DNA of 64,000 bases from positions 32,717-96,716 of IMG/VR virus record IMGVR_UViG_3300042518_001860; one strand, given 5' to 3'. The translations under genes were made by a program, and so were the position numbers. The notes under the pieces were generated by a model. That model saw only the letters and a program-made list of their open reading frames with translations. It ran no database searches and had not been told where the DNA came from. Source of the DNA: a virus. Shown in pieces: positions 1 through 64,000 of this stretch (its first letter is position 1; every line of letters begins with the position of its first letter).

Positions 1-177
1 GCTCGCAGGAGCGGGAAACTGCTGAAGCAGGTCCAGGTCAACAAGGTGGTCGCCATCTGCTCTGCTCTGGCTCTTGGGGCCTCGTCAGTGACTCCCGGGA
101 TGCCTTGGTGGGGTGCCATTATCGTTGGCATCTCCCCCCTGCTGTTCACCCTGGGTCTGGGCGACAAAGAAGCCTGA
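1..177 (+). CDS. C-terminal part of a small membrane protein (gene begins before the window)
   Basis: An open frame enters from the left edge and stops with TGA at 175-177. The 58 visible residues have a basic start (ARRSGKLLKQ) followed by two hydrophobic stretches, around VVAICSALALGASS and WWGAIIVGISPLLFTLGL, separated by a short Pro/Gly turn. That is a two-helix membrane hairpin with a short charged tail (GDKEA). Small two-helix phage proteins can be holins, but nothing here proves it. The stop overlaps the ATG of the next gene by one base, so the two are probably translationally coupled. Confidence 0.6.
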   Translation, partial: ARRSGKLLKQVQVNKVVAICSALALGASSVTPGMPWWGAIIVGISPLLFTLGLGDKEA

Positions 178-650
178 TGTCCGCGCGCCCCCGAAACCCC
201 GCACGACTGGTGCGGCGCGTGTCGGAGTTCCCGACCGCATCCGAAGGCCTTGTCATCTTCCACACAGGATTTGATGAGTATTTCGGAAGTGACGGGGCGC
301 GTTGGAATACCCTGGACCGTGGCGGGGCCGTCTTTACGGTTGGGGTGGGCGTTGCTGCCCGTTCAGCAGTGATGATTGATGACATGGGGGATGTTACCCT
401 CCTTGACGTCACTTCGGCACTTCGCCCTCTCGGTGTTGTGTCTGCCGTTTCGGACGGACAGGCACTCATTCGGTGGCGTGGGATGATTCATGGGTTCCTC
501 GACCTCACACCTGGGGCAACCCAGTACGCCTCAACTGAGGTTGGTGAAATCGTCGAGGAGCCTGACGAAACCGCATCTTTGATGCGGCTTGGTCAGGCCA
601 TCTCAGCAACATCCATGGAAGTCCAACTGGACCAGCCTGTTCTCGTGTAG
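177..650 (+). CDS. Small virion-type protein, unknown (possible head decoration)
   Basis: The 157-residue protein starts at an ATG that shares its A with the upstream TGA. It is rich in beta-branched residues and glycine with no membrane segment, consistent with a folded structural protein. The C-terminal phrase GQAISATSMEVQL resembles the end of small capsid-cement proteins of the DUF2190 type, but that similarity is short and by eye only. Its position just before a fibre-like gene and the neck genes fits a head or neck component. Function is not established. Confidence 0.55.
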   Translation: MSARPRNPARLVRRVSEFPTASEGLVIFHTGFDEYFGSDGARWNTLDRGGAVFTVGVGVAARSAVMIDDMGDVTLLDVTSALRPLGVVSAVSDGQALIRWRGMIHGFLDLTPGATQYASTEVGEIVEEPDETASLMRLGQAISATSMEVQLDQPVLV

Positions 651-654
651 TAGC

Positions 655-969
655 ATGGCCGCCGTGGGAACTTCTTCACGATCCACAGAGGACCTCAGTC
701 TCGCAGCCATGATGGTGGCTCTCGGTGGGACTGTATCTGAAGTGGATGCCTCACGAGGTCGCGGGGAAGTCACTGTAGATGTGCGACGTATCTCTGCGAC
801 CAAAATTCGCGAGCTCTGTGAAGTCCTCACCGAACAAATGCTCGAACTCCCTGATCAACCTACATTCGAGCAGCTCGAACAGGTAGTCGGGAATACCTTC
901 CTAAGTCGCTTGTTCGAACAACGCGACACCCTCCGCACCAGAATCCTGAACCAAAAGAGGCTTCGATGA
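655..969 (+). CDS. Hypothetical protein, 104 aa
   Basis: I chose the ATG at 655 (MAAVGTSSRS) because it lies just past the upstream stop; the longer open frame overlaps the previous gene. There is no clear Shine-Dalgarno sequence, so coupling to the upstream gene is likely. The protein looks mostly helical after residue 50, with many Glu, Leu and Arg (ELCEVLTEQMLELPDQ). I do not recognise a family. Its stop overlaps the start of the next gene by four bases (ATGA), so it belongs to the virion operon. Confidence 0.55.
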   Translation: MAAVGTSSRSTEDLSLAAMMVALGGTVSEVDASRGRGEVTVDVRRISATKIRELCEVLTEQMLELPDQPTFEQLEQVVGNTFLSRLFEQRDTLRTRILNQKRLR

Positions 970-1232
970 GTAACCCCCAGGAACGCTTCCGCGCCTGCCG
1001 AGAAGAAATGGCCAAACTGCAGTCCGAACTACAGGCTCGTTCGGCTGAGCTTCAGAAGGAGCAGCGCCCCTTGCTAGCCGTGTGCGAGAAGTTCCTGATT
1101 GATGCGGACCTTCCGGAATGGAAAGAGCTGCAGAAAAAGTTGTCCGCGCACAAGCAGTTTGTCCAAGGCGTTTCGGAGCAGTACAACAAGCTCAATTTGG
1201 AACTCCTAGAGCTCAGCAAACAGATCTGCTAG
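966..1232 (+). CDS. Short coiled-coil protein, 88 aa
   Basis: The 88-residue product is almost entirely a predicted amphipathic helix (EEMAKLQSELQARSAELQKE, then LNLELLELSKQ) with heptad spacing of Leu, consistent with a coiled coil. It starts with ATG overlapping the previous stop. Such proteins in head-to-tail blocks can be scaffold or chaperone-like, but no specific role can be read from the sequence. Confidence 0.6.
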   Translation: MSNPQERFRACREEMAKLQSELQARSAELQKEQRPLLAVCEKFLIDADLPEWKELQKKLSAHKQFVQGVSEQYNKLNLELLELSKQIC

Positions 1233-1308
1233 TCTTGTCCCAGAGCCCCACTCCCCGCACCCGCCCCTGACTCCGGAAGCGTAGCTACTCAACTCCAGGA
1301 GTCTCATC

Positions 1309-3252
1309 ATGGCTTTTACTTCTCGAACTCGGGGTCTGCTCGCCCGTGTAGGCGGCGAACTCCGCAACCTTGGTCTGCGCGATCGGACTGACCTCCAGGC
1401 TGACCCCACGAGCTCTAGCGGCTTCGGGGCGGTTCTTGAGCAGCTCGTTCTCTCGGACCTCTACATCGGCCTCAACTCTGGCGGCGATGCCCTCCGTGTC
1501 TACGGCTCGGACGGTTCGACCCTGCTCCTGACGGTTGCCGATGCTACGACAACCTTCGAGAACGATATCGTCTTCGAGGGTAATGTGACCTTCAATGGTG
1601 GCAATGTCACCGTCGAGGGTACTACGGTTACTTACGAGGACAGCATCCTGCTCCTCGCCAAGGACCAGGAGACTGGCACGCTCGACGCAGGCTTCATTGT
1701 CGAGCGCGGCTCGGATGCGAATGTCGCCTTCATTTGGGATGAATCGGCCGATGCCTTCGTCCTCTGTGAGACGACGGACACTGGTACGGATGGTTCTGTT
1801 TCGGTCGGGACTCTGCTCAACCTGCAGGTCGGTGAACTTTCCGCCGCCAGCGCGGTCCGACTGACCGAGGCCCTTGCACCGTCCAATGGTGCGAATGTGG
1901 GCTTCTTCTATGTGAAGGATGTCGGTGGCAACACCGAGGCCTTCTACATGGACTCGACGGGCAACGAGGTCCAGCTCACCAACGCGGGCGACGTCAACGT
2001 GACGGTTGCTGCGTCGGATCTCGATGACGCCTACAATGAAGGCCGCACCATTACGGTTGATGCCGGGCCCATCCTGGCCAATCTGGCGTACAACGTCGCA
2101 GGTTTCACGGCGCACAGTGTTGCTGTCGGTACGGCCGCGAACGACCTGAGCAACACCTGGGTCGGCTACTACTTCGCCCTCGGGGCGGACGAGTACACCG
2201 GGGCCGGTTCCGCCCTCAAGGCCGACTTCAGCGCAGCCACGCTCAATTCCGCCTCGAGCTTCTACGCGGTCGATCTCACGGGCGTGACGAACTCTGGTGC
2301 AGGGAGCAGTGTGGGTATCGCGATGTCGGGCTTCGACATCGGCATCCAGCTCCTCGACGATGATATGGCGCTGACCATCGGTGCCGGCAGCGACCTGTCG
2401 CTGTCCCACGATGGGACGAACAGTACCATTGCCAATGCTACTGGCAACCTGGTCATCGACCTGACCCATGCCACGAACTCGGGGACGATCCAGCTCAAAC
2501 TGGGTGTCGACAACAGCACCCAGCACGTCGGTGTCTACAACGACAGCGGCACCGCTGTGTTCCAGGTCAATGGTGCTGGGGCCGTCACGGTCACTGGGAA
2601 TGTTGGTCGCAGCTCTGGCGACTTGGTCCTCCACGGTGGCATGGGCGGTGGTGCTGTCTCGGTCCGCGCCAACGGCTCGGGTTCTGCCAACGGGATCGAC
2701 ATCAGCAGCTCGGCGGTCACGTCCTACCAGGACATCGTACCGAGCGCTGATGACTCCAAGGACCTCGGCAGCAACAGCGCTCGCTACGCTGAGCTGCACG
2801 CTCGGAAGATCGTGCGGCAGATCGTCAGCGGCAACAGCGCGACGGGCGCTCCTTCGACCGCGGGCAGCCTCTGCATTGTTGCCTCGGACGGCCTGCAGCT
2901 CGCTGATGCCGCTGCCTTCTCGACCAGCGGCATCGTCGAAGGTCCCTACACGGGTACCGCCGGCCAGGTCTACGGTCAGGACAGTGAGGCCATCTCGCTG
3001 CCCAAGATGGCGACCAATGGTGCAGGGACTTTGTACGAGGCGATGGCGGTCGGCGATCTCGTGTACCTCGCGGCTGCGCTGGCTGATGAGTATGATGCAG
3101 GCGTGACTCCTGCCAAGGGCGTTGTCACCCTCCAGACGCCCAATTCTGCAGGCACCACGAACAGCCTCGTGGGTCGAGTGGTTGCGACTTCTGGCACCGG
3201 CGCTGCGACGGTCTCCGTTGCACTCCGCCTCCAGTACCTCGGCACCAACTGA
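1309..3252 (+). CDS. Fibre-like virion protein, 647 aa
   Basis: This protein is Gly/Ser/Thr/Asp-rich and full of beta-strand repeats. It carries phrases typical of long phage fibre or whisker proteins: a GFIVERG-SDANVAFIWDE segment near residue 130, a DLSLSHDGTNSTIANATGNL segment near residue 360, and SADDSKDLGSNSARYAELHA near residue 485, a module common just before the tip of phage fibres. A strong ribosome site (CAGGAG, 7 nt before ATG) and heavy use of preferred codons suggest high expression. The gene is followed by its own terminator, which separates it from the neck genes. It may be a head fibre or decoration rather than a tail fibre, given its place upstream of the connector genes. 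Confidence 0.6.
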   Translation: MAFTSRTRGLLARVGGELRNLGLRDRTDLQADPTSSSGFGAVLEQLVLSDLYIGLNSGGDALRVYGSDGSTLLLTVADATTTFENDIVFEGNVTFNGGNVTVEGTTVTYEDSILLLAKDQETGTLDAGFIVERGSDANVAFIWDESADAFVLCETTDTGTDGSVSVGTLLNLQVGELSAASAVRLTEALAPSNGANVGFFYVKDVGGNTEAFYMDSTGNEVQLTNAGDVNVTVAASDLDDAYNEGRTITVDAGPILANLAYNVAGFTAHSVAVGTAANDLSNTWVGYYFALGADEYTGAGSALKADFSAATLNSASSFYAVDLTGVTNSGAGSSVGIAMSGFDIGIQLLDDDMALTIGAGSDLSLSHDGTNSTIANATGNLVIDLTHATNSGTIQLKLGVDNSTQHVGVYNDSGTAVFQVNGAGAVTVTGNVGRSSGDLVLHGGMGGGAVSVRANGSGSANGIDISSSAVTSYQDIVPSADDSKDLGSNSARYAELHARKIVRQIVSGNSATGAPSTAGSLCIVASDGLQLADAAAFSTSGIVEGPYTGTAGQVYGQDSEAISLPKMATNGAGTLYEAMAVGDLVYLAAALADEYDAGVTPAKGVVTLQTPNSAGTTNSLVGRVVATSGTGAATVSVALRLQYLGTN

Positions 3253-3303
3253 TCCGGTCTTGGCACCACTGACGGGTGACCCACTCGTCAAGTTCAACCA
3301 GCA

Positions 3304-3339
3304 GCCCACGATGGGGAATCCCGTCGTGGGCTTTTGTTT
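3304..3339 (+). terminator. Rho-independent terminator after the 1309-3252 gene
   Basis: A 12-base-pair stem (GCCCACGATGGG with CCCGTCGTGGGC, one G-T pair) closes a GAAT tetraloop and is followed directly by TTTTGTTT. It lies 51 bases after the stop of the fibre-like gene and before the next start. Confidence 0.88.
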
Positions 3340-3380
3340 CTGAGTTGCGAACATTCAAATCGGGTGGCACACTTCGCAGC

Positions 3381-3737
3381 GTGGGACTCTTCTCCAAAAC
3401 TGAAGCCCCCTCCGGTGAGGGGAAGCAAGCAGCCCAAGACCACCGCATGCGGTTGGGGTTGGGCGATATGATTCGCCGTCTCGTGGTCCTCGACGCCAAA
3501 TACCGTCAGGGTATTTGCTCCGCGACAGACTTGGCCGAGCGAGAGTTGATCTTTTCGGGGCTGAACGAGATTCAAGTCCCAGTAACCGCGAGTTGCACTC
3601 CTGGTGAAGACCTGAATCAAAACGGTATCCCGGATACCACAGAATTCTTCCGCATTGCGGCGGCCACTGATTGCTGCGTCCTTCAACATAAGCCCGAAGC
3701 GCGGCAAGAGAAGCCAAAGAAACGAGGTCGGTTGTGA
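3381..3737 (+). CDS. Hypothetical protein with an EF-hand-like calcium loop
   Basis: The start is uncertain. A GTG at 3381 lies after the upstream terminator and gives 118 residues; an ATG further in (MRLGLGDMIRR) would give a shorter form. The clearest motif is DLNQNGIPDTTEFF, which matches the DxNxNGxxDxxE pattern of dockerin or thrombospondin-3-type calcium loops. The C-terminal tail is very basic (RQEKPKKRGRL). It overlaps the following membrane gene by four bases. Function is unknown. Confidence 0.5.
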   Translation: MGLFSKTEAPSGEGKQAAQDHRMRLGLGDMIRRLVVLDAKYRQGICSATDLAERELIFSGLNEIQVPVTASCTPGEDLNQNGIPDTTEFFRIAAATDCCVLQHKPEARQEKPKKRGRL

Positions 3738-4057
3738 CCATTGTCGACTTCCTCATTCTGCTGCTCGGCTCCGCCGGGTTTGGCTTCTTCCTCACCAACA
3801 AACTCCCCGATAGTTGGTATGAAAGGACCGGCTTCATCTCCAGAATGCTCTCTTGCGCGTTCTGTGCAGGCACAGAAGCAGGCTGGTGGCTCGGAGGTGT
3901 AGGCCTTGTCGGCATCATCTTTGGTACCGATGAGGTCCAAATGGCAGTTCGGGGCCTTTTTTTCGGTCCAGCCGTTGGGGTTATCCTCTCTTTGGTCCAG
4001 GCGGTAGGCCAGATCTCTGCGAGCCTGCGTTCCATTTCTGACCGCGAGGAGAGGTAA
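3734..4057 (+). CDS. Small membrane protein with CAFC motif (DUF1360-like)
   Basis: This 107-residue protein starts with GTG overlapping the previous stop. It has an N-terminal hydrophobic helix (DFLILLLGSAGFGFFL) and two more towards the C-terminus (WWLGGVGLVGIIFG and FFGPAVGVILSLVQAVG). Between the first two is LSCAFCAGTEAGWW, which resembles the CxxC-x-G-x-W signature of the DUF1360 family of phage and bacterial membrane proteins. The role of that family is unknown. Its position inside the virion block could mean a holin or entry-related function, but that is inference. Confidence 0.55.
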   Translation: MTIVDFLILLLGSAGFGFFLTNKLPDSWYERTGFISRMLSCAFCAGTEAGWWLGGVGLVGIIFGTDEVQMAVRGLFFGPAVGVILSLVQAVGQISASLRSISDREER

Positions 4058-4059
4058 CC

Positions 4060-5622
4060 ATGGCGAGCGTGGGGTCGGTCATCTACAGCCACTTCGGCCT
4101 CTATGAAGCCGATGGCACGACGCCGCGCACGGGCGCGTCAGCCGACGTCGAAGTTGCCCTCCTGCGGGACGACGAGATCATCGACCTCGTAGTGACTGTT
4201 GAGGAGCTCGAGGCCGGCGATTATGTTGCGAGCTTCACGCCGGATGAAGTTGGGTTCTACACAGTCAAACTCACCGATACAGCGCAGGCTGTCGACATTG
4301 TAGAGTCCTTTGAGGTCTCTGCGAACAGCCTGGATGATGTGGCGGCAGCCGTTGCCGCTATTACTGCACATGACGCCCTCGTCAGCGTGACTGGCATCGA
4401 GACGTTGCGCGCCTCTTCGGCTTGGTCGCCGAACCTCATCTTCCTGCGCCGCTCCACGATGTCCCCCATCGATCCCGACTCAGTCACTTCGTTGGAAATC
4501 CTCGGGGGTGACGGTTCTACTGAAGTGGAGGCGATTGACGGCGAGGATCTGGAGAGGGTCAGTCTTGGCAACTACGAGGCTGCCCCTGCCCAACTCGAAG
4601 CCGCAGGTACCTACTTCCTTCGGGTGACCTTCGTCTACGGCGGGACAGAGATTGTTGATGTCCTCCGAATCTATGCACAGCCTGCTCGCGGGGAGGCAAG
4701 CTCCTCGAGCGGCTCCGCTGTAGACCTCGCACGGGTTTATACATACCCAAGCAGCCTCGAGGCTGCCCGATTCGACCTCAGTGATCTGACTCAAGCCGAG
4801 GTGTGGCGCCGCATCAAAGACGTCAGCGCGCAGATTGAAGTCCTCACGAAGGGAAACCTATTCAATGGCGAATACGGCACCTTCGAATGCTCAGGTCGTG
4901 GTCGCCGAATCGTGTATCACCCTCAGCAACACCCATTCGTCCACCTCGAAAGCGTTCAGCTCTCTGAGAGCCGGACGGACCACGGGCGAGACGGGTTCTT
5001 CCGCCGTCCCCTCGACAGTTTTGGTAGCCCTACTATTGCCTCTGCGAAGTACCACCTTCGAGCTGGCATGGTCGAAGGTATTCGCTACGACTTCCCTATG
5101 GGAGCGGGCAATGTCCTGGTGACCGGGGCTATCGGTAAGCTCGAGCCTGCGAAGTATGCGGAGACTCTTTCTGCCTCTGAAGTTGGCGCGGACTCAGATT
5201 CGGTCCAGGTGGAAGATAGCACCGGCTTTGCAGCCCGAGACGTGGTAGATATCATCGGTGAGACCTTTGCCGTCCGCGTGATCCTCACCTCGATTGACCG
5301 GGCAGACCATGTCCTGTACTACGACGCTGTCGGCGGGGAATTCGATGCTATCCCCGCAGAGGCAGTCGTTCGAACCTTCGGTGCAGTCCCGCGAGCCGTT
5401 GAGCAGGTGGCAAATTACTTGTTTGGAGTCCTGCTCCGAGAGGAGGCTGCCAACGCTGACGGGGTAGAGCATATCCCCGCCGGCCGCATCCGCCGTGAGC
5501 GGACAGACAACTACGAGATCGAATTTCAGATGGCGGGCATCAATGAGACGCTCACCGGCTCACCAAAGTATGATCTTCTTCTCCTGCCTTACATGAAGGC
5601 AATTGACGTGAGGATTCCATGA
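4060..5622 (+). CDS. Head-tail connector/adaptor-type virion protein with N-terminal Ig-like domains
   Basis: The 520-residue protein begins with beta-rich, Ig-like segments (SVIYSHFGLYEADGTTPR to about residue 220). It then has a helical segment (SSLEAARFDLSDLTQAEVWRRI) around residue 235 that resembles the start of gp6-type connector proteins, and a third part with long beta strands. It directly precedes small neck genes and lies upstream of the sheath, where an adaptor that closes the portal would be expected. The family assignment is tentative. The last four bases overlap the next start. Confidence 0.5.
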   Translation: MASVGSVIYSHFGLYEADGTTPRTGASADVEVALLRDDEIIDLVVTVEELEAGDYVASFTPDEVGFYTVKLTDTAQAVDIVESFEVSANSLDDVAAAVAAITAHDALVSVTGIETLRASSAWSPNLIFLRRSTMSPIDPDSVTSLEILGGDGSTEVEAIDGEDLERVSLGNYEAAPAQLEAAGTYFLRVTFVYGGTEIVDVLRIYAQPARGEASSSSGSAVDLARVYTYPSSLEAARFDLSDLTQAEVWRRIKDVSAQIEVLTKGNLFNGEYGTFECSGRGRRIVYHPQQHPFVHLESVQLSESRTDHGRDGFFRRPLDSFGSPTIASAKYHLRAGMVEGIRYDFPMGAGNVLVTGAIGKLEPAKYAETLSASEVGADSDSVQVEDSTGFAARDVVDIIGETFAVRVILTSIDRADHVLYYDAVGGEFDAIPAEAVVRTFGAVPRAVEQVANYLFGVLLREEAANADGVEHIPAGRIRRERTDNYEIEFQMAGINETLTGSPKYDLLLLPYMKAIDVRIP

Positions 5623-5984
5623 GCGCACTCAGTACGCAGTTCGGTGGTTCCGCCTACAGCGTGGACCAGCCGGTCACCGAGACCGCGGCCACTGTTCTTG
5701 GCCCTGTCGATGTGCAGAATTACCCCAATCTGGGTTTCTATATCCAGAGCGCGGCTGGCAGCGATGATGTTACAGAAATCGTTGTCGAGTCCGCCCCACT
5801 TTCGAGTGGGCCCTGGGTTCAGGTTCTCGACATTGCTGATGGGACCTCCCTCGAGGCGGAGGCTGCCACCTATGGCAGCCTGAGCAACTCTGCCCACAAG
5901 TTCGTCCGTGTCCGCGCTACCTGCGGCGCAGGTGACACCGCTACTGTCTCCACCTGGCTCTGCGCCAGTCGGTACGGACTGTAA
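5619..5984 (+). CDS. Small beta-rich virion protein with SGPWVQV module
   Basis: The 121-residue protein is built of short beta strands. A segment around residues 32-70 (LGFYIQS ... APLSSGPWVQV) followed by KFVRVRAT and a TATVSTWLCA end recurs in the baseplate protein encoded at 26197-27420. It therefore looks like a mobile beta-sandwich module used in at least two virion proteins. It overlaps its upstream neighbour by four bases. No specific function is known. Confidence 0.55.
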   Translation: MSALSTQFGGSAYSVDQPVTETAATVLGPVDVQNYPNLGFYIQSAAGSDDVTEIVVESAPLSSGPWVQVLDIADGTSLEAEAATYGSLSNSAHKFVRVRATCGAGDTATVSTWLCASRYGL

Positions 5985-5987
5985 AAG

Positions 5988-6416
5988 ATGGCTCGTCGCC
6001 CCTTCTTCATGGGGAACAGCCTGGTCGGCATTCGGCTGCTCGACCGTGCTGCTCCCCTTGTCGATCCCTTGTATGGGACTCGGGGCGGTACCGTCGAAGC
6101 TGCCTACGGTGAGGAGATTCGTGTGCCTGGGCAGCCGCGCTTTGAGAATAATAAGCGTGTGGACGCACGGTTCGGTGGTGATGCTGAACGCCTTGATGCT
6201 TACGTCATGTTTGCTCGTGATGACCTCGAACGCCGAGAGATCTCTCCCGAAGCTCTGAAAGGTGCGCGGGTCACAGGCTACATGCGTAACGGTCAGTGGT
6301 ACACCGAAGAGTTTGAGGTTATTTCTGCAGACCCAACAGGGCACCTCCCGACGACTGGTCCAATCCTGGTCAAGGCAAAGCTCAGGTCCTTGAAGGACCT
6401 GAAGGGGGCGCCGTGA
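5988..6416 (+). CDS. Neck protein candidate (head completion/stopper-like), 142 aa
   Basis: The protein begins MARRPFFMGN and contains a compact beta-rich body with LKGARVTGYMRNGQWYTEEFEV. Size, lack of hydrophobic segments and location between the connector-type gene and the gpG-like gene fit a head completion or stopper protein. I do not see a diagnostic motif. Its stop overlaps the GTG start of the next gene. Confidence 0.45.
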   Translation: MARRPFFMGNSLVGIRLLDRAAPLVDPLYGTRGGTVEAAYGEEIRVPGQPRFENNKRVDARFGGDAERLDAYVMFARDDLERREISPEALKGARVTGYMRNGQWYTEEFEVISADPTGHLPTTGPILVKAKLRSLKDLKGAP

Positions 6417-7168
6417 ACGCGCCTTGGTCAATTCGAGACGGCTCTACTCGAGGCCGTCTTCAGCTCGTTGTCCCAAAGGAGACCACGGAGGCCATCTCCT
6501 CCATGACCCGCACGTCCCTTCCTCAAGACGTGCGGCGCTACATTGCGGTGGTCCTGGATCGCATCGGTCGCGCTGCCCTTCAAGATGCCCGAGGGCGGCT
6601 AGGGGTTATTGGCCGAGGACCAGCAATCACCACCAGCTCCGCCCTCCTCCGTGAAAACCCTGCGCGCCAACGCCTCTCTTTCGCACCCCTCTACGACGAG
6701 GGAGGTATGCGCGCGAGCTTGCGCGCCCAGGTAGATCCTTCGAATCTCTCAGTCAGCTTGGGAGCTACAGGGCCGAGCGCATTCAAGGCCTACCTCCACG
6801 AGCGTGGATACTCCTTTGAGATCACCTCGAGGATGGCCAACTACTTCCTGGGCAGGGCTGGGCGTGAACGAGGGAAAGTCAAGAACGCTTACCGTTTCCT
6901 CGGCCTGTACTTTAAGGCCAACGTAGGTGGACGAGTATCGGTGCAGCCGCGTCCCTTCATGGCGCCCGCGCTCAAACGGGCAGTACAGACAGTCTTTGAA
7001 GGCGGCTTCTACGGACGGCGTGCTGACTTCGACTTGGCTCGAGACTTGTTTGACATCTGGGGCACCACAACCAAGACAAATCGGCACTGGATGCCCAACG
7101 CGCGGGAGATTGTCAGCCTCTCTGTCTCCGCCCCCGATTCGGGAGAAGCTGGGGACGCAAATGCCTGA
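6413..7168 (+). CDS. Virion morphogenesis/tail completion protein (Mu gpG / HK97 gp10-like)
   Basis: The 251-residue product starts at GTG. It has an N-terminal helical part (LPQDVRRYIAVVLDRIGRAALQ) and near residue 178 the phrase VSVQPRPFMAPALKRAVQ. An (R)PFMxPAL motif followed by a helix is typical of the C-terminal part of HK97 gp10 and Mu gpG-type proteins, which join or complete the tail. The neighbourhood, upstream of the tail sheath, agrees. The remainder of the protein is longer than the usual 130-170 residues. Confidence 0.6.
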   Translation: MNAPWSIRDGSTRGRLQLVVPKETTEAISSMTRTSLPQDVRRYIAVVLDRIGRAALQDARGRLGVIGRGPAITTSSALLRENPARQRLSFAPLYDEGGMRASLRAQVDPSNLSVSLGATGPSAFKAYLHERGYSFEITSRMANYFLGRAGRERGKVKNAYRFLGLYFKANVGGRVSVQPRPFMAPALKRAVQTVFEGGFYGRRADFDLARDLFDIWGTTTKTNRHWMPNAREIVSLSVSAPDSGEAGDANA

Positions 7169-8423
7169 ATTCATCTTCCCTCTGGCTGCTGGCGGCGTTG
7201 TCGAAGAAACCTCCATTGAGGGGGTTGACGTGCCGACGATGCACTACGGAAAAGATGGAGCGTGGCTCCACCGACCGGGGCCAGATCCTGTGTACTATGA
7301 CCGTTCGGGTCGCCTTCTCTCCCAGGGCATCATCCAGACGGAACATTCTCAGATGAACGCACTGGTCGAGGTGTTCGGTGTGGGTATTGAGGCCATCTGG
7401 CCGAATCGTGCCTCTGCTGCGGATAACTGTTCTCTGCAGATCTCTCTTGATAACGGAGACACCTTCCTAGCATGGACTGGCGCTGCTTGGGAGGCGCAAG
7501 ACACTGACGGGACCTTCAACACCGTGGCTGACTTCAACGACCACTGCGATGAGCTCGAATTCGAGCGACCTTGCTATTTGGGATTCCGAGTCCGCGTCAC
7601 GCCGTCTGATGATGTTTCGCCACTCCTGGTGTCGGTGCGTGCATATGTCGAGTGGTCCTATGATCCCCACATCGACATGGACGAGTTTCTGATGGAACGC
7701 CTCCAGGCGGCGCGATTCCCGTTTATGGTCATGCACCGAATGGCCGCGCTTGGGACTCGCGTGAACCCCCAGACCGAGATGGTGAAGGACCTCTCCGCAC
7801 CTGTTCGGATCTTCAACCTGACAACTGACCCGAATAGGAACTCCAACCTTTTCAGTGCAGTCGATGCTGGGGAGCTTGTCCTCTCTGGGCCTCAAGCTGC
7901 TGGGTCGGTGTTGGAGATTCACCTAAGCGGCACCATGCCAATCATCATCGCCCGGCAAGACGAGATGATGACGCCGACAACGGTTCCGAGTCTCCTGCTC
8001 AGGTCCAAGGCTGTGAAGAACGTCCCCATGTCGAACACGGGGATGTTGTATGACTACAAGCGCGGGGCCGAAACCAAGCTGACGCGCATGCGACAGTTCT
8101 CCCGCGCGCTCGAACGAGGGTTCGACGTTGAAGTTGTCACTGCCGAACCAAGGACAGCGCGCCTCGCCATTGAGGCAGTTCGTCGAGCCTTCGGGGAAGC
8201 TGACTACAAGTCGAAGAGTACTGGCATCCAGTTTCGAGTCCTCGAGGAGAGTCCTGGGGATGAAGTGCCAGTCTTTGCCGAAGGGATCGAGGTTATGCGG
8301 TGGCAGGCATGCTTGTACACTGTTCACCCCACCCCTGTCTTCACCCAGTACGCTGGGGTCGAAAGTGTCGGAATTAAGTTCGGCGATAGTCGCCGAGTGT
8401 TTGAACGCAGAACCTTCCGGTGA
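7161..8423 (+). CDS. Tail/neck structural protein, 420 aa
   Basis: I placed the start at ATG 7161, eight bases inside the previous gene; the longer open frame has no support. The N-terminal half is beta-rich (SLQISLDNGDTFLAWTG); the C-terminal half has a mixed region with TARLAIEAVRRAFGEADY. It is the last gene before the sheath, where tail terminator or neck proteins usually sit. I do not recognise a family. A bulged hairpin (8436-8457) lies in the 73-base gap that follows. Confidence 0.5.
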   Translation: MPEFIFPLAAGGVVEETSIEGVDVPTMHYGKDGAWLHRPGPDPVYYDRSGRLLSQGIIQTEHSQMNALVEVFGVGIEAIWPNRASAADNCSLQISLDNGDTFLAWTGAAWEAQDTDGTFNTVADFNDHCDELEFERPCYLGFRVRVTPSDDVSPLLVSVRAYVEWSYDPHIDMDEFLMERLQAARFPFMVMHRMAALGTRVNPQTEMVKDLSAPVRIFNLTTDPNRNSNLFSAVDAGELVLSGPQAAGSVLEIHLSGTMPIIIARQDEMMTPTTVPSLLLRSKAVKNVPMSNTGMLYDYKRGAETKLTRMRQFSRALERGFDVEVVTAEPRTARLAIEAVRRAFGEADYKSKSTGIQFRVLEESPGDEVPVFAEGIEVMRWQACLYTVHPTPVFTQYAGVESVGIKFGDSRRVFERRTFR

Positions 8424-8496
8424 GAAAATCTGGAAGTTATCCCATTGAGATGGTAACAACTTTCAGGTAAATTCGGAGCCGACCAGGAGCTATCGC

Positions 8497-10884
8497 ATGG
8501 CAACGAAATTCGAGTACGCACCCGGAGTCCGCACGATTGAAGCGCCTCCGGTCGCCCTGCCCCCCAATGTCGGCCCGACTCTGGTCGGATTTCTGGGCTC
8601 GGCCCAGCGCGGCCCGGTCGACGCCTCCCGGCTCATCACGAGTTGGCAGGAGTTCGTGTCGATCTATGGGGGGTTCAACCCCGACGTCGTGGACCTCGGC
8701 GTGTACGTTCGGGACTTCTTCGACTGTGGTGGCGCCTCTGCTCGCATCCTGCGAGTGGCTCCGGCCGATGCTGTCGCAGCCTCGGATACCAGTCACGTCC
8801 TGACGCGCGGTGGCGCGACAGCCTTCGAGGTCTACGCGCAGTCTCCGGGCGTCTGGGGTAACGACTTGGCGGTCGCCTTTGCACTTCGAGACGTCACCGC
8901 CACTGACGTGCAGACGCTCCTCGACGACGGTGGCAACGAACTCCCGAACGCGACCGACAACGACGACTCGTTCAATACGGCGCGCATCCCGGTCGACAAC
9001 ATCACCAAGTTCACCCCTGGTGATGTTGTCGATGTCTTCACGGACGCAGGTGCCCACGATACTCGTGACCCGATGGTCGTCTACGCTGTGGATGCAGCCA
9101 GCAAGTCGATCATTGGGAACCTGCCTGCCGGGCGAAGTGTGACAGCCAACTACACGCTGCGCTCCTGCTCTCAGCACCGGGTCAAGACCTACGCGAAGGC
9201 GGACCTTGCGGACGCCGCGACCTCCATCGAGCTCGACTCCATCGAGGGCATCAGCCGGGGTAGCATCCTGACGTTCATCTGCTACAGCCACGTCGAGACT
9301 GCCCCCGACCTCAGTATCGCGAGCCACTGCAATGTGGTGGTCTCTCGAGTCAGCGGGAAAGTGGTCCACTTCACCGCGGCTGCGCTGGTGAACCATGATG
9401 CGACGCTGCCGGCCCAGACCCACGCGGCGCTGCGCTACTTCATCGACGATGACAACTACCTGACCTTCACCGCGGTCAACCCTGGCCCTGTGGGCAACCG
9501 GGTCAGCATCGTCATCGACGTGGATGCCGACAACACTCTCGACGTCTCGGTGAGTGGCAAGACGATCACCATCCTGGCGGACACTGACAGCACGCTCTCC
9601 GACATTGTCACTGCGATTGAGGCCAGCACCGCAGCCTCCGCCCTGGTGACGGTCGTTGACGAGGGCTCGGGAGCTGTCGTGGACAGCCTTGCTGAGACTC
9701 GCCTGACCGGCGGCGCCTCTCTCATGGTTGTTAGCCAGGAGTTCGGGATGGATGTGTACCTCGGCGACGTGGTCGCCGAGTCGCACTCCTACCTCTCCCT
9801 GACTCCGACCAATCCGGACTTCATTAAGACGCGCCTTGGTGGCGACCCTGCTGCCTACGCCCCCGTCTCTGGCAACCAGAGCCGTTACATCATCGTTGAC
9901 GGCGCGGCGGCTACGGTCGGTACGGCTGCCCAGGAGTTCGCCAAGCAGCCTCGAGCTCTCACGAGCATTGGACTCGCTGGCGGTAGCGATGGCTCTGTGG
10001 TCTCGGACGATGAGTGGATCGGTGAGGACTCGCCATTGAGCGGTGCAAAGCTCCTGGCCTCCCTCGATGACTTCAAGGTCCTTGTGGCCCCCGGCATCGA
10101 GAGCCCGGATGTGCAGATCGAACTGAACCGGCTGGCGGCGGTGAGCGGCAAATTCATCGCGCTGCTTGACCCCCCGTCGGACGTCGCCAGCGCCTCGGAC
10201 CTCGTGCAGCACCGTCAGAACGATCTCGGCATCAACAACCGCTTCTCGCAGGTTGCGAGCTCCTGGGCCTACATCACGGACAAGCGCAGTGGCGCGCTCC
10301 GCGGTTCGGAGCTCCTGGTCCCCCCGACTCCGGGTTGGGCGGCCCTGATTGCGGTTGCACAGCGCGAGGTCGGCCCGCACGGCAGCCCTGGCGGTCGTAG
10401 CCCGGCCACTTGGCTCCGTCTCGCCTACAACCCTGGCGCCGAAGACGCTGCGCTGCTTGGTCAGGAAGGCGTCGTCTGCTTCCGCGTTGTGGCCGGTAGA
10501 ATCCGCTGCTTCGATGATCTGACCCTCCTGACGGTGGATGACCCTCGGCAGTTCGGCAACGTGTCGCGGATGATCAATCAACTCATCCACGACCTGGAGC
10601 AGGATCTCTCGGACGTCATCTTCCAGCCCGGCAACGAAGATATCTTTGATGTCGTTGCCAGTCGCCTGAATCGACGCCTCGATGAATACCGCAAGATCGG
10701 GGCCTTCTCGACTCGTGACGCCAAGCAGGCCTATTTCGTCGCTTGCAGCCGCGCTACGACGACTCCCGAGGACATGGCTCGAGGCATCTTCTACGCCGAG
10801 GTGCAGATCAGCCCGGCGACTCTGGCCCGCAACATCATCCTGCGCCTGTCGGTCTCTGCCGGTGGCGTGCGTATCGCGAACTGA
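8497..10884 (+). CDS. Contractile tail sheath protein
   Basis: The protein forms the contractile outer tube of the tail. The N-terminus has the family pattern: YAPGVRTIEAPP, then LVGFLGSAQRGPVDASRLITS, WQEFVSIYGGF, and a DFFDCGGASARILRVAP segment. The C-terminal domain (NVSRMINQLIHDLEQDLSDVIFQPGNE, then a long region ending in NIILRLSVSAGGVRIAN) matches the conserved sheath core. At 795 residues it is longer than the T4 or P2 sheaths, the extra length lying in the middle (about residues 150-420), probably outward-facing domains. A strong AGGAG site lies 8 nt before ATG, and the tube gene follows 11 bases after the stop. Confidence 0.95.
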   Translation: MATKFEYAPGVRTIEAPPVALPPNVGPTLVGFLGSAQRGPVDASRLITSWQEFVSIYGGFNPDVVDLGVYVRDFFDCGGASARILRVAPADAVAASDTSHVLTRGGATAFEVYAQSPGVWGNDLAVAFALRDVTATDVQTLLDDGGNELPNATDNDDSFNTARIPVDNITKFTPGDVVDVFTDAGAHDTRDPMVVYAVDAASKSIIGNLPAGRSVTANYTLRSCSQHRVKTYAKADLADAATSIELDSIEGISRGSILTFICYSHVETAPDLSIASHCNVVVSRVSGKVVHFTAAALVNHDATLPAQTHAALRYFIDDDNYLTFTAVNPGPVGNRVSIVIDVDADNTLDVSVSGKTITILADTDSTLSDIVTAIEASTAASALVTVVDEGSGAVVDSLAETRLTGGASLMVVSQEFGMDVYLGDVVAESHSYLSLTPTNPDFIKTRLGGDPAAYAPVSGNQSRYIIVDGAAATVGTAAQEFAKQPRALTSIGLAGGSDGSVVSDDEWIGEDSPLSGAKLLASLDDFKVLVAPGIESPDVQIELNRLAAVSGKFIALLDPPSDVASASDLVQHRQNDLGINNRFSQVASSWAYITDKRSGALRGSELLVPPTPGWAALIAVAQREVGPHGSPGGRSPATWLRLAYNPGAEDAALLGQEGVVCFRVVAGRIRCFDDLTLLTVDDPRQFGNVSRMINQLIHDLEQDLSDVIFQPGNEDIFDVVASRLNRRLDEYRKIGAFSTRDAKQAYFVACSRATTTPEDMARGIFYAEVQISPATLARNIILRLSVSAGGVRIAN

Positions 10885-10895
10885 GGAATCACCAC

Positions 10896-11429
10896 ATGGC
10901 AACCTACGCAAACGGAGTTCCCACGAATCCCACGGTGGGCGCTTGGTTCGAGGTCTACACGCCTGATGCCGACTGGATTCCGAAAGGGACCGTCGGTTTT
11001 GAGTCGGTGGACGGTCTCGTTCGCGAGACCGCAGTCATCGAACACAAGCAGGGCAACGACCTGTACTCTGACCAGATCGCTGGTCGCACGGCTCCGGCAT
11101 CGATCACCATCCGAAAGGCGCTGGACGAGAACAACTCGCTTGAGCGCTGGAAGGCTGCGGTCGAGGAGGCCTCGAGTCTCTCGCCGGCTTCGACTCGCGC
11201 TGACCTGATCGTCGAGATGTATGACCGTCGTGGTACCCCTGGTAGCGGCGGCGACCCCAACAAGAAGCTGCTGCGCGCTTGGCGTATTCAGCGTGGGTGG
11301 GTGAGCCGCTTGACCACCTCGGCCCTCACCGGGCTCGCGAACGAGGTCTCCACGGTCGAGGCTGTCCTGTCGGCCTATGGACCCCCCGTCCAGATCTGGC
11401 CGACACTCGATACCCAGACGATCACCTGA
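10896..11429 (+). CDS. Tail tube protein
   Basis: The 177-residue product forms the inner tail tube. The order sheath then tube, the size, and the pattern ADWIPKGTVGFESVDGLVRE, VIEHKQGNDLYSDQIAGRT and TIRKALDENNSLERWK are typical of the T4 gp19/phage_T4_gp19 family. The C-terminal part VSRLTTSALTGLANEVSTVE also matches that family. I chose ATG 10896 because it follows the sheath stop with a GAGGAATC site upstream. Confidence 0.88.
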   Translation: MATYANGVPTNPTVGAWFEVYTPDADWIPKGTVGFESVDGLVRETAVIEHKQGNDLYSDQIAGRTAPASITIRKALDENNSLERWKAAVEEASSLSPASTRADLIVEMYDRRGTPGSGGDPNKKLLRAWRIQRGWVSRLTTSALTGLANEVSTVEAVLSAYGPPVQIWPTLDTQTIT

Positions 11430-11490
11430 TCCTTCCCACTCCACCGTCCACCAGACCTCCGCTTCGGCGTCGAACTGGTAGTGAGGTAAC

Positions 11491-12249
11491 ATGGAACTCT
11501 CTCTCCCCATCGGCATCTCGCACGACGGCATCCTGCTGAAAACCTTTTCCATCTCGCGCCCCACCGGGGCACTGCGTGGGGAAATCAAGGATGCCCCCAA
11601 CCACATCCCAGGTATGGACCTGGCGGCATTCAAACACGTCTTGCGGACCCTCGGCCCGCTTGACCGTCCCAACGAACAGATCCTGCGGCGAATGACTCTC
11701 CCGGACGTTCAGTACGTCCACGCCTGCTGCACCGCAGCGCGCTATGATGGGAAGATCCCCGTGCGGGTCAAGTGTGAAGCCTGTGGGCACGAGTACGAGG
11801 ACAGTGTCCAGGCAGACGGCATTGCCATTTTGGATGCTGATGCCGAGGTGAAGTTCGTCAACGACAAGGCTGTCCTCGAGGGCGAGGTGGAGTTCCCCAC
11901 GACAGGTCGGCGGGCGAAGATCCAATATTTCATCCCGACCATTGCGCTTGAGATCAAGCGCGAGGATGGGAAGAAGCGGGGCCTGAAGGACTCGGAAGTC
12001 CACTACCAGCGGGTGGCGGACACCATCGTCACGATTGATGGAGTGCCTGGCCCTACGGCCAAGCAGCTCCGCGAGATGGATCTCGATGACTTCGACGCGC
12101 TCGTGTCTTCGCTGGACAGTGTCCGTGTCCCGCGACTCGACGAAGAGGTGGTCACAGTTTGCCCGGCGTGTGAGATGGAGAATCTCACCACCGCTCTGTT
12201 CGAGTGGTGGATTCTCCCTTTCGATCCCCGCAAGCAGAAAAAGCCCTGA
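11491..12249 (+). CDS. Tail assembly chaperone-like protein with two CxxC pairs
   Basis: The 252-residue protein lies between tube and tape measure, the usual place for tail assembly chaperones or T4 gp26-like proteins. It has CEACGHEY (about residue 95) and CPACEMEN (about residue 225), which could together bind one zinc. In between is a beta-rich body (VEFPTTGRRAKIQYFIPTI) and a helical part. C-terminal FEWWILPFDPRKQKKP is notable. The stop overlaps the ATG of the short next gene in the form TGATG. Confidence 0.6.
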   Translation: MELSLPIGISHDGILLKTFSISRPTGALRGEIKDAPNHIPGMDLAAFKHVLRTLGPLDRPNEQILRRMTLPDVQYVHACCTAARYDGKIPVRVKCEACGHEYEDSVQADGIAILDADAEVKFVNDKAVLEGEVEFPTTGRRAKIQYFIPTIALEIKREDGKKRGLKDSEVHYQRVADTIVTIDGVPGPTAKQLREMDLDDFDALVSSLDSVRVPRLDEEVVTVCPACEMENLTTALFEWWILPFDPRKQKKP

Positions 12250-12440
12250 TGATGGAGACGGTCGAGATATGCTTGGCAGGACAGAGCTTCTCGACCGGAC
12301 TTGGTGGTAGTGTTTCGATACCCTACCTCCCGTGGGGGCCCGACCAGATCCGGAACCTGACTGAAGATGACCGAACTGAAATCCTGAAAGCCCTTAGAGA
12401 GATCCGAGGGCAGATCATTTCACAGGCTACAAAGTCGTGA
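12249..12440 (+). CDS. Short protein between chaperone and tape measure, 63 aa
   Basis: This reading frame starts at the ATG overlapping the previous stop (a second ATG follows immediately) and ends inside the tape measure start. The sequence (YLPWGPDQIRNLTEDDRTEI, then LKALREIRGQI) looks like a small helical domain. In many phages the second chaperone is made by frameshifting; here it is a separate start in a coupled frame, so no frameshift is needed. The role is inferred from position. Confidence 0.5.
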   Translation: MMETVEICLAGQSFSTGLGGSVSIPYLPWGPDQIRNLTEDDRTEILKALREIRGQIISQATKS

Positions 12441-15400
12441 TCACTCGGTGGTTCAATCTTGGGGTTCGGTGGGTCGGTGGCGGCATGGCTGCCGGCATGC
12501 GCCAGACTGGTCTTCAGTTTCGGCAGATGGTCGATGGTCAGATTGGTGACCTGCGCCGCCTCGAACAGGAGGAGGCGGCAGCGGACGCCAAGCGCCGGAA
12601 CATCCAAGCCAACACCAAGCGGCAGCTCGAGCTCATCAAGAATGAGGAGAAGGTGCAGCACGCGCTCATCAAAGAGCGCGTCAAGGCCATTGCAGAACTC
12701 GAGAAGGCGCAGAAAACCCTCATTTCTTCCGCAGTCTCCCCCTCTGACGACTTCCGGAAGAACCGTCAGGCGCTTCGTGACGTCGCTCAGGAGGCTGCGA
12801 ACCTCCGCGCAGAACGTCGTTCGATTGAGTCCCTGCTTCGCGCAGAAGCTCGCGACCCATCTGGCGTGGGTCGGCGTTCGGACATTGAGCGCTCTGCGGC
12901 CTCCATCAACAAGCAGAGAAAGAAGCCGTCTAACACTGTTATCAGGGAGTTGGACGATCTTCTCCTGAAGGAGCTGCGAGCGCAGCGTGCGGGGCGGTCG
13001 TCTGAGATTGTTTCTGAAATTGATACCGCCATTGCTAGTAGGGCTCGGTCTCTCTCACGGGAGGTGCTGAGGCGCTCTGCAGCCGGTGAGGTCAATGTTG
13101 TCAATCAGGTCATCTCCGACTTCTTCACCTCAGTCTTCCAGGGGAAGATTGCTGACCTCGATGACAAACTGAAGTCACAGGCCGCCGCGGGTACGGTTCT
13201 CCGAGGTGTGATGAAGCCTGAAGCTGAGCAGTTGAAGGCTTCAGAGGCTGAGATTCGGAGGGGACAAGAGGCAATCGAAGCTGCTCGTTTGGCCAAGCAG
13301 GCGACCGCCGAAGGCTTCAAAGAGCTCGAGGCCCGTAAAGACGTCGCACGCCGCGCTAACGAGATCGCCACTGAGCAGCATGAAGCCGCTAAGCAGCGAA
13401 CGCGAATGGAGCGGGAAGCCGTCGAGGCGCGGAGGGATGAGGCCAATTCGATCAAGCAGACCGCCACGCTCATCAAGCAGCATCTGTGGGGCTCTCTGTT
13501 CGACCTGCAGACGAAGCTGCTTTACCTTGCGGGGACTGTACGCTCCCTCGGTTTGATGATCGAGTCGGCTGCCAAGTTCCACTATGAAGCAACCGGCCTA
13601 ACGACCATGCTGTCGAAGGGGCGTGGTGCTGGCGAGGACGTCTACGGTCGCTACGCTCGAATGGCAGGCAACCAGACTGAGGTGATGCCTTCAGACGCCG
13701 TGCGCCGCATGACCGAGCTCGCCGCTGCTGGTTACAGTGAGACTGAGATTCCGGCTGGCGTGGCGGCCATTCAGAACGTACTTCTCGCCGCTCGAGGTGA
13801 AGTCTCTCAAGAAGGCGCGGCGGATCTCGGTATCTCGCTCCACCGCGCCTTTGGCACGCAGGGACGCGACATGACGATGCTGTTGGACACTGTCATTGCA
13901 GCATCGAATGCCTTCCCGATGACCGTCGGCAAAGTCCGTGACGCAATGGGCTATGCAACCGAAGCTGCGGTTCAGCTCAACCAGGACGTCGAGGAAGCAC
14001 TTATCGCCATCGGCGCCTTGATGCCCATCACCAAGACTGCCTCAAAAGCAGGTACGGTTTATCGAGGTGGCGGTCTGTCAATGGTGAAGCCGAAGGGGCA
14101 GGAGATGTTGGCGCAGTTGGGTGTGATGCCCACTGATGCGCTCGGTAAAGTCCGGCCCTTGATGGACATCTTCATTGACCTGGACCGCGAACTCCAGAAA
14201 GTCCAAGCAGCGGACCTGGCGGGCTCTTGGCAGTCTCCTCTGCAGGCGCGCGAGGGAAAGCTGCGGGGTGAGCTCGAGGAGTCCCGTGCAGCTCGAGAGC
14301 AGCGGAGCATCCTCAACAAGTTGCAGAGTGCCGGGTTGGATACAACCCAGGTGCAGAACCTGCAGGCTCGCCTGCGGGAAGCCGAGATCAAGGGAGAGCT
14401 CCGGGCAATTCGAGATGCCAAGGCCGAACTCAAATCTGAGCTCAACCTGAAACGGCAGGAGCTCGAGTTCGTCCTCACTGGTCAACGAGGTGGGTCGTGG
14501 TTCGCTGCTGTGCAGAAGCTCCCGGAGCTTGCGGCTGCCGCACTGCGCGGTACGGCCTATGAGACTGGACCGGGCCAGACGCCTTACGTCTTCAGAAACT
14601 CGGCAGATGCCTTGGCTGCCCTGCGCCTCAGCATGGAGGACACCTCTGGTGAAGCGCGGCGGATGGCGGACGAGCTCCGCAAGACCAGCTTCATGTTGGG
14701 CACCTCGTTCGACGCTTCGGTCGAGAAGTTCAAAATCTCTCTCGGCACCTTCCTTCTCCCGATCCGCGACTCGTTCCTGAACGTCCTGTCGGGCGTAATG
14801 AACTGGTTCACGTCCTGGGTGAATTCGGATGCGTCTCCGAAGGAGGCCTACGGGCAGCTCGGCGGGCGACCGGCAGGGTCCAGCGTTGGTTGGAATTTTG
14901 CTGGTACCGCCATGATGTTGGGCGGAGTCACCATCGCCGGAATGGCTCTGAAGAACATCTTCGGGCTCGTCCGCAACATGGGCACTCTTTTCGACCCCAC
15001 GCGCATCGCAAAGGTCGCCAGTGCCCTCCAGGCCGGAGGTGACATCACAGAGGCTCTTCAGAATGCGCGCCCCCGCGGGAAGCTGCAGACCTTCCTCGGT
15101 AACGTCGGTGATGCCGCCTTGGGGGGGATCACTCGGAGGACCGGGGATGAGTTGACGAAACTTAAAGCTGGCATTGGGGAGATTGCCGGGAAGTTCTTTG
15201 GGTTCGTCCCCATTATTGGCTTGGCGGTTGGTGGCCTGATGGCTTTTCAGGAGGCCATTACCACAGCTCGCAAGGCCATCTCTGACTTCACGGCGGAAAC
15301 CGACGCAGCAGCAGCTCAGCGGAACGAGAAGGCTTTCCGCGGCGTGGAGCTCGCGCTGCGGTTGTTTTCCGAGGGGAAGCTCAGTTTCGGAGACAAAGGG

Positions 15401-16393
15401 CAGATCCTCTATCCCGAGTCCGAACGCCGAGCGGTGCTTGCGTCAGGCACTTACGGCCCCTCGGCCATGCGTGAGCTCCTTCTGGGCAAGAGCCCTGCGG
15501 CAGTTGTCGAGGGACTGCTGAACTATCGAATGGGTGAAATCCAGCGTCAGTATGCTGGGGCTCCCAGCGAAAAGCAGCGGGAAATCTTCACTGGCTTCGC
15601 TATGGAACGGCAGCGCTTGATGGGGGATACCCTTCTCCCCCTCATTGGCAATGCTATTGAGTACATGGCTTCTTCAAAGGGTGCAGGTGGTCGGCCTTCT
15701 GTTGATATTCGGCGGTTGCTAGCCACACACACAGCAAGCCGTTTGACTGGAGATGTTCTCCTCCCGAAGTATGGAGAAGAGCGTGGACCTGGACCTGTCT
15801 TCTCGCTCCTCGGGAATGCAATCAGGGGTTCGGGGAAGAATACATTCCGTGAGGCCTACAACTCTATGGGGCCTTTGGATAAATACAGTCTAGAGATGCA
15901 GTTGAAGAATGCCCTTAGTGAGGAGTATGACCTCAATAGGGGACAATTGCCGTCCATGAAGTCTCTCGGCCTCAAGGAATCTGTTTACCAGCAACTTCGC
16001 GGTTTCTCAAGCATCCCGACAGACTTTGCAGGTGGTGACTTCATCGCGACGCGACTAGCGCTATCCCTGGACGAACTTGGCGTCACTGGTAAGAACTGGG
16101 ATAAGTCTGGGTTCTTCACCCCCCCAGGTGGGAGCGCACCGGAATTCGCTCCTGGCACGCCACAGAATCTGCAGGCCATGATTCTTGCCACCAATCAAGC
16201 CAAGGAAGCTCTGGAAGCCCAAAAGAACCGTGATGCTGAGACCGCGGCAAAGCAGGTTGGAGCAGCGGACAAAAACATGAAGGCTGCTGGCACACTCAAT
16301 ACGGCGGCAGACAGCATCTCCAAGGCGTTCGACAACCTTCGGCTCTCCCTTGAGACGTTGACGCCCACTCAAGTCATGCCCGGAGCCCCGTAA
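12437..16393 (+). CDS. Tail tape measure protein
   Basis: At 1318 residues this is the second longest gene in the window, consistent with a long tail. Residues 1-350 are charged coiled coil (repeated Ala/Arg/Glu heptads). Residues about 360-560 match the phage tape measure core: FHYEATGLTTMLSKG, then RMTELAAAGYSETEIPAGVAAI, AASNAFPMTVGKVRDAMGYA and EEALIAIGALMPI. Hydrophobic segments follow near residue 820 (AGTAMMLGGVTIAGMAL) and 920 (FVPIIGLAVGGLMAF), as expected for a protein that ends up in the host membrane. It starts with GTG inside the previous gene. Confidence 0.92.
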   Translation: MITRWFNLGVRWVGGGMAAGMRQTGLQFRQMVDGQIGDLRRLEQEEAAADAKRRNIQANTKRQLELIKNEEKVQHALIKERVKAIAELEKAQKTLISSAVSPSDDFRKNRQALRDVAQEAANLRAERRSIESLLRAEARDPSGVGRRSDIERSAASINKQRKKPSNTVIRELDDLLLKELRAQRAGRSSEIVSEIDTAIASRARSLSREVLRRSAAGEVNVVNQVISDFFTSVFQGKIADLDDKLKSQAAAGTVLRGVMKPEAEQLKASEAEIRRGQEAIEAARLAKQATAEGFKELEARKDVARRANEIATEQHEAAKQRTRMEREAVEARRDEANSIKQTATLIKQHLWGSLFDLQTKLLYLAGTVRSLGLMIESAAKFHYEATGLTTMLSKGRGAGEDVYGRYARMAGNQTEVMPSDAVRRMTELAAAGYSETEIPAGVAAIQNVLLAARGEVSQEGAADLGISLHRAFGTQGRDMTMLLDTVIAASNAFPMTVGKVRDAMGYATEAAVQLNQDVEEALIAIGALMPITKTASKAGTVYRGGGLSMVKPKGQEMLAQLGVMPTDALGKVRPLMDIFIDLDRELQKVQAADLAGSWQSPLQAREGKLRGELEESRAAREQRSILNKLQSAGLDTTQVQNLQARLREAEIKGELRAIRDAKAELKSELNLKRQELEFVLTGQRGGSWFAAVQKLPELAAAALRGTAYETGPGQTPYVFRNSADALAALRLSMEDTSGEARRMADELRKTSFMLGTSFDASVEKFKISLGTFLLPIRDSFLNVLSGVMNWFTSWVNSDASPKEAYGQLGGRPAGSSVGWNFAGTAMMLGGVTIAGMALKNIFGLVRNMGTLFDPTRIAKVASALQAGGDITEALQNARPRGKLQTFLGNVGDAALGGITRRTGDELTKLKAGIGEIAGKFFGFVPIIGLAVGGLMAFQEAITTARKAISDFTAETDAAAAQRNEKAFRGVELALRLFSEGKLSFGDKGQILYPESERRAVLASGTYGPSAMRELLLGKSPAAVVEGLLNYRMGEIQRQYAGAPSEKQREIFTGFAMERQRLMGDTLLPLIGNAIEYMASSKGAGGRPSVDIRRLLATHTASRLTGDVLLPKYGEERGPGPVFSLLGNAIRGSGKNTFREAYNSMGPLDKYSLEMQLKNALSEEYDLNRGQLPSMKSLGLKESVYQQLRGFSSIPTDFAGGDFIATRLALSLDELGVTGKNWDKSGFFTPPGGSAPEFAPGTPQNLQAMILATNQAKEALEAQKNRDAETAAKQVGAADKNMKAAGTLNTAADSISKAFDNLRLSLETLTPTQVMPGAP

Positions 16394-17367
16394 TGGCCAC
16401 CCCCGCATCAGGTCGCCCCGCCACCTACAAGACTGTGCAGGAAGCTGTCCGCTGGTCTGAGAGCGATGCTGCCAAGATCCGGAGTGACGCCATTCAGCGC
16501 AATCTGGATGCTCAGGCGGGGCGCCCTCCCTTCCCGGAGGCGCTGAACAAAGAGGTGCCTCTTCGCTACCGTGCGCCTGATAGCTTCAAAGGGGCCCTCT
16601 ACGCCCTCGATCCGGATGACCACACCCAGGGTGATGCTCTCCTCTTCTCCCGCTACCCTGAGACACTGGACGAGGAGATTGAATCCATCCTCGCCGCTGA
16701 TTCTCCCCCTGGTCGCGCCTACCCGGCATTCCAGCAGATGGGCGCAAAGGGGGTCCAACTCTCTACGGAGCTCTGGTTCTGCGACGCTTTCATGTGGCGC
16801 TGGAAGGGTCTGAACGGGCCCATGCAGCAGATGCTCGGACCTCTGGCAACCGATACGAGTCTTCGTAGCGCTGAGCCCTTGGGGACCTTGGCCGAACAGG
16901 CGCGCAGGTTCTTTGAGTTCTACATTGCCGGCCACGATGGGACCGGGGTGGCGCTCCCCCCCGCGGATCTCTACCTTCAGTGGGGTTCTCGCCCAGCACC
17001 CCTGCCAATCGTCATCAAGCGCGTAAGTCTCAAGTTGGAGAACTTCACAAATCCTGGCGGCCCTCTCGAGGATGTACGCGGTGGTGCTGGGGCCCCACAA
17101 ACCGTGACTGCGCGGCTCGAGATGGAGGTCAACATTCCACTACGAGCTATCAACCCGTTCCAACCTCGCAAACCGAAACCGCCCGGCGGTGGTATGAAGA
17201 AGGTGCGTTGTCCGACTGGAACGGGCTTTGGTCCAGATTTCCGCCCGGTCGTTCAGGCCATCATGGAGGCTTCTCCGCTCTCCAATGAAGTCTTTGACCT
17301 GAATCTTCAAGAGTCCGACGTACGTGGGTATTTTGGACTCGGGCCGAAAGGTTTTGCTGCCCCATGA
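16393..17367 (+). CDS. Baseplate/tail-tip protein upstream of LysM gene
   Basis: The 324-residue product starts with an ATG overlapping the tape measure stop. Its central part (FEFYIAGHDGTGVALPPADLYL, QWGSRPAPLPIVIKRVSLK, and DVRGGAGAPQTVTARLEMEV) reads like the N-terminal domain of contractile-injection-system proteins that precede a LysM domain. Here the LysM part is a separate gene immediately downstream. Both are therefore probably partners that fix the end of the tube to the hub. Certainty is moderate. Confidence 0.55.
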   Translation: MATPASGRPATYKTVQEAVRWSESDAAKIRSDAIQRNLDAQAGRPPFPEALNKEVPLRYRAPDSFKGALYALDPDDHTQGDALLFSRYPETLDEEIESILAADSPPGRAYPAFQQMGAKGVQLSTELWFCDAFMWRWKGLNGPMQQMLGPLATDTSLRSAEPLGTLAEQARRFFEFYIAGHDGTGVALPPADLYLQWGSRPAPLPIVIKRVSLKLENFTNPGGPLEDVRGGAGAPQTVTARLEMEVNIPLRAINPFQPRKPKPPGGGMKKVRCPTGTGFGPDFRPVVQAIMEASPLSNEVFDLNLQESDVRGYFGLGPKGFAAP

Positions 17368-17630
17368 GGTACAAAGGCCTGAGCATCATCCAGCCGGGTG
17401 AATTCAACGAACGAGCTGAGTTAGAGCCGCGCGTCCTCGTGGACGGTGAGGTTATCGAGCGTCAGGGTCGAGCGATGGACTATACCGTGGTACAAGGTGA
17501 CAGGATTGACGTCTTGGCGTACGAATACCTTGGTGACTCTCGCCTGTGGTACATCATCGCCGACATGAACCCGACAGTGGACCCACTTCATTTGGTTGGC
17601 GGAACGATTCTGAGGCTTCCACGCTCATGA
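17364..17630 (+). CDS. LysM-like baseplate protein (gp53-type)
   Basis: The 88-residue protein contains the pattern YTVVQGDRIDVLAYEYLGDS, then RLWYIIADMN and a GTILRLP end, which is the LysM-like fold found in small baseplate proteins of contractile tails such as T4 gp53. In those systems the domain sits in the baseplate and does not need to bind peptidoglycan. Start and stop both overlap neighbours by four bases, placing it firmly in the baseplate operon. Confidence 0.8.
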   Translation: MRYKGLSIIQPGEFNERAELEPRVLVDGEVIERQGRAMDYTVVQGDRIDVLAYEYLGDSRLWYIIADMNPTVDPLHLVGGTILRLPRS

Positions 17631-19339
17631 TGGTCTCTTCGGACAAGATTCGCCCTCGGATTGCTGTTCTGTGGAACGGCATTCCACTCGAGCAGTTGGG
17701 TATTGCCCATTTGCTCAAGTCGGCAGACTTGACGATGACCAATGGTCGCACCAATCCAACTCCAAACATGCCGCTAGGCAAGCCAAAGCTGGGTGGCGCA
17801 AACATCACTTTCGTGCTGCCGGATGAGCGTTCCGCGAAACGCATCCTTCAGTTGCTCTACGCCAACCCGCGTCCGTTCCTCACAATGGGGTTTGGGTTCC
17901 AGGGAAGCACATCGTACTGGCTCGGTGGCGCCGCGATACAGCAAAAGCAGAACTCGAAGAAGCACGGCGCAGTACGCGGCTACAAGATCAACACCGTTTC
18001 TTGGCGGTACTCGAGCGAGATTCCGACCGTCATACTGAGCGGCGCTGCAGGGCGAATCCAGAACTTGTCCGAAGACAAGCGCGCTCGAATCTGGTCCGGG
18101 AAGACCCTCGCACAAATTGCCGAGGGGGTAGCTCTCGAGGGTGGTGTGACGGTTCGGATCAGTGGGCGCCTCCCAGTCAACAAACGCATCGAGCATGTGG
18201 TGCAAGCTGCTGGTGAATCTGGTGTAGATGTTCTGCAGAGACTCGCTGCAATGTCAGGCGGTGTGGTTGATGTCCAGACGATGCTTGCCTCGCAGATTCC
18301 TGGTGCGTCACGCGCCTACGATTATGTTTTTGAAGGACGCTCAGAGGATGAGTCCGATGACCATTGGGCGCTCGATCAGGAGCGCGTGCGTACGATCATC
18401 ACCCTGAAGACCATTGAAGAGGAGTTCGTTTCTGTAGAGGAGTACGAACAGGGCCGAATCCCGATCATTGCCTGGGCGCCTAACCTTAGTCCTGGCAAGT
18501 TTGCAGCATCAGGGGGCGCTACCAGTCGCAACGAAGAGCTTCAGACCCTCTACTACGGAGTGCCCGACTACGTCGCAGCGTCGATCTCAATTGACGAGGA
18601 GAACGTTCAGCGATCATACGCCCAGGGTGCTGGTGTGACAGCATCCGCCCAAAAGGCTGCGTCAAAGGCCAAACCAAAAGATCCGACGGCACAGGATCTT
18701 GCGGTCTACGTTGACCTCGAGACTGGGACTTTGATGCCGGCTGGCCCTCTCCTCGAGGCGTCCCGCTCCTCACAGGTCTCGAGCCCGTCTGCGGTTTCAG
18801 GAGAGGCCCCGGTGGTACAGGCGCAAGTCAAGCCAGCGCCCAGCAAACCTACGCAGACAGTACAATCGACGATGCCCGAAGCACTCGGGGGGAAGGACCT
18901 CACAGAGGCGCAACTAAGGGCTGCGGTGATTGCCTCTGGCATCAAGAGTAAGGTGACTGTTGAGCTCCATACGGGGGCACCTGAGCTACCCCCCGGCATG
19001 ATCGTCCAAGTGCTTGGGACCTTCACCCATGATGACCACTATGGTATCGAGGAATCCCGCATTGTCTACGACGCGGAGAATGGGTTGAGGACGTCGCTCA
19101 CTTGCCGGCGTCTTAGGCGTGATGGGAGCGGTACCTCCCCCTTGAAGGCGGCTGCTCAACGTGGCGTTAAGACGCCCAAGTCTCCCGAGAGTTTGAAGTC
19201 GGACATTGCGGTTGGCGTGAGTCTCGAGACTAACACCCTGATGTCAGAGGCCATCGTCCTCGAGGCGGCCCCTTCTGTACCTGCAGCATCTTCTACAGAA
19301 GCGCTGGATCGTGAGATTCAAAATGGTGGCGCACCATGA
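17627..19339 (+). CDS. Baseplate hub protein (gpD/gp27-like)
   Basis: The start is one of two adjacent ATG codons (17627 or 17630) overlapping the LysM stop. The 570-residue protein carries features of late control protein D/hub proteins: an early beta domain (ITFVLPDERSAKRILQ), a SGRLPVNKRIEHVVQAAGES region followed by GVDVLQRLAAMSGGVV near residue 200, and a DDHYGIEESRIVYD segment near residue 470. It forms the ring on which the spike sits. Oddly, the C-terminal third has an internal duplication: DLETGTLMPAGPLLEA near residue 365 and SLETNTLMSEAIVLEA near 535. These could be short peptides that bind the spike or a neighbour. Confidence 0.75.
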   Translation: MMVSSDKIRPRIAVLWNGIPLEQLGIAHLLKSADLTMTNGRTNPTPNMPLGKPKLGGANITFVLPDERSAKRILQLLYANPRPFLTMGFGFQGSTSYWLGGAAIQQKQNSKKHGAVRGYKINTVSWRYSSEIPTVILSGAAGRIQNLSEDKRARIWSGKTLAQIAEGVALEGGVTVRISGRLPVNKRIEHVVQAAGESGVDVLQRLAAMSGGVVDVQTMLASQIPGASRAYDYVFEGRSEDESDDHWALDQERVRTIITLKTIEEEFVSVEEYEQGRIPIIAWAPNLSPGKFAASGGATSRNEELQTLYYGVPDYVAASISIDEENVQRSYAQGAGVTASAQKAASKAKPKDPTAQDLAVYVDLETGTLMPAGPLLEASRSSQVSSPSAVSGEAPVVQAQVKPAPSKPTQTVQSTMPEALGGKDLTEAQLRAAVIASGIKSKVTVELHTGAPELPPGMIVQVLGTFTHDDHYGIEESRIVYDAENGLRTSLTCRRLRRDGSGTSPLKAAAQRGVKTPKSPESLKSDIAVGVSLETNTLMSEAIVLEAAPSVPAASSTEALDREIQNGGAP

Positions 19340-20595
19340 TGTATCGCGGAATCGTCACCAATGTGGCCGATCCCGAGAAGCGGGGCCGGGTGAAGGTGGC
19401 CATCCCCGAGTTGTTCCACGACGTGGAGACTGGGGAGGTTCTGGACTCTCCCTGGGCAGCCGCGAAGGGGACTGGCGGCCTGAATGTGCCAGACGTCGGG
19501 ACGATGGTCTGGGTAGACACAGTCTTTTCGAGCCATCTGCACACCTATGAGCTTGTCTACGAGCGCGGTGAAAATGGTATCAACGCTCAGGGGCCCATGG
19601 TCCCGGATGTGGCTCAGGGGAAAGATGACGAGTCAGTCTGGTTGAAGGCTAGTGCCCCGTTCAGCGTGCCGAGTCCGCGTACGGCCCTCGCGCGGCGCAG
19701 TCCGACGAAGCTCCCGGGGCAGGACATCACACGGCCTGCCAACGAGGACCGCCTGGAGATTCTCGGCATCCCCCCTTCCGCCAACGCCGGCCAGTATCCG
19801 AAGAATCGAGTCTTCAAGACGCAGGGCGGTCTTCTCCTGGAGATGGACGACACCCCTGGCAGCGAGCGGTGGCAGCTTCATCATCCAAGCGGGACGAGCA
19901 TCGAGGTCGGTGCTGGCGGGACTTTCACCCAACGCATGGTCAAGCAATGGGAGGAGGTCCTCGAAACCCGCACAACGCGCATTGGTGGTGATGACCGGAT
20001 CTGTACTGACGGGAGCCGCTTGGAGGCTGTAAACGTCAATAGCGTTGAAGACGTGAAGCAGCGCAAGGTCATCCTCGCAAGTGAGATTGATCTACAAAGC
20101 CGCTTCGACTTCATCATGGAAGTCGGCTCCCACTTCTTCAGCAACGTACGGGGGTACCAGACTTTCCGGAGTGGCTCTGACACCCGTATCACTGCTGGTC
20201 GTGAACTCACCTTGACGGGCTTGGTGAGTGCCACGATGACAGGGGCGCTTTCGGCGTCGGTCACAGCACTCGCTGGGCCACTCACCCTACTCGCCCCTGG
20301 CGCCATCCTCCTCAATTCAACCCTGGGCGCTGTCGCGATCACGGCTGGAACAGCCGTCAATGTCACTGCTGGCGGCGCATTTGCGGTCCAGTCGGCTGGG
20401 ACGGCAACGTTCACGGCGCCCAGTGTGAATCTTGTAGGTGCTGTGGCCTGTGGAGAGCCCTTGAGCGCTGTACCTGTCTTGAAGGCCACTCCCGACCTCT
20501 TGGCCGCCTTGACTATGGCTTTCACAACTGCTGGCGTCGCGGGCGGCGCAGCTACTTTGGCAGCCGCGACCTCTGCTGCGCTGAGGGCAACGTAA
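19336..20595 (+). CDS. Baseplate spike protein (gpV/gp5-like, OB fold)
   Basis: The N-terminus YRGIVTNVADPEKRGRVKV followed by SPWAA, NVPDVGTMVWV and a VFSSHLHTYEL turn is the OB-fold of membrane-piercing spikes. The middle has the DTPGSERWQLHHPSGTSIEV strand typical of gpV/gp5 spikes. The C-terminal 150 residues are low-complexity Ala/Thr/Gly strands (LTLLAPGAILLNSTLGAV), consistent with an intertwined beta-helix needle. No lysozyme domain is visible between OB fold and needle. The gene overlaps both the hub gene and the following gene. Confidence 0.85.
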   Translation: MMYRGIVTNVADPEKRGRVKVAIPELFHDVETGEVLDSPWAAAKGTGGLNVPDVGTMVWVDTVFSSHLHTYELVYERGENGINAQGPMVPDVAQGKDDESVWLKASAPFSVPSPRTALARRSPTKLPGQDITRPANEDRLEILGIPPSANAGQYPKNRVFKTQGGLLLEMDDTPGSERWQLHHPSGTSIEVGAGGTFTQRMVKQWEEVLETRTTRIGGDDRICTDGSRLEAVNVNSVEDVKQRKVILASEIDLQSRFDFIMEVGSHFFSNVRGYQTFRSGSDTRITAGRELTLTGLVSATMTGALSASVTALAGPLTLLAPGAILLNSTLGAVAITAGTAVNVTAGGAFAVQSAGTATFTAPSVNLVGAVACGEPLSAVPVLKATPDLLAALTMAFTTAGVAGGAATLAAATSAALRAT

Positions 20596-21680
20596 TGCCT
20601 GCCACTACACCAGGTTGGATTCGATGGGACCCGATTGGGGCGGCGCTTGTTGACCTCGATCCTGCCATCTTCGATGGCGCCGCAGAGGGCCTCGAAGCAG
20701 TGGCAAATACCCTGCAGAGCGCTGTGAATATCCTGGCTCTCGTTGAGGGTCTCCTCGCCTCGGACCCGGCTAGCACTGCCCTCAGCGCTATTGTCTCGGT
20801 ACTCGAGGCATTGATGAATGACATTGAGGGTACCGACATCTACTTTATCCCTCACCTGCCACACTCGTGGGGGGATCTTCTTCATCCTTACACGATCCAG
20901 GACGTGGCTCTCGACCTCAACAAGTCCGTGGCGGACATTCTCGACCCCAGCCGTCCCATCTTCGATGCTGGTGCTGCCTTCGCGTCCACTACCTTCATTG
21001 TCGGCGCTGACAACTGGATGGACTTCCGGCGCCTGCTGAAGTTGCTCACGACCATCTTCTCCGACGACCAAGTGAGCAAGTGGACACGTCTGGCAGACAT
21101 CCGCTTCAAGTTCGACACCTATCAGCGCCGCCCTGTACCTCGTGCCGAGCGGGGTTCTCAGGGTGAAACCTGGGACTGGTCACGCACCAACTGGACGGAG
21201 CTTGTTCCGCCGGTAGGGGACGCCCTTCGCTCAGCTCGTGACTTCGCGGAGGGCTTCAACAGCGGAGTGAAGGGTCTCTCGCGTGGCCTCTCCGAGGTGA
21301 CATACATTCTTCAGGAGCGCGTCGCCTACATTCGTACCTTCCTCGAAGAATTCTCCAAGCTTGCCGCCTTCCTGGCGAACCTGAAGGAGATTGCCCCCGA
21401 GTTCGCCGTCCTGCCTATTGTGTCTCAAGACGGGGGCACCAACGAATTCACGCGGACGTTCTACTCCAGTCTTGGAGGCTCGGGGGTCGACTATGCCAGA
21501 AATGGGGCAGATAGGGACCGTGGCGGCCCCCAGTTCAAGCTCTGTGCTGGCTTTACCCTGTTTACCGGAACTGGCAATCCTCTGGCCTACTTCCGTATCC
21601 TCAAGACGTTGCTCGGCTTGCAGGTGCCTGCTTTCGAATCCTTCGCCGCCAATGTCGAGGCAGAGGCCCAAAATCTATGA
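20595..21680 (+). CDS. Baseplate-region protein, unknown, 361 aa
   Basis: The ATG shares its A with the upstream stop (TAATG). The N-terminal third is hydrophobic and Ala/Leu-rich (GLEAVANTLQSAVNILALVE, LEALMNDIEG), suggesting helices. It is followed by HLPHSWGDLLHPYTIQDV and a WTRLADIRFKFDTYQRRPVP stretch. It lies between spike and gp25-like genes, so a baseplate role is likely, but I recognise no family. Confidence 0.5.
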   Translation: MPATTPGWIRWDPIGAALVDLDPAIFDGAAEGLEAVANTLQSAVNILALVEGLLASDPASTALSAIVSVLEALMNDIEGTDIYFIPHLPHSWGDLLHPYTIQDVALDLNKSVADILDPSRPIFDAGAAFASTTFIVGADNWMDFRRLLKLLTTIFSDDQVSKWTRLADIRFKFDTYQRRPVPRAERGSQGETWDWSRTNWTELVPPVGDALRSARDFAEGFNSGVKGLSRGLSEVTYILQERVAYIRTFLEEFSKLAAFLANLKEIAPEFAVLPIVSQDGGTNEFTRTFYSSLGGSGVDYARNGADRDRGGPQFKLCAGFTLFTGTGNPLAYFRILKTLLGLQVPAFESFAANVEAEAQNL

Positions 21681-21985
21681 GCTCCATTCGCAACTTCTAC
21701 ACCACATCAAGACTTGGCGCCCTCCGCAAGCGTGTTGAACTCCTCCGATCCCAAATTGAAGGTGCTGATGCTGAGGCCCAGGCCATGGTAGGTCTCTTCA
21801 ACGACCTCATAGCCCAGATGCGTGAGAACACAGCTCCGTCTATCCCAGCAGCGCTCGAGCTACCCTTCGTCCGCGAGGAGCGGGACCGAGCGCTCGGTAA
21901 GGCTGAGAAACTGCGTCGGGAGCTCGAAGAGGTCAATCTCCGCCTGCAGAACTGTTTAGCGCTGCAACGAGGTGGTGAATCATGA
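21677..21985 (+). CDS. Short coiled-coil baseplate-region protein, 102 aa
   Basis: The product is nearly all helix, with Leu/Glu/Arg heptads in two stretches (LRKRVELLRSQIEGADAEAQ and RDRALGKAEKLRRELEEVNL). It overlaps both neighbours by four bases. Small coiled-coil proteins in this position may be tail-fibre or wedge assembly helpers; that is inference from context only. Confidence 0.55.
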   Translation: MSSIRNFYTTSRLGALRKRVELLRSQIEGADAEAQAMVGLFNDLIAQMRENTAPSIPAALELPFVREERDRALGKAEKLRRELEEVNLRLQNCLALQRGGES

Positions 21986-22371
21986 ATCGCGACTGTGGAC
22001 TTAAGTTCCCCTTCCAATTCTCCAATGGTCGTGCTGCTACCGTCGGTGGAGTGGAGACAAACGGTAGTCGAGATGAGGCTGTGAAGGTATGTGCCGAGCA
22101 TATCCTTCTCACAGAGAAGCGTGAGCGGGTCATGTTCTGTGAGGTCGGAGCAGGGCTCGGTCGATTCCTCTTCGATGTCCTGCCGGGCGCCGAGAATTTC
22201 ATCGTCCTCGAGGCGAGGGAGGCCATGAAGCGTTCTTGTCCTCGCGCTGTCATCGGCTCATTCAAGTATCAGATGGATCATGCGCGTGGTATCGTTGCCC
22301 TTTCCTGTGCGGTACGCCACAATGACTCGACCCAAGAGTCTGTGGTCCGCGCTGTGGTGAGGACAAACTGA
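21982..22371 (+). CDS. Baseplate wedge protein, gp25/GpW family
   Basis: The 129-residue protein matches the gp25/W family in order: an N-terminal GLKFPFQFSNGR strand, a helix ending in AEHILLTEKRERVMF, then EVGAGLGRFLFD, a helix EAREAMKRSCPRAVI and C-terminal strands VALSCAVRHND. The conserved core of the family (iLlT..geR.m...yG.gl..llF) is well preserved. It is a wedge component that initiates sheath assembly. The following gene is gpJ/gp6-like, the usual partner. Confidence 0.8.
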   Translation: MNRDCGLKFPFQFSNGRAATVGGVETNGSRDEAVKVCAEHILLTEKRERVMFCEVGAGLGRFLFDVLPGAENFIVLEAREAMKRSCPRAVIGSFKYQMDHARGIVALSCAVRHNDSTQESVVRAVVRTN

Positions 22372-24110
22372 TGGCCATCAACATCCCTCCGAACCTGACC
22401 TCGGGGAATATCCGACGAGACTTCGAGGCCATCTGGGCGGACCTTCGGAGGATGATCCCGCAGGTCGCCCCTGAGTGGACCTACTACGAGGATGATGACG
22501 TCGGAGCAGCGCTACTTCAGTTCGCCGCCTACTTGGCGGATCACGCGCATTACCGCGCTGATGCTGTCATGCGAGATGCAGTACCTACGCGCTCCCCATT
22601 TCGGGAGACTGTGCGGGAGTTTGCGGAGTGGCTTGGTTACCTTGCCCGCCGTCCAACAGCCGCCGAGGTAGACGTCACCTTCTCTATTGAGACCGCCCTC
22701 GCCGACGACCTCAGTATCCCTGTTGGTACTCGAGTATCCGGCACTGGGCCTTCTGGGTCTGTCACCTTCGAGACCACGGATGAGGTCATCCTTCCTGCCG
22801 GAGCCACCTCGGTCGGGGCGCATGTCGCTCAAGGGACAACCCGGAGTGGCGCGCTTCTAGGGTATGCCACAGGCTCGAGCTTCGAGAAGTTCGCCATCCC
22901 CGACGCGGATTGTTTGTTCAACTGGCTCGATGAAGAGATCGTAGTGACAGTTGACGGCGCGGAGGCGAACCACTACCGATGGCCGGCACTCCTGACCTCT
23001 GACGTGTTGGGGTTCTGGGTCCGTCAAAACGGCTCAGGGCTCCTCGAGATCCGTTTTGGGGACGGGACCTTCGGGAGGAGTCTTCCGCCCGGAGCGGAGG
23101 TGCGCGCCACCTACCGACGTGGTGGGGGTTCTGTCGGGAACGTTGGTGCCGGCGCCGTCGATACGGTCCTGAGCTCTGTGGAGGATGCTGAGGGGACTCC
23201 TGTCACCCTGACCGTCACGAATGACAGCATGGCCGCCCCCGGGCTCCCGGAGGAGACCTTGGCGAGCATCCGGGGGAACGCCCCTGCGTTCTTCCGTTCC
23301 CAGAACCGCGCCGTCACGGTCAACGATTATGCGGTGCTGGCCATGATGGTGACTGGGGTATTCAAGGCCCGCATTGTGACCAGCGGGGTCAATGGTGTTC
23401 GTATCGCGATTGTTCCCACTGGCCTGTCGACCGGCGTACGGGTAACCGACACTCTGAAGGCGCGCGTAGTCCGCGCGCTTGACCCTGTCAAGATGGCCAC
23501 TGATGTGGTCTCTGCCGAAGCTGCGAGGCTCATCCCGGTTGACGTCGAACTCGTTGTTCGGGCGCATCCGGGTAAGCGGAATGGAGTCGTCCGGGAGGCG
23601 ATCCGCCAGCGATTCATTAGTGACGAGGGAATCTTTGCCGAGGAGGTCAATGACCTTGGCCGGACCCTGTGGTTCAGCGACATGGTAGGAAGCATTGAAG
23701 CTGTTGACGGAGTCAACAATTTCGATGTCGTGCGATACTGTCGCCGCCCGGTGTTGACCTGGGACACCTACCTCGGAGATGCAGGGCTCTCTAGTTCCGG
23801 GGTGACGACCAACGCCACGACCCAGGCTCAAACCTGGACGATCACCATGGTCAACTCGACGGAGTTCATTGTCGAGGGAAGCGTCTCTGGCGCCCAAGAG
23901 AACACCGGTACTTTGGGTGCTGTGTACTCAGACGATGCGGGCGAGATCTCTTTCACGATTGATGCCGGTCTTGTTGATCTGGCAGAGAACGATTCTGGTA
24001 CTATCGTGGTCGGCAAACTCGTTGGGAACATCGAGATTGCACAGGATGAGTTCCCCATCTTCGACTCGAAGAGTACGCGAATTCGAGTCAGCGGAGGCAT
24101 CGGAGCTTGA
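22371..24110 (+). CDS. Baseplate wedge protein J (gpJ/gp6-like)
   Basis: The 579-residue protein contains the baseplate_J pattern: an N-terminal helix bundle (ALLQFAAYLADHAHYRADAV), then RETVREFAEWLGYLARRPTA, a beta domain with GTRVSGTGPSGSVTFETTDE, and EIRFGDGTFGRSLPPGAEV followed by a YRRGGGSVGNVGAGAV turn. This last pair is the best conserved signature of the family. A later part (APAFFRSQNRAVTVNDYAVL) is also typical. The C-terminal 100 residues are an additional beta-rich domain. It starts directly at the gp25-like stop. Confidence 0.85.
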   Translation: MAINIPPNLTSGNIRRDFEAIWADLRRMIPQVAPEWTYYEDDDVGAALLQFAAYLADHAHYRADAVMRDAVPTRSPFRETVREFAEWLGYLARRPTAAEVDVTFSIETALADDLSIPVGTRVSGTGPSGSVTFETTDEVILPAGATSVGAHVAQGTTRSGALLGYATGSSFEKFAIPDADCLFNWLDEEIVVTVDGAEANHYRWPALLTSDVLGFWVRQNGSGLLEIRFGDGTFGRSLPPGAEVRATYRRGGGSVGNVGAGAVDTVLSSVEDAEGTPVTLTVTNDSMAAPGLPEETLASIRGNAPAFFRSQNRAVTVNDYAVLAMMVTGVFKARIVTSGVNGVRIAIVPTGLSTGVRVTDTLKARVVRALDPVKMATDVVSAEAARLIPVDVELVVRAHPGKRNGVVREAIRQRFISDEGIFAEEVNDLGRTLWFSDMVGSIEAVDGVNNFDVVRYCRRPVLTWDTYLGDAGLSSSGVTTNATTQAQTWTITMVNSTEFIVEGSVSGAQENTGTLGAVYSDDAGEISFTIDAGLVDLAENDSGTIVVGKLVGNIEIAQDEFPIFDSKSTRIRVSGGIGA

Positions 24111-25015
24111 GTACCACCACCTACTACAGCATCCAACTCCCTGGTGAGGGGGATCAGGATTGGGTGACCAAGCTCAATCAAGCCCTCGCCACCATCACGG
24201 AGAAGATGGTCCGCAACCAGATGCCTTCCAGCGCCACCCTGCGTTGGGGAGACATCTCAGGCGGGAACTACATCGAGGTGTCCTCCACGGACGGCGTGAA
24301 GATTGTAGGCGGACTCCACCACGGGACCACTCCAGGTCGCAGTCTCCGACTGCCTCAGGGCGAGGAGTTCCCCAGCGACCCGGCGGTGGGGCAGGTCTTC
24401 CTCCGTTCCGACGAGGGGCTGCTGTACTTCTACTATGATGGGGACTGGCAGGCACTCAGCAACCCGAGCAGCGAGTCCGTTTCGGCCGCTGGTGGCCTCC
24501 TCGTCACTGACCTCGGGACCGACTTGGGCGGCATTGTAGTTTCAGATGGTGAAGGCGCCACCGAGATCGTCGCGCCTGGAGCGGACAATACTGTTCTGGC
24601 CAGCGCCTCTGAATCGACCACCGGGTGGGCCCTGCGCACCGTGCTGCAGCTCCTCGGCTTCGCACTCGCCAAAGGCGAGCTAGCTGTAGGCGTAGGCTCT
24701 GAGACTGCGGAACCCCTGGAGCCTGGCGCTGATGGTGAGGTCCTCGTCGCAGACGCCGACGAAGACCAGGGGTTGCGCTGGGCTTCAGTTGCGGCATTGG
24801 TCAACGAGTTCTTTTCTACCAAGGGGCAGATACTGGCGCGGGGCGCTTCGGACCCTGTTGCTGTTGATGCTCCAGCCTCGAACAACCAAGTCCTCATCTC
24901 GGACAGCTCGGCAGGCGCGGGTGCGCGGTGGGCTGACCAATCCGAACTGGGGGCCCTCCCCGGGACACGAACGCGCGTGGCAGGAGATCTCTACCTGTAC
25001 GCCAACTACCTCTGA
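24107..25015 (+). CDS. Tail fibre/baseplate-attached protein with repeats
   Basis: The start is TTG, overlapping the upstream stop, since no ATG is nearby. After an N-terminal part (GDQDWVTKLNQALATITEKM) comes a DPAVGQVFLRSDEGLLYFYY segment. At least three imperfect repeats follow, of the type GADNTVLAS, GADGEVLVADADEDQGLRWA and SNNQVLISDSSAGAGARWAD. Such repeats are common in phage tail fibres. At 302 residues it could be a short fibre or a fibre network base. Confidence 0.6.
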   Translation: MSTTTYYSIQLPGEGDQDWVTKLNQALATITEKMVRNQMPSSATLRWGDISGGNYIEVSSTDGVKIVGGLHHGTTPGRSLRLPQGEEFPSDPAVGQVFLRSDEGLLYFYYDGDWQALSNPSSESVSAAGGLLVTDLGTDLGGIVVSDGEGATEIVAPGADNTVLASASESTTGWALRTVLQLLGFALAKGELAVGVGSETAEPLEPGADGEVLVADADEDQGLRWASVAALVNEFFSTKGQILARGASDPVAVDAPASNNQVLISDSSAGAGARWADQSELGALPGTRTRVAGDLYLYANYL

Positions 25016-25024
25016 GAGAGCGTC

Positions 25025-25441
25025 ATGGCAGAGAGCGCAAACTTCATTCAGACTCCGAACAACGTGTCAATCCGGATCGACTCGGGCGACTCCCTGGAGA
25101 CACTGGATTGGCAAGCCGGGGCGAACGGCGGGCGTCTTCGGCAGATCTATGTTCGCGTGGAGGCAGATCAAGATGTGGTAGTGGCCGTCGCGATCAAGAT
25201 TGGGAACCTCATCTGGCCATTCCTTCGAACTATTCCAGCCTCCATCCCGACGACTTCTGTGGCGACCGACACTTCTCCACCCACCGCGTTGCTGCACGTC
25301 GGGTCTCTTCCGCACCTTTCGGAAGAGAACGACAATCGTGGCCTGAATTTCGCGGAAGGGGATGGGGTGCGAATGCACATTCTCACGGAACTCGATGCGG
25401 GGGAGTACGTCTACTTCTTTGCCTTCGGGGATGACTACTGA
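25025..25441 (+). CDS. Small virion protein, unknown, 138 aa
   Basis: This beta-rich protein (RQIYVRVEADQDVVVAVAIK) starts at an ATG preceded by GAGAG and overlaps the next gene by one base. It is embedded among fibre and baseplate genes with no other recognisable motif. A role as tail accessory protein is assumed only from context. Confidence 0.5.
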   Translation: MAESANFIQTPNNVSIRIDSGDSLETLDWQAGANGGRLRQIYVRVEADQDVVVAVAIKIGNLIWPFLRTIPASIPTTSVATDTSPPTALLHVGSLPHLSEENDNRGLNFAEGDGVRMHILTELDAGEYVYFFAFGDDY

Positions 25442-26193
25442 TGCGACCACCCTTTCCCATCAAGGATGTCGCTCGTCTGAGTTACCGCTTCCTCGATGAG
25501 GAAGGGTTGGTGGCCGACCCCCGTGACATCCGGCGCTTCACCGAGGCGCACGTCCGCGCGGACGCCGGAGACCCGGTATTGGGGGCCTTCCGACCATATG
25601 ATATCCCAGTCAGCGTGATCACAAGTGTGACTCGAGGTGTCCTACGCCTCGGTGGTGCCGCAACGTTGGCGCCCATCGCCATGCGAACGGGTTCTGTAGA
25701 ACTCGACGTTGTCTGCGAGGTGGGGCTCACGCCGGGGTTGGCAGACGCCAGTCACAACACTTTCGTTGGTTGCTTCATCGGAGTGGGTGATGATGCGGCC
25801 TTCGTTGCCCTCCATCGTGAAGGTGCGGACCGATATCTGACCGTCCATGACCCTGACGGCGGCGGTGCTGACTTTGAGATGCCCGTAGTCGTGGCTCGAA
25901 GTGGGACTATTGACTTGACTGATATGACAGTCTCGCAGGATGCCGTCTCCGCAACATCACCCCTCATTTGGGGTACACATGCGCTCCTTCGACTGCGGCG
26001 CAAGGCTACAATGATCAAGTCGTGGGTCTCAATGGACCGCGGCCACTCTTGGAACGCGGTGGGCTCGGACACCTTCATTGATGACGAGACCGAAGCCGTT
26101 CTGGGCTTGTGCATTTCTGACTCAGAAGGAGCCGCCAGTCGTTTCTACGGCGTCAAGTTCCTCAACCCTGCAAGTGATGTTGGTCTGGACTGA
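25441..26193 (+). CDS. Virion protein, unknown, 250 aa
   Basis: The protein has a short N-terminal helical part (DIRRFTEAHVRADAGDPVLG) and a beta-sandwich-like body (LRLGGAATLAPIAMRTGSVE, TFVGCFIGVGDDAAFVALHR) reminiscent of concanavalin-type carbohydrate-binding folds. That resemblance is impressionistic. It sits directly before the gpI-like gene and may be part of the tail fibre attachment site. Confidence 0.5.
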   Translation: MRPPFPIKDVARLSYRFLDEEGLVADPRDIRRFTEAHVRADAGDPVLGAFRPYDIPVSVITSVTRGVLRLGGAATLAPIAMRTGSVELDVVCEVGLTPGLADASHNTFVGCFIGVGDDAAFVALHREGADRYLTVHDPDGGGADFEMPVVVARSGTIDLTDMTVSQDAVSATSPLIWGTHALLRLRRKATMIKSWVSMDRGHSWNAVGSDTFIDDETEAVLGLCISDSEGAASRFYGVKFLNPASDVGLD

Positions 26194-26196
26194 CTC

Positions 26197-27420
26197 ATGC
26201 CTCTCGGCCCTTACGGACAGGATCTCTACGGCGTCGGGGAAGAAGCGTACCCGTATGCTCTTAGGTCCTTCTCCGTCCGACCTGGAATGCAAGGCCCGCA
26301 GGTTGTCCTCACCTGGGGGCAGCCGAGTCTCCCTATTGCTGCCCTCGAGATCCGCCGTAAGTTGGGGGAATATCCCAGGGACATGGAAGATGGCACCCTT
26401 GTTGTTCGTGAGGAGGGTGACCCCAGTTCACTTTCGAGCTTCGTAGACGTCAGCAGTACTCTCCTCCCCGACGCCGAGCCGGGAGAGTCTCAGTGGTGGT
26501 ACTACCGCGCCTTCACGCTTCCTAAAGCTGGCGCGCTGAGTTCACAGTTTGGAGACGCCGCCTACAAGAAGTTCGTCTTCTCCGGGGTTGGGTCTCGCCC
26601 CACCACAGATGCAATTCCTACTCTTGGGAAGATGCCCCTAGCTTACCACGTCCAAAACGATGGGGGTGGCATTGCAGGTCTGCAGATCCAAACGGCGCCT
26701 ACTTCGGGGGGTCCTTGGATCACTGTAAACTCATTTGGAGTTGGAGCAGGTGCCACCGCCCGCGTTGAGGTGGCATCCTGCCTAGAGTATGTCCGTCTGC
26801 GGTGGGCTGCAGGCACGGGGACCCTTTACGCTTGGATGGTCGTTCACAATCCCCCGACATGGGGGACAGGGCAAGAAATGTGCGCCCCTGCCCTTGTTTT
26901 CAAGACAGGCAAGCACATGCGCGCTGCGATTGAGGGTGGTCACCTCCCTCACGTCTACCTCGACTACGACGTCATCAACGCCACCTCAGTCCAAGAGAGT
27001 GAGGGGGAAGACGGGGAGATCTTCAACTTCGGCGAGGATGGGCAGGCTCGAGGGCACCTCTGGAAGTTCCTCTGCATTATGCTCGCCGAGTTTGACCGGG
27101 TGGATGCCTACCTGCGAGCTGTGACCCAATACGCGCCCGACATCGACAACATGCCGGAGATGCTGTTCGCCCACGTTGCGCACCAGCTTGGTTACCCTCT
27201 TGAGCAGGGGGAAAGAGCACTTGATGATCTCCGCGCGGAGCTCTTCCGCGTGGCAGGTGTCTGGAAGGCAAAAGGGACTTCTACCCTCGTCCTCGCCGCT
27301 TGTCGACAGGTGTTTGGCCTCGTCCCGCGTGTACAGGAAGGTGCCGGCCGAGTGTTTCGGGTGGCAGATCCAGACCTCTATGGTAGAGTCTACGACAGCA
27401 ACGACTCCATCGGCGACTGA
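26197..27420 (+). CDS. Baseplate/tail protein I-like (P2 gpI family) with extra N-terminal domains
   Basis: The C-terminal 170 residues match the tail_P2_I family: LWKFLCIMLAEFDRVDAYLR, DNMPEMLFAHVAHQLGYPLE, then DLRAELFRVAGVWKAKGTST and a LAACRQVFGLVPRVQE end with the conserved KGT. The N-terminal 230 residues are an addition. They include a fibronectin-like part and a module (LAYHVQNDGGG, APTSGGPWITV, YVRLRWAAGTGTLYAW) shared with the protein at 5619-5984. In P2, gpI sits at the baseplate edge and links J to the fibre; the next genes here are fibre and spike genes. Confidence 0.72.
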   Translation: MPLGPYGQDLYGVGEEAYPYALRSFSVRPGMQGPQVVLTWGQPSLPIAALEIRRKLGEYPRDMEDGTLVVREEGDPSSLSSFVDVSSTLLPDAEPGESQWWYYRAFTLPKAGALSSQFGDAAYKKFVFSGVGSRPTTDAIPTLGKMPLAYHVQNDGGGIAGLQIQTAPTSGGPWITVNSFGVGAGATARVEVASCLEYVRLRWAAGTGTLYAWMVVHNPPTWGTGQEMCAPALVFKTGKHMRAAIEGGHLPHVYLDYDVINATSVQESEGEDGEIFNFGEDGQARGHLWKFLCIMLAEFDRVDAYLRAVTQYAPDIDNMPEMLFAHVAHQLGYPLEQGERALDDLRAELFRVAGVWKAKGTSTLVLAACRQVFGLVPRVQEGAGRVFRVADPDLYGRVYDSNDSIGD

Positions 27421-27422
27421 AC

Positions 27423-28004
27423 ATGGCCCACAGCATCGAAATCCTGAGTGACCCTCTCCAGTTCAACGACCGCGCCTGGCGGCTCGTAGCTGCCACCGTG
27501 GACAACAGCGGGCAGCGGAAGAATGGCAGGGCATTGACCGCTGCCATCTTCAAGCTCGAGGATGAGACGTGGTGGAACGCTACTACGAATGCGTGGCAGG
27601 CCATTCGTGTCGAGAACGATATGACTGAAACTGCGCTCGTCGGTCTGCACACTCTCGTGCTGGACAGCACAGAGCTCTCGCCGACGGGGGCGGAACTCAA
27701 CCTCGTTGTTGAAGTCACGATTGACGACCCCGCAGGTCACTCTCACATCCACTGTGTTCACTTGCGGAACAGTCTCGGTTCTTTCCCCATCGAAGACGAG
27801 GCCGCCCCTAGCGCCATCACGACAGTGGCTCAACTCTTCAATGCGCTGGCTGCCGTCGTGGCGAACAATATGTTCATTGACGACAGCGCGAAGCAGCTCA
27901 TCATCTACCAGTCTGATGGTGAGACGGCTGCACTGACTTTCGACCTCAAGGATGCTGCCGGACTGCCTTCCACGCTCGAGCCCTTCATTCGCACGAGGGC
28001 GTGA
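27423..28004 (+). CDS. Tail-region protein, unknown, 193 aa
   Basis: This protein starts with ATG two bases after the gpI-like stop. It is beta-rich in its first 120 residues (WRLVAATVDNSGQRKNGRAL) and has a short helix near the C-terminus (ITTVAQLFNALAAVVANNMF). Location between gpI and the tailspike suggests an adaptor or fibre component. No family recognised. Confidence 0.5.
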   Translation: MAHSIEILSDPLQFNDRAWRLVAATVDNSGQRKNGRALTAAIFKLEDETWWNATTNAWQAIRVENDMTETALVGLHTLVLDSTELSPTGAELNLVVEVTIDDPAGHSHIHCVHLRNSLGSFPIEDEAAPSAITTVAQLFNALAAVVANNMFIDDSAKQLIIYQSDGETAALTFDLKDAAGLPSTLEPFIRTRA

Positions 28005-28375
28005 TGGGTCTGTTGACCTTCGGCTTTGGGCCACGGCAACGCCTCGTCTCAGGAGGCCTGGGTCAGCGCGTGCAGCAGACTGCGCACCCCTCCTGGTTCA
28101 ACACCCCCGTGGTCGACCCGGACAACTACGCATCGGACCGAATGGGGCAGGATGGCGATCCCGAGTATGCTGTCTTCACCCCTGACCCAGATTGCGTGTA
28201 CAATGCTCGCGCACTTGAAATCTATTTGCCCCAGGATGTGCCGCTGCCTCCGGGTAGCATGGACCGTATCTTGAACCAGATGCGGCTCATGCGTCCGGCG
28301 ACATGCACGATTCGCGTCACGGAGAGTCGCGGCCCAGAGCGCCTCCTGATGCCTGCTTCGCGAGGTGAAGAATGA
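28001..28375 (+). CDS. Tail-region protein, unknown, 124 aa
   Basis: The 124-residue protein has many Pro and aromatic residues (FNTPVVDPDNYASDRMGQDG). It ends in a helix-rich part (GSMDRILNQMRLMRPATCTI). It overlaps both neighbours by four bases and precedes the tailspike, so it could serve as the spike's anchor to the baseplate. This is inference; I recognise no motif. Confidence 0.45.
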   Translation: MMGLLTFGFGPRQRLVSGGLGQRVQQTAHPSWFNTPVVDPDNYASDRMGQDGDPEYAVFTPDPDCVYNARALEIYLPQDVPLPPGSMDRILNQMRLMRPATCTIRVTESRGPERLLMPASRGEE

Positions 28376-31300
28376 GCACTGGCTCCTACTATCGGTTCGG
28401 CCTTCACAACGAGCGCGCCCACAGGCAGTCGATCCTGCTGCAGCGCAGTCGGAACGGTCGTCCGGTCTACGTCGAGAGTGCAGACTTCACCGACTGGGCA
28501 CGGATCATCCGCAAGCAGATCAACCGCGTTGCGCGCCTTCATCGGAGGGGCGTGAATGGGGAGGGTGCGTGGGCGCTCCTGCCAGACCCGAGCAGCCCGA
28601 ACAACAACTTCTGGATCGGCGGCGGGGAGAACACAGACGCCACCGCTAAGGAGGCTTGGGTCGGCGGGTTCTGCGCTTTGATGCACCGCACAGTCAGCTT
28701 CGACGCACTCCGTTCTGGAGAGTTCAGTGAGCTTGACGCCGCCTGTATCCACCACAAGGCCACCTCGACTGCGGCCGGTCAGATCGTGGACCGCAAATCG
28801 AAATTCGGGATCAACGCACTTGTGGGCTTCACCGTTCATGTCGAAGGCGCTGGTGACTTCGAGGTGAGCAGCAATACTGCCACGGTCATCCATCTCGATG
28901 GGTTTGACCCTGCAGATTACCCAGACTTGCCCGCCCGTCCTTGGTATTGGGTTCCCCCGCAGACCCTCGAGGCGGAGACTGAGTGCCAAGTCTACCTCGA
29001 TGTCCATCTCGAGGATTGGGGCATGGAGGAGGACCCTGCGCTGAATCATAATGCAGGTGGCTCCCCCGTCGAGTGCGCGCGCCGCGAGGTTCTCGTTCGC
29101 AAGGTCTGGATTCGGCAGAACACGACCACGCCCGAACTTCCCATCGAGGACTATGTCGACGCCACGCAGGCGCAGCATTACGTCCTGTACCTCGGTTCCA
29201 TCACACGCCGAGCGGATGTGGATGCAATCGCTGAAGAGGATATTGATCTCGAGGATGTTGAGATCTTTGCTGCCTCTGGTGATGAGCTGGACTTGGCCCG
29301 TGACTTTGCCCACTTCGATGTGGGAGCCGATCACGATGACGACGGTGAATTCCCCCTCCAGCCTCGCAACCTCGCGGAACGACTGTCGCGGGAAGACTCG
29401 TGGATCGTGGTCGGTCCTACTGGGGACCCGGGCATCTATACCGGACATCTCGGTTTGCAGGATGCTCTCGAGCTTCCTGGCACCCACACCATCTTCCTGC
29501 GCAACGGGATCTATCCCATCTCCAAGGACCTGGTGATTAGCAGTAGGTTTACCATCATTGGAGAGTCCAAGCAGGCCATCATCTCCTTCAACACGACCTC
29601 ATACGGAATCACCGTGGAAGGTCGCGCCCGCCTCGAAAACCTTACAATTCAGGCCAGTGGCTCCGCGGACCGCGCCTGTGTGTTCCTCGGTCGGAACGCG
29701 GTTGTGGACTCCTGCTGGTTCTATCACGGTGGCTCTTCATCCCACCCGTTTGTGCGCGTAACCCGGGATGCTTCTACCGGAGGTGGCGGTACAGTCTTCC
29801 GAGATTGCCAGTTCCGTGGAAGTGGGCCATTGCTTCGTGTCGAGTCTGAGTCTACTTCGGCTCGGGCCTCATCAATGGACGTCACGGGCACCTCTCCTCT
29901 GGCCGCTGATAATACCGCCTCCACTCGGCATCTACTCGGCGTGGACTTTGAGCGATGCAAGTTCTATCGGACCAGTAGCGCAGGCGCGAACCCTGACGAG
30001 GCTAACACGGCCGCGGTGCAGGTTCGTGGGGGCGGGGATCTCGGCTTCTCTCGATGTTTCTTTGCTGGCCTGGATGCCCCCGTTCTTCATGTAGGCTATG
30101 CCAACTTCAAAGACAACGCGGACTACATTGGACAGGTGACCCTCGACCGCTGCCACTTCTTGGCACTCTGTGTCGCGGGTAGTGCCTACACCACCGCCAG
30201 CTTGGTCAACCATACGAGCGGCTACGCTGCGTTCCTTGACTGCTCTTGGAGCAGTACCCGCCCCCTGGGTGACGACTCTCCCGGTCCGCGTCGACTGCTC
30301 GAGACCTACCTCAGCGGTGACCGCAACGGCGGCCTGTCCATCAAGGGCGGGCGTATGCTGGTGCGCGGCAACGATGACGCCTTCCAGCTTCTCGCTGGGT
30401 TGAGCGTCCGCATCACAGGGAGCGGGATGCAGGCCTCGGTGGATGGACTTGAGCTCTGGCAGGAGGACCTGCGCATTGGCGCCCTGGCTTTCTCCTCTTG
30501 CACCTCTGAAGAGTCCAGTATCACCTTTAGCAACGTCATGTGCAGTATCAGCAACGCGACGAATGCTATCTGGTGGTCAGGTAACACCCATCTGCACAAT
30601 ATCGAAGTCAACTCGAGTCGGATGTCGTCTGATCCAGAGACCAACGTTGCGACCTGCACTTCAGTGGCTGCACTGCTCTTCACCACGACAGACGTCTTTG
30701 GGGATCTCACACACGATCTCCCCCTACGTCCCAGTGGCTCCTCTTTGCGTGTCATTCGCCATCCCTACGCGGGCGTAGCAGCAAGAGGTGCGGGTGTCTC
30801 TGGCTCGACAGAGGTGCAGCTCTCGGACTTGGTTGTTGACGGGCTCTTCAATGGCAGTGCCGTCACCTCCTATGGCATCATCGTGCGCAACATTCGCGGC
30901 GCTGAGATCCGTGGCGCCCACATCAGCGGTGTCCAGTTCACTGGCGTCTATGACGAAGACCACATCACGAGGATGTCTGGGATCTCGGTTTCCGGCTTTG
31001 CGGAGGCCTACCGAAACTCAGAGAACTACGGGCTTTTTAGCGAAGGTTCCGGGGCTCCGGCGTGGGAAGCCGCTGCGCAGCCCTATGTGGAGCGCAAGAG
31101 TGGGGTCTATGGGGCGAAGTCGATCTCTGGTCTTCGCGTCTTCCCGTGTCCCGAACTGAGTAATCGATCTGGAGCCATTGCACTCACAATGCTGCCAGGT
31201 CATCTCGGCCCTGTTCATGCTTCTGTCGAGCAGGTAGAAGGGGCCACGGTTGGTGCGTGGCTCACAGCTATCGGCGCCGCCGGGACCCTGACGTATCCTA

Positions 31301-32664
31301 CCCTGACCATTAAGGCGTCCGACTGCGAGGTTGGCGTCTTCGTAGAGTCGGGTGTATCCAGGCTCCGGTTGACCGCGGAAATGTCAGGTTGTGGCACCGC
31401 GCTGACCGCTTGGGGACTCGCTGGGGCAAGGCTGGATCTGGATTCGCGCAGCCCCTTCAGCAGTGGGTATCACGGCGTCTATCTTTCGGCATGCTCCCAA
31501 ACGCGCCTCTCTGGTTTGGTAGAGGGGGGAGAAACGCAGCTCTCTGCAACCAACTGCTCCAACCTGACTTTGGCTGCGCTGGAGCTACACACTGCCTCAC
31601 TCTCGCCTGCTGTACTGACGTCTGTAACTTCCTTGCGGATGACGGATGTCGGAGTCTTCAACAACGGGCAGTTCGACACAAAGAGCTTTGACACTTCCGT
31701 TCGTCAGCACTCGCTCGTTGTGATTTCCTGTGCAGACATTCAGGCTCAGCGAGCCTACTTCTCTCACGGCGTCTTCGCTGTTGACTGCCTGGCGACGCTC
31801 CACTTTGAGTCCTGCGAGGCGGCGGCTGGCGGATTCGTTGTCACTCCTCTCGAGGCGGCCCCTTGCCACCTGAAGTTGACTGACTGCCGTAGCACCGGGT
31901 CTAGTTCAGGGACAGTTCATGTAGTCAGCGCCCTTTGGGCTGCCAACCTCAACGCCAGCGGCTCACTGGGTTCAGTAGTTGTGCGCGGTGGAATCCTCAC
32001 GCGCGGTTCCCAGCAGGTTGAAAACTTCGACCTGGCTGTGGACACCAACGTCCGTGCGGGGCGTTATGTCGCCGCCTACAGCAATGCCTTGGACAATGTG
32101 TTCGATGGAGTCGAGTTCCAGAACGGAAACGGCATCCACGGGCTCCTGATTGGCAACCTGAATAGCATCCAAGATGCTGACTCGGCGGCACCCGACGATG
32201 ACTTCCGCGTTGGTGTCGCCCGCGCTCGAGTCCGCAATTGTCGGTTCGAGTCCGCGGCCGACCCGGCCCTGGTTTTGCTTGTCCGAGACGGTCTCTGCCA
32301 CGAAGTGTCTGGGAACACTTTCGAGGTGTATTCGAACCAAGCTGAATACGACTCGCATCAAGCTCCACACGTCGCGATCCGTATCTACTCGGAAAACGAG
32401 TCGGACGCCTACGCTCGTGTCATCTACACCAACAATCATCACTTCCGTGGTGATCGCTGGAATGAGGGCTCCGACACCTCGGTGGACCTCAAGGTGCTGA
32501 CCAGCGCCAACATTCTCCTGGACGCTGGCCTGTCCCTGGGTGATACCGGGGAGTGGCATGAATGGAGTGGTATGTCGACGGAGGAGCGCAATGTGGCCAT
32601 CCGTCGACTGAACTCCGTGACCCTGTCCAGTGAGTCTATCCAGGCGGACGGGACCATTTCCTAG
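28372..32664 (+). CDS. Large tailspike with parallel beta-helix (pectate lyase-like)
   Basis: At 1430 residues this is the longest gene. Residues 1-330 form the attachment part. From about residue 345 the sequence WIVVGPTGDPGIYTGHLGLQ, DALELPGTHTIFLRNGIYPI, SKDLVISSRFTIIGESKQAI and TVEGRARLENLTIQ shows the strand-turn rhythm of a right-handed parallel beta-helix as in pectate_lyase_3 tailspikes. The repeat continues for some 900 residues. Such spikes bind and often cleave surface polysaccharide; catalytic residues cannot be assigned by eye. It is the last rightward virion gene and meets the leftward cluster with a four-base stop overlap. Confidence 0.75.
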   Translation: MSTGSYYRFGLHNERAHRQSILLQRSRNGRPVYVESADFTDWARIIRKQINRVARLHRRGVNGEGAWALLPDPSSPNNNFWIGGGENTDATAKEAWVGGFCALMHRTVSFDALRSGEFSELDAACIHHKATSTAAGQIVDRKSKFGINALVGFTVHVEGAGDFEVSSNTATVIHLDGFDPADYPDLPARPWYWVPPQTLEAETECQVYLDVHLEDWGMEEDPALNHNAGGSPVECARREVLVRKVWIRQNTTTPELPIEDYVDATQAQHYVLYLGSITRRADVDAIAEEDIDLEDVEIFAASGDELDLARDFAHFDVGADHDDDGEFPLQPRNLAERLSREDSWIVVGPTGDPGIYTGHLGLQDALELPGTHTIFLRNGIYPISKDLVISSRFTIIGESKQAIISFNTTSYGITVEGRARLENLTIQASGSADRACVFLGRNAVVDSCWFYHGGSSSHPFVRVTRDASTGGGGTVFRDCQFRGSGPLLRVESESTSARASSMDVTGTSPLAADNTASTRHLLGVDFERCKFYRTSSAGANPDEANTAAVQVRGGGDLGFSRCFFAGLDAPVLHVGYANFKDNADYIGQVTLDRCHFLALCVAGSAYTTASLVNHTSGYAAFLDCSWSSTRPLGDDSPGPRRLLETYLSGDRNGGLSIKGGRMLVRGNDDAFQLLAGLSVRITGSGMQASVDGLELWQEDLRIGALAFSSCTSEESSITFSNVMCSISNATNAIWWSGNTHLHNIEVNSSRMSSDPETNVATCTSVAALLFTTTDVFGDLTHDLPLRPSGSSLRVIRHPYAGVAARGAGVSGSTEVQLSDLVVDGLFNGSAVTSYGIIVRNIRGAEIRGAHISGVQFTGVYDEDHITRMSGISVSGFAEAYRNSENYGLFSEGSGAPAWEAAAQPYVERKSGVYGAKSISGLRVFPCPELSNRSGAIALTMLPGHLGPVHASVEQVEGATVGAWLTAIGAAGTLTYPTLTIKASDCEVGVFVESGVSRLRLTAEMSGCGTALTAWGLAGARLDLDSRSPFSSGYHGVYLSACSQTRLSGLVEGGETQLSATNCSNLTLAALELHTASLSPAVLTSVTSLRMTDVGVFNNGQFDTKSFDTSVRQHSLVVISCADIQAQRAYFSHGVFAVDCLATLHFESCEAAAGGFVVTPLEAAPCHLKLTDCRSTGSSSGTVHVVSALWAANLNASGSLGSVVVRGGILTRGSQQVENFDLAVDTNVRAGRYVAAYSNALDNVFDGVEFQNGNGIHGLLIGNLNSIQDADSAAPDDDFRVGVARARVRNCRFESAADPALVLLVRDGLCHEVSGNTFEVYSNQAEYDSHQAPHVAIRIYSENESDAYARVIYTNNHHFRGDRWNEGSDTSVDLKVLTSANILLDAGLSLGDTGEWHEWSGMSTEERNVAIRRLNSVTLSSESIQADGTIS

Positions 32665-33077
32665 CGGGTCAGCAAGGCCCCGCCGAGGATGCCGAGTACT
32701 ACACCAATCGTGAGGAAGAGGTAGTTGTCCCGCTGTGCGGCGGCTACCTCCACCTGAGCTCGGCTGTTCTGCGCCAGGGCCTTCAAGTAGTCGGCCTGAA
32801 GTGCTTCTTGACTTGCCTTGGCTTCTGCCAGAACCTTATCTGTAGCAGCCCTTGAGTCAATAACTTCTTGGCGAAGCCTCGGGAGCTCGGCACGAAGTTC
32901 GAGGTCAACCTCGAGAGGATAGGCAATGCGCTGGCGATGGACTGCGCACCCCGCTGGCAAGCGTAGAGTGCTACGCTCGTCCTCGTAGGCTGATGGGGCA
33001 GGGCACGGAACTGTACGCTCCACTCCGTCTGCTGCCGTCCAAGTACCAAGAAGCTGAAGAAGAAGCGGTAGGGTCAT
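32661..33077 (-). CDS. Membrane-anchored coiled-coil protein (possible spanin-like lysis protein)
   Basis: The 138-residue protein has a hydrophobic N-terminus (MTLPLLLQLLG), a periplasm-like middle with a long coiled coil (LELRAELPRLRQEVIDSRAA through residue 110) and a strong C-terminal transmembrane helix (YLFLTIGVVLGILGGALL). An N-terminal leader plus C-terminal anchor resembles single-molecule spanins, but no lipobox cysteine is evident, so this is a tentative reading. It is the last gene of the leftward cluster. Confidence 0.5.
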   Translation of the reverse strand: MTLPLLLQLLGTWTAADGVERTVPCPAPSAYEDERSTLRLPAGCAVHRQRIAYPLEVDLELRAELPRLRQEVIDSRAATDKVLAEAKASQEALQADYLKALAQNSRAQVEVAAAQRDNYLFLTIGVVLGILGGALLTR

Positions 33078-33340
33078 GGTGGGGGCTGCTTCTCCGCGTC
33101 ATCCCACGGGGACGGTGGAAGCGGCTTAGGCATATCTACTTCTTCTCTTCGTGCTGCCTCTGCCTGCTCGATCTCCTCGAGCTTACGACGGCGGGCAATT
33201 GCAGCCGTGGCCGCCCCTACCCCGACTGCCACTCCAGTAGCTGCTGCGGCAGCCTTAGAGATTGCCAACCACTTGTACAGGCCGAAGCCAATGACAAGGG
33301 TTCCAAAGACGACCAGCGTCCAGTACAGGGCACGCTTCAT
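33074..33340 (-). CDS. Small two-helix membrane protein, 88 aa
   Basis: From ATG 33340 (MKRALYW) the product has two hydrophobic helices (YWTLVVFGTLVIGFGLYKWL and SKAAAAATGVAVGVGAATAA) and a charged C-terminal tail (ARRRKLEEIEQAEAARREE) ending in a Pro-rich stretch. Size, topology and position next to the spanin-like gene suggest a holin or another lysis membrane protein. A virion or host-takeover role is also possible. The longer upstream frame lacks a reasonable start. Confidence 0.5.
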   Translation of the reverse strand: MKRALYWTLVVFGTLVIGFGLYKWLAISKAAAAATGVAVGVGAATAAIARRRKLEEIEQAEAARREEVDMPKPLPPSPWDDAEKQPPP

Positions 33341-33705
33341 ACCTGCCTCTTGTCTGGGCGACCTGACTTCCCAGGTCCGAAAAGAGCGCAACGCTCAACC
33401 CCGGGCGAACCCTTCCCTCGGAAAGATTTACTCGCCAATCGCGGGTTTGAGTTCTTGTCGATGATAGGGGCCCCCACAGACTCCGCATGCCAGAGGTCAT
33501 CGTGGTTGTAGAGGAGGTGTGCATCCTCCAACGTTCCTGCGGCTGTATAGATTCCAGAGAACTCCCCGCACATCGGACACTGTTGAGCAATGTCGGCATC
33601 AGCGCGTTGCATCGGGCGGTGTCCTACGCGGTCGTCGAACTGGATCGTCACGAAAGATTCGTCGAAGCGGTGACCACACAGCGTGCAGTCGAAAGTGAAT
33701 TTCAT
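33337..33705 (-). CDS. Zinc-ribbon protein, 122 aa
   Basis: Starting at ATG 33705, the N-terminus MKFTFDCTLCGHRFDESF holds a CxxC pair and CPMCGEF near residue 44 the second pair, forming a likely zinc ribbon. The C-terminal half is basic (KSFRGKGSPGVERCALFGPG). It overlaps the resolvase gene upstream and the membrane protein gene downstream. Nucleic-acid binding is possible, but the role is unknown. Confidence 0.55.
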   Translation of the reverse strand: MKFTFDCTLCGHRFDESFVTIQFDDRVGHRPMQRADADIAQQCPMCGEFSGIYTAAGTLEDAHLLYNHDDLWHAESVGAPIIDKNSNPRLASKSFRGKGSPGVERCALFGPGKSGRPDKRQV

Positions 33706-34256
33706 GCGCCGCTCCCGGCTCGCAGTAGGCGAACAATGTCGTGGTCCCAGGCTGACAGCCCCACGGCCACCGCGTCGGCCATGTGCTCCCACTTCCCTGC
33801 GGGTCCTCGCTGCTTGAATGCAGGCTCAAGTTCAGGCTGGTGGTTGAGAACCGCCTGGATCACCTCATCCTTCGAGGCTGTCTTCTTCCCAGTCACACCC
33901 AGTTTCACGTTCTGGGGGGAGACCTCAATGAGCGGGCAATTTCGTTGTTCAGCAATGTCGGCCACCACGCCGAGGGAGATGCCGATCAGCGCGGCTGCCC
34001 GTGCGTTCCTGGGAAGGCTGAGTGACTCGTGGACGATACCTCGAATATTACTGTACGGAGCAATGAAGCGCTGAAGAACTCGCGCGTACAGCTTCGCCCT
34101 GTTCATGGTGTCACTCGAGACGCTGACCTCACGCTTCCTGACGCTCTTTTCCGTGGTCAGCAACAACACGTCAATGACCTGCTTGTTATACAGATCGATC
34201 AACGCCGCCCCGCCTGTGGCGAGGCCTGTGTCGATGGACAGCAAAAGCGGATTCAT
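33702..34256 (-). CDS. RuvC-like Holliday junction resolvase
   Basis: The 184-residue protein has the RNase H-like fold signature of RuvC: LLLSIDTGLATGGAALI with Asp9, HESLSLPRNARAAALIG with Glu77, and EHMADAVAVGLSAW with His158 and Asp161. These match the four catalytic acidic/histidine positions of RuvC in order and spacing. It would cut branched DNA formed by the phage recombinase and during packaging of concatemers. Its neighbours are a uracil-DNA glycosylase and an AT-hook protein, all on the minus strand with four-base overlaps. Confidence 0.85.
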   Translation of the reverse strand: MNPLLLSIDTGLATGGAALIDLYNKQVIDVLLLTTEKSVRKREVSVSSDTMNRAKLYARVLQRFIAPYSNIRGIVHESLSLPRNARAAALIGISLGVVADIAEQRNCPLIEVSPQNVKLGVTGKKTASKDEVIQAVLNHQPELEPAFKQRGPAGKWEHMADAVAVGLSAWDHDIVRLLRAGSGA

Positions 34257-34693
34257 TCGCCTGCACTCTCGCTCGGAGTCTCGCTGGGTTCTGAGCCAGT
34301 TTCGGCAACCTCGGCACTACGTCGCGGACGACCACGACGCTTTGCCGGGGCCTCCTCGACCTCTTCGCTCACGGCGACGGGCTTGGAGAGTTCGGCAATA
34401 CGGTTGCGGAGGTTCGTATTCTCCTGCTCCAGTTCCTGGAGCAGCTTCACCCGGTCGTCTTCAACCTTCGCCGGCACGGCGGAGGGGATACCAAAGTCGA
34501 AGCTGGCATCAAGGCCTCGCATGACCGTCACGATTTTGGCGGCGGCGTGATCGAGGCTGACCACCGTAGCCTTGGGGTTGCGGCCGAGGTTGACCCGAGC
34601 AGCACTGACATCGTTCATAGCCTGTTCGAGGAGCATGCGAGCGTTGTGGTTGCGGGGCTGGGGGGAGAGGACCGATTCAGAAATCTTGCTCAT
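34253..34693 (-). CDS. AT-hook protein with coiled coil, 146 aa
   Basis: The middle has a coiled coil (KVEDDRVKLLQELEQENTNL), followed by an acidic linker and the motif AKRRGRPRRS, a classic AT-hook for minor-groove binding. The tail is acidic and Ser-rich. The N-terminal helical half (LLEQAMNDVSAARVNLG) may mediate dimerisation. It is probably a DNA-binding accessory protein. A second AT-hook-like motif occurs in the product at 55234-56493. Confidence 0.6.
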   Translation of the reverse strand: MSKISESVLSPQPRNHNARMLLEQAMNDVSAARVNLGRNPKATVVSLDHAAAKIVTVMRGLDASFDFGIPSAVPAKVEDDRVKLLQELEQENTNLRNRIAELSKPVAVSEEVEEAPAKRRGRPRRSAEVAETGSEPSETPSESAGE

Positions 34694-35385
34694 GTGTTCT
34701 CACCTGCAGATTGGAAGGACCAGCCCTGAGCGAATGTCACCGCTTCGGGCTTCCAGAGACGGCCGAGCAGGTTCAGTCGCTCAGCTACGCCGCGCCAGTG
34801 TAGCATGTACTCAGGAATCAAGGAACGTCGGTCTCCGAACAGCCCGCCAGGATTGTGAGTGCTCAGGGCAATGCGCGCCTTTCCGAATTGACGCCATGCT
34901 CCACAATACGCCACGAGCGGTCTGCGCTCACCGAAGAGAACCTCAGAGGCGAAACGACCGTGTGCAACCACGAGAGGCGACTTGACGATGTCCATCTGCC
35001 ACTTGGCAAATGGCAAACATTTCGAAGCGTCTGCGTGATCGGCTGAGGCTCGACTGAGTTGCCCCTCATCGTTCATCTCCATTGGGCGCTGGCACTTGAG
35101 AATGGTGATGGCGTAGATGTCCCTACCCACCTCGAGCCCAACTTGACGCATCGCGCGATCAAGGATCTCCAGGGCGCCCTCTCCACGATTGGAAGGCGGT
35201 AGGATCTGCCCAGTTCGGTCCTCCGCACCGGAGACCGTTCCGGTGACGATGGTGATGGGCGCGTCCGGGTTACCGCCACCGAAGACGATGTTCTGTCGGT
35301 AGGCATGCAACGGACAACGCTTGCAATTCCCAAGAGTCTTGTGGACCCCTTGGAGCAAGATGCCTTTCCGAATGTGAGCCTCCAT
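34690..35385 (-). CDS. Uracil-DNA glycosylase family 4-like protein (Fe-S type)
   Basis: The protein resembles family 4/5 uracil-DNA glycosylases: Cys21 and Cys24 (CKRCPLHAYR), Cys98 (ITILKCQRP) and Cys123 (KCLPFAKWQ) match the four Fe-S ligands, FGGGNPDAPI precedes motif 1, and LSTHNPGG at about residue 175 corresponds to the HP(S/N)-type motif. The enzyme family removes uracil from DNA. Motif 1 here reads VTGTVSGAEDRTG, so the usual GEAPGxxED has lost its first Glu and the Pro; activity or substrate may differ. The extreme C-terminus is extended. It overlaps the AT-hook gene by four bases. Confidence 0.75.
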   Translation of the reverse strand: MEAHIRKGILLQGVHKTLGNCKRCPLHAYRQNIVFGGGNPDAPITIVTGTVSGAEDRTGQILPPSNRGEGALEILDRAMRQVGLEVGRDIYAITILKCQRPMEMNDEGQLSRASADHADASKCLPFAKWQMDIVKSPLVVAHGRFASEVLFGERRPLVAYCGAWRQFGKARIALSTHNPGGLFGDRRSLIPEYMLHWRGVAERLNLLGRLWKPEAVTFAQGWSFQSAGENT

Positions 35386-35386
35386 A

Positions 35387-35845
35387 CTACTTCACCGGCA
35401 GCTTGACGGATGGCGGGAGCTTGAGTCCAGACGGGAGGGAGGCTTTGGGCGGTACGACCACAGATGCCGCCGTAGGGAGGCCAGGCGGGGCGGCGGGCGG
35501 TTTGGTATTCGTCCCAATGCCCGACGGGTTCCATTGGGCACCTGTACCCTTGGGTGCGTACGCAGCCACCTGCATCTCCTGCAGCGCGGACTCGTTGCGC
35601 TTGATGTTCTGTCGAGCCTCCTCGAGTAGTGCGTCGAACGCTTTCGCCCGACCTTCTGGAGTGCCATCCGTCTCAACATCTGCACGGACATCCAGGGACA
35701 CCCCGGTCCCGTAGTCGAGCTGCCCGATGTGCAGGGTCACACTGAAATTCGCCAGCCCCGTGACAGGGATCGACTTCTCGCCAACTGGTACGTATTCGGC
35801 TTCGCCGCCTTTGGTCACGCGCTTCACAAAGATAGTCTCAGCCAT
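35387..35845 (-). CDS. First gene of leftward cluster, unknown, 152 aa
   Basis: The product has an N-terminal beta-rich part (TIFVKRVTKGGEAEYVPVGE, FSVTLHIGQLDYGTGVSLDV), a short helix (AKAFDALLEEARQNIKRNES) and a Pro/Lys/Leu-rich tail (GLKLPPSVKLPVK). It starts with ATG preceded by GGAGG at 6 nt and a good promoter about 30 bases upstream. Being first in the operon and well provided with signals, it is probably made early and abundantly. No family recognised. Confidence 0.55.
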   Translation of the reverse strand: MAETIFVKRVTKGGEAEYVPVGEKSIPVTGLANFSVTLHIGQLDYGTGVSLDVRADVETDGTPEGRAKAFDALLEEARQNIKRNESALQEMQVAAYAPKGTGAQWNPSGIGTNTKPPAAPPGLPTAASVVVPPKASLPSGLKLPPSVKLPVK

Positions 35846-35874
35846 TGCTTTCCTCCGCGTTGTGGCTGAGTCGG

Positions 35875-35903
35875 AATGTAATTGTTGGATGGACGCCCGT
35901 CAA
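35875..35903 (-). promoter_or_regulatory. Sigma70-type promoter for the leftward cluster 35845-32661
   Basis: Read on the minus strand, TTGACG (35903-35898) and TACATT (35880-35875) are separated by 17 bases. The -35 box matches five of six consensus bases and the -10 box four. It points at the start of the 35387-35845 gene. Its -35 box is identical to that upstream of the 40123-40392 gene. Confidence 0.55.
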
Positions 35904-35924
35904 GGCTTGTGGTATGAATTCGAC

Positions 35925-37376
35925 ATGCGAATCTTCAAGGGCGCCCTCTTCGGCCCCAATGAGACTATTTTCCCGAGCGCGGGCATGACGTTGTTGACGG
36001 GCCTCTCTGAGCGTCTGAAGCGCTCAATCATGGAGTCCCTGACCAAGCCGCTGGCCCGCAATGAGCGTGATCCGGAAGACTCCCAACCATATGTGGAGCT
36101 CTTCCGCGAGGCGCCGGAGGGGCTCTATGTCCCTCGCTACTACTGGCGGGACGACATTGGGCTCGAGGTAGGTCCTTGCCGAGTCCAGTTCGAGCCGCTC
36201 GACGCTGGCGACTTCAAGCATACCCTGGCCTACCCACCTCGAGAGCACCAGTTGGCTGTCTGCGCTGACCTGGACTCGCTCGGCGGTGCTGACGTTGGTA
36301 TCCAGGCGCCTTGTGGTTTCGGTAAGACCTACTTGGCGGCCTACGCCATCAGCCGGGTTGAGGGGCGTGCGTTGATCATCGTCCCGAACAACAACAAGGC
36401 CTCCGAGTGGCGCAAGGAAATTGCGCGCTTCCTGAATCTTGACCCCGCCCAGATTGGGACCATCCAGGCCGATATCTGCAAGTGGCGGGAGTACCCAGTC
36501 GTCATCGCCATGATGAAGACCATGTCGATGCGGGACTTCCCTCCCGAGCTCGTCAAGGCCTTCGCCGTCACCATTGTAGATGAGGCGCACCTAAGTACTG
36601 CCAGCAAGATCTCGCGCGCCCTTGGTAAGATGGCGGGGCAGCGGATCTTCCTCACTGCCACCCCGGGCCGTGGTGTGCGTCGCGAAGTGGTAGACCTCCA
36701 TTGTGGAGGTCGCTGGCTGCGACCCCAGGCTGAGACCACCCACTGCCGCTTCGAGTTCCTTCCGGTTCCGGTTTGGACAAGGTTTCAAGAGTTGGAGTGG
36801 GAGCAACTCTCCACCCTCATCGGCCGTGATTTCAAGTACGTCGATGTGGCAGCCAAAGTTACCGCACAGCTCTTGGCTCAAGGGCGTAGGGTCCTGGTGG
36901 TCAACCACCAGATCGAACCCCTTTGCCGGGTCCACGCCGCAACCGGGGAGAAGGGTGGTTTCGTTATTGGGCGGGAGAGCTTGAAGAACGTAGCCAAGTC
37001 CTTCCCCGCCCTTCGTCAAATGCTCGAGTCCCGTCCTGAGTCGTCTTGGCCAAAGCGGGCAGACGCCTACATGACCGAGGTGAAGCAGCACATGAACCCC
37101 ATTCTCGGTATCGGCTTGACGAAGACGCAGCCGGCTGGCACGGGGATGGATGTTGCGAACCTGGATGGCGGTGTAATCATGCTGCCAGTTGCGAGCCCCG
37201 ACATGGTGACCCAGCTTCGAGGTCGATGGGAGCGTCCACACCCCGACAAGAAGCCACCAGTCATCGTGGTGCTAGTTCCCGATACTTCAGACGGTCGCGC
37301 TCGCGCGCAGACCATGCAGGCATCCCTGCGGCGGGCAGGGCATACCATTTTCGAACACCCGCCGATGACCCTTTGA
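35925..37376 (+). CDS. SF2 DEAH-type DNA helicase
   Basis: The 483-residue protein has helicase motifs in order: Q-like YPPREHQLAVCADLD, motif I APCGFGKTYLA (about residues 128-138), motif Ia LIIVPNNN, motif II VDEAHLS (Asp219 to His222), motif III FLTATPGRG, and later LVVNHQIEPL and a C-terminal motif VI-like TQLRGRWERPHP. This is the arrangement of UvsW-like or RecG/XPB-type SF2 helicases that move branched DNA, which fits the neighbouring RuvC. I chose ATG 35925; another ATG at 35889 is in frame. No good ribosome site is seen for either, so the mRNA might be nearly leaderless. Confidence 0.82.
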   Translation: MRIFKGALFGPNETIFPSAGMTLLTGLSERLKRSIMESLTKPLARNERDPEDSQPYVELFREAPEGLYVPRYYWRDDIGLEVGPCRVQFEPLDAGDFKHTLAYPPREHQLAVCADLDSLGGADVGIQAPCGFGKTYLAAYAISRVEGRALIIVPNNNKASEWRKEIARFLNLDPAQIGTIQADICKWREYPVVIAMMKTMSMRDFPPELVKAFAVTIVDEAHLSTASKISRALGKMAGQRIFLTATPGRGVRREVVDLHCGGRWLRPQAETTHCRFEFLPVPVWTRFQELEWEQLSTLIGRDFKYVDVAAKVTAQLLAQGRRVLVVNHQIEPLCRVHAATGEKGGFVIGRESLKNVAKSFPALRQMLESRPESSWPKRADAYMTEVKQHMNPILGIGLTKTQPAGTGMDVANLDGGVIMLPVASPDMVTQLRGRWERPHPDKKPPVIVVLVPDTSDGRARAQTMQASLRRAGHTIFEHPPMTL

Positions 37377-37387
37377 ACGGAGGACCT

Positions 37388-37948
37388 TTGAAGATCCACA
37401 CCCCCCAGTCCCAGACTCTCAATATCGACATCAAACTCGAGCCGCCGACCCAGGTGGAGGCCCAAGTCGGACCTGACGGTCGGTTCACGACGGACTCCAT
37501 CGCGAATATGCTGTTCTCGGCTCAAGCGCGGCAGCGATACTTGGCCAATGCCTATTCGGACTTTCGAGCGCGGCTGAGCGCAGCCTTTCCGGTGTTCGGG
37601 CAGTTGCTCGACGAGCTTGAACAACTCCCCGAGACGATTTCGAAGCTCGAGGGTGAGATCAAACTGCGGGCCAAGCAGGCCGGAAGCAGCTTGAGCTACA
37701 AGCGTCTGGGGTTCGACGTGAAATTCTCGAACCCGACGAAGAAGACTATGAACCTGCAGAAGTTCCTTGCGAGCTACCCCAATGCCCGCAAGGATTGGCC
37801 GCAGGTCTTCGAGGTGGTCGAGACCATCAACCTCGAGACCCTCGAGATGCTCATCGCAGCTAACCAAATTCCTGAGACCGTGAAGACCTTCATCGAGGCC
37901 ACCCCGACGACCAGGGAAGGTCGGGTCGAGCTCAAGTATCTTGACTGA
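37388..37948 (+). CDS. Unknown protein after helicase, 186 aa
   Basis: The start is a TTG at 37388 preceded by GGAGG at a good distance, eleven bases after the helicase stop; the frame upstream of it is only an overlap with the helicase. The protein is mainly helical in its middle (RARLSAAFPVFGQLLDELEQ, PETISKLEGEIKLRAKQ) and its C-terminus carries a second helical part (NLETLEMLIAANQIPETVKT). Coupling to the helicase suggests a partner. Family not recognised. Confidence 0.6.
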   Translation: MKIHTPQSQTLNIDIKLEPPTQVEAQVGPDGRFTTDSIANMLFSAQARQRYLANAYSDFRARLSAAFPVFGQLLDELEQLPETISKLEGEIKLRAKQAGSSLSYKRLGFDVKFSNPTKKTMNLQKFLASYPNARKDWPQVFEVVETINLETLEMLIAANQIPETVKTFIEATPTTREGRVELKYLD

Positions 37949-37952
37949 GGTA

Positions 37953-37997
37953 CAAAAAGAAACGGCCTACCGAGGGGAGGAGACTCGGTAGGCCGTT
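37953..37997 (-). terminator. Terminator for the leftward 38092-38697 gene
   Basis: A perfect 14-base-pair inverted repeat (AACGGCCTACCGAG and its complement, 37961-37974 and 37984-37997) with a 9-base loop is followed, on the minus strand, by TCTTTTTG. On the plus strand there is no T-run, so it chiefly ends leftward transcription, while also sitting between two convergent genes. Confidence 0.85.
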
Positions 37998-38027
37998 GGG
38001 GCCAGGTTGCTCACCTGGCTGATACGC

Positions 38028-38081
38028 GAACCACTGAGGGGTACCACCGCAGGAGTTTTACCCAACGACCCTCAGTGGTTC
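38028..38081. other. Long inverted repeat between convergent genes
   Basis: Perfect 13-base arms (GAACCACTGAGGG, 38028-38040; complement at 38069-38081) enclose 28 bases. A smaller hairpin (GCCAGG/CCTGGC, 38001-38019) lies beside it. There is no T-run on either strand, so it may be a transcript-end stabiliser or a second, weak terminator. Confidence 0.6.
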
Positions 38082-38091
38082 AACTCTGAAC

Positions 38092-38697
38092 TCAGATGAC
38101 GGGGCAGACGATGTAGTTGACGACGAGTTCGATGTCACCCGCCGTGAGGTTGACCACATCATCATCCGTCAGCGTGATCGTGAGCCGAATCTTGGCGCCG
38201 CTGATGTCCGAAGCCACGGTGCCCGAAGTGAGCGCCCGCTCGGTGACACCGGCCAAAATATTCTCGCTGGCGTCAAACAGGTTCGCCGTTCCCACGATCC
38301 CCGACGCGACCACTGCAGCCGAGACATCACCGCTGGCGACGACCTCGTGAACGATGAGCTTGGCATTGATGAGCGTGGCACCCACCGGGAGGGCCACATC
38401 ATCGGTGAATGCCTGCGACACATCTTCCGCAGTGAAACTGCCCTTATCGAAGGATACGCGAAGGCGCTTGGTGCCGGTCTTGCCGACATCGTAAGCGTCA
38501 CAGACGAACTGGTATTCGATGCTGCCGGCGGCCTCGAGGTCGTACAGACCCTTGGCAAGGGCAGGACCCTTGTCGAAGGAGAAGGTGTCCGGAGTCAGAC
38601 CCTCGAAGATCTGGACACCAGAGTGCGCGGCGATGGGGGGAACACCCGGTACGTCGAGAATCGGCGCACCCGTGAAGTTGTAGACCTGGAGCTTCAT
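38092..38697 (-). CDS. Isolated virion-like protein (decoration/fibre candidate), 201 aa
   Basis: The 201-residue protein is beta-rich with Val/Thr/Asp/Ala (LQVYNFTGAPILDVPGVPPI, ALPVGATLINAKLIVHEVVA) and a TLTDDDVVNLTAGDIELVVN end; it looks like a folded structural or decoration protein. It has a strong ribosome site (CAGGAG, 8 nt before ATG). It is separated from its neighbours by its own terminator on one side and a leader region with hairpin, small ORF and promoter on the other, which suggests abundant, independently timed expression. No family recognised. Confidence 0.6.
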   Translation of the reverse strand: MKLQVYNFTGAPILDVPGVPPIAAHSGVQIFEGLTPDTFSFDKGPALAKGLYDLEAAGSIEYQFVCDAYDVGKTGTKRLRVSFDKGSFTAEDVSQAFTDDVALPVGATLINAKLIVHEVVASGDVSAAVVASGIVGTANLFDASENILAGVTERALTSGTVASDISGAKIRLTITLTDDDVVNLTAGDIELVVNYIVCPVI

Positions 38698-38756
38698 GAA
38701 GCATCTCCTGAATGAGGTTGAGCGTACGCGCGCTCATTCTCAGTCACACCGCGCCA

Positions 38757-38780
38757 TAGATCCAGAAAAATCTGGATCTA
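38757..38780. other. Perfect hairpin in the leader of the 38092-38697 gene
   Basis: Ten-base arms TAGATCCAGA and TCTGGATCTA enclose four A (plus strand). The T of the loop on the minus-strand transcript is not a terminator tract. One end forms the stop codon of the small ORF at 38778-38843, so translation of that ORF would reach the stem. Confidence 0.7.
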
Positions 38781-38843
38781 CATCCACCCGCCGTTGCAGC
38801 CGTTGAGGTACTGGAGAACCGTCAGACCGATGAGAGTGAGCAA
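38778..38843 (-). CDS. Candidate 21-residue leader ORF
   Basis: A TTG start preceded by GAGGAGGT at 5 nt opens a 22-codon frame encoding a hydrophobic peptide (MLTLIGLTVLQY, then LNGCNGGWM). It is far below ordinary gene size, but the ribosome site is among the best in the window, and it lies between a promoter and the 201-residue gene. It may be a regulatory leader peptide or a tiny membrane protein. Whether it is translated is not shown by sequence alone. Confidence 0.35.
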   Translation of the reverse strand: MLTLIGLTVLQYLNGCNGGWM

Positions 38844-38882
38844 GTCGACCTCCTCAAGAGTTTCACAACTGTTCGTAGCTCA

Positions 38883-38911
38883 CTTTTACACGACGCCTAG
38901 ATCGCGTTCAA
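38883..38911 (-). promoter_or_regulatory. Possible promoter for the leader ORF and 38092-38697 gene
   Basis: On the minus strand TTGAAC (38911-38906) and TAAAAG (38888-38883) are 17 bases apart, each matching four of six sigma70 consensus bases. It overlaps the end of the 38908-39180 gene and lies about 40 bases ahead of the leader ORF. The match is modest. Confidence 0.4.
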
Positions 38912-39180
38912 CGAAAATCTTTCAGGGGTGAACGGAAACAATTCGCGGCGTACTCGTGGCCGATGCCTGATGTGTCCACGAGGATGAACTTGAAGTCGTC
39001 AATCTGTCCCTGGACCACAGCACCTACCCCCACGTCAGACTCGTGCCCGACAAGGGTGCAGGCCCAGAGGTCGAGCTCTCGAGGGAGATTCTGAGCAGGT
39101 ACCACCTGCTGCGCCGGGGTAGAGCACGCCGAGGATGCGGCGATGACGATGATCAAGACGAGGCGGAAGAGTGCGGACAT
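38908..39180 (-). CDS. Small secreted protein, probable lipoprotein, 90 aa
   Basis: The start at ATG 39180 gives MSALFRLVLIIVIAASSACS, a basic-hydrophobic leader ending at a cysteine, which resembles a lipoprotein signal although the box (SSAC) is not the strict form. The mature part is short with two more Cys (LWACTLVGHES, AANCFRSP). It could be an outer-membrane spanin subunit or a superinfection exclusion lipoprotein. Neither is proven. It overlaps the next upstream gene by one base. Confidence 0.5.
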   Translation of the reverse strand: MSALFRLVLIIVIAASSACSTPAQQVVPAQNLPRELDLWACTLVGHESDVGVGAVVQGQIDDFKFILVDTSGIGHEYAANCFRSPLKDFR

Positions 39181-39479
39181 CAAATGGGGCTCCGCTGAAG
39201 AATGGCCTGTTGAGACGGCTGCAGGCGAATGTAGGTGATGAGGGTAGGGAGCTCGAATCGCTCCTGGTGGTGGACCACGAAGATCCCACGGCAATCACTC
39301 GACAGTCGGTAGGTGTCGTTCGGCGTCCTCCCGCGACGCTGAAGAATGGCGGACACCAGACCTGGGTCAATGTCCTGAGCGTCGTACAAGTAGGCGGCCT
39401 CCATGTCCGTGAAGTCGGCTGCCGGGTAGTGCTCTCGGTACCTGTCGAGGGCGTGGAGCTTGATGTAAATCTGTTTCAT
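39180..39479 (-). CDS. Hypothetical protein, 99 aa
   Basis: From ATG 39479 the protein reads MKQIYIKLHALDRYREHYP, then LVSAILQRRGRTPNDTYRLS and GIFVVHHQERFELPTLITYI. An early HALxR, a central strand with a basic helix and a late ITY strand recall RelE-like or DUF4258-type small folds, but this is a weak resemblance. It lies between the lipoprotein gene and a longer unknown gene with overlapping ends. Confidence 0.45.
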   Translation of the reverse strand: MKQIYIKLHALDRYREHYPAADFTDMEAAYLYDAQDIDPGLVSAILQRRGRTPNDTYRLSSDCRGIFVVHHQERFELPTLITYIRLQPSQQAILQRSPI

Positions 39480-40126
39480 TCGACGCAGACCTTGATGTGG
39501 TATCCGTTCTTCCGCCCCCAGCGGACCAGACTGCGGATTGCGTTTGCGAATCTTTGGACTCGTCTCGGGTTCGGTTTGAGACTGAAGCTGAAGCCGGTAC
39601 CGCTGCTCGTGATGTTGTAGGCACTGACTCGACTGGTTCCGGCTGCGTCTCGCAGCCAAGACTGAATTCGTGGGTCGACTACCCCGAACTCGGCGTCGCG
39701 GAACCTGAACAAGTCGACATAAGCGTCAAGCGCCTCTGGATATGGGCAGGGTACGAGTTCTCCAGTTTGCAGCACAGTGGTGATGCCCTGAATCAAATCG
39801 TAGCGCCCTCTCTGCTCGGCGATGAGGCGGAAGTCGGATCTGGGACGACGTTCCCGGCTCTCGACCTCTGACTCATCCGTACCAATCAAGAAAACATCTG
39901 TCTGCGTGAAGTTCCCAGCGGGGTCCATCGCGGTCCAAGTTTGGCTTGCCCAGGCGTCAACCCATTCAGCCTCGCGCCCCTCCCAAACTGGAGGAGGTGC
40001 AGGTGGCTTTGGCGGCTGAATGGCGAATAGGCTCTCGGGAAGTTGAACGAAGACGTAGGCACGACGGCCCCAAAAGCCGTTGCTGAAGCTACGGTGGATG
40101 CCACGGCAGAGTCGATCTGCATTCAA
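39476..40126 (-). CDS. Hypothetical protein, 216 aa
   Basis: The protein has a Pro-rich linker (AIQPPKPPAPPPVWEGREA) near residue 35, a middle region with ESRERRPRSDFRLIAEQRGR, and a basic C-terminus (FSLKPNPRRVQRFANAIRSL, VRWGRKNGYHIKVCVE). The pattern could be a nucleic-acid-associated protein. It is coupled to the ribbon-helix-helix gene by a four-base overlap. No family recognised. Confidence 0.5.
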   Translation of the reverse strand: MNADRLCRGIHRSFSNGFWGRRAYVFVQLPESLFAIQPPKPPAPPPVWEGREAEWVDAWASQTWTAMDPAGNFTQTDVFLIGTDESEVESRERRPRSDFRLIAEQRGRYDLIQGITTVLQTGELVPCPYPEALDAYVDLFRFRDAEFGVVDPRIQSWLRDAAGTSRVSAYNITSSGTGFSFSLKPNPRRVQRFANAIRSLVRWGRKNGYHIKVCVE

Positions 40127-40392
40127 AGTTGAGGCTCCTGGGTGAGCTCGACTGCGGGGCAGAACTTCGAGATCAGTTCGAGGTAGAGTTCGACCGGGAC
40201 CTGGACGAAGCCGTGTGTGACCTCGGTAGCGGCGGGGACGGAAACCTCGTCGGAACCTGACCGCGCTTCGGTCAGGGCCCTCGTGAGGATCTGAACGGCG
40301 GCGGTGGAACGGCCGACGCCCATTTGGGCTGCGGCTTGGTCAAGAAGGGTGGCGGCTTCAGGTCCGAGCCGAATGCCGATGGGGTTGCTCAT
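40123..40392 (-). CDS. Ribbon-helix-helix DNA-binding regulator
   Basis: The start at ATG 40392 follows AGGAG at 7 nt. The first 48 residues (PIGIRLGPEAATLLDQAAAQ, MGVGRSTAAVQILTRALTEA) have the strand-helix-helix form of Arc/MetJ-type repressors: a short strand IGIRL, then two helices with G-R-S at the turn. It heads a leftward operon and faces the long control region, so it may regulate its own promoter or the divergent replication operon. Confidence 0.65.
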   Translation of the reverse strand: MSNPIGIRLGPEAATLLDQAAAQMGVGRSTAAVQILTRALTEARSGSDEVSVPAATEVTHGFVQVPVELYLELISKFCPAVELTQEPQL

Positions 40393-40419
40393 GTGCATCT
40401 CCTGGTGGGTTGCACGAGC

Positions 40420-40448
40420 AGTAGAGCAGAAACTGTTGCTACCGTCAA
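40420..40448 (-). promoter_or_regulatory. Sigma70-type promoter for the ribbon-helix-helix gene
   Basis: On the minus strand TTGACG (40448-40443) and TCTACT (40425-40420) are separated by 17 bases. The -35 box equals that at 35903-35898. The start codon follows about 30 bases downstream. Confidence 0.55.
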
Positions 40449-40620
40449 CAAGCATTTGAAAGCGGAGATCAGATTGTAAAATTCGGTGCGGGTCCGCCAA
40501 GGGTAGCGTCCAGCGGGAGAGCACCCCTTGGGGCGCATGATCTAGACAGTGTCAAGCGTCGCAAACCCGCACAACTTCGTAGCCTGGGGGGTGAGCCCGA
40601 GCGGGTCAGAAATTTTGGTT

Positions 40621-40660
40621 TTTTTACCGGAACTGCCCCCCCTTATAATCCCCCTATAAG
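40621..40660 (+). promoter_or_regulatory. Likely rightward promoter with consensus -10
   Basis: TATAAT (40644-40649) is a perfect -10 box and TATAAG (40655-40660) a near copy 5 bases further on. The -35 region is weak (TTTTTA at a 17-base spacing), which suggests an activator, an extended element or a phage-specific factor. It would drive the replication operon beginning at 40913. Confidence 0.45.
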
Positions 40661-40667
40661 GTACTTA

Positions 40668-40705
40668 GTTATATTCTCTTTCGCTTACGCTCAAGAGAAC
40701 ATAAC
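40668..40705. other. Hairpin upstream of the replication operon
   Basis: GTTATATTCTCTT pairs with AAGAGAACATAAC (one mismatch) around a 12-base loop (TCGCTTACGCTC). It lies in an A/T-rich part just downstream of the -10 boxes, so it would be in the 5' leader of the operon's mRNA or could be part of an origin. Confidence 0.65.
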
Positions 40706-40723
40706 GGATCAGGACCCCCCGTA

Positions 40724-40741
40724 GCCCCCGCAAGCGGGGGC
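40724..40741. other. GC-rich hairpin
   Basis: GCCCCCGC and GCGGGGGC form an 8-base-pair stem with an AA turn. A second imperfect stem (CTCGG/CCGAG, about 40752-40770) follows. No T-run follows either, so they are not ordinary terminators. Confidence 0.55.
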
Positions 40742-40771
40742 AGAAGAGGGGCTCGGCCCTTCGGTCCGAGG

Positions 40772-40803
40772 AACCCCAGAACCCCAGAACCCCAGAACCC
40801 CAA
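40772..40803. repeat. Four 8-base direct repeats (iteron-like)
   Basis: AACCCCAG occurs three times in tandem and is followed by AACCCCAA, with no spacers. Short C-rich tandem repeats just before replication genes are typical of initiator-binding or recombination-prone sites. They are too short and unspaced to be CRISPR. Confidence 0.7.
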
Positions 40804-40912
40804 AAGGCAGTTCCAGGTAACTAGGCATCCGCGCGCTGGCGGCGAAAAAACACTGGACTTTGCTCCCCATTCAGGGCTAAAACGTGGTCACCACTTCCGC
40901 AGGAGTTGGTTC

Positions 40913-42460
40913 ATGCGAACCTCCCAGGACATGAAAGACGTCGTGACCACAGTGACCGTCCCCAACACCAAGGGGCCCTTCGTCACGGTGGACATTCCGC
41001 GCCGCTTGGTTCAGGCCTACTCGGCCGACCGCTCGGACCAGTACACGGCTCGTGCTCTTGCGGCCTTGGCCTGCAACATGGGCCAGCGGGACAAGGTCTA
41101 CTCCGCCGCGGCATTCCTCGACTTCTGTGCTGCGTTGCCTTTTGCCCTTCACCGCATCGAGTTCCGCCGCTACCTGAAGCGCCATGTCTACTGCGAGTTC
41201 CGCACCGTGGCCAAGTTCCGTGTCGTCGGTCTCGCCGAGGGGCCCATCTGCAAGGCCACCATCCCGACCGAGGGTCTGACCATCGCCGAGATTTGCGAGG
41301 TTATCGAGGCTCAGGTGCTGGGGCGGAAGTCAGAGCTCTGGGACCGCATCAACCCCAACCAGTACGTTCCGTTCAAGATCCCCGTGCAGCCGCTTCCCGT
41401 CGAGCAGATGCGAGCTAACGCCGCCCGCATGGACGCTCGCTCGCACAGCGCTGGTTCTTCTCGTGCCCGCCGCCGTCGTCGGGCCGTCGAACTCTTCTCG
41501 AAGACCCGGGGTGTTCAGATGTCCAATCTCCGCGCCGTCCTCCGCGCTGCCCCGCGGCAGCAACCCGTTCAGGACTTCTCCGCACAGGCCGACAAGGCTT
41601 TCGCGAAGATGCTCAAGGACGCTACCCCGGTTTCTCCGGACGAAGACCCTGAGCAAGTCGCCCTGACCGTTGTTGGGACCTTGGCCAACCTCGGCGCCCG
41701 CTATGCCTACAAGTACCTCCGGGTTGACGATTACGCCCTTGTTGCGGCTCGGGACTACATCCAGTTCCTGCACGATGTTGTGCGCAGTCCAGACCCGGAC
41801 GACCCATTCCACAGCCGTATCTGCCGCTTGGCGCGCGGGAACGTGAACCAGCTTGCGGTCGATCTCGTCTGGGGCATTTTTACCTTCGAGAACCCCTACG
41901 GCGCGGTGAGTGAGGCGTCCATCGTCCTTGACACGCAGCGTACCTCGATGGTCTTCTCGCGAGGCCTGACAGCCTGTGACCGAGCGCGAGATGCAGTCTC
42001 GACCGGCACCAAAGAGCTCACCTTCAATGCCCTCTTCTCGCGACAGCGCACCAAGGAAGGGCTGCCCTCTGCCCGGTACCCTGCATGGCAGCCGCCGAAA
42101 GTTGCTTCGCTCCCGGCAGCTTTCTCCGAGCGTGACCTTCGCCCGCCGACGATCACCAGCCCGGACGTTGAGGTATGCGAACTCGACGTGCGTGAACTGG
42201 CCCAGCAGTTGACCCCCAAGGATGCCTCCGAGGAGGAGTACAAGCGGGTGGTCATGTTGGCCATGGGGGGTTCACTCCGGGCCGAGGCGCGGCTCCACAA
42301 GTTCACCGAGGCCGCGAAAGCCACTGGTAGTTCTGTAGAGGTCATCAAGGGTCAAGTTGAGAGCCTCCTTGGGGGCTCCCTTCGAGATGCCCGCCAAGTG
42401 GCCTTCCCGCGATTGAAACGCGGTAAACTCCTTCCTGGCGACCAGGGATGGATGCCGTGA
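40913..42460 (+). CDS. Unknown 515-aa protein heading the replication operon
   Basis: The gene has a strong ribosome site (CAGGAG, 8 nt before ATG) and biased codon use, suggesting abundant expression. The N-terminal third (VDIPRRLVQAYSADRSDQYT, LALAACN-like helix, FRTVAKFRVVGLAEGP) may bind DNA. A very basic patch (SRARRRRRAVELFSKTR) lies near residue 185. The rest is helical with no ATPase or nuclease motif visible. Position right after the iteron-like region makes an origin-binding protein an attractive guess, but nothing in the sequence proves it. Confidence 0.6.
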   Translation: MRTSQDMKDVVTTVTVPNTKGPFVTVDIPRRLVQAYSADRSDQYTARALAALACNMGQRDKVYSAAAFLDFCAALPFALHRIEFRRYLKRHVYCEFRTVAKFRVVGLAEGPICKATIPTEGLTIAEICEVIEAQVLGRKSELWDRINPNQYVPFKIPVQPLPVEQMRANAARMDARSHSAGSSRARRRRRAVELFSKTRGVQMSNLRAVLRAAPRQQPVQDFSAQADKAFAKMLKDATPVSPDEDPEQVALTVVGTLANLGARYAYKYLRVDDYALVAARDYIQFLHDVVRSPDPDDPFHSRICRLARGNVNQLAVDLVWGIFTFENPYGAVSEASIVLDTQRTSMVFSRGLTACDRARDAVSTGTKELTFNALFSRQRTKEGLPSARYPAWQPPKVASLPAAFSERDLRPPTITSPDVEVCELDVRELAQQLTPKDASEEEYKRVVMLAMGGSLRAEARLHKFTEAAKATGSSVEVIKGQVESLLGGSLRDARQVAFPRLKRGKLLPGDQGWMP

Positions 42461-42726
42461 TGTCACCGGAACTTCGTGAGAAGATCCGGCAGCGCATCCT
42501 CAAAACCCTCGAGCATAGTCCCAAGAGCGCCAGCGACCTTCGTATGGTGCTGGGACATTCGACCACCAATCTCTCAGCCGTACTCCGGGAGCTCGAGGCT
42601 GAAGGGATTATCAAGCGTGAACCTGTCAAAGTCAGCGTAGACCAGAAACGGATGTCTCCATGGGGCCCCAACAGCACTGCTCGGGCCTACTCTCTGGTTC
42701 ATGGGGGTTCTTGTGGCAAGAACTGA
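42460..42726 (+). CDS. Winged-helix DNA-binding protein A
   Basis: I chose the ATG that shares bases with the previous stop (TGATG). The 88-residue product has a winged-helix layout: REKIRQRILKTLEHSPKSAS, then DLRMVLGHSTTNLSAVLREL for the recognition helix and EAEGIIKREPVKVSVDQKRM for the wing. The next gene encodes a second protein of the same type, so the pair probably arose by duplication. They could be regulators or replication accessories. Confidence 0.65.
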   Translation: MSPELREKIRQRILKTLEHSPKSASDLRMVLGHSTTNLSAVLRELEAEGIIKREPVKVSVDQKRMSPWGPNSTARAYSLVHGGSCGKN

Positions 42727-42955
42727 TTGGGAAGAAGTCAAGACGCGGGTTCTGGCCAGCTTGGCCAAGGACCCCAAGAGCGTCAAAGACCTGAGTCAGC
42801 TCCTGTTCGTAGGCGCGGCGGGTATCAAGAAGACTCTCGAAGAGCTCGAGGCAGAAGGCTTGGTCTACTCTGAGGTTGAGAGCCGCCCTCGGGACGGGAG
42901 GAGGGTATTCTCCCCGATCAAGAAACCAGACCGGACCGTGTACAAGCTCCGATGA
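42713..42955 (+). CDS. Winged-helix DNA-binding protein B
   Basis: A GTG at 42713 preceded by GGGGGT is the better start; an ATG at 42701 lacks a ribosome site. The 80 residues follow the same plan as the upstream protein: EEVKTRVLASLAKDPKSVKD, LSQLLFVGAAGIKKTLEELE and EAEGLVYSEVESRPRDGRRV. The shared phrases (DPKSVKDL versus SPKSASDL; LEAEG in both) support duplication. Its end overlaps the loader-like gene by four bases. Confidence 0.65.
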   Translation: MARTDWEEVKTRVLASLAKDPKSVKDLSQLLFVGAAGIKKTLEELEAEGLVYSEVESRPRDGRRVFSPIKKPDRTVYKLR

Positions 42956-43524
42956 ACTGGCTCACCTACGAACCGCGCCCACAGGACATCCCCTCGGCCC
43001 GATTCATGACGGACAGCGGGTTCCCTGACCATCTCGCGCGCATCCAACGGCCAGAGGCCGAGGCGGCTGAGGAGTGGCAGGTAGCGATGGAGTGGTGGCG
43101 GCAACTGGACCGCTTCTTGGTCGCACCTACAGGACTGTTGGCGTGGGGGACTCGAGGAGCCCTCGCGACGATGGTTGTACTCTGCAGACGCCTGATGTGC
43201 TGGCAGGGACTACCTGTGGCCAAAGGTGTGTACGTCGCTCCAGTGGCTTACATTGAAGCTCGAGACCTTCACAGTAGGGAGAAGTATGATGAAGTGCGTG
43301 ACGCAGGGACTCTCCTCGTCGCGGGGATTGGAACGATTGAGTACGGTGCCGAAAAGGAAATCGAACTGATTGTGGGGCTTGCCAAGCAGAGGTCCCGCGC
43401 AGGTCGATTGACATTTTGGTTGCTTGATCCGGTAGGCACCGCCAGGTCCGCCGAACTCTGTCAAAGAATTGACGCAATTCTTGGGCCCTCTGTCGTTCGT
43501 TTGAACACCCCCGCGCAGGAGTAG
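42952..43524 (+). CDS. Loader-like degenerate AAA+ protein upstream of DnaB
   Basis: This 190-residue protein lies exactly where phages keep a DnaC-type helicase loader. The pattern is loader-like: FLVAPTGLLAWGTRGALATM with a strand then loop, VYVAPVAYIEARDLHSREKY after it, then DEVRDAGTLLVAGIGTIEYG and SRAGRLTFWLLDP. In true loaders the first loop is GxxGxGKT and the second IIDDLG. Here the lysine and the aspartates are missing (GTRGALAT, LVAGIGT). It therefore looks like an AAA+ fold that has lost ATP hydrolysis. This reading is inference from order and spacing and should be tested structurally. Confidence 0.5.
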   Translation: MNWLTYEPRPQDIPSARFMTDSGFPDHLARIQRPEAEAAEEWQVAMEWWRQLDRFLVAPTGLLAWGTRGALATMVVLCRRLMCWQGLPVAKGVYVAPVAYIEARDLHSREKYDEVRDAGTLLVAGIGTIEYGAEKEIELIVGLAKQRSRAGRLTFWLLDPVGTARSAELCQRIDAILGPSVVRLNTPAQE

Positions 43525-43528
43525 ACAA

Positions 43529-44791
43529 ATGTCAATTGACCTCCAGCGCAAGGTGGTCCGCGCGATCATCCAGAGCGGGGACCTTGCCACTTTTCTTCAG
43601 TCTGGGGTCTCCGTTGACTGGTTTGATGACTTGCAGGCCAAACAAGCCTTCGACATCATCGTCAACTACAGTCAGGCCCCTGAGACGTCGGGAAAGGTCC
43701 CCGGTGTAGAGTATCTTCAGGCGCGAGCAGCAATGATTGCTCCGCTCCCGGGTGGAACGGACCTCCTCAAGCCAGAAGACCACAACGCCCAGCTTGCGCA
43801 GGCAATGAAGGTCACTCGTCTTCGTCGCTTGATTAGCGATGCGTGGAAGCGGGTGGAAACTAGCGTTTTGGTCTCCAACCCCGAGGAGGCGCACCAGCAA
43901 CTCCTCGAGGCTCTGACGGGGCGGGAGATTTCAGCACTCCGGAGCTCTGGTCGCAAAACCAACCTGAGTGACTTGGCCTCCGCCGCGTATGACCGCTACA
44001 CGACGCAGGTCACGACCGAGGGCGTGACCGGAGTCTTGACCCCGTTCGAGGCCCTCACCTATGCAGTGAAGGGCTGGAATCGCGGCGAACTCTACTGCCT
44101 CTTTGCACCACCGAAAAGCCTCAAGTCGTGGATCATGTTGGCCTGTGCCCTACGCGCGTTCCAGACGGATTCTCGGCACGTCCTCTTCATCACCTCGGAG
44201 ATGCCTGCAGAGCAATTGGCAGGCCGGCTCGTGTGCATGATGCACGGGTGGGACTTTAACCACTGGCGGGATCGAACCATCCCCGAGCCGATCATTCGAC
44301 AGCTTTTGGCCGTTGACCTCGAACGCCGCTTCCACTTCTACCAGCCGTCTGGCACAGGCGAACAGGCCTTGGCAGAGGTGCGCTCGGTCATTGCATCCCT
44401 GAACATGCAGGGTGGGGTCTCCCTCGTCCTCTGGGATGGTCATTACCGTTCTGCAGGTTCTGAAGAACATGAGGATATTTATCACCTTGTTCGACGAACC
44501 CGCGCCATGGCGCTCGAACCAGAAATCCTCCAGCCGTCCGTGCTCATCACGGCCCAGGAGGGCTCCAAGCCGGGAGCCCCGACACACAAGGCGTATCGAC
44601 AGGAGGCGAGCTTGATGATGTACGTCACCAAGATTTCCCCTGACTCGTTGATGTTCCAGACGACCGATGTTCGTGAAGGGCCCTCTCTGGAGATGGAGAT
44701 TGGTGTGGACTTCACACGAACTGCACTTTGGCAACGAGAGGCGCGTGTCGAAGGCCGGGATGAGGACGTCGGCACGGGCTCTTGGGTCTGA
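43529..44791 (+). CDS. DnaB-type replicative helicase
   Basis: The 420-residue protein has a DnaB N-terminal-like helical part and a RecA-like core: GWNRGELYCLFAPPKSLKSW (Walker A region, about residues 185-201), HVLFITSEMPAEQLAGRLV (typical DnaB helix after the first strand), SLVLWDGHYRSAGSEEHEDI (Walker B Asp303) and LITAQEGSKPGAP at the third motif. The P-loop is APPKSLKS instead of GRPGMGKT, keeping the Lys-Ser but losing the last Gly. It would unwind the fork for the downstream primase and polymerase. The gene starts four bases after the loader-like stop. Confidence 0.78.
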   Translation: MSIDLQRKVVRAIIQSGDLATFLQSGVSVDWFDDLQAKQAFDIIVNYSQAPETSGKVPGVEYLQARAAMIAPLPGGTDLLKPEDHNAQLAQAMKVTRLRRLISDAWKRVETSVLVSNPEEAHQQLLEALTGREISALRSSGRKTNLSDLASAAYDRYTTQVTTEGVTGVLTPFEALTYAVKGWNRGELYCLFAPPKSLKSWIMLACALRAFQTDSRHVLFITSEMPAEQLAGRLVCMMHGWDFNHWRDRTIPEPIIRQLLAVDLERRFHFYQPSGTGEQALAEVRSVIASLNMQGGVSLVLWDGHYRSAGSEEHEDIYHLVRRTRAMALEPEILQPSVLITAQEGSKPGAPTHKAYRQEASLMMYVTKISPDSLMFQTTDVREGPSLEMEIGVDFTRTALWQREARVEGRDEDVGTGSWV

Positions 44792-44793
44792 CC

Positions 44794-45921
44794 ATGGCCG
44801 ATCAACTCGCGGACCTCTTGCGTACGGTTGGTTTGCGGCCGAGCAAGAGTGGGGACTATCTTCGAATGTGGTGCCCCTTCCACCCGAACCCGAACGGCAA
44901 GACCTTGTGGGTCTCGCACAAAACGGGTGGATGGGGTTGTTTCTCTACTCGCTGCCCGATGCACTCGGGTGGGGAGTTGGCCCGGTTACTGCAATATCGA
45001 GGCTCGTCGGCCGAGGTGGCGCGCAGTACAGTCGCGTCGCTAGACCTCACCGCCTACGAGCGTGTGGAGCGACCTAAGACCCTTCAAGACCGCGACCACT
45101 CTGGCGTAATCACCGAAGCGCACCTTGCGCTTTGGTATGTGGACTGGGGTCTTGCCTCCAGTGTGTGTGCCGATGTAATGCGAAATCAGAGCAGGTACGT
45201 TCAGGGCGCACCTGTGAGTACATGGTCACCTGGAGTACCCGCGGAACCCGGTCAGGTGGAGCATGACTGCTGGGAGTGGCTCTGGTACCCACTCGTTCAT
45301 CGCGCGGCCTCACCCGCCGCGCTCGAGGTCATGGATGTAGGGTTTGACCGAGAGTTGGGGCTGCTGACTTTTCCAATCCGAGGTCCATCGGGGGATCTGA
45401 GGGGCGTGGCAAGGCGAGCCTGCGAAGACGGGAAGGACTACATCATCGACGGTTGTTGTTGGGGTAGGCAAGACCCGCGTTGGTCGTTCGTACCGTGCCC
45501 CAAGGGCGATACGTTCTTCGGATGGCCAGAGATGGTCGACCGCGCGAGATCTGGACACCCCCTCATCGTGGTTGAAGGGTACCTTGACCAGCTCCGGCTC
45601 GCCGGATTTGGTTACTGTGCGGTGGCGAAGCTCGGCAGAGTCCTTACGGAGGATCAGGCAACCCTCCTCAACGATCTACCAGGCGCGAAAATCCTCTGGC
45701 CTGACTTCGACAGGGATGGGTTGTATGGGGTCAAGACGGACATCAGGAAGCTCAGGTCGGGGGTGAGGATCGTCTCGGACTTTGGTGGACTCAAGGACGC
45801 CGGCTCGGCGCACATGACGAGCGAGGTCGTGAACCGGAGCATCCTCTCAGCCCTTCACCCAGTCGATTGGTTGTGCGAGTTTCCGAATTTGATTGCTTCT
45901 ACACCGCAGATGATGCAATAG
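44794..45921 (+). CDS. DnaG-type primase (zinc finger plus TOPRIM)
   Basis: I use ATG 44794, as its frame extends upstream only by overlap with the helicase (a TTG at 44782 is possible). A CHC2-type zinc motif stands at the N-terminus: Cys27 and His30 in WCPFHPN, then GCFSTRCPMH near residues 50-58. The TOPRIM domain has IVVEGYLDQ (Glu near 261), CAVAKLGRVLTEDQ and ILWPDFDRDG (DxD near 304). It makes RNA primers at the fork. At 375 residues it lacks a fused helicase, which is supplied by the separate DnaB-type gene. Confidence 0.88.
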   Translation: MADQLADLLRTVGLRPSKSGDYLRMWCPFHPNPNGKTLWVSHKTGGWGCFSTRCPMHSGGELARLLQYRGSSAEVARSTVASLDLTAYERVERPKTLQDRDHSGVITEAHLALWYVDWGLASSVCADVMRNQSRYVQGAPVSTWSPGVPAEPGQVEHDCWEWLWYPLVHRAASPAALEVMDVGFDRELGLLTFPIRGPSGDLRGVARRACEDGKDYIIDGCCWGRQDPRWSFVPCPKGDTFFGWPEMVDRARSGHPLIVVEGYLDQLRLAGFGYCAVAKLGRVLTEDQATLLNDLPGAKILWPDFDRDGLYGVKTDIRKLRSGVRIVSDFGGLKDAGSAHMTSEVVNRSILSALHPVDWLCEFPNLIASTPQMMQ

Positions 45922-45989
45922 TTCATTCGCGGTCAACACCGCAGCCGTAAGGCGAATCACAAGGTCGAGTGACCACAGGAGTAGTTCAC

Positions 45990-47249
45990 ATGGCGTTCAA
46001 GTCTCGAGAGCAGATGGAATCGGAGCGTCTTCCCCAGGAGCGTGGGGAGCGTGTCTATGACAATCGTTGGAAGACGTCGATCAACATTCGGAGTGGAGAG
46101 AGCCTGTTGGTCCGGTTCCCGACCAACGGCTACAGCGTGGAGATGCCATTCGTCTACCGGCGGCACTCCCATGCCGAGGTGCAGGTCAACGGGAACGCGA
46201 CCTTCAACACCATCTGCTTGAAGCCGAACTACTGCCCGCTCTGTGAACTCGCACTGGCAGCTCGCAACACGAAGAAGATCGGAGACGCCAACGCCACCAA
46301 GTACATCAAAGGGGCGAGCGACCGCGGAGTCTTCCGGGCGCTGAGCGCGCGGATGATGCTCCTCAAGCAGGAGGGGGATAAGATCAAGAAGATCCCCTAT
46401 ATCCACAACCGAGACGACATCCCTTGCATCCAGCAAGGGAAGAACCTCGTTCCGGCAACAGAGGAAGACAAGGCCCGCTTGATGCTTGGGTATGTTGGCT
46501 TCGAATATGAAGGCATCAAGGCCCTTGACCTCTCTTACACCGAGATCAAGCCGCAGGTTCAGGCAGTGCTTTCCCTGGCTGAGAAGCTCGGTGGGCACTG
46601 TGCTTGCGGTTCGAAGGTGCAGGCGGGCCTCGAGCGACGCCCGGCGAAGATCGCCCGGGCTGCAGATGGCAGTTTGATCTGCGAAGCCAACTGCGGGAAT
46701 CCGCGCACCATCGACCTCGATGACTGCTTTGTTCGTGTGACAGTGGCTGGCCAGGACACAGCGAAGGACTTCGAGTTCGAGCTCCGAGACCCTTCTGACC
46801 TGCCGGAAGAGTTGGTGGCCCTCATGTACAATGAGGATGGAAGCCTGAAGGATGTAGACTGGAAGACCTTCGAGGGCAACATTGACCTTCAGGCTCAGGT
46901 GATTCGTGGCCTGTCCGCTGGATTGCGGCAGTACGGCATCAATGCAGAGGCGTACCTGCAGACGAACACGGCACCCTCCTCGAGCATTGCACCTCCCACG
47001 GCGCCCCGTGCGCCCGGCTCGCTCCCCATGTTCGGGGCGGCGCCCGACATGCGGGGCCCCCTGCCGGCCACCCCTCCTCGGCCCCCTGCCATGAACTTCG
47101 GCAGCAATTCAGCCATGGCGGGTTTGGGCGGTACGACTGGCCTTCCTAGCACGACCATCTCCCCTGGGGCCGCCCCCTTGGCTACGGGGGTTTCCACGGC
47201 GCCGAAGGCTGTGGCCGTCAAAATCCCTGGCCTGAAGATCGGGGGGTGA
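45990..47249 (+). CDS. Single-stranded DNA-binding protein (gp32-like)
   Basis: The start is ATG 45990 with an AGGAG site 8 nt before it. The N-terminal 270 residues resemble T4 gp32: RWKTSINIRSGESLLVRFPT, then Cys76, Cys82 and Cys85 (NYCPLCELA), as in the zinc part of gp32, followed by TKYIKGASDRGVF and VGFEYEGIKAL. A second Cys cluster near residues 205-235 (HCACGSK and CEANCGN) suggests another zinc site. The tail (residues 320-419) is Pro/Ala/Gly-rich and flexible, and lacks the usual acidic end. It is followed closely by the DNA polymerase gene. Confidence 0.7.
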   Translation: MAFKSREQMESERLPQERGERVYDNRWKTSINIRSGESLLVRFPTNGYSVEMPFVYRRHSHAEVQVNGNATFNTICLKPNYCPLCELALAARNTKKIGDANATKYIKGASDRGVFRALSARMMLLKQEGDKIKKIPYIHNRDDIPCIQQGKNLVPATEEDKARLMLGYVGFEYEGIKALDLSYTEIKPQVQAVLSLAEKLGGHCACGSKVQAGLERRPAKIARAADGSLICEANCGNPRTIDLDDCFVRVTVAGQDTAKDFEFELRDPSDLPEELVALMYNEDGSLKDVDWKTFEGNIDLQAQVIRGLSAGLRQYGINAEAYLQTNTAPSSSIAPPTAPRAPGSLPMFGAAPDMRGPLPATPPRPPAMNFGSNSAMAGLGGTTGLPSTTISPGAAPLATGVSTAPKAVAVKIPGLKIGG

Positions 47250-47252
47250 CCC

Positions 47253-49664
47253 ATGCTGCACCTCAACGTGTTTGAGGTGCCTGGGGTTATCCGGAAGACT
47301 TTCAAGGTTCGTATCACTGACGACGCCTTCTACCAGAAGGCGGCAGAATTGGTGCGCCTTGTCTCTGGGAACGCCCGGGCGGAAGCCTTCCTGAAGCGCC
47401 AGTACGATGTTGCAGTAATCCTGGATCGTGAAGCCGCACGCACTGTTGCTCAAGCCCTCGAGACAGCCGAAGTCCAGAAGCCAACTGGCTTCGACTTCGA
47501 GACTGACGGTTGGTCTCCGGAGATGCACCGTGACTCACTCTCTGGTGAGCGTGTGTATGTCCGCAGTTTCCCTCCGACGCAGCCAGATGTTCCCCTAACG
47601 CCGATCTGCTTCCAGATCTTCCCGTTCTCTGGTCCAGTGCTGGTCATTGCGGGTGAGCATCTGGACTTGTTCGCGGTGTGGTTGCGGGATCATGCGCTGC
47701 TGGATGGAGCCAACTTAGGTTTCGAGCAGACAGTTGTTCTCCGGAACGGAGGGCGTCTACCTCGTGTCGAACGTGACACCATCGCGATGGACTACTTGGC
47801 GGAAGAGACCCTGCGCCAGGGGCAGCATGACCTGAAGCAGTGTGAGCGTGACTATCTCGGGGTGGAGCCATTGGAGTTCAAGGATGCCTGTGGGGATTCC
47901 ACGTTCAAGGCACGCTTCGAGGACACCTCAGTTGCGCAGTGGGATGTTGCGGTAGAGTACGCCTCCTTCGACGCATGGGGCAGCAGTTTTCTTGCTGATG
48001 TACTGCAATACCACCTGATGCAACGACCCTCGAGAGAGGGGTACGATTCTCTGTGGGATAACTATGTCCACAGTGAGCGCAGTGCGATGCAGGCGGTCAC
48101 CCACATTGATCAGGCGGGCATGCCTGCGCGGCCGGAGGCTATCCGAAGCCACAGCGAGGCGGTCTCGGCTGAGGTGGCTCGAGTGAGCCAAGAGGCGTTA
48201 CTCAGCGTCGGACGAAGCATCAACCTGAGCTCAAACAAAGAGCTCGCCCAGTTGTTCTATCAGGAACGAGGCTACCCAGTGACGACAGTCACTGACGGGT
48301 TTACTTGCATCCTGTGCAACAAGAGCGTCAACGCGCGCACGAATAACCTGTGCAAGGTGCATGGGGCTGGTGCGCTGGTCAACACGCCGAAGGTTGATGA
48401 AGAGGCACTCGAGGTCCTAGCCAAGAAAGGTGACAATGTCGCTGGCCTCATCATTGAGCGGCGAGGTCTCGAGAAGAAGCTGAACTCCTTCATCGAACCG
48501 CTCTTCCTCCGCAGTTCAGACCCCAAAGCTGAGCTCGGTCGTTACCCATGGGCGATGGATGCTCCCGGCAATCGAGTCTGGCATCCGGCCCTGCGGGCGA
48601 CTCACGTCGAGTCTGGTCGACTCAGCGCGCCATTGGCGCTCACCTTGCCAGTGGAATTCAAGGACGTCATCGGCTTCGATGAGGCGGCCGGGTGGTCAGT
48701 CATTGACTGTGACTACAGTCAGCTCGAGCTGCGCGTCATGGCGCATCTCTCGAGGGACCCGGTCCTCATCGACGCCTTTGCACGAGGCCTCGACATGCAC
48801 GCTCTCACGGGCGTCTTTATCGAAGGCTTCCTGACATCAGGGGAGCGGTTCCTGGCAGACAAAGGCGCACAGGATCGCCTCTATGCCGAGTTCATGCGAG
48901 CAAAGAAGTGGGAATCTGGCGAGCTCAAGGAGGAAGACCCACAGCTCCACCGAAGGTTCAAGTGGCTGCTCGAGCGACGAAAGCAGGGCAAGACCCTGAA
49001 CTTCGCGAAGATCTACGGTGCAGGCGACGATAAGCTGGCAATCAGCTTTGCGGTGCCCTTGGCAGAGGCCAAGAAGATCTCCGGCGCCGTCATGGCCTCG
49101 TACGCGGGTATGGCAGGATTCATCGAGCGTCGCATTCAGGAGCTCGAACAAGACCCGGTCATGGTGACACTGGGCGGTCGGAATCGGAAGATCTGGCAGG
49201 TCCAATCTCAAGATCCGCGAGAGCGGGCTGAAGGGGAACGCCTGGCCACGAACCAGTCTTGTCAGGCTGGCGCGCGGGACATCATCACCGGGGCGATGAT
49301 CCAGATCGACATGGACATTGAGGCAGGGGGAGGGTACGGTAGTTCAGGTCGCGGTTCGTATGGGTTTTGGAAGCAAGGCAGTTACGTCCCGGACTTTGAC
49401 CGACTGCCCAAGTCCTGGCGAGAGAAGTTCCCGAAAGCACTCGGGGCGAATTTCGGAGCCTTGGGGCGCATGGGCGCTCGTATCGTCAACCAAGTCCACG
49501 ACGAATTGGTCGCTGTGGCCCCCACGCCATACGCTGAGTTGGTTCGAGACCGAATGGTGGCGCTTATGGAAGAGCCGTGGGGAGAGGATCTTCCTCTTGA
49601 TGTTGTCCTGAAAGCTGAGGGGACAGTGGGCCTGACTTGGCGACAGTGTAAAGGGAAGGGTTGA
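47253..49664 (+). CDS. Family A DNA polymerase with 3'-5' exonuclease
   Basis: The 803-residue protein has an exonuclease domain (GFDFETDGWSP near residue 78, then VERDTIAMDYLAEETL) and a polymerase domain: motif A DCDYSQLELRVMAHLS (Asp485), motif B RRKQGKTLNFAKIYGAGD (about 575-592) and motif C VHDELVAV (about 748-755). It is the replicative polymerase. Unusually the thumb region carries a zinc-finger-like insertion, CILCNKS and CKVHGAG (Cys352, Cys355, Cys367, His370), just before NTPKVDEEAL. A Gly-rich insertion (GGGYGSSGRGSYGFW) precedes motif C. The frame is uninterrupted, so there is no intein inside it. Confidence 0.93.
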   Translation: MLHLNVFEVPGVIRKTFKVRITDDAFYQKAAELVRLVSGNARAEAFLKRQYDVAVILDREAARTVAQALETAEVQKPTGFDFETDGWSPEMHRDSLSGERVYVRSFPPTQPDVPLTPICFQIFPFSGPVLVIAGEHLDLFAVWLRDHALLDGANLGFEQTVVLRNGGRLPRVERDTIAMDYLAEETLRQGQHDLKQCERDYLGVEPLEFKDACGDSTFKARFEDTSVAQWDVAVEYASFDAWGSSFLADVLQYHLMQRPSREGYDSLWDNYVHSERSAMQAVTHIDQAGMPARPEAIRSHSEAVSAEVARVSQEALLSVGRSINLSSNKELAQLFYQERGYPVTTVTDGFTCILCNKSVNARTNNLCKVHGAGALVNTPKVDEEALEVLAKKGDNVAGLIIERRGLEKKLNSFIEPLFLRSSDPKAELGRYPWAMDAPGNRVWHPALRATHVESGRLSAPLALTLPVEFKDVIGFDEAAGWSVIDCDYSQLELRVMAHLSRDPVLIDAFARGLDMHALTGVFIEGFLTSGERFLADKGAQDRLYAEFMRAKKWESGELKEEDPQLHRRFKWLLERRKQGKTLNFAKIYGAGDDKLAISFAVPLAEAKKISGAVMASYAGMAGFIERRIQELEQDPVMVTLGGRNRKIWQVQSQDPRERAEGERLATNQSCQAGARDIITGAMIQIDMDIEAGGGYGSSGRGSYGFWKQGSYVPDFDRLPKSWREKFPKALGANFGALGRMGARIVNQVHDELVAVAPTPYAELVRDRMVALMEEPWGEDLPLDVVLKAEGTVGLTWRQCKGKG

Positions 49665-50581
49665 TGCTGAGCGCGGATACCGAGGTGCTGTCGAAGGATG
49701 GGTGGGTTAAAGTTTCTGAGGTTACGGAGACCCGACCCATTCTCCAGGCTTGGCCTATCTCCGGCGGAACGGTCGAGCTGGAGTGGTCCAGGGCCTCGGT
49801 ATCCGCGCAGGCTGGGCTCTCTCAATTCGCACTTTGCGAGGCTGAGACTGTTACGTTTCGCGCAACCACCGACCACACAATGCTTGTTGTTGCACCAGAT
49901 GGGCGTTGGATCGAGGGCACCCTCTCCAGCCTACGCAACTTCCATCGGCTTCCTGCCGCAGGTCTTCTCAGGGCAGGTGATCACCTTGACGAGCGTGGGC
50001 GCCTTGTCTTGGCGGTTGCACTGGCGACACAAGCAGACGGTAGCTTCACGGAGGCCGGGGCTATTGACTTTGGGTTTCAGAAAGTCAGGAAGGTCGAAAG
50101 GCTCAAGAGTCTCCTGAAGCAGGCCAACATCTCCTTCCGATACACGCATCAGGAGGCGAAGGGTCGTCACAGATTCATCATCCCGCCCCCGCAGGCTATC
50201 AAGATCAAGGCCCTACTGACCAAGGACAAGCAGCTTCTCTGGAACCTCCTGCAACTTGCACCTCCAGAACGAGATGGGGTGCTCGAGGAGATTGTTCATT
50301 GGGACTCCTCTGTAGAGGATGGCGGGTTCCGTTTCTCGACTGCACACTTCCATAACGCGGAGATCGTTCTCGCGCTGGCGGCAATCGGCGGACGCAGGGC
50401 GCGACTATCTGCTGATCGCGAGTGGTGGAGGGTGCGGGTAACCACTGCTTCTGCCCATGACCTTCAGAAGGTCAAGGTCACTCTCTCAGAGGCCGAAGGC
50501 CAAGTTTTCAAGATCCTGAATAGCTCGGGGTACATCCTGGCTCGCCAAGGCGGGACCACCCTGATCACGCGAGGTTGGTGA
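49664..50581 (+). CDS. Free-standing intein-like (Hint plus LAGLIDADG-type) protein
   Basis: ATG 49664 shares its A with the polymerase stop. The 305-residue product begins LSADTEVLSKDGWVKVSEV, the classic block A of inteins without the leading Cys or Ser (the start Met takes its place). RATTDHTMLV near residue 70 is block B with TxxH. A LAVALATQADGSF helix with downstream KVRKVERLKSLLKQANISF resembles a DOD homing endonuclease. The end, GQVFKILNSSGYILARQGGT, TLITRGW, matches blocks F and G, but the terminal Asn and following nucleophile are missing. So it cannot splice and is likely a liberated intein or homing endonuclease. Confidence 0.75.
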   Translation: MLSADTEVLSKDGWVKVSEVTETRPILQAWPISGGTVELEWSRASVSAQAGLSQFALCEAETVTFRATTDHTMLVVAPDGRWIEGTLSSLRNFHRLPAAGLLRAGDHLDERGRLVLAVALATQADGSFTEAGAIDFGFQKVRKVERLKSLLKQANISFRYTHQEAKGRHRFIIPPPQAIKIKALLTKDKQLLWNLLQLAPPERDGVLEEIVHWDSSVEDGGFRFSTAHFHNAEIVLALAAIGGRRARLSADREWWRVRVTTASAHDLQKVKVTLSEAEGQVFKILNSSGYILARQGGTTLITRGW

Positions 50582-52095
50582 TGGCACGCAAGAAGGTTGA
50601 GACACAGCAGGCCGGTGAAGAACTCAACGCTCGGGATGAAGACCTCATCCGGGAGATCATTGGCCGGATCGACCTCAATCTCCCCGAGGCCGCGCGTGCG
50701 CTAGACGAGTTGCACGCTCGAGGCGCGGCGACTTTCGAATATGAGATGTTGGCCGAGGAGTATCCGTTCGGCTTTGCTGACGGATTCCGCCCCGTCTCAA
50801 GCACGAAGCATCTCCAGGTTGTGGCTATGCTTCGGCAGTCCATGTCGAGCTCGAAGGCTGAGCTTGTGATTAGGACGGGGCGAGAGGTGGAAGCCTACCG
50901 TTCCTCTCGCATCCCAACCGGCAACGCGAACCTCGATAATGTTCTCGGCGGCGGGGTGAAGCGAGGGGTGGTTACGCAGTTCAAGGGTGGACCCTCCCAC
51001 GGGAAGAGCTTCGCCTGCCTCCAGGTTGCTGCTGAGGTACTCCGACGTGGTGGGCATGTCCTCTGGTTGGCCCTGGAGCCTTTCGATACGGATTGGGCCC
51101 GCAAGTGCGGCGTACCTATCCACTACGCTTCACCAGAGCCCGGCTCGGATGAGGAGAGGTACAATCAAACCCACCCACGGGGCCTCCACTTCGACCTCAT
51201 TGTAGGCGAGGCAGGGAACGCGGTACTGCAGACGGTCTGCAACGCGGTGAAGCTCAACGCCTGGGACTTGATCGTCATTGACTCCATCGCCACGGCGATC
51301 TCCCGGGTCCACCTCGAGGGTAAAGAAGTTGGTGACTCTTTGCCTGGTGGTGAAGCCTTCATGATCAACCAGTTCATGTCTCGCCTGCAGACCGCCTTCA
51401 ACTCTGTAGAAGCGAACGTTGGGCGGGTCTTGAACAAGAGCTTCCTTTGCACCACTTGTGGTGAAACCTTCAACAAGAAGAATGAGCATGAGAAGTGCCC
51501 GCCCCTTGAGAAGGGGAAGCCCAAGTTCGAGGAGAACCAGGAGGTGGGAGACCCACCGCGCGCAGGGGTGATCCTCGTGAATCAGCTCCGGGCTCAGGGT
51601 ATCGGGGCCTCTATGCCTGTTGCCCCTGATGCGAATGGTGGCATGGGACTGCAACACGGAAAGAGCGTTGATGTCCTCTTCTCTGGCGCGGTCCAGCTCA
51701 AGACCACCGTTGATGGGGATGAGGTGGTTTTTGGGGTCGTCTCCACGATCAAGACCACCAAGAACAAAACAGCAACGCCCCACCTCGAGGGCGTTTTCGA
51801 GATCTGGGTGCGGGACGTTGAGGGTGTGGCTATCGCCGGCCAGTGCAACCTGATGACTGACCTGGTCGGACGTACGGTATCCTTCGGGAAGGACAACAAG
51901 AAGGTCTTCCCGGGTCTCGCCCTCAAGCTGGGGATTATTGAGCAGCGGGGCGCGTGGTACTACATTGGGGAGGGGGAAGACAAGCGGGGCTTCCAAGGGC
52001 TCGACGCTCTGCAGGGCTTCCTCGCCGAGAACCCTGCGGTTGTTCGTGCGCTTCGCTCAGAGATGTCCAAACGTCTCCGGCTTGGTGTAGCATGA
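50581..52095 (+). CDS. RecA/UvsX-type recombinase with zinc-knuckle insertion
   Basis: From ATG 50581 (overlapping the previous stop) the 504-residue protein has a RecA core: TGNANLDNVLGGGVKRGVVT, Walker A FKGGPSHGKSFACLQ near residue 136, HVLWLALEPFD, LIVIDSIATAIS as Walker B, and ILVNQLRAQGIGASMPV followed by NGGMGLQHGKSVDVLFSG. That last pair matches the RecA loop 2 region. Between Walker B and loop 2 lies CTTCGETFNKKNEHEKCPP (Cys290, Cys293, His303, Cys306), an apparent zinc knuckle absent from bacterial RecA. It promotes strand exchange in phage recombination and replication. Confidence 0.82.
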   Translation: MARKKVETQQAGEELNARDEDLIREIIGRIDLNLPEAARALDELHARGAATFEYEMLAEEYPFGFADGFRPVSSTKHLQVVAMLRQSMSSSKAELVIRTGREVEAYRSSRIPTGNANLDNVLGGGVKRGVVTQFKGGPSHGKSFACLQVAAEVLRRGGHVLWLALEPFDTDWARKCGVPIHYASPEPGSDEERYNQTHPRGLHFDLIVGEAGNAVLQTVCNAVKLNAWDLIVIDSIATAISRVHLEGKEVGDSLPGGEAFMINQFMSRLQTAFNSVEANVGRVLNKSFLCTTCGETFNKKNEHEKCPPLEKGKPKFEENQEVGDPPRAGVILVNQLRAQGIGASMPVAPDANGGMGLQHGKSVDVLFSGAVQLKTTVDGDEVVFGVVSTIKTTKNKTATPHLEGVFEIWVRDVEGVAIAGQCNLMTDLVGRTVSFGKDNKKVFPGLALKLGIIEQRGAWYYIGEGEDKRGFQGLDALQGFLAENPAVVRALRSEMSKRLRLGVA

Positions 52096-52547
52096 TTTGG
52101 GTGGCCTGTGTCCAGTGCAAACAGAAGAAGTTTGTAGGAGCACTTGATATCGACCCGGAGGAATTCCTCTGCAGTCGTGACTGCTCCAAGCTCTGGGATA
52201 AGGCCCACCCCCCGCTCGGGCCCAAGGTTGGGTTCGGGACCAGGTCGATGACGGCAAAAAGCAAGCGCGAGAGTAAGAAACTCGACTCCCTGATTGGTGG
52301 TAAGGTTGTACCAGGTTCCGGTGCGGTTCCCGGTCTTGATGGGGACCGAATCACCGGGCTTACCATGATTGAGGAGAAAGTCACTGACGCCTCCAGCTTC
52401 CGACTCACGCGGCAGATGTGGGAGAAGCTCATTGGCGAGGCGGCCAAGAATGGGAAGCACTCGGCTCTCGTTCTCCGGCTAGGCCCACACCGCATCGTCA
52501 TGTTGCCCCTTGCTGAAGCGCTAGAGCGATTGGAGGAGGGGCTGTGA
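52092..52547 (+). CDS. FCS-type zinc-finger protein, 151 aa
   Basis: The start at ATG 52092 overlaps the recombinase stop. The N-terminus IWVACVQCKQKKFVGALDI with EEFLCSRDCSKLW forms a compact treble-clef or FCS-like zinc site (four Cys). The rest is basic and flexible up to a helical C-terminus (LTRQMWEKLIGEAAKNGKHS). It may bind nucleic acid or act as adaptor next to the recombinase. Function unknown. Confidence 0.55.
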   Translation: MIWVACVQCKQKKFVGALDIDPEEFLCSRDCSKLWDKAHPPLGPKVGFGTRSMTAKSKRESKKLDSLIGGKVVPGSGAVPGLDGDRITGLTMIEEKVTDASSFRLTRQMWEKLIGEAAKNGKHSALVLRLGPHRIVMLPLAEALERLEEGL

Positions 52548-52617
52548 TGCGGTTCCCCCTTGCTTCTTTCCAGAAATGTTGCATGATGGGGTTCCAACCA
52601 AACGGAAAGGCGTCTTG

Positions 52618-53433
52618 ATGAAACTGCTGAAGTGGGTCGGCTCCAAAGAATTCGTAGCTGACCAAATCCTTAGCCTGCTGCCCTCAAAGTGTCGGGCCTT
52701 TCATGAGCGCATGTGCGGTTCGGCTGTGGTTGGCATGAAGATGCGAGCAGCAGGTCGGGCTCAAGGCCTGTACCTGAGCGACACCAATGAGGAGCTTATT
52801 AACGTCTTCCGGCAGGTTCAGAAGCATCCGCTGATGGTGCAAGCCTATCTCCGGGTCCTGGCCCTGGAGTACAACAGGGTTCAAGAGCCGAAGGACGTGT
52901 ACGCTGCCTGGGTCCATGAGCGCAATTTGATCCGGGAGTTCGTGACTTCGCGGGACGCTGCAAGGACCATCGCAATCAATCGAACGTGTTTCAACGGACT
53001 CTATCGGACCAACCAGAAGGGTGGCTTCAACGCCCCATGGGGTAAGCGACCGAAGTTGGAACTGCGCGCCCTCGGAGACGCGATTGCTGAGGCTTCCCTC
53101 CGGCTTCAAGGGGCTATCATCTCCGTCGAGCCTGTGCTGGACAGCCTGAAGTTTGCGCCGGACGATGTCGTTTTTCTCGACCCTCCTTACGACGGGACCT
53201 TCGCTTCGTATGGCCCTACCAAATGGGGCGACGAGGAGCTCCAGCAGATTGCGGCGTACGCCCGTAAGGTTTCGAGGCTATGCCCCGTCTTCGTTTGCAA
53301 CAGCGACACCACAAAGGTTCGCGCTGCATTCGAGGGTTCTACTTTCCACGAGATCAGTGGTCGCAGCATCGTCTCGCAGAAGACACGTTCGCGGGGGCCC
53401 AGGAAAGAGCTCCTCATTGAGGTGAAGCCTTGA
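52618..53433 (+). CDS. DNA adenine methyltransferase (Dam-like)
   Basis: The start at ATG 52618 gives MKLLKWVGSKEF, the AdoMet-binding start of the Dam/MTase_D12 family (compare LKWAGGK). Further motifs are FHERMCGSAVVGMKM, YLSDTNEELINVFR (motif II-like), FNGLYRTNQKGGFNAPWGK (typical of Dam) and FLDPPYDGTFASYG (catalytic DPPY, Asp188). It methylates adenine at N6, probably to protect phage DNA from restriction or to mark replication. The Walker-like strand and length (271) fit the family. Upstream frame extension is unsupported. Confidence 0.88.
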   Translation: MKLLKWVGSKEFVADQILSLLPSKCRAFHERMCGSAVVGMKMRAAGRAQGLYLSDTNEELINVFRQVQKHPLMVQAYLRVLALEYNRVQEPKDVYAAWVHERNLIREFVTSRDAARTIAINRTCFNGLYRTNQKGGFNAPWGKRPKLELRALGDAIAEASLRLQGAIISVEPVLDSLKFAPDDVVFLDPPYDGTFASYGPTKWGDEELQQIAAYARKVSRLCPVFVCNSDTTKVRAAFEGSTFHEISGRSIVSQKTRSRGPRKELLIEVKP

Positions 53434-54266
53434 AGATCTTCCGTTCCCCCACCCCAGCTACTCCCCCCGATTTCGACGTCGTCCACCTCATTCACATGGC
53501 CATGGACCTCTCGGCCGCGCGCGGAGTTTCGCCCGTTCGTTTTATGTCCATGGGTGGAGACGTGAAGCGGCGACGGACAGGGATGCGGTGGTCCCCCTCC
53601 GCATTGCGTGGGTGTCCCCGCAAGTCAATCTACAAGGCGGTAGGGGTGAGGCCCTATCCCGGGTTCAAGGTCTCCGTAAAAGACCAGATGGTCTTTGACC
53701 GGGGTACCGTGATTGGCGGGTGGGTTGCTGCCTACTTCCGCGCTCTCGAGGCAGAAGGGGCCATCTCGGATGTCGAGTGCCAGTGCGTAGATCGGGAGGA
53801 GGTACTTGTCACTGACGAAAGCCTGAACTATGGTGGGTTCATCGACATCCTGTTCACCTATGAAGGTCGGCGATACATCGTCGAGGTGAAATCCAAGGAC
53901 AATGATGATGCGCTTGGAAAAATTTCCAAGCCATCGGAGGACCACCTCGGGCAGCTCAACGACTACATGGCGTTGAAGTCCGTGTACCAAGGTTGGGTGC
54001 TGTATGCTGGCCTGATTGAAGCTGGGGGGCGGCAAAGTCTGGACTTCCGCTCGTTCCCGCACGCATTCGATGCTCAGCGGTGGGAGAACTCCAAGAATCG
54101 CATTTCCTCCCTCGAGCTGCTCTACGCACAACCCAACCGGATGCCACCCGGCACATCGAACAAATATTTTGAGTGTCCTACCTGCCCTTACAGGCTTCAG
54201 TGCGACGCTCTTCAAAGCCCCGCAAAGGCAAAGGAACTTCAGGATGGATCGAGTCCTGAGAGCTGA
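53430..54266 (+). CDS. Cas4/RecB-like PD-(D/E)XK nuclease with Fe-S ligands
   Basis: A TTG start with GAGGTG before it overlaps the methylase stop. The 278-residue protein shows the PD-(D/E)XK core: GGFIDILFTYEGRRYIVEVK with Asp139 and Glu152-x-Lys154, and a following LGQLNDYMALKSVYQGWVLY helix (QxxxY). Four cysteines, Cys62 (RGCPRKSIYKAVG) and Cys249, Cys252, Cys258 (ECPTCPYRLQCDA), are spaced as in Cas4 and AddB-type nucleases that hold an Fe-S cluster. It probably resects ends for the RecA-type recombinase. There is no CRISPR array or other Cas gene nearby. Confidence 0.78.
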   Translation: MKIFRSPTPATPPDFDVVHLIHMAMDLSAARGVSPVRFMSMGGDVKRRRTGMRWSPSALRGCPRKSIYKAVGVRPYPGFKVSVKDQMVFDRGTVIGGWVAAYFRALEAEGAISDVECQCVDREEVLVTDESLNYGGFIDILFTYEGRRYIVEVKSKDNDDALGKISKPSEDHLGQLNDYMALKSVYQGWVLYAGLIEAGGRQSLDFRSFPHAFDAQRWENSKNRISSLELLYAQPNRMPPGTSNKYFECPTCPYRLQCDALQSPAKAKELQDGSSPES

Positions 54267-54729
54267 CGCAAATATCTGGGTTGAGGGTCATGACGCTATT
54301 GCGGCTGCACTGGAGTTGACGCTGCGCTACAGGGTGGCAGACGCCATCGTCAACCACTCGCTGCACCTGGAGCAGCCCGGCTTGGGCACTTCGGAGAAGA
54401 GGCTCAGGTTGCCCATGGTGGTAGTCGCGGTTGGTCAGCGCGCGAAGTTCAACTCCTCGCTCATTACTGTTGCAGGGTGTGCTCAACCTGTGGTACGGTT
54501 GTCAGGTCTGGTTACGACGGCTGCGGTTCCAGCGGTGGAAGGTTTCCTTCTGCGAGAGCGCGGCAATCGAGATGCCAGAAACTGGCTCTTCGTGGCTGGT
54601 ATTGATCCACTTCAAGTCTCCGCTCTCGGCCTGTTCTACGACCCTGTAGTTGAGCAGGCAGGATTCATTTCAGTTCCCAAGGAGGATGCCAGGAATCTCC
54701 GGAAGGGGATTCTTGGCTTCGAAGCATGA
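54244..54729 (+). CDS. Unknown protein, 161 aa
   Basis: The ATG at 54244 lies 23 bases inside the nuclease gene with AAAGGAAC in front. The protein mixes short strands and helices (ANIWVEGHDAIAAALELTLR, RLPMVVVAVGQRAKFNSSLI, NLRKGILGFEA end). It lacks catalytic motifs I recognise. It overlaps the next gene by four bases and sits in the recombination cluster. Confidence 0.5.
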   Translation: MDRVLRADANIWVEGHDAIAAALELTLRYRVADAIVNHSLHLEQPGLGTSEKRLRLPMVVVAVGQRAKFNSSLITVAGCAQPVVRLSGLVTTAAVPAVEGFLLRERGNRDARNWLFVAGIDPLQVSALGLFYDPVVEQAGFISVPKEDARNLRKGILGFEA

Positions 54730-55220
54730 AGATCGTCTCTACCCCCACCGCGCCTACCACTCTCCCGGAAGAGGGACGGTCTGCCTTTGATCCACCTGAG
54801 GATCTGGAGAACGCCGTAATGGCGTTCATCTTAGAGACAATGAAGTTCTCTCCGAGTGCCCCTTCTGACCCGCCACCCTCCCTGGCTGAAGCTCCAGATT
54901 CCCTGGACCGTGCTGCAGCCACGGAATACATCACGCGCACTACTCGGTGGAAGGAATTCTACCAACCTCAGATTGGACAGCGTGAGGCTGTGGCACGACT
55001 GCTGACTGCAGGTGTGCGCCACATGCGCGGGTATGTGGCGTATGTCCATAAGGGCAAGGTGGAGAAGCTCTCAGAAGCCCAGTTCATGAAGTTGCAGGAG
55101 TACGAGTATCGGCTTGGCGCCTTAGAGGCTGAGATCAAGGTGCTCGAGTCTTTGTCTTCCCAGCAGCAGCAAGTCTACGCGGCTGCGTCCAGAAACCTGA
55201 CCGGCGCGATTGTCCGGTAG
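54726..55220 (+). CDS. Unknown protein with helical C-terminus, 164 aa
   Basis: The first 65 residues are Pro/Ser-rich and probably disordered (STPTAPTTLPEEGRSAFDPP). The second half is helical (WKEFYQPQIGQREAVARLLT, EYEYRLGALEAEIKVLESLS) with a short coiled coil. It is embedded in the replication operon with no motif I can name. Confidence 0.5.
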   Translation: MKIVSTPTAPTTLPEEGRSAFDPPEDLENAVMAFILETMKFSPSAPSDPPPSLAEAPDSLDRAAATEYITRTTRWKEFYQPQIGQREAVARLLTAGVRHMRGYVAYVHKGKVEKLSEAQFMKLQEYEYRLGALEAEIKVLESLSSQQQQVYAAASRNLTGAIVR

Positions 55221-55233
55221 AGAGGTGTTCATC

Positions 55234-56493
55234 GTGATCAGTGAGACCATGTTCTCGATCCTTTGTGAAGAGCTTGGCGGCGCGCTCTTGCGCGTGGCTG
55301 AACGCAGCAGGGCGACCTCGCCTGCACCGAGCCTCAGCCCGTACTCAGCACCTGTCAAAGAGGTCCTGCAGAAACCCATTGTCGAAGAGCCCCTGCAGCC
55401 CCGAGAAGAAGAGAAGGCTACCCCTGTCGTGGCTGAGGTTGCGCAGGCCTCGAAGCCCATCGAGGTGACTGTCCGCCAGCCCTCTGAGGCTGAGGTAGTA
55501 GACCCCAACTACCCTCGAGCTGATCTGATCGTGTGGTTGGCCACTCGCGGGTTCGAAACGAGCGCCATCTCTGGGCTGCCGCGCACTGATATCGAGAAGC
55601 TCTGCATCGGCCAACTCAAGGCCATCAATGAGGTGGCCCCTGGCGTTGCCCGCAGGGGTCGTCCGCCGGGCGCGAAGAACAAGACCAAGGCAACTGCTGC
55701 GGTCGCTCCCGCTGCTCCTGAAGGTCCGTCTCTCATGGAAGAGCTCGAGAAGCTCAGCAGCGCCACGCTTGATGCGCTGGCCATGAACTTCCAGACGAGT
55801 GGGTCCCCCGATCAGATTCGAGCCTACTTGGTGGAAGTCTTTGACAACGATGTGGAGTCCCTCTCGACTGCGCTGGAGCACCTTGGTTCCATCGACGAGG
55901 CGCCTGTTAGCGCAGTCGTCGAAGCTCCCCAGGCGCCGGTGGTGGATATGCGAGCCTCCGAAGAAGAGTCCCCTCCGTTTGACACTGTGACCCCCATCGC
56001 GCCCCTGGAGGTCAAGGATGTCCAACAGGAAGATCTCGTCGAGATCCGTACTGGCGGAGATCTGATTCGAGCGGTTTCGAAGATCCACGGGTATGAGGGG
56101 ACGCTGTACAACTTCATCACCAGCGCCCCCCTGGCAGAAGCGGCGGCGGCAGTTGAGTCTGCGTACTCCTCCTTCGGGGCGGTCCCCGGTGAAGGTGGGG
56201 AGCCCGTCCGAGCCTACTTCAAGAAGCTCGGTTGTGAGGGGAAGTGCCTCCAGTGTCCTCGAGGCGGTGGCCAGCTCGCCATTTGCGCAAGCCTGATGGA
56301 CACGCAGCTTGCTCACCCGGTGACCCTGCAGAAGTACATGCGGGGCGAGACGGTGACGGAGAATGACCCCGAAGGGGAGAGCCCGCTGATCAGCAAGGTG
56401 CTGGCTGGAGAGCTCTTCGTGGCGGTGAAGGCTACTGGTTTGGCCATCGACGATGACACTGCAGGGGTCGCGGTCTTTGAAGTCGTCGAGTGA
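55234..56493 (+). CDS. Large AT-hook-like protein with C-terminal cysteine cluster
   Basis: The best start is GTG 55234 (AGAGAGG at 7-8 nt); it reads ISETMFSILCEELGGALLRV. After a long acidic/Pro-rich linker comes a small folded part (YPRADLIVWLATRGFETSAI) and RRGRPPGAKNKTK, an AT-hook-like motif. More acidic linkers follow, and the C-terminal 120 residues have a cluster CEGKCLQCPRGGGQLAICAS that might bind metal. A DNA-bridging or regulatory protein is plausible. No family is recognised. Confidence 0.5.
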   Translation: MISETMFSILCEELGGALLRVAERSRATSPAPSLSPYSAPVKEVLQKPIVEEPLQPREEEKATPVVAEVAQASKPIEVTVRQPSEAEVVDPNYPRADLIVWLATRGFETSAISGLPRTDIEKLCIGQLKAINEVAPGVARRGRPPGAKNKTKATAAVAPAAPEGPSLMEELEKLSSATLDALAMNFQTSGSPDQIRAYLVEVFDNDVESLSTALEHLGSIDEAPVSAVVEAPQAPVVDMRASEEESPPFDTVTPIAPLEVKDVQQEDLVEIRTGGDLIRAVSKIHGYEGTLYNFITSAPLAEAAAAVESAYSSFGAVPGEGGEPVRAYFKKLGCEGKCLQCPRGGGQLAICASLMDTQLAHPVTLQKYMRGETVTENDPEGESPLISKVLAGELFVAVKATGLAIDDDTAGVAVFEVVE

Positions 56494-56535
56494 GAGACTT
56501 AGGCGACACTCTATCATCCCCAACCCGAACGCGGA

Positions 56536-56787
56536 GTGAGTGTGGTGGACATCCCGAGCGCGAGCGATTCGAGGGCGCATGCCCAAAGCCTGGAGAACGA
56601 GAAGAACGCGAAGGAATTGGCCGCGGCCGTATCGGCGATCAAGTTGGCGGTGCAGGACCGGAAATTGTCGGTCTCGGTCGCGACCATGTCGCCGACGGTA
56701 CGTTCCGCACTCGAGGCGAAGGGATACAAGATCCGAGACTGCCGCGACCCGCGGCCGGGGGAGTCTTGCAGTGTCATCGAGTGGTGA
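56536..56787 (+). CDS. Small protein, 83 aa
   Basis: A GTG at 56536 opens a frame of 83 residues with an N-terminal helix (SRAHAQSLENEKNAKELAAA) and a C-terminal beta/alpha unit (KLSVSVATMSPTVRSALEAK, GYKIRDCRDP). The ribosome site is weak (GCGGAG). It fills a 360-base space between the AT-hook-like gene and the endolysin. Coding status is likely but not certain. Confidence 0.45.
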   Translation: MSVVDIPSASDSRAHAQSLENEKNAKELAAAVSAIKLAVQDRKLSVSVATMSPTVRSALEAKGYKIRDCRDPRPGESCSVIEW

Positions 56788-56855
56788 CGGGCCGCCCGGC
56801 CCGGAGCGCCCACGGGGCGTTGCGGGGCGCGCGGTGCGCCAAGAGGAGGTAGATC

Positions 56856-57485
56856 TTGAAGCCTGTCATGGAGCAAGTTCCCTGCAAGAAACTCTACAGA
56901 GCATCTGACAAGCGCGTTGAGCCTGTGCAGCTTGTGGTTTTACACTGGACGGCCTCCCCGCCCAAAGCTCCCGAGGCCGCCGACCCCGAGCGAATGCGGC
57001 GGTGGCTCGCAGATACGAGCCGACAGCAGTCAACCCACTTCATCATCTTGAGAGACGGGAGCATCATGCAGGCGGCGAGTCTACAAGAACGCACTTGGCA
57101 TGCTGGAGGGGCTTTCTGGCCCTGCCCTCCTACTGTAGGTAAGCCCGGCGGGGTGAACCTCAGGTCGATTGGTATTGACCTGGAGAACGTCGGCTATCTC
57201 TCGAAGAAGCCCCAAGGTAGTGGGTTCATTGATGGCTATGGCGGCACCTATCGTGGCGCCACTCCAGTCAAGGTTGGGCCGCAATTCTTTGAACCTTACA
57301 CCGTACCTCAACTCACCTCCCTCGAGACCCTAGTACTCTGGCTCTTGGAGGAGCTGCCTGTTCTGCGGGATCAAAGCAAGTGTTCACGCTGGGTGGGACA
57401 CAGCAAGATCCAGCCAGGAAAGAGCGACCCAGGGCCGCTGTTCCCATGGAAGCGCCTGGAAGAGTTGATTGATATTCAACCGTGA
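56856..57485 (+). CDS. N-acetylmuramoyl-L-alanine amidase endolysin
   Basis: The start is TTG 56856, six bases after GGAGGT; an in-frame ATG at 56868 has no such site. The 209-residue protein is a single Amidase_2/PGRP domain: VVLHWTAS (His30), HFIILRDGSIMQAASLQE, TWHAGGAF (His82), SIGIDLENVGYLS and VGHSKIQPGKSDPGPLFPW (His182 and a later Asp). The His/His/Asp set fits the zinc ligands. It cuts the bond between muramic acid and the peptide to lyse the host. No signal peptide or cell-wall-binding domain is seen, so a holin is expected. Confidence 0.88.
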   Translation: MKPVMEQVPCKKLYRASDKRVEPVQLVVLHWTASPPKAPEAADPERMRRWLADTSRQQSTHFIILRDGSIMQAASLQERTWHAGGAFWPCPPTVGKPGGVNLRSIGIDLENVGYLSKKPQGSGFIDGYGGTYRGATPVKVGPQFFEPYTVPQLTSLETLVLWLLEELPVLRDQSKCSRWVGHSKIQPGKSDPGPLFPWKRLEELIDIQP

Positions 57486-57751
57486 GGTATCAGTCTCGTT
57501 CCACTCTCGTCGGCGGCTTGGACATACCTGGAGTCTGCTACTTTGCAGTGAAGCCCATGCGTTGTGACCACCCGTCAGGGGATTGTCGAGGTTGCCGACG
57601 AGCGGAGGCGGTCGAGGCCATTTGGATTTGTGCTTTCTGCTTCGCGCAGGGGGAGGCCCCCCTGCGCGGAGCGTACTCGTGTGGTAAATGCGAGCGGTGC
57701 CTTCAGGAGCGCATCCTCCTAATGCCGCTATCTCACTCCTCATCCATGTAA
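57482..57751 (+). CDS. Cysteine-rich zinc-binding protein, 89 aa
   Basis: A GTG start overlaps the endolysin stop. There are eight or more Cys in pairs (MRCDHPSGDCRGC, WICAFCFAQG, SCGKCERCLQE), which suggests two zinc ribbons or a cross-brace finger. Its last 19 bases run into the convergent gene at 57733. Function unknown. Confidence 0.55.
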   Translation: MRYQSRSTLVGGLDIPGVCYFAVKPMRCDHPSGDCRGCRRAEAVEAIWICAFCFAQGEAPLRGAYSCGKCERCLQERILLMPLSHSSSM

Positions 57752-58863
57752 GCCAACCTCGCTACCTCTGCCGAGGCCTTGATGAGGGGGGGAAGAATGT
57801 CTGCTACTTGGAGAGCCTGCTGGCGCCCATCACACAACGCCTTGGCCCGCTTGAGTTCCGAGATAGCAGTCTTGATGACCGTCTCGACCTGGGGATGGGA
57901 GATGATGTTCATCTCCCGAGCGCCCTGCAATCCGACCAGAGACGCATTGAAGAGCTTAGTGATTCCACCCGGTGTAGATCCTTGAGCCTTCATGGCTCGA
58001 GCTCGAAGCTCGAGCAGAGTGGCGTTGACGGACGCCACCACACTATCGGAGAAGCGACGCGGGAGGCTATCTCGCTGCTCCTCCATGGCACGCCTCAACT
58101 CCCGGTTCAGCTCTTCATTGTCCGAGGCCAGATGTACCGCTGCAACCACCTCTGGCAGGTGCAGCAAGTCCACACTATACTCCACCTCGATGCTTGTCCG
58201 GATCACATCGGGCGGCGGAATCATGCGGGTGAACCGAAGGTAGAAGTCCTCGCGAAAGTCTTTGGTAGGGGCAACTCGACCAGCGAAGTCCCCTGCAGAC
58301 TTCCCGCCCTCCACCCAGACGTCACGATGCCCAAGCCAAGCGCGCTCGACGAGCTTGTCGAGTGAGGTCTTGACGGCTTCGAGGTGTTTCGTAGCGTTGT
58401 CTGCGAGGTTGGAGTAGATCTGCTGGAGCCGGCCCTTTCCCTGGTCAAAGGCCCTACGGAATGCGTGGAACGATGTGAGTTCTACGAAGAACCCGCGCTG
58501 TCCAATGACCTTGAAACCATAGTCCCGAGCCGAGCGCCGAATGCTATTCTCAGCCGAGACAATCTCGGAAAGGACCTTCGGCGGGATGAGGCAGAACATC
58601 TCTTTAGAGTCACCGTCCTGCGACAGGCCGGCGTCGCGCAACGTCAAGCGCACGTTCCCACGCCAACGCCGGATGAACGTATCGATCAACACGCCCCGGA
58701 GCAGGGCGGCTCGAATGGCGTTGAGATCAGCAGGGACTTCTTTGGGGCGCACTCCAATGCGGGTCTCGACGTCGTCAAGAATACGCGCAACAGGCGGCAC
58801 GGCAGCCGCGAGACTTACCTGCGGCGGCTTGGCCGGAATGGCGACGGGGGTCTGAATCTTCAT
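57733..58863 (-). CDS. Helical protein, unknown, 376 aa (distantly DUF3150-like)
   Basis: The longest gene of the accessory operon. It is largely helical with an Ala/Pro-rich N-terminus (PAKPPQVSLAAAVPPVARIL). A middle part (FIRRWRGNVRLTLRDAGLSQ, LSEIVSAENSIRRSARDYG) loosely recalls DUF3150 phage proteins. The C-terminal region (EVEYSVDLLHLPEVVAAVHL, RRAMEEQRDSLPRRFSDSVV) is also helical. It is abundant in charged residues with no membrane segment. Assignment is weak. Confidence 0.5.
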   Translation of the reverse strand: MKIQTPVAIPAKPPQVSLAAAVPPVARILDDVETRIGVRPKEVPADLNAIRAALLRGVLIDTFIRRWRGNVRLTLRDAGLSQDGDSKEMFCLIPPKVLSEIVSAENSIRRSARDYGFKVIGQRGFFVELTSFHAFRRAFDQGKGRLQQIYSNLADNATKHLEAVKTSLDKLVERAWLGHRDVWVEGGKSAGDFAGRVAPTKDFREDFYLRFTRMIPPPDVIRTSIEVEYSVDLLHLPEVVAAVHLASDNEELNRELRRAMEEQRDSLPRRFSDSVVASVNATLLELRARAMKAQGSTPGGITKLFNASLVGLQGAREMNIISHPQVETVIKTAISELKRAKALCDGRQQALQVADILPPLIKASAEVARLAYMDEE

Positions 58864-59492
58864 CGGGAGGCTTCTTTCTCGTGAATGAGGCCCAAGAGGA
58901 CCTCTCGGCTTGCCTTGCGGGGCACCTTGCCACCGAGGCGGCGAAGATAGTCTGCCAACTGACTGCGGCCCATGGCGTAGAGGTCCATGGCGCTCGGGCG
59001 AGTAACGTAACTGTTGATGCTTTTCTCCACGCGGTCAAGCCTATCGTGAAGTTTTTGTACCATTAAGGCCAGGTCCAACATGGCCCTGGACTCGCGACTC
59101 TGTGCCGGCTGGCTCTCGAGCCAAAGGCGTAGGATGCTGTTGGAAAGACGCCGAGGGTCCCCTGGGTATCCACGCCGCTCGTATTCCGCCTCCATGGCCG
59201 GGCGGTCGAGAGCAGCACGGTAAGAGAGGATGACCTCCCGTAGAACCGCCGCCTCGGGTACCCTTAGAGCCTCTGCGGTGTCAACGATTCCCAGAAAGAG
59301 GGTCTCCTTCATGGTGGCCCTCATCGGCCGCCCGCCCCCAGAATCCCCGCCGGGGGGCAGGCCCTGAGCGGCGAGCAGGGGCAGCCCGAACTCGAGTGCT
59401 GCCTCGAGTACCCTGCGCCGCTCTTTGGCTGGCATGGCACGGAGCTCGTCCGTAAAGGCACACTCGGGTGGGCGAAAGACGAGCGTCTTCAC
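58860..59492 (-). CDS. Unknown protein, 210 aa
   Basis: The 210-residue protein is helical. The first part (DELRAMPAKERRRVLEAALE) is basic/acidic, a Gly-rich loop follows, and the middle and C-terminal parts (LDLALMVQKLHDRLDRVEKS, AMGRSQLADYLRRLGGKVPR) contain a possible coiled coil. It couples to both neighbours by four-base overlaps. No motif recognised. Confidence 0.5.
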   Translation of the reverse strand: MKTLVFRPPECAFTDELRAMPAKERRRVLEAALEFGLPLLAAQGLPPGGDSGGGRPMRATMKETLFLGIVDTAEALRVPEAAVLREVILSYRAALDRPAMEAEYERRGYPGDPRRLSNSILRLWLESQPAQSRESRAMLDLALMVQKLHDRLDRVEKSINSYVTRPSAMDLYAMGRSQLADYLRRLGGKVPRKASREVLLGLIHEKEASR

Positions 59493-59743
59493 GAGACCTC
59501 CAGTTGAGTGCCGTACACGACCTTGAAGAAGAACGCCTTGGCTTCGCCCCGCTGCTCACTGGTCACGACCACCTCGTCGATTTGGAAGAGGAGCGAGGCA
59601 ATGTAAGTGTGAATGTCTCCCAAGCGAAGGCGTTCGACGTTGATCTTGGGTTGGCCTGGGAGGTGGTACTGCAAGAGTGCAGCACAGACAAGAGCTTCCA
59701 TATCGTGATAGTTCGCTGTCGTCTGTTCAAGGTAGAGAATCAT
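59489..59743 (-). CDS. Unknown protein, 84 aa
   Basis: A small protein with ILYLEQTTANYHDMEALVCA and IHTYIASLLFQIDEVVVTSE; it looks like a mixed alpha/beta fold. It is coupled by four-base overlap to the regulator-like gene upstream. Only the tight coupling and codon use support it. Confidence 0.5.
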   Translation of the reverse strand: MILYLEQTTANYHDMEALVCAALLQYHLPGQPKINVERLRLGDIHTYIASLLFQIDEVVVTSEQRGEAKAFFFKVVYGTQLEVS

Positions 59744-59976
59744 GCGCGACTTTCGAGACTGACTTTGAGGGTCTTCCCAAGTGCTTCCGCAATCATCCCC
59801 GCCAACCAGAATGACATACCTCTTTGAGTGGTCAAGGCTGCTTCAAGACGCCGTGTGCTCACGCCGATGCTCCTAGAGAGGTCCAAAGTAGTCACACCCT
59901 GGGCTTCCATCTCAGTGAGCAAGGCTTCAGTGGCTTGAATAGTCGCTCGGTAGCCGGCGACGAACTTAGGCTTCAT
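59740..59976 (-). CDS. Helix-turn-helix protein (XRE-like), 78 aa
   Basis: The central region GVTTLDLSRSIGVSTRRLEA, ALTTQRGMSFWLAGMIAEAL follows the five-helix XRE-like plan, with the turn around SIGVSTRRL as recognition helix. It would bind DNA and may control the accessory operon. The wing or dimer part is short. Its 3' end overlaps the next gene by four bases. Confidence 0.55.
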   Translation of the reverse strand: MKPKFVAGYRATIQATEALLTEMEAQGVTTLDLSRSIGVSTRRLEAALTTQRGMSFWLAGMIAEALGKTLKVSLESRA

Positions 59977-60271
59977 GGGTACCTCTTTCTACAAGGCACT
60001 CTACAAAGTCTCGCGCAAGCTCGAGTTCTTCAATTCTGCGGGCAATCACCGCGGCGAGACTATTGAGGGACTCATTGAGGTTGGCGCCCCGCCCCTCGAG
60101 GCCAGTCTCGCAGTCACGCACGCACACTCGCGCCTCTGCAGGAGCTTGTTGGCTGTACTCGAAGGATGTGTACCATTTCAGGCGGTGGCCAGTCGTTCCC
60201 GGGCCTCGCGGCTGGGTGGCGATAAGGTTGTCCAAGTCCCTGTCGAGATCGTCAATGGTGTAGTCAGTCAT
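59966..60271 (-). CDS. Unknown protein, 101 aa
   Basis: I use ATG 60271 (MTDYTIDDLDRDLDNLIAT); the longer frame upstream overlaps the next gene without support. Two conserved-looking parts are LKWYTSFEYSQQAPAEARVC and NESLNSLAAVIARRIEELEL. The stop overlaps the next start by eleven bases. Family unknown. Confidence 0.5.
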   Translation of the reverse strand: MTDYTIDDLDRDLDNLIATQPRGPGTTGHRLKWYTSFEYSQQAPAEARVCVRDCETGLEGRGANLNESLNSLAAVIARRIEELELARDFVECLVERGTHEA

Positions 60272-60906
60272 TTTGTCTCCTGAAAGCCGACGCTGAGTCG
60301 GGCGAGTTGCAGCAAGAGGTCGCGGAAAAGAATGGGAGTGGCAAGCCGCTCGCGCTTGCACATTCGCTCGATGGCGTTGTTGACTGTGTATGCACCTCGC
60401 CCACGACGGGCGAGACTGTCTTCGGTTTGCGGTGGGAGCATCATCTGAGACTCCCCCCAAATCAGATCAGGTGGGCGGACGCCAACGGGGGAATGGTATA
60501 TCAACCAAGTCGGCTTCCGAGCGCGGTGCCCGTAGTGGCCCTGTTCGACACAGCAGACCCAAACGTTGGCTCGAGAGTCCATCGCCCATCCCCCACTCCT
60601 GTGAGGTTTTACGATCTGGAAGGCATCCCAAGCCTTTGAGTCTTTCGGGTGCTCCAGTACACCACCGAACTTGAACAGCGCACCAAGGGCGTGTGCGAAG
60701 GCCCCGCCGTCATCTCCGGTCTTGAAGCGGCCGTGATGGCTGGGCCCGCCCTCGGAGTAGCGACCCCAGCGTTCACAGGGCGGATGAGCCACGACGGGTC
60801 CTGGGCCCCAGAACTTTCTTGCATCTCGAGGTTCGTCCCACGGGTCGACGCCCGGGAGGTTGAAGTAGCATCCGTTGGTGGCGACATAGAGCGCGGCAAC
60901 CTTCAT
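60268..60906 (-). CDS. DNA methylase-like phage protein with AHPPC motif
   Basis: The 212-residue product has VVAHPPCERWGRYSEG near residue 38 followed by FKFGGVLEHPKDSKAW. This pairing is common in phage proteins annotated as putative DNA methylases (a DPPY-like loop, here His-Pro-Pro-Cys). The C-terminus has NNAIERMCKRERLATPILFR. It is probably related to cytosine methyltransferase folds, but I see no complete AdoMet motif. It might modify DNA or act as a catalytically altered relative. Confidence 0.55.
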   Translation of the reverse strand: MKVAALYVATNGCYFNLPGVDPWDEPRDARKFWGPGPVVAHPPCERWGRYSEGGPSHHGRFKTGDDGGAFAHALGALFKFGGVLEHPKDSKAWDAFQIVKPHRSGGWAMDSRANVWVCCVEQGHYGHRARKPTWLIYHSPVGVRPPDLIWGESQMMLPPQTEDSLARRGRGAYTVNNAIERMCKRERLATPILFRDLLLQLARLSVGFQETK

Positions 60907-61253
60907 GGATTCTCCCCTTCAAGGGGGCAGTAGGCATCGTAGAGTTCACCAATGAGAACTTTGCGCTCCTTCTTGCTCATCCACTTGTGGAGGCGCAGAC
61001 TGTCAAATGGCTCTTCTACGCTGCATCCGAAGCTACCCAGTGGCGTGTGCTGAGCCGTGAAGCAGGCGATGATGTTCGACACAGTGGCGAGCTCACCCCA
61101 GGCGGCACTGTACCGCGCCTCCCCTTTTCCAAGGCCGTCCCACAGGAACGTCCTCGGAACAGCATCGCACTCATGCAAGTCGAGGGCGTACTCCACGATC
61201 TTACTGATGCGCTTGATGTATTTCTCTCGGCTCCAGATTCTCATCTGAGTCAT
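60903..61253 (-). CDS. Unknown protein, 116 aa
   Basis: The sequence starts MTQMRIWSREKYIKRISKIV and has ELATVSNIIACFTAQHTPLG and a C-terminal basic helix (LRLHKWMSKKERKVLIGELY). It is coupled to both neighbours. No motif recognised. Confidence 0.5.
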   Translation of the reverse strand: MTQMRIWSREKYIKRISKIVEYALDLHECDAVPRTFLWDGLGKGEARYSAAWGELATVSNIIACFTAQHTPLGSFGCSVEEPFDSLRLHKWMSKKERKVLIGELYDAYCPLEGENP

Positions 61254-61501
61254 TTTCCCTCCACCCTCTCAGCCCGAAGGATCTTGAGTTCTTCGATGAG
61301 AGCGGGCAATTGGTTTCGCGCAGCGGCAATGAAGTGTGCAACAATGAAGTTGTTGACGGGCGGGTGTTGATTGCCGAGCCAGACAAGGCCATTGTGGTCA
61401 GGGCTGGATACCTCTGCACAGTAGTAGTGCGCCTCGCGAGCCTTCCACTCACCTTCCGGAATCATGGTGAGGAGGTGCTCAAGCATTTGCAGATCACTCA
61501 C
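61250..61501 (-). CDS. Unknown protein, 83 aa
   Basis: I start at GTG 61501 (SDLQMLEHLLTMIPEGEWKA), overlapping the zinc-ribbon gene by eight bases; the longer frame upstream only shadows that gene. The protein continues YYCAEVSSPDHNGLVWLGNQ and ends in a basic helix (ALIEELKILRAERVEGK). Similar small proteins appear in phages, function unknown. Confidence 0.5.
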   Translation of the reverse strand: MSDLQMLEHLLTMIPEGEWKAREAHYYCAEVSSPDHNGLVWLGNQHPPVNNFIVAHFIAAARNQLPALIEELKILRAERVEGK

Positions 61502-61700
61502 GAGAGGACCCTCCTTGCGGGCGAGTGTCGGGGAACCAGCCACGGCGGCAGGGTCGACACTCGTAGGTCCCCCGGACCTCATTCCATTGAGCAGGCAGCT
61601 TGCAGCGAGGGCAGATGTTCTCGGGCTGATGTTCGAGCCCGTTGAGAAGAGTACGTGGAGGGTCATCCTCCAGGCGGCGGCGAACGATAGTGCCAATCAT
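61494..61700 (-). CDS. Zinc-ribbon protein, 68 aa
   Basis: NICPRCKLPAQWNEVRGTYE followed by CRPCRRGWFPD gives two CxxC pairs, a textbook zinc ribbon. N-terminal MIGTIVRRRLEDDPPRTLLN is basic. Phages often encode such small nucleic acid or RNA polymerase-binding proteins. Role unknown. Confidence 0.6.
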   Translation of the reverse strand: MIGTIVRRRLEDDPPRTLLNGLEHQPENICPRCKLPAQWNEVRGTYECRPCRRGWFPDTRPQGGSSRE

Positions 61701-61918
61701 GGTGTTGTCTTTCCCAGGTAATTCAGAACGATCCGAAGACCCTTATGGGTCAAGGTGTAGTGACCCTCGTGGTGGACCAGGAGGGCGGTTTCGGTTAACT
61801 GCAAAAGGGTAGCGCGGGTCGTTTCTGTGGATGCGGAGATCTCCTTCTTCAGGACCGCCACCGTGGCGCGAGACGGTGGGAGGCGGTAAATTGTGAGGAG
61901 GAGTGGATGCGGATTCAT
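61697..61918 (-). CDS. Small winged-helix-like protein, 73 aa
   Basis: From ATG 61918 (MNPHPLLLTIYRLPPS) the product has a helix, KKEISASTETTRATLLQL as turn and recognition helix, then LVHHEGHYTLTHKGLRI as a wing. It is a MarR-like mini-domain, probably DNA-binding. Its start overlaps the upstream gene's stop. Confidence 0.55.
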   Translation of the reverse strand: MNPHPLLLTIYRLPPSRATVAVLKKEISASTETTRATLLQLTETALLVHHEGHYTLTHKGLRIVLNYLGKTTP

Positions 61919-62145
61919 CGCCACTCCACCCAAAGTCGGTGAACGGCCACGCAGTTCTTCGAGAGGTGATAACAAGGCCAACTGCCAATGGTGAGAGATA
62001 GCAGGGAGGAGCCGAAGGTCACTGCGCTGTGCTCCCCATCGGAGAATGTATGTGGGTACCCCTCATCAAGCGAGACGAAGCGTTGTCCATACCTGTCCTT
62101 TCCGGCCAAGAGGATGAGACCAAATGGGAGGCGAAGAAATTTCAC
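61915..62145 (-). CDS. Unknown protein, 76 aa
   Basis: The start is GTG 62145 with a four-base overlap (GTGA) to the next gene. The residues KFLRLPFGLILLAGKDRYGQ and SAVTFGSSLLSLTIGSWPCY suggest a small beta-rich fold. Family unknown. Confidence 0.45.
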   Translation of the reverse strand: MKFLRLPFGLILLAGKDRYGQRFVSLDEGYPHTFSDGEHSAVTFGSSLLSLTIGSWPCYHLSKNCVAVHRLWVEWR

Positions 62146-62417
62146 TCTTCTTGCTCCATGATGCGTGCAGCGCGCAGGGGTTGACCTCCGGCATAGCACC
62201 GGAAGACAGAGGTGCCTGCACCATGACCTTGGTACTCCTCGGCCAAGTAGGCGTTAACGTCCCACTCTCCCTTCGGGTTGTCCCAGTCGGTCTGACCGCC
62301 AGCCGTGAGGAAGGACTTCCCGACGGTGGTGTTGATGACCTCGAGGGCGCGCGTCCTCCGGTGAAAGCGGCGGATCTGAATCTTCGTCTCGCTGGGCAGC
62401 GTCAGGTACTTGTTCAT
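62142..62417 (-). CDS. Unknown protein, 91 aa
   Basis: The 91-residue protein (KYLTLPSETKIQIRRFHRRT, GKSFLTAGGQTDWDNPKGEW, YLAEEYQGHGAGTSVFRCYA) is mixed alpha/beta. It begins where the PP-loop mini-gene stops (ATGA overlap), so the two are coupled. It does not look like the rest of a PAPS reductase. Confidence 0.5.
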   Translation of the reverse strand: MNKYLTLPSETKIQIRRFHRRTRALEVINTTVGKSFLTAGGQTDWDNPKGEWDVNAYLAEEYQGHGAGTSVFRCYAGGQPLRAARIMEQEE

Positions 62418-62593
62418 TCCTCATCCTTCAAGAAGCGGCGATTGTCTGGATGCTTATAGGCTAGGGTGTCGCAGTGGACCACTTGACAGCGTTCCCCATA
62501 CTTCTCACAGGCCAACTTGGCAGCGACGGCTGAAGCATCTCCGCATGAGAACCATGCGAGGACTCTGCTCTCTTGGAATAGTGGCTGCTGCAC
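62414..62593 (-). CDS. 59-residue PP-loop mini-protein (truncated PAPS reductase-like)
   Basis: A GTG start with GGAGGGG six bases upstream opens a 59-codon frame. Residues VLAWFSCGDASAVAAKLACE and QVVHCDTLAYKHPDNRRFL match the first strand, PP-loop (SCGxxSA) and second strand of the phage PAPS reductase/adenine nucleotide alpha hydrolase family, where the usual start is SWFSCGAASAVA and EHPDNxRFL. Family members normally continue to 200-280 residues; here a TGA ends the frame right after LKDEE. It is either a remnant or a small protein in its own right. Confidence 0.6.
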   Translation of the reverse strand: MQQPLFQESRVLAWFSCGDASAVAAKLACEKYGERCQVVHCDTLAYKHPDNRRFLKDEE

Positions 62594-62596
62594 GAT

Positions 62597-63178
62597 TTAC
62601 CCCTCCCCAATGGGACAGTTGGGACAGATCTCGCGAACTCGCGAGATCTGCCATGCCTCTTCCGCCTCCGAATCGGCGGCGGCGCGGGTGGCGGCGTCGG
62701 CGGCGGCGCGGGAGGCGGCGCTGGCGATGTTGGCGGCGGCCCAGGCGGTGTTGGCGTAGGCGGCTTCGGCGGTGTCGGCAGCGGCCCAAACAGAGGCATA
62801 GGTGGCGTAGGCGGCGTCGACAGAGGCGTAGGCGGCGTCGGCGGCGCGGGCGGCGTCGGCGGCGGCGGCGCGGGCGGCGCGCAGCGCCGCCAACCGCGTC
62901 TCCTCACATGGGTTATCCGCCCACGCTCTCGCCGCCGCAATGGCGGCTTCCGCCGCTGGCCGGCCTTCGCCGGCCAAGTGGACAACCCGTTCGGCGAAGT
63001 CCGCCGCAAGGCGGACCGCCATCCGTTTGTGCTCGCCGCCGAGGCGGGCGAGCAACCACAGGGCCCAGTCGGGCCGTGTGTTGTTCTCCCACGCCTCCTG
63101 GGCGTGGGAGAACTGGGCGGCGAATTCGATGGAATTATCGCAGGCCCTGAGGGCCTGCAAACGTTCGATATGGTTCAT
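62597..63178 (-). CDS. Alanine-repeat protein, copy 1 (Imm5-like N-terminal domain)
   Basis: The 193-residue product has three parts. Residues 1-100 form a conserved helical domain (ERLQALRACDNSIEFAAQ, WENNTRPDWALWLL, MAVRLAADFAERVVHLAGEG, RAWADNPCEET). Residues 100-175 are a low-complexity Ala-rich repeat (AAR, AAD, AAYASV steps), probably one long helix or solenoid. The end is AWQISRVREICPNCPIG. The whole plan matches an Ala-rich family common in phages, sometimes linked to Imm5-like domains; function is unknown. The next copy upstream is about 85% identical in the first 95 codons. The coding DNA is full of inverted repeats. Confidence 0.7.
   Translation of the reverse strand: MNHIERLQALRACDNSIEFAAQFSHAQEAWENNTRPDWALWLLARLGGEHKRMAVRLAADFAERVVHLAGEGRPAAEAAIAAARAWADNPCEETRLAALRAARAAAADAARAADAAYASVDAAYATYASVWAAADTAEAAYANTAWAAANIASAASRAAADAATRAAADSEAEEAWQISRVREICPNCPIGEG
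62625..62650. other. Perfect 26-base palindrome in copy 1
   Basis: Arms CAGATCTCGCGA and TCGCGAGATCTG (12 bases each) with an AC spacer. It lies in the codons for QISRVREIC. The same element recurs at 63784-63809 (copy 3) and, as a 16-base core, at 63214-63229 (copy 2). Confidence 0.85.
63083..63113. other. Perfect 13-base-pair inverted repeat in copy 1
   Basis: GTTCTCCCACGCC and its complement around a 5-base loop (TCCTG), coding for part of FSHAQEAWENN. An identical structure lies in copy 2 at 63658-63688. Confidence 0.85.
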
Positions 63179-63753
63179 TCTTCTTCTCCCCCAATGGGAC
63201 AGTTGGGGTAAACCTCGCGAATTCGCGAGATCTGCCACGCCTTTTCCGCCCCCAGATCGGCGTAGGCGGCGGCGCGTGCGGCGTAGGCGTCGGCGGCGAA
63301 GGCGGCGGCGTGGGCGGCGTAGGTGGCGTAGGCGGCGTAGGCGGCGGCGCGGGTGGCGGCGTCGGCGGCGCGGGTGGCGGCGTCGGCGGCGCGGGTGGCG
63401 GCGGCGGCGGCGCGGGCGGCGACGTAGGCGGCGACGTAGGCGGCGTCGGCGGCGCGCAGCGCCGCCGACTGCGTCTCCTCACATGGGTTATCAGCCCACG
63501 CTCTTGCCGCCGCGATGGCGGCTTCCGCCACTGGCCGGCCTTCGCCGGTCAAGTGGATGACATGCTCGGCGAAGTCCGCCGCCAGGCGGACCGCCATTAC
63601 ATGGTGCTCACCGCCGAGGGCGGTGAGCAACCACAGGGCCCAGTCGGGCCGTGTGTTGTTCTCCCACGCCTCCTGGGCGTGGGAGAACTGGGCGGCGAAT
63701 TCGATGGAATTATCGCAGGCCTCGAGGGCCTGCAAACGTTCGACGTGGTTCAT
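63175..63753 (-). CDS. Alanine-repeat protein, copy 2 (Imm5-like N-terminal domain)
   Basis: A second complete copy (192 residues) with the same plan: MNHVERLQALEACDNSIEFA, the same WENNTRPDWALWLL core, and an Ala-rich tract (AATRAADAATRAADAATRAA and YAAYATYAAHAA) followed by AWQISRIREVYPNCPIG. The repeat tract has diverged from copy 1 while the N-terminal domain has not, as expected if repeat number changes quickly. Its ATG overlaps the stop of copy 3 and its stop overlaps the ATG of copy 1 by four bases. Confidence 0.7.
   Translation of the reverse strand: MNHVERLQALEACDNSIEFAAQFSHAQEAWENNTRPDWALWLLTALGGEHHVMAVRLAADFAEHVIHLTGEGRPVAEAAIAAARAWADNPCEETQSAALRAADAAYVAAYVAARAAAAATRAADAATRAADAATRAAAYAAYATYAAHAAAFAADAYAARAAAYADLGAEKAWQISRIREVYPNCPIGGEEE
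63347..63409. repeat. 21-base tandem repeat in copy 2
   Basis: Three units of GCGCGGGTGGCGGCGTCGGC-G type (the third has one change) encode AADAATR on the minus strand. Variation in unit number would change the length of the Ala-rich helix. Confidence 0.8.
63605..63629. other. Perfect 11-base-pair inverted repeat in copy 2
   Basis: TGCTCACCGCC and GGCGGTGAGCA flank a GAG loop, in codons for LLTALGGEH. In copy 1 (63030-63054) the matching place has TGCTCGCC and GGCGAGCA, so one base pair has changed on both sides and pairing is kept. Confidence 0.8.
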
Positions 63754-64000
63754 TCTTCTTCTCCCTCAATGGGACAGTTGGGACAGATCTCGCGAACTCG
63801 CGAGATCTGCCATGCCTTTTCCGCCCCCGGATCGGCGGCGGAGGCGGAGGCGTCGGCGGCGGCGTCGGCGGCGTCGTAGGCGGCGTAGGCGGCGTCGACG
63901 GCGGCGTAGGCGGCGTAGGCGGCGGCGCGGGTGGCGGCGTCGGCGGCGCGGGTGGCGGCGTCGGCGGCGCGGGTGGCGGCGTCGGCGGCGCGGGTGGCGG
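63750..64000 (-). CDS. Alanine-repeat protein, copy 3 (C-terminal part; continues past the window)
   Basis: The visible 82 codons cover the Ala-rich tract (steps of AADAATR, later AAYAAY) and the shared end AWQISRTREICPNCPIEGEEE. The seven-residue AADAATR unit is coded by an almost perfect 21-base repeat. The N-terminal domain lies beyond position 64000. It is the third gene of the tandem set, so the family may continue further right. Confidence 0.65.
   Translation of the reverse strand, partial: ATRAADAATRAADAATRAADAATRAAAYAAYAAVDAAYAAYDAADAAADASASAADPGAEKAWQISRVREICPNCPIEGEEE
63784..63809. other. Perfect 26-base palindrome in copy 3
   Basis: Identical to the element at 62625-62650, within the codons for QISRTREIC of the third copy. 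No T-run follows on the coding strand. Confidence 0.85.
63925..64000. repeat. 21-base tandem repeat in copy 3
   Basis: At least three exact 21-base units (63925-63945, 63946-63966, 63967-63987) and a partial fourth at the window edge encode successive AADAATR heptads. Confidence 0.85.

Follow-up and report, generated by a model that had tools for sequence, protein, structure and literature searches.

A free-standing intein-derived gene, putatively encoding a homing endonuclease, beside an intein-free DNA polymerase gene in an uncultured phage

Gene layout between the polymerase and recA genes

The window analyzed here is a 64,000-nucleotide stretch of DNA from an uncultured phage, corresponding to positions 32717-96716 of a 96,716-base IMG/VR virus record. 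Within a replication array that comprises DnaB-like, primase-like, polymerase and RecA genes, the family-A DNA polymerase gene is followed directly by an intein-derived gene and then by a RecA/UvsX-like recombinase gene (Table 1). The frame of the intein-derived gene is intact over 305 codons, from the ATG at 49664 to the TGA at 50579-50581, and is -1 relative to that of the polymerase. One-base overlaps of the type TGATG are found at both of its ends, with the polymerase gene upstream and the recombinase gene downstream, and purine-rich, Shine-Dalgarno-like stretches precede its start as well as that of the recombinase gene; a Shine-Dalgarno-like GAGG and the overlap with the following start codon also fall within the bases encoding its C-terminal end. 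Its GC content by codon position is 0.64/0.47/0.65, its GC3 and codon usage are near those of the neighboring genes, and it occurs as a single copy in the record. The order polymerase, putative endonuclease and recA is operon-like, and the location of the gene, on its own between conserved phage genes, is that of free-standing homing endonucleases.

The polymerase next to it was described in the initial annotation as intact and uninterrupted, and this was borne out, since motifs A, B and C are kept and the C terminus is as in other family-A polymerases. The position in motif B at which related inteins are inserted is empty, and the residue before the Lys of this site is Gly, where most relatives have Ala. 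Two further polymerase features were observed in the window. At 49330-49480, before motif C, the polymerase carries a stretch of about 40-50 extra residues (GGGYGSSGRGSYGFWKQGSYVPDFDRLPKSWREKFPKALGANFGALGRMG) that is absent from most aligned phage polymerases. In addition to the full polymerase gene, 59492-59743 on the minus strand encodes an 84-residue miniature piece of a family-A polymerase, from motif A to the motif B region (...DIHTYIASLLF..TSEQRGEAKAFFFKVVYG), which spans the counterpart of the motif-B intein insertion site and matches Pfam DNA_pol_A with an E value of 1e-7 (31.7 bits, narrowly missing the 34.3 cut-off). A second stand-alone miniature of this kind was not found; the four IMG/VR matches checked were long polymerase frames. 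A short likeness of the two gene junctions (GGTTG...ATG) was considered as an insertion footprint and is not claimed as such, both being ordinary start-site sequence.

Table 1. Features of the locus and inteins of the polymerase motif-B group (positions in the window; ^ marks the insertion point)
Feature	Position	Strand	Basis
Family-A DNA polymerase gene, 803 aa, intact, no intein	47253..49664	+	Pfam DNA_pol_A E 2.7e-49; alignment to relatives
Empty intein site in polymerase motif B, ERRKQGK^TLNFAKIYG, junction between 48992 and 48993	48969..49016	+	Alignment of intein-stripped polymerases; site DNA
Free-standing intein-derived gene, 305 aa	49664..50581	+	ORF; profile match; AlphaFold2 model; Foldseek
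Start codon at intein position 1, Met replacing the Cys1 nucleophile; A common to the polymerase TGA stop (TGATG)	49664..49666	+	Sequence
Block B, TTDH (Thr68, His71), retained	49865..49876	+	Alignments
LAGLIDADG motif 1, QADGS, predicted catalytic Asp125, retained	50030..50044	+	Asp in 96% of aligned inteins
LAGLIDADG motif 2, EEIVHWD (in EEIVHWDSS), predicted catalytic Asp214, retained	50288..50308	+	Asp in 96% of aligned inteins
C-terminal TRGW and stop, replacing T-G-(N/Q) plus Cys/Ser/Thr	50567..50581	+	Sequence; alignments
RecA/UvsX-like recombinase gene, immediately following; its ATG overlaps the stop of the intein-derived gene	50581..52095	+	Pfam RecA 1e-16; PHROG UvsX-like 3.8e-26
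Phage polA motif-B inteins: L018, L019, L021, L051, L101, L102, L103, L105, L107 (IMG/VR); L239 (gammaproteobacterial bin)			

Intein homology and loss of the splicing residues

The initial annotation had recognized intein block A (LSADTEVLSKDGW), block B, a LAGLIDADG helix (ALATQADGSF) and block F/G in this reading frame, and all of them are present; a second LAGLIDADG motif, containing Asp214, was not listed there. The Hint fold, for which a structure prediction had been suggested as a check, was obtained with high confidence: the AlphaFold2 model based on 57 relatives (mean pLDDT 95.1, pTM 0.93) combines a Hint domain (approximately residues 1-105 and 265-305), carrying blocks A, B, F and G, with a LAGLIDADG endonuclease domain (approximately residues 110-262). 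The best matches of this model in the PDB by Foldseek were the endonuclease-bearing inteins PhoVMA, TliVMA and PI-SceI, the last also called VDE (E 1e-12; PDB entries of the three, 1vde, 7qst and 7qsu), followed by I-DmoI, and WhiA was also among the fold matches. Viral structures that matched were inteins within ribonucleotide reductase (RNR), polymerase and terminase proteins. The three VMA inteins share the bidomain architecture at 10-14% identity but, unlike the present protein, are splicing inteins within VMA ATPase genes.

Relationship at the sequence level was found as well. A profile of 12 phage inteins, built without the intein-derived protein, gave it a score of 112 bits over residues 2-303, and a tblastn search of named phages matched inteins in the RNR genes of a Vibrio phage and of Pectobacterium phage phiTE at 24-26% identity, with alignments that covered 98-99% of its length (E about 1e-5). 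The Pfam intein model reached only E 0.035, under its cut-off, so that this model alone would have missed the gene. A phmmer search of the PDB with the single sequence gave nothing useful, and it was the profile and fold searches that matched. Taken as sequence evidence, the full-length homology to the phage intein family is beyond chance, and the gene encodes a complete intein, Hint and LAGLIDADG domains included, without exteins.

An intein starts with Cys or Ser, or with Ala when class 2 or 3 chemistry is used, ends with Asn or Gln followed by Cys, Ser or Thr of the C-extein, and lies in frame within its host protein. Here, position 1 is Met, the last residues TRGW are followed by a stop codon, and the gene has a separate frame and start, with intact polymerase and RecA on its two sides. 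The replacement of the nucleophile by the start Met and the TRGW end were as the initial annotation had given them, while relatives have Gly-Asn or Gly-Gln and then Cys, Ser or Thr. In the other instances of the family, position 1 is Cys in 211 of 213 and Ala in the remaining 2, and all 213 are inside longer host proteins, where the 213 are those in the fetched loci and are not independent of this feature because about half of the loci were chosen for Cys1 (the first 80 and another 16 were not). A scan of IMG/VR for block A in which the codon of position 1 was ATG, GTG or TTG gave no case, against at least 120 with TGY. As the initial annotation had proposed, the present copy is free-standing; its relatives are fused, but this does not refute the proposal, and neither of the two refuting conditions named there applies.

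At the block F position, the protein has Lys, which means that the Cys used by class 3 inteins is absent too. Loss of the block F Cys was rejected as a sign of lost splicing in itself; the fused inteins of polymerase motif B vary at this position as well. Since the closest relatives end with Gly-Gln rather than Gly-Asn, the terminal residue that was lost is probably Gln. As far as the sequence can tell, splicing by any known class is ruled out, because Met stands for Cys1, Trp stands for the terminal Asn or Gln, and there are no exteins.

A similar picture could arise if an ordinary fused intein had been separated from its host by an assembly error, a frameshift or a programmed frameshift, and the -1 frame, the one-base overlap and an AAAGGGA near the polymerase stop, though out of slippery-heptamer phase, could be read in this way. 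We consider such an artefact or hidden fusion highly improbable, because the gene lies beyond the complete C terminus of the polymerase, not in motif B, and is without the splice residues. Moreover, no single insertion or deletion yields Cys1, a terminal Asn or Gln, or a +1 nucleophile; the downstream RecA has its own start; and no second copy is found in the 96.7-kb record.

Relationship to the inteins of polymerase motif B

The connection with the polymerase, a guess in the initial annotation, finds good support in the comparison to the inteins of phage family-A polymerases that it had proposed. The seven best BLAST matches of the intein-derived protein were all phage polA motif-B inteins, and its score with a profile of nine such inteins was 194.5 bits, compared with 143.4 bits for inteins of another polA site (RLSSxxPN^CQN) and no more than 110 bits for the RNR, terminase-like, helicase and remaining groups. 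Inteins of the motif-B group are inserted after (A)K and before the Ser, Thr or Cys of xNFxxxYG, that is, at (A)K^[S/T/C]. They align with the intein-derived protein over the full length at 26-32% identity, have the Hint and LAGLIDADG motifs in common with it, and share the stretches ATQADGS, FGFxKxRK and LARxGG. In contrast to the present copy, which is a separate gene lacking Cys1 and the terminal Gln and is found next to a polymerase with an empty site, they lie in frame inside polA with both residues intact, and are expected to splice. The IMG/VR members of this clade (Table 1) end with GQ, HQ or NQ, not with Asn, and are followed by Ser, Thr or Cys, forming a coherent group with a non-canonical C terminus.

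In a 40-row tree, from which long branches had been removed and terminal residues trimmed, the protein grouped with the polA motif-B inteins with a bootstrap value of 99. The AU test rejected neither a grouping with the RNR inteins (p 0.335) nor one with the other polA site (p 0.07). A 56-row tree supported the polA placement at 96/81, but two constrained trees outscored the free tree, indicating an unstable search, so that we base the placement on the profile scores together with the 40-row tree. The branch leading to the intein-derived protein is itself long, at about 1.4-1.7 changes per site. From these comparisons, an origin from the polA motif-B inteins is likely; we do not put it more firmly because the AU test did not reject the alternatives and the 56-row search was unstable.

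The AU result leaves some room for a free-standing endonuclease that derives from the intein of another host gene (for example RNR or the other polA site), lies beside the polymerase by chance and cuts elsewhere, for instance on the recA side or in another phage gene. Free-standing endonucleases of phage T4 frequently have their cleavage sites at a distance of hundreds to thousands of bases (PMC2988022), which would suit such an arrangement. Nevertheless, this origin is improbable, as the motif-B match is 51 bits above that of the next group, which is also of polA, and 84 bits or more above all others, and the motif-B placement has the bootstrap value given above.

Single-sequence searches of IMG/VR found no close relatives of the intein-derived gene, the polymerase or the RecA-like protein, and for the intein-derived gene none was found in GTDB genomes or named phages either. 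With the motif-B alignment, GTDB genomes gave no match, and a wider alignment gave one fused polA intein (L239). The free gene is thus known from a single metagenomic example.

Endonuclease core and possible mode of spread

We compared the retention of conserved positions, defined as those conserved in at least 75% of the relatives, between the two domains. The intein-derived protein kept 16 of 17 such columns in the endonuclease and 13 of 22 in the Hint and terminal parts, and this gap was the widest among 58 sequences, although the significance is modest (Fisher p 0.024) and some polA relatives lean toward the same imbalance. The retained residues include the invariant Lys143, and both LAGLIDADG helices end with a predicted catalytic Asp (Asp125 and Asp214), as in enzymes of the LAGLIDADG (DOD) type, in agreement with the fold match to I-DmoI. 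Selective sparing of the endonuclease columns fits a release from splicing with the nuclease still in use.

This pattern also bears on two readings in which homing plays no part. The intein may have been domesticated for a phage function apart from homing, such as DNA binding, replication or regulation together with the polymerase and recA. WhiA is an example of a LAGLIDADG protein that became a regulator, and HO of a WHO-like element that became a mating-type nuclease. The tight placement inside the replication array with one-base overlaps at both ends, the presence of WhiA among the fold matches, and a Hint fold predicted with high confidence despite the lost splicing role would all suit domestication. 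We regard it as rather unlikely, since both predicted catalytic Asp residues have been retained along with almost the full set of conserved endonuclease residues, for which binding alone would have no need, and since fixation in a lineage is unsupported, no close relative having been found.

The gene may otherwise be a decaying relic, that is, a copy of a recently expelled intein that has no function and is still unbroken. Homing genes cycle through decay, and the loss of many Hint and terminal consensus positions and the single copy are consistent with it. However, the whole frame of 305 codons is open despite the long branch, the endonuclease residues are selectively spared, the gene has its Shine-Dalgarno-like sequence and its overlaps with the adjoining stop and start codons, and its codon usage resembles that of the neighbors. 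We therefore judge a relic unlikely.

The reading that we favor, and consider probable, is that the gene encodes a free-standing, intein-derived homing endonuclease, most likely of the polA motif-B lineage, which spreads by cutting rival polymerase genes. The protein would be translated from its own start codon and would bind and cut the intein-free polA of related phages infecting the same cell. With the donor genome as template for repair, the endonuclease gene would be copied along with the neighboring cleavage-resistant polymerase allele, a process of intronless homing. The genome carrying it would be protected by sequence differences in its polymerase, and not by an interrupted site; this presupposes immunity to self-cleavage, because the adjacent polymerase gene still codes for K^T there. 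The Hint domain, once freed from splicing, would have drifted at catalytic and terminal positions while the endonuclease core was kept. The initial annotation had suggested that an intein left its extein and then either served on as a homing endonuclease or took up another function; the fold, the homology, the lost residues and the absence of exteins agree with this, whereas the endonuclease activity, its target and the exit from polA are what we infer from them.

A more specific history is proposed tentatively, and we hold it to be possible. A polA motif-B intein may have left its site to become a free gene just 3′ of the polymerase gene that had housed it, without splicing, and may now drive its own resistant polymerase allele by cutting the polA of competitors at the ancestral insertion site, as a prokaryotic counterpart of WHO and HO.

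Both parts of this scheme have parallels. For the free-standing endonucleases of T4, cleavage at distant sites and intronless homing are established (PMC2988022). The Seg and Mob proteins of this phage likewise are free-standing between conserved replication genes, and the same mechanism of spread is predicted here, but the T4 enzymes are of the GIY-YIG or HNH type, whereas the present protein is an intein-derived LAGLIDADG protein with a Hint domain (PMC2988022). In yeast, WHO elements are intein-like, have no exteins, lie downstream of FBA1 and cut FBA1 in an allele-specific manner, and HO was domesticated from the WHO family (PMC7282813). WHO and HO share with the present protein an intein-like organization with a LAGLIDADG endonuclease, the absence of exteins and splicing, and a gene of their own. 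As WHO is directly downstream of the host gene that it cuts, so the intein-derived gene adjoins its putative host gene. On the other hand, WHO and HO are eukaryotic, related to VDE, possess a zinc finger at the C terminus and are proven to cleave, whereas the present protein ends at block G without an added domain, has phage polA inteins as its nearest kin, and is predicted to cleave.

Each of the elements involved, namely inteins, LAGLIDADG enzymes, free-standing phage endonucleases and WHO/HO, has been described before, and what is new is that they come together in a phage, beside a polymerase whose ancestral site is empty. In the literature searched, the coverage of which was partial, we found intein-derived endonucleases with a gene of their own reported from fungi only, and within this coverage the gene would be the first known case outside fungi of an intein that became a stand-alone homing nuclease. 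Discussions of how endonucleases come to enter splicing elements, or to leave them, generally have endpoints to go by. The present lineage appears to display both states, with many polA motif-B inteins and one free gene directly downstream of an intein-free polA. The exit route becomes testable, with an expected target defined to the single base and with both the fused and the free form of the enzyme accessible to expression and comparison.

Some further inteins were also noted. The DNA polymerase intein of Lactococcus phage KSY1 (L010:2498-3406) is a mirror case, in which the splicing residues are kept and the LAGLIDADG catalytic positions are lost. Two phage inteins (L063:3998-4936 and L083:3989-4930) start with Ala and have Cys after their end, like class 2 inteins. 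The viral contigs L066, L069/L070, L075, L077 and L113 each carry two inteins of the family, in different or neighboring genes within a few kilobases.
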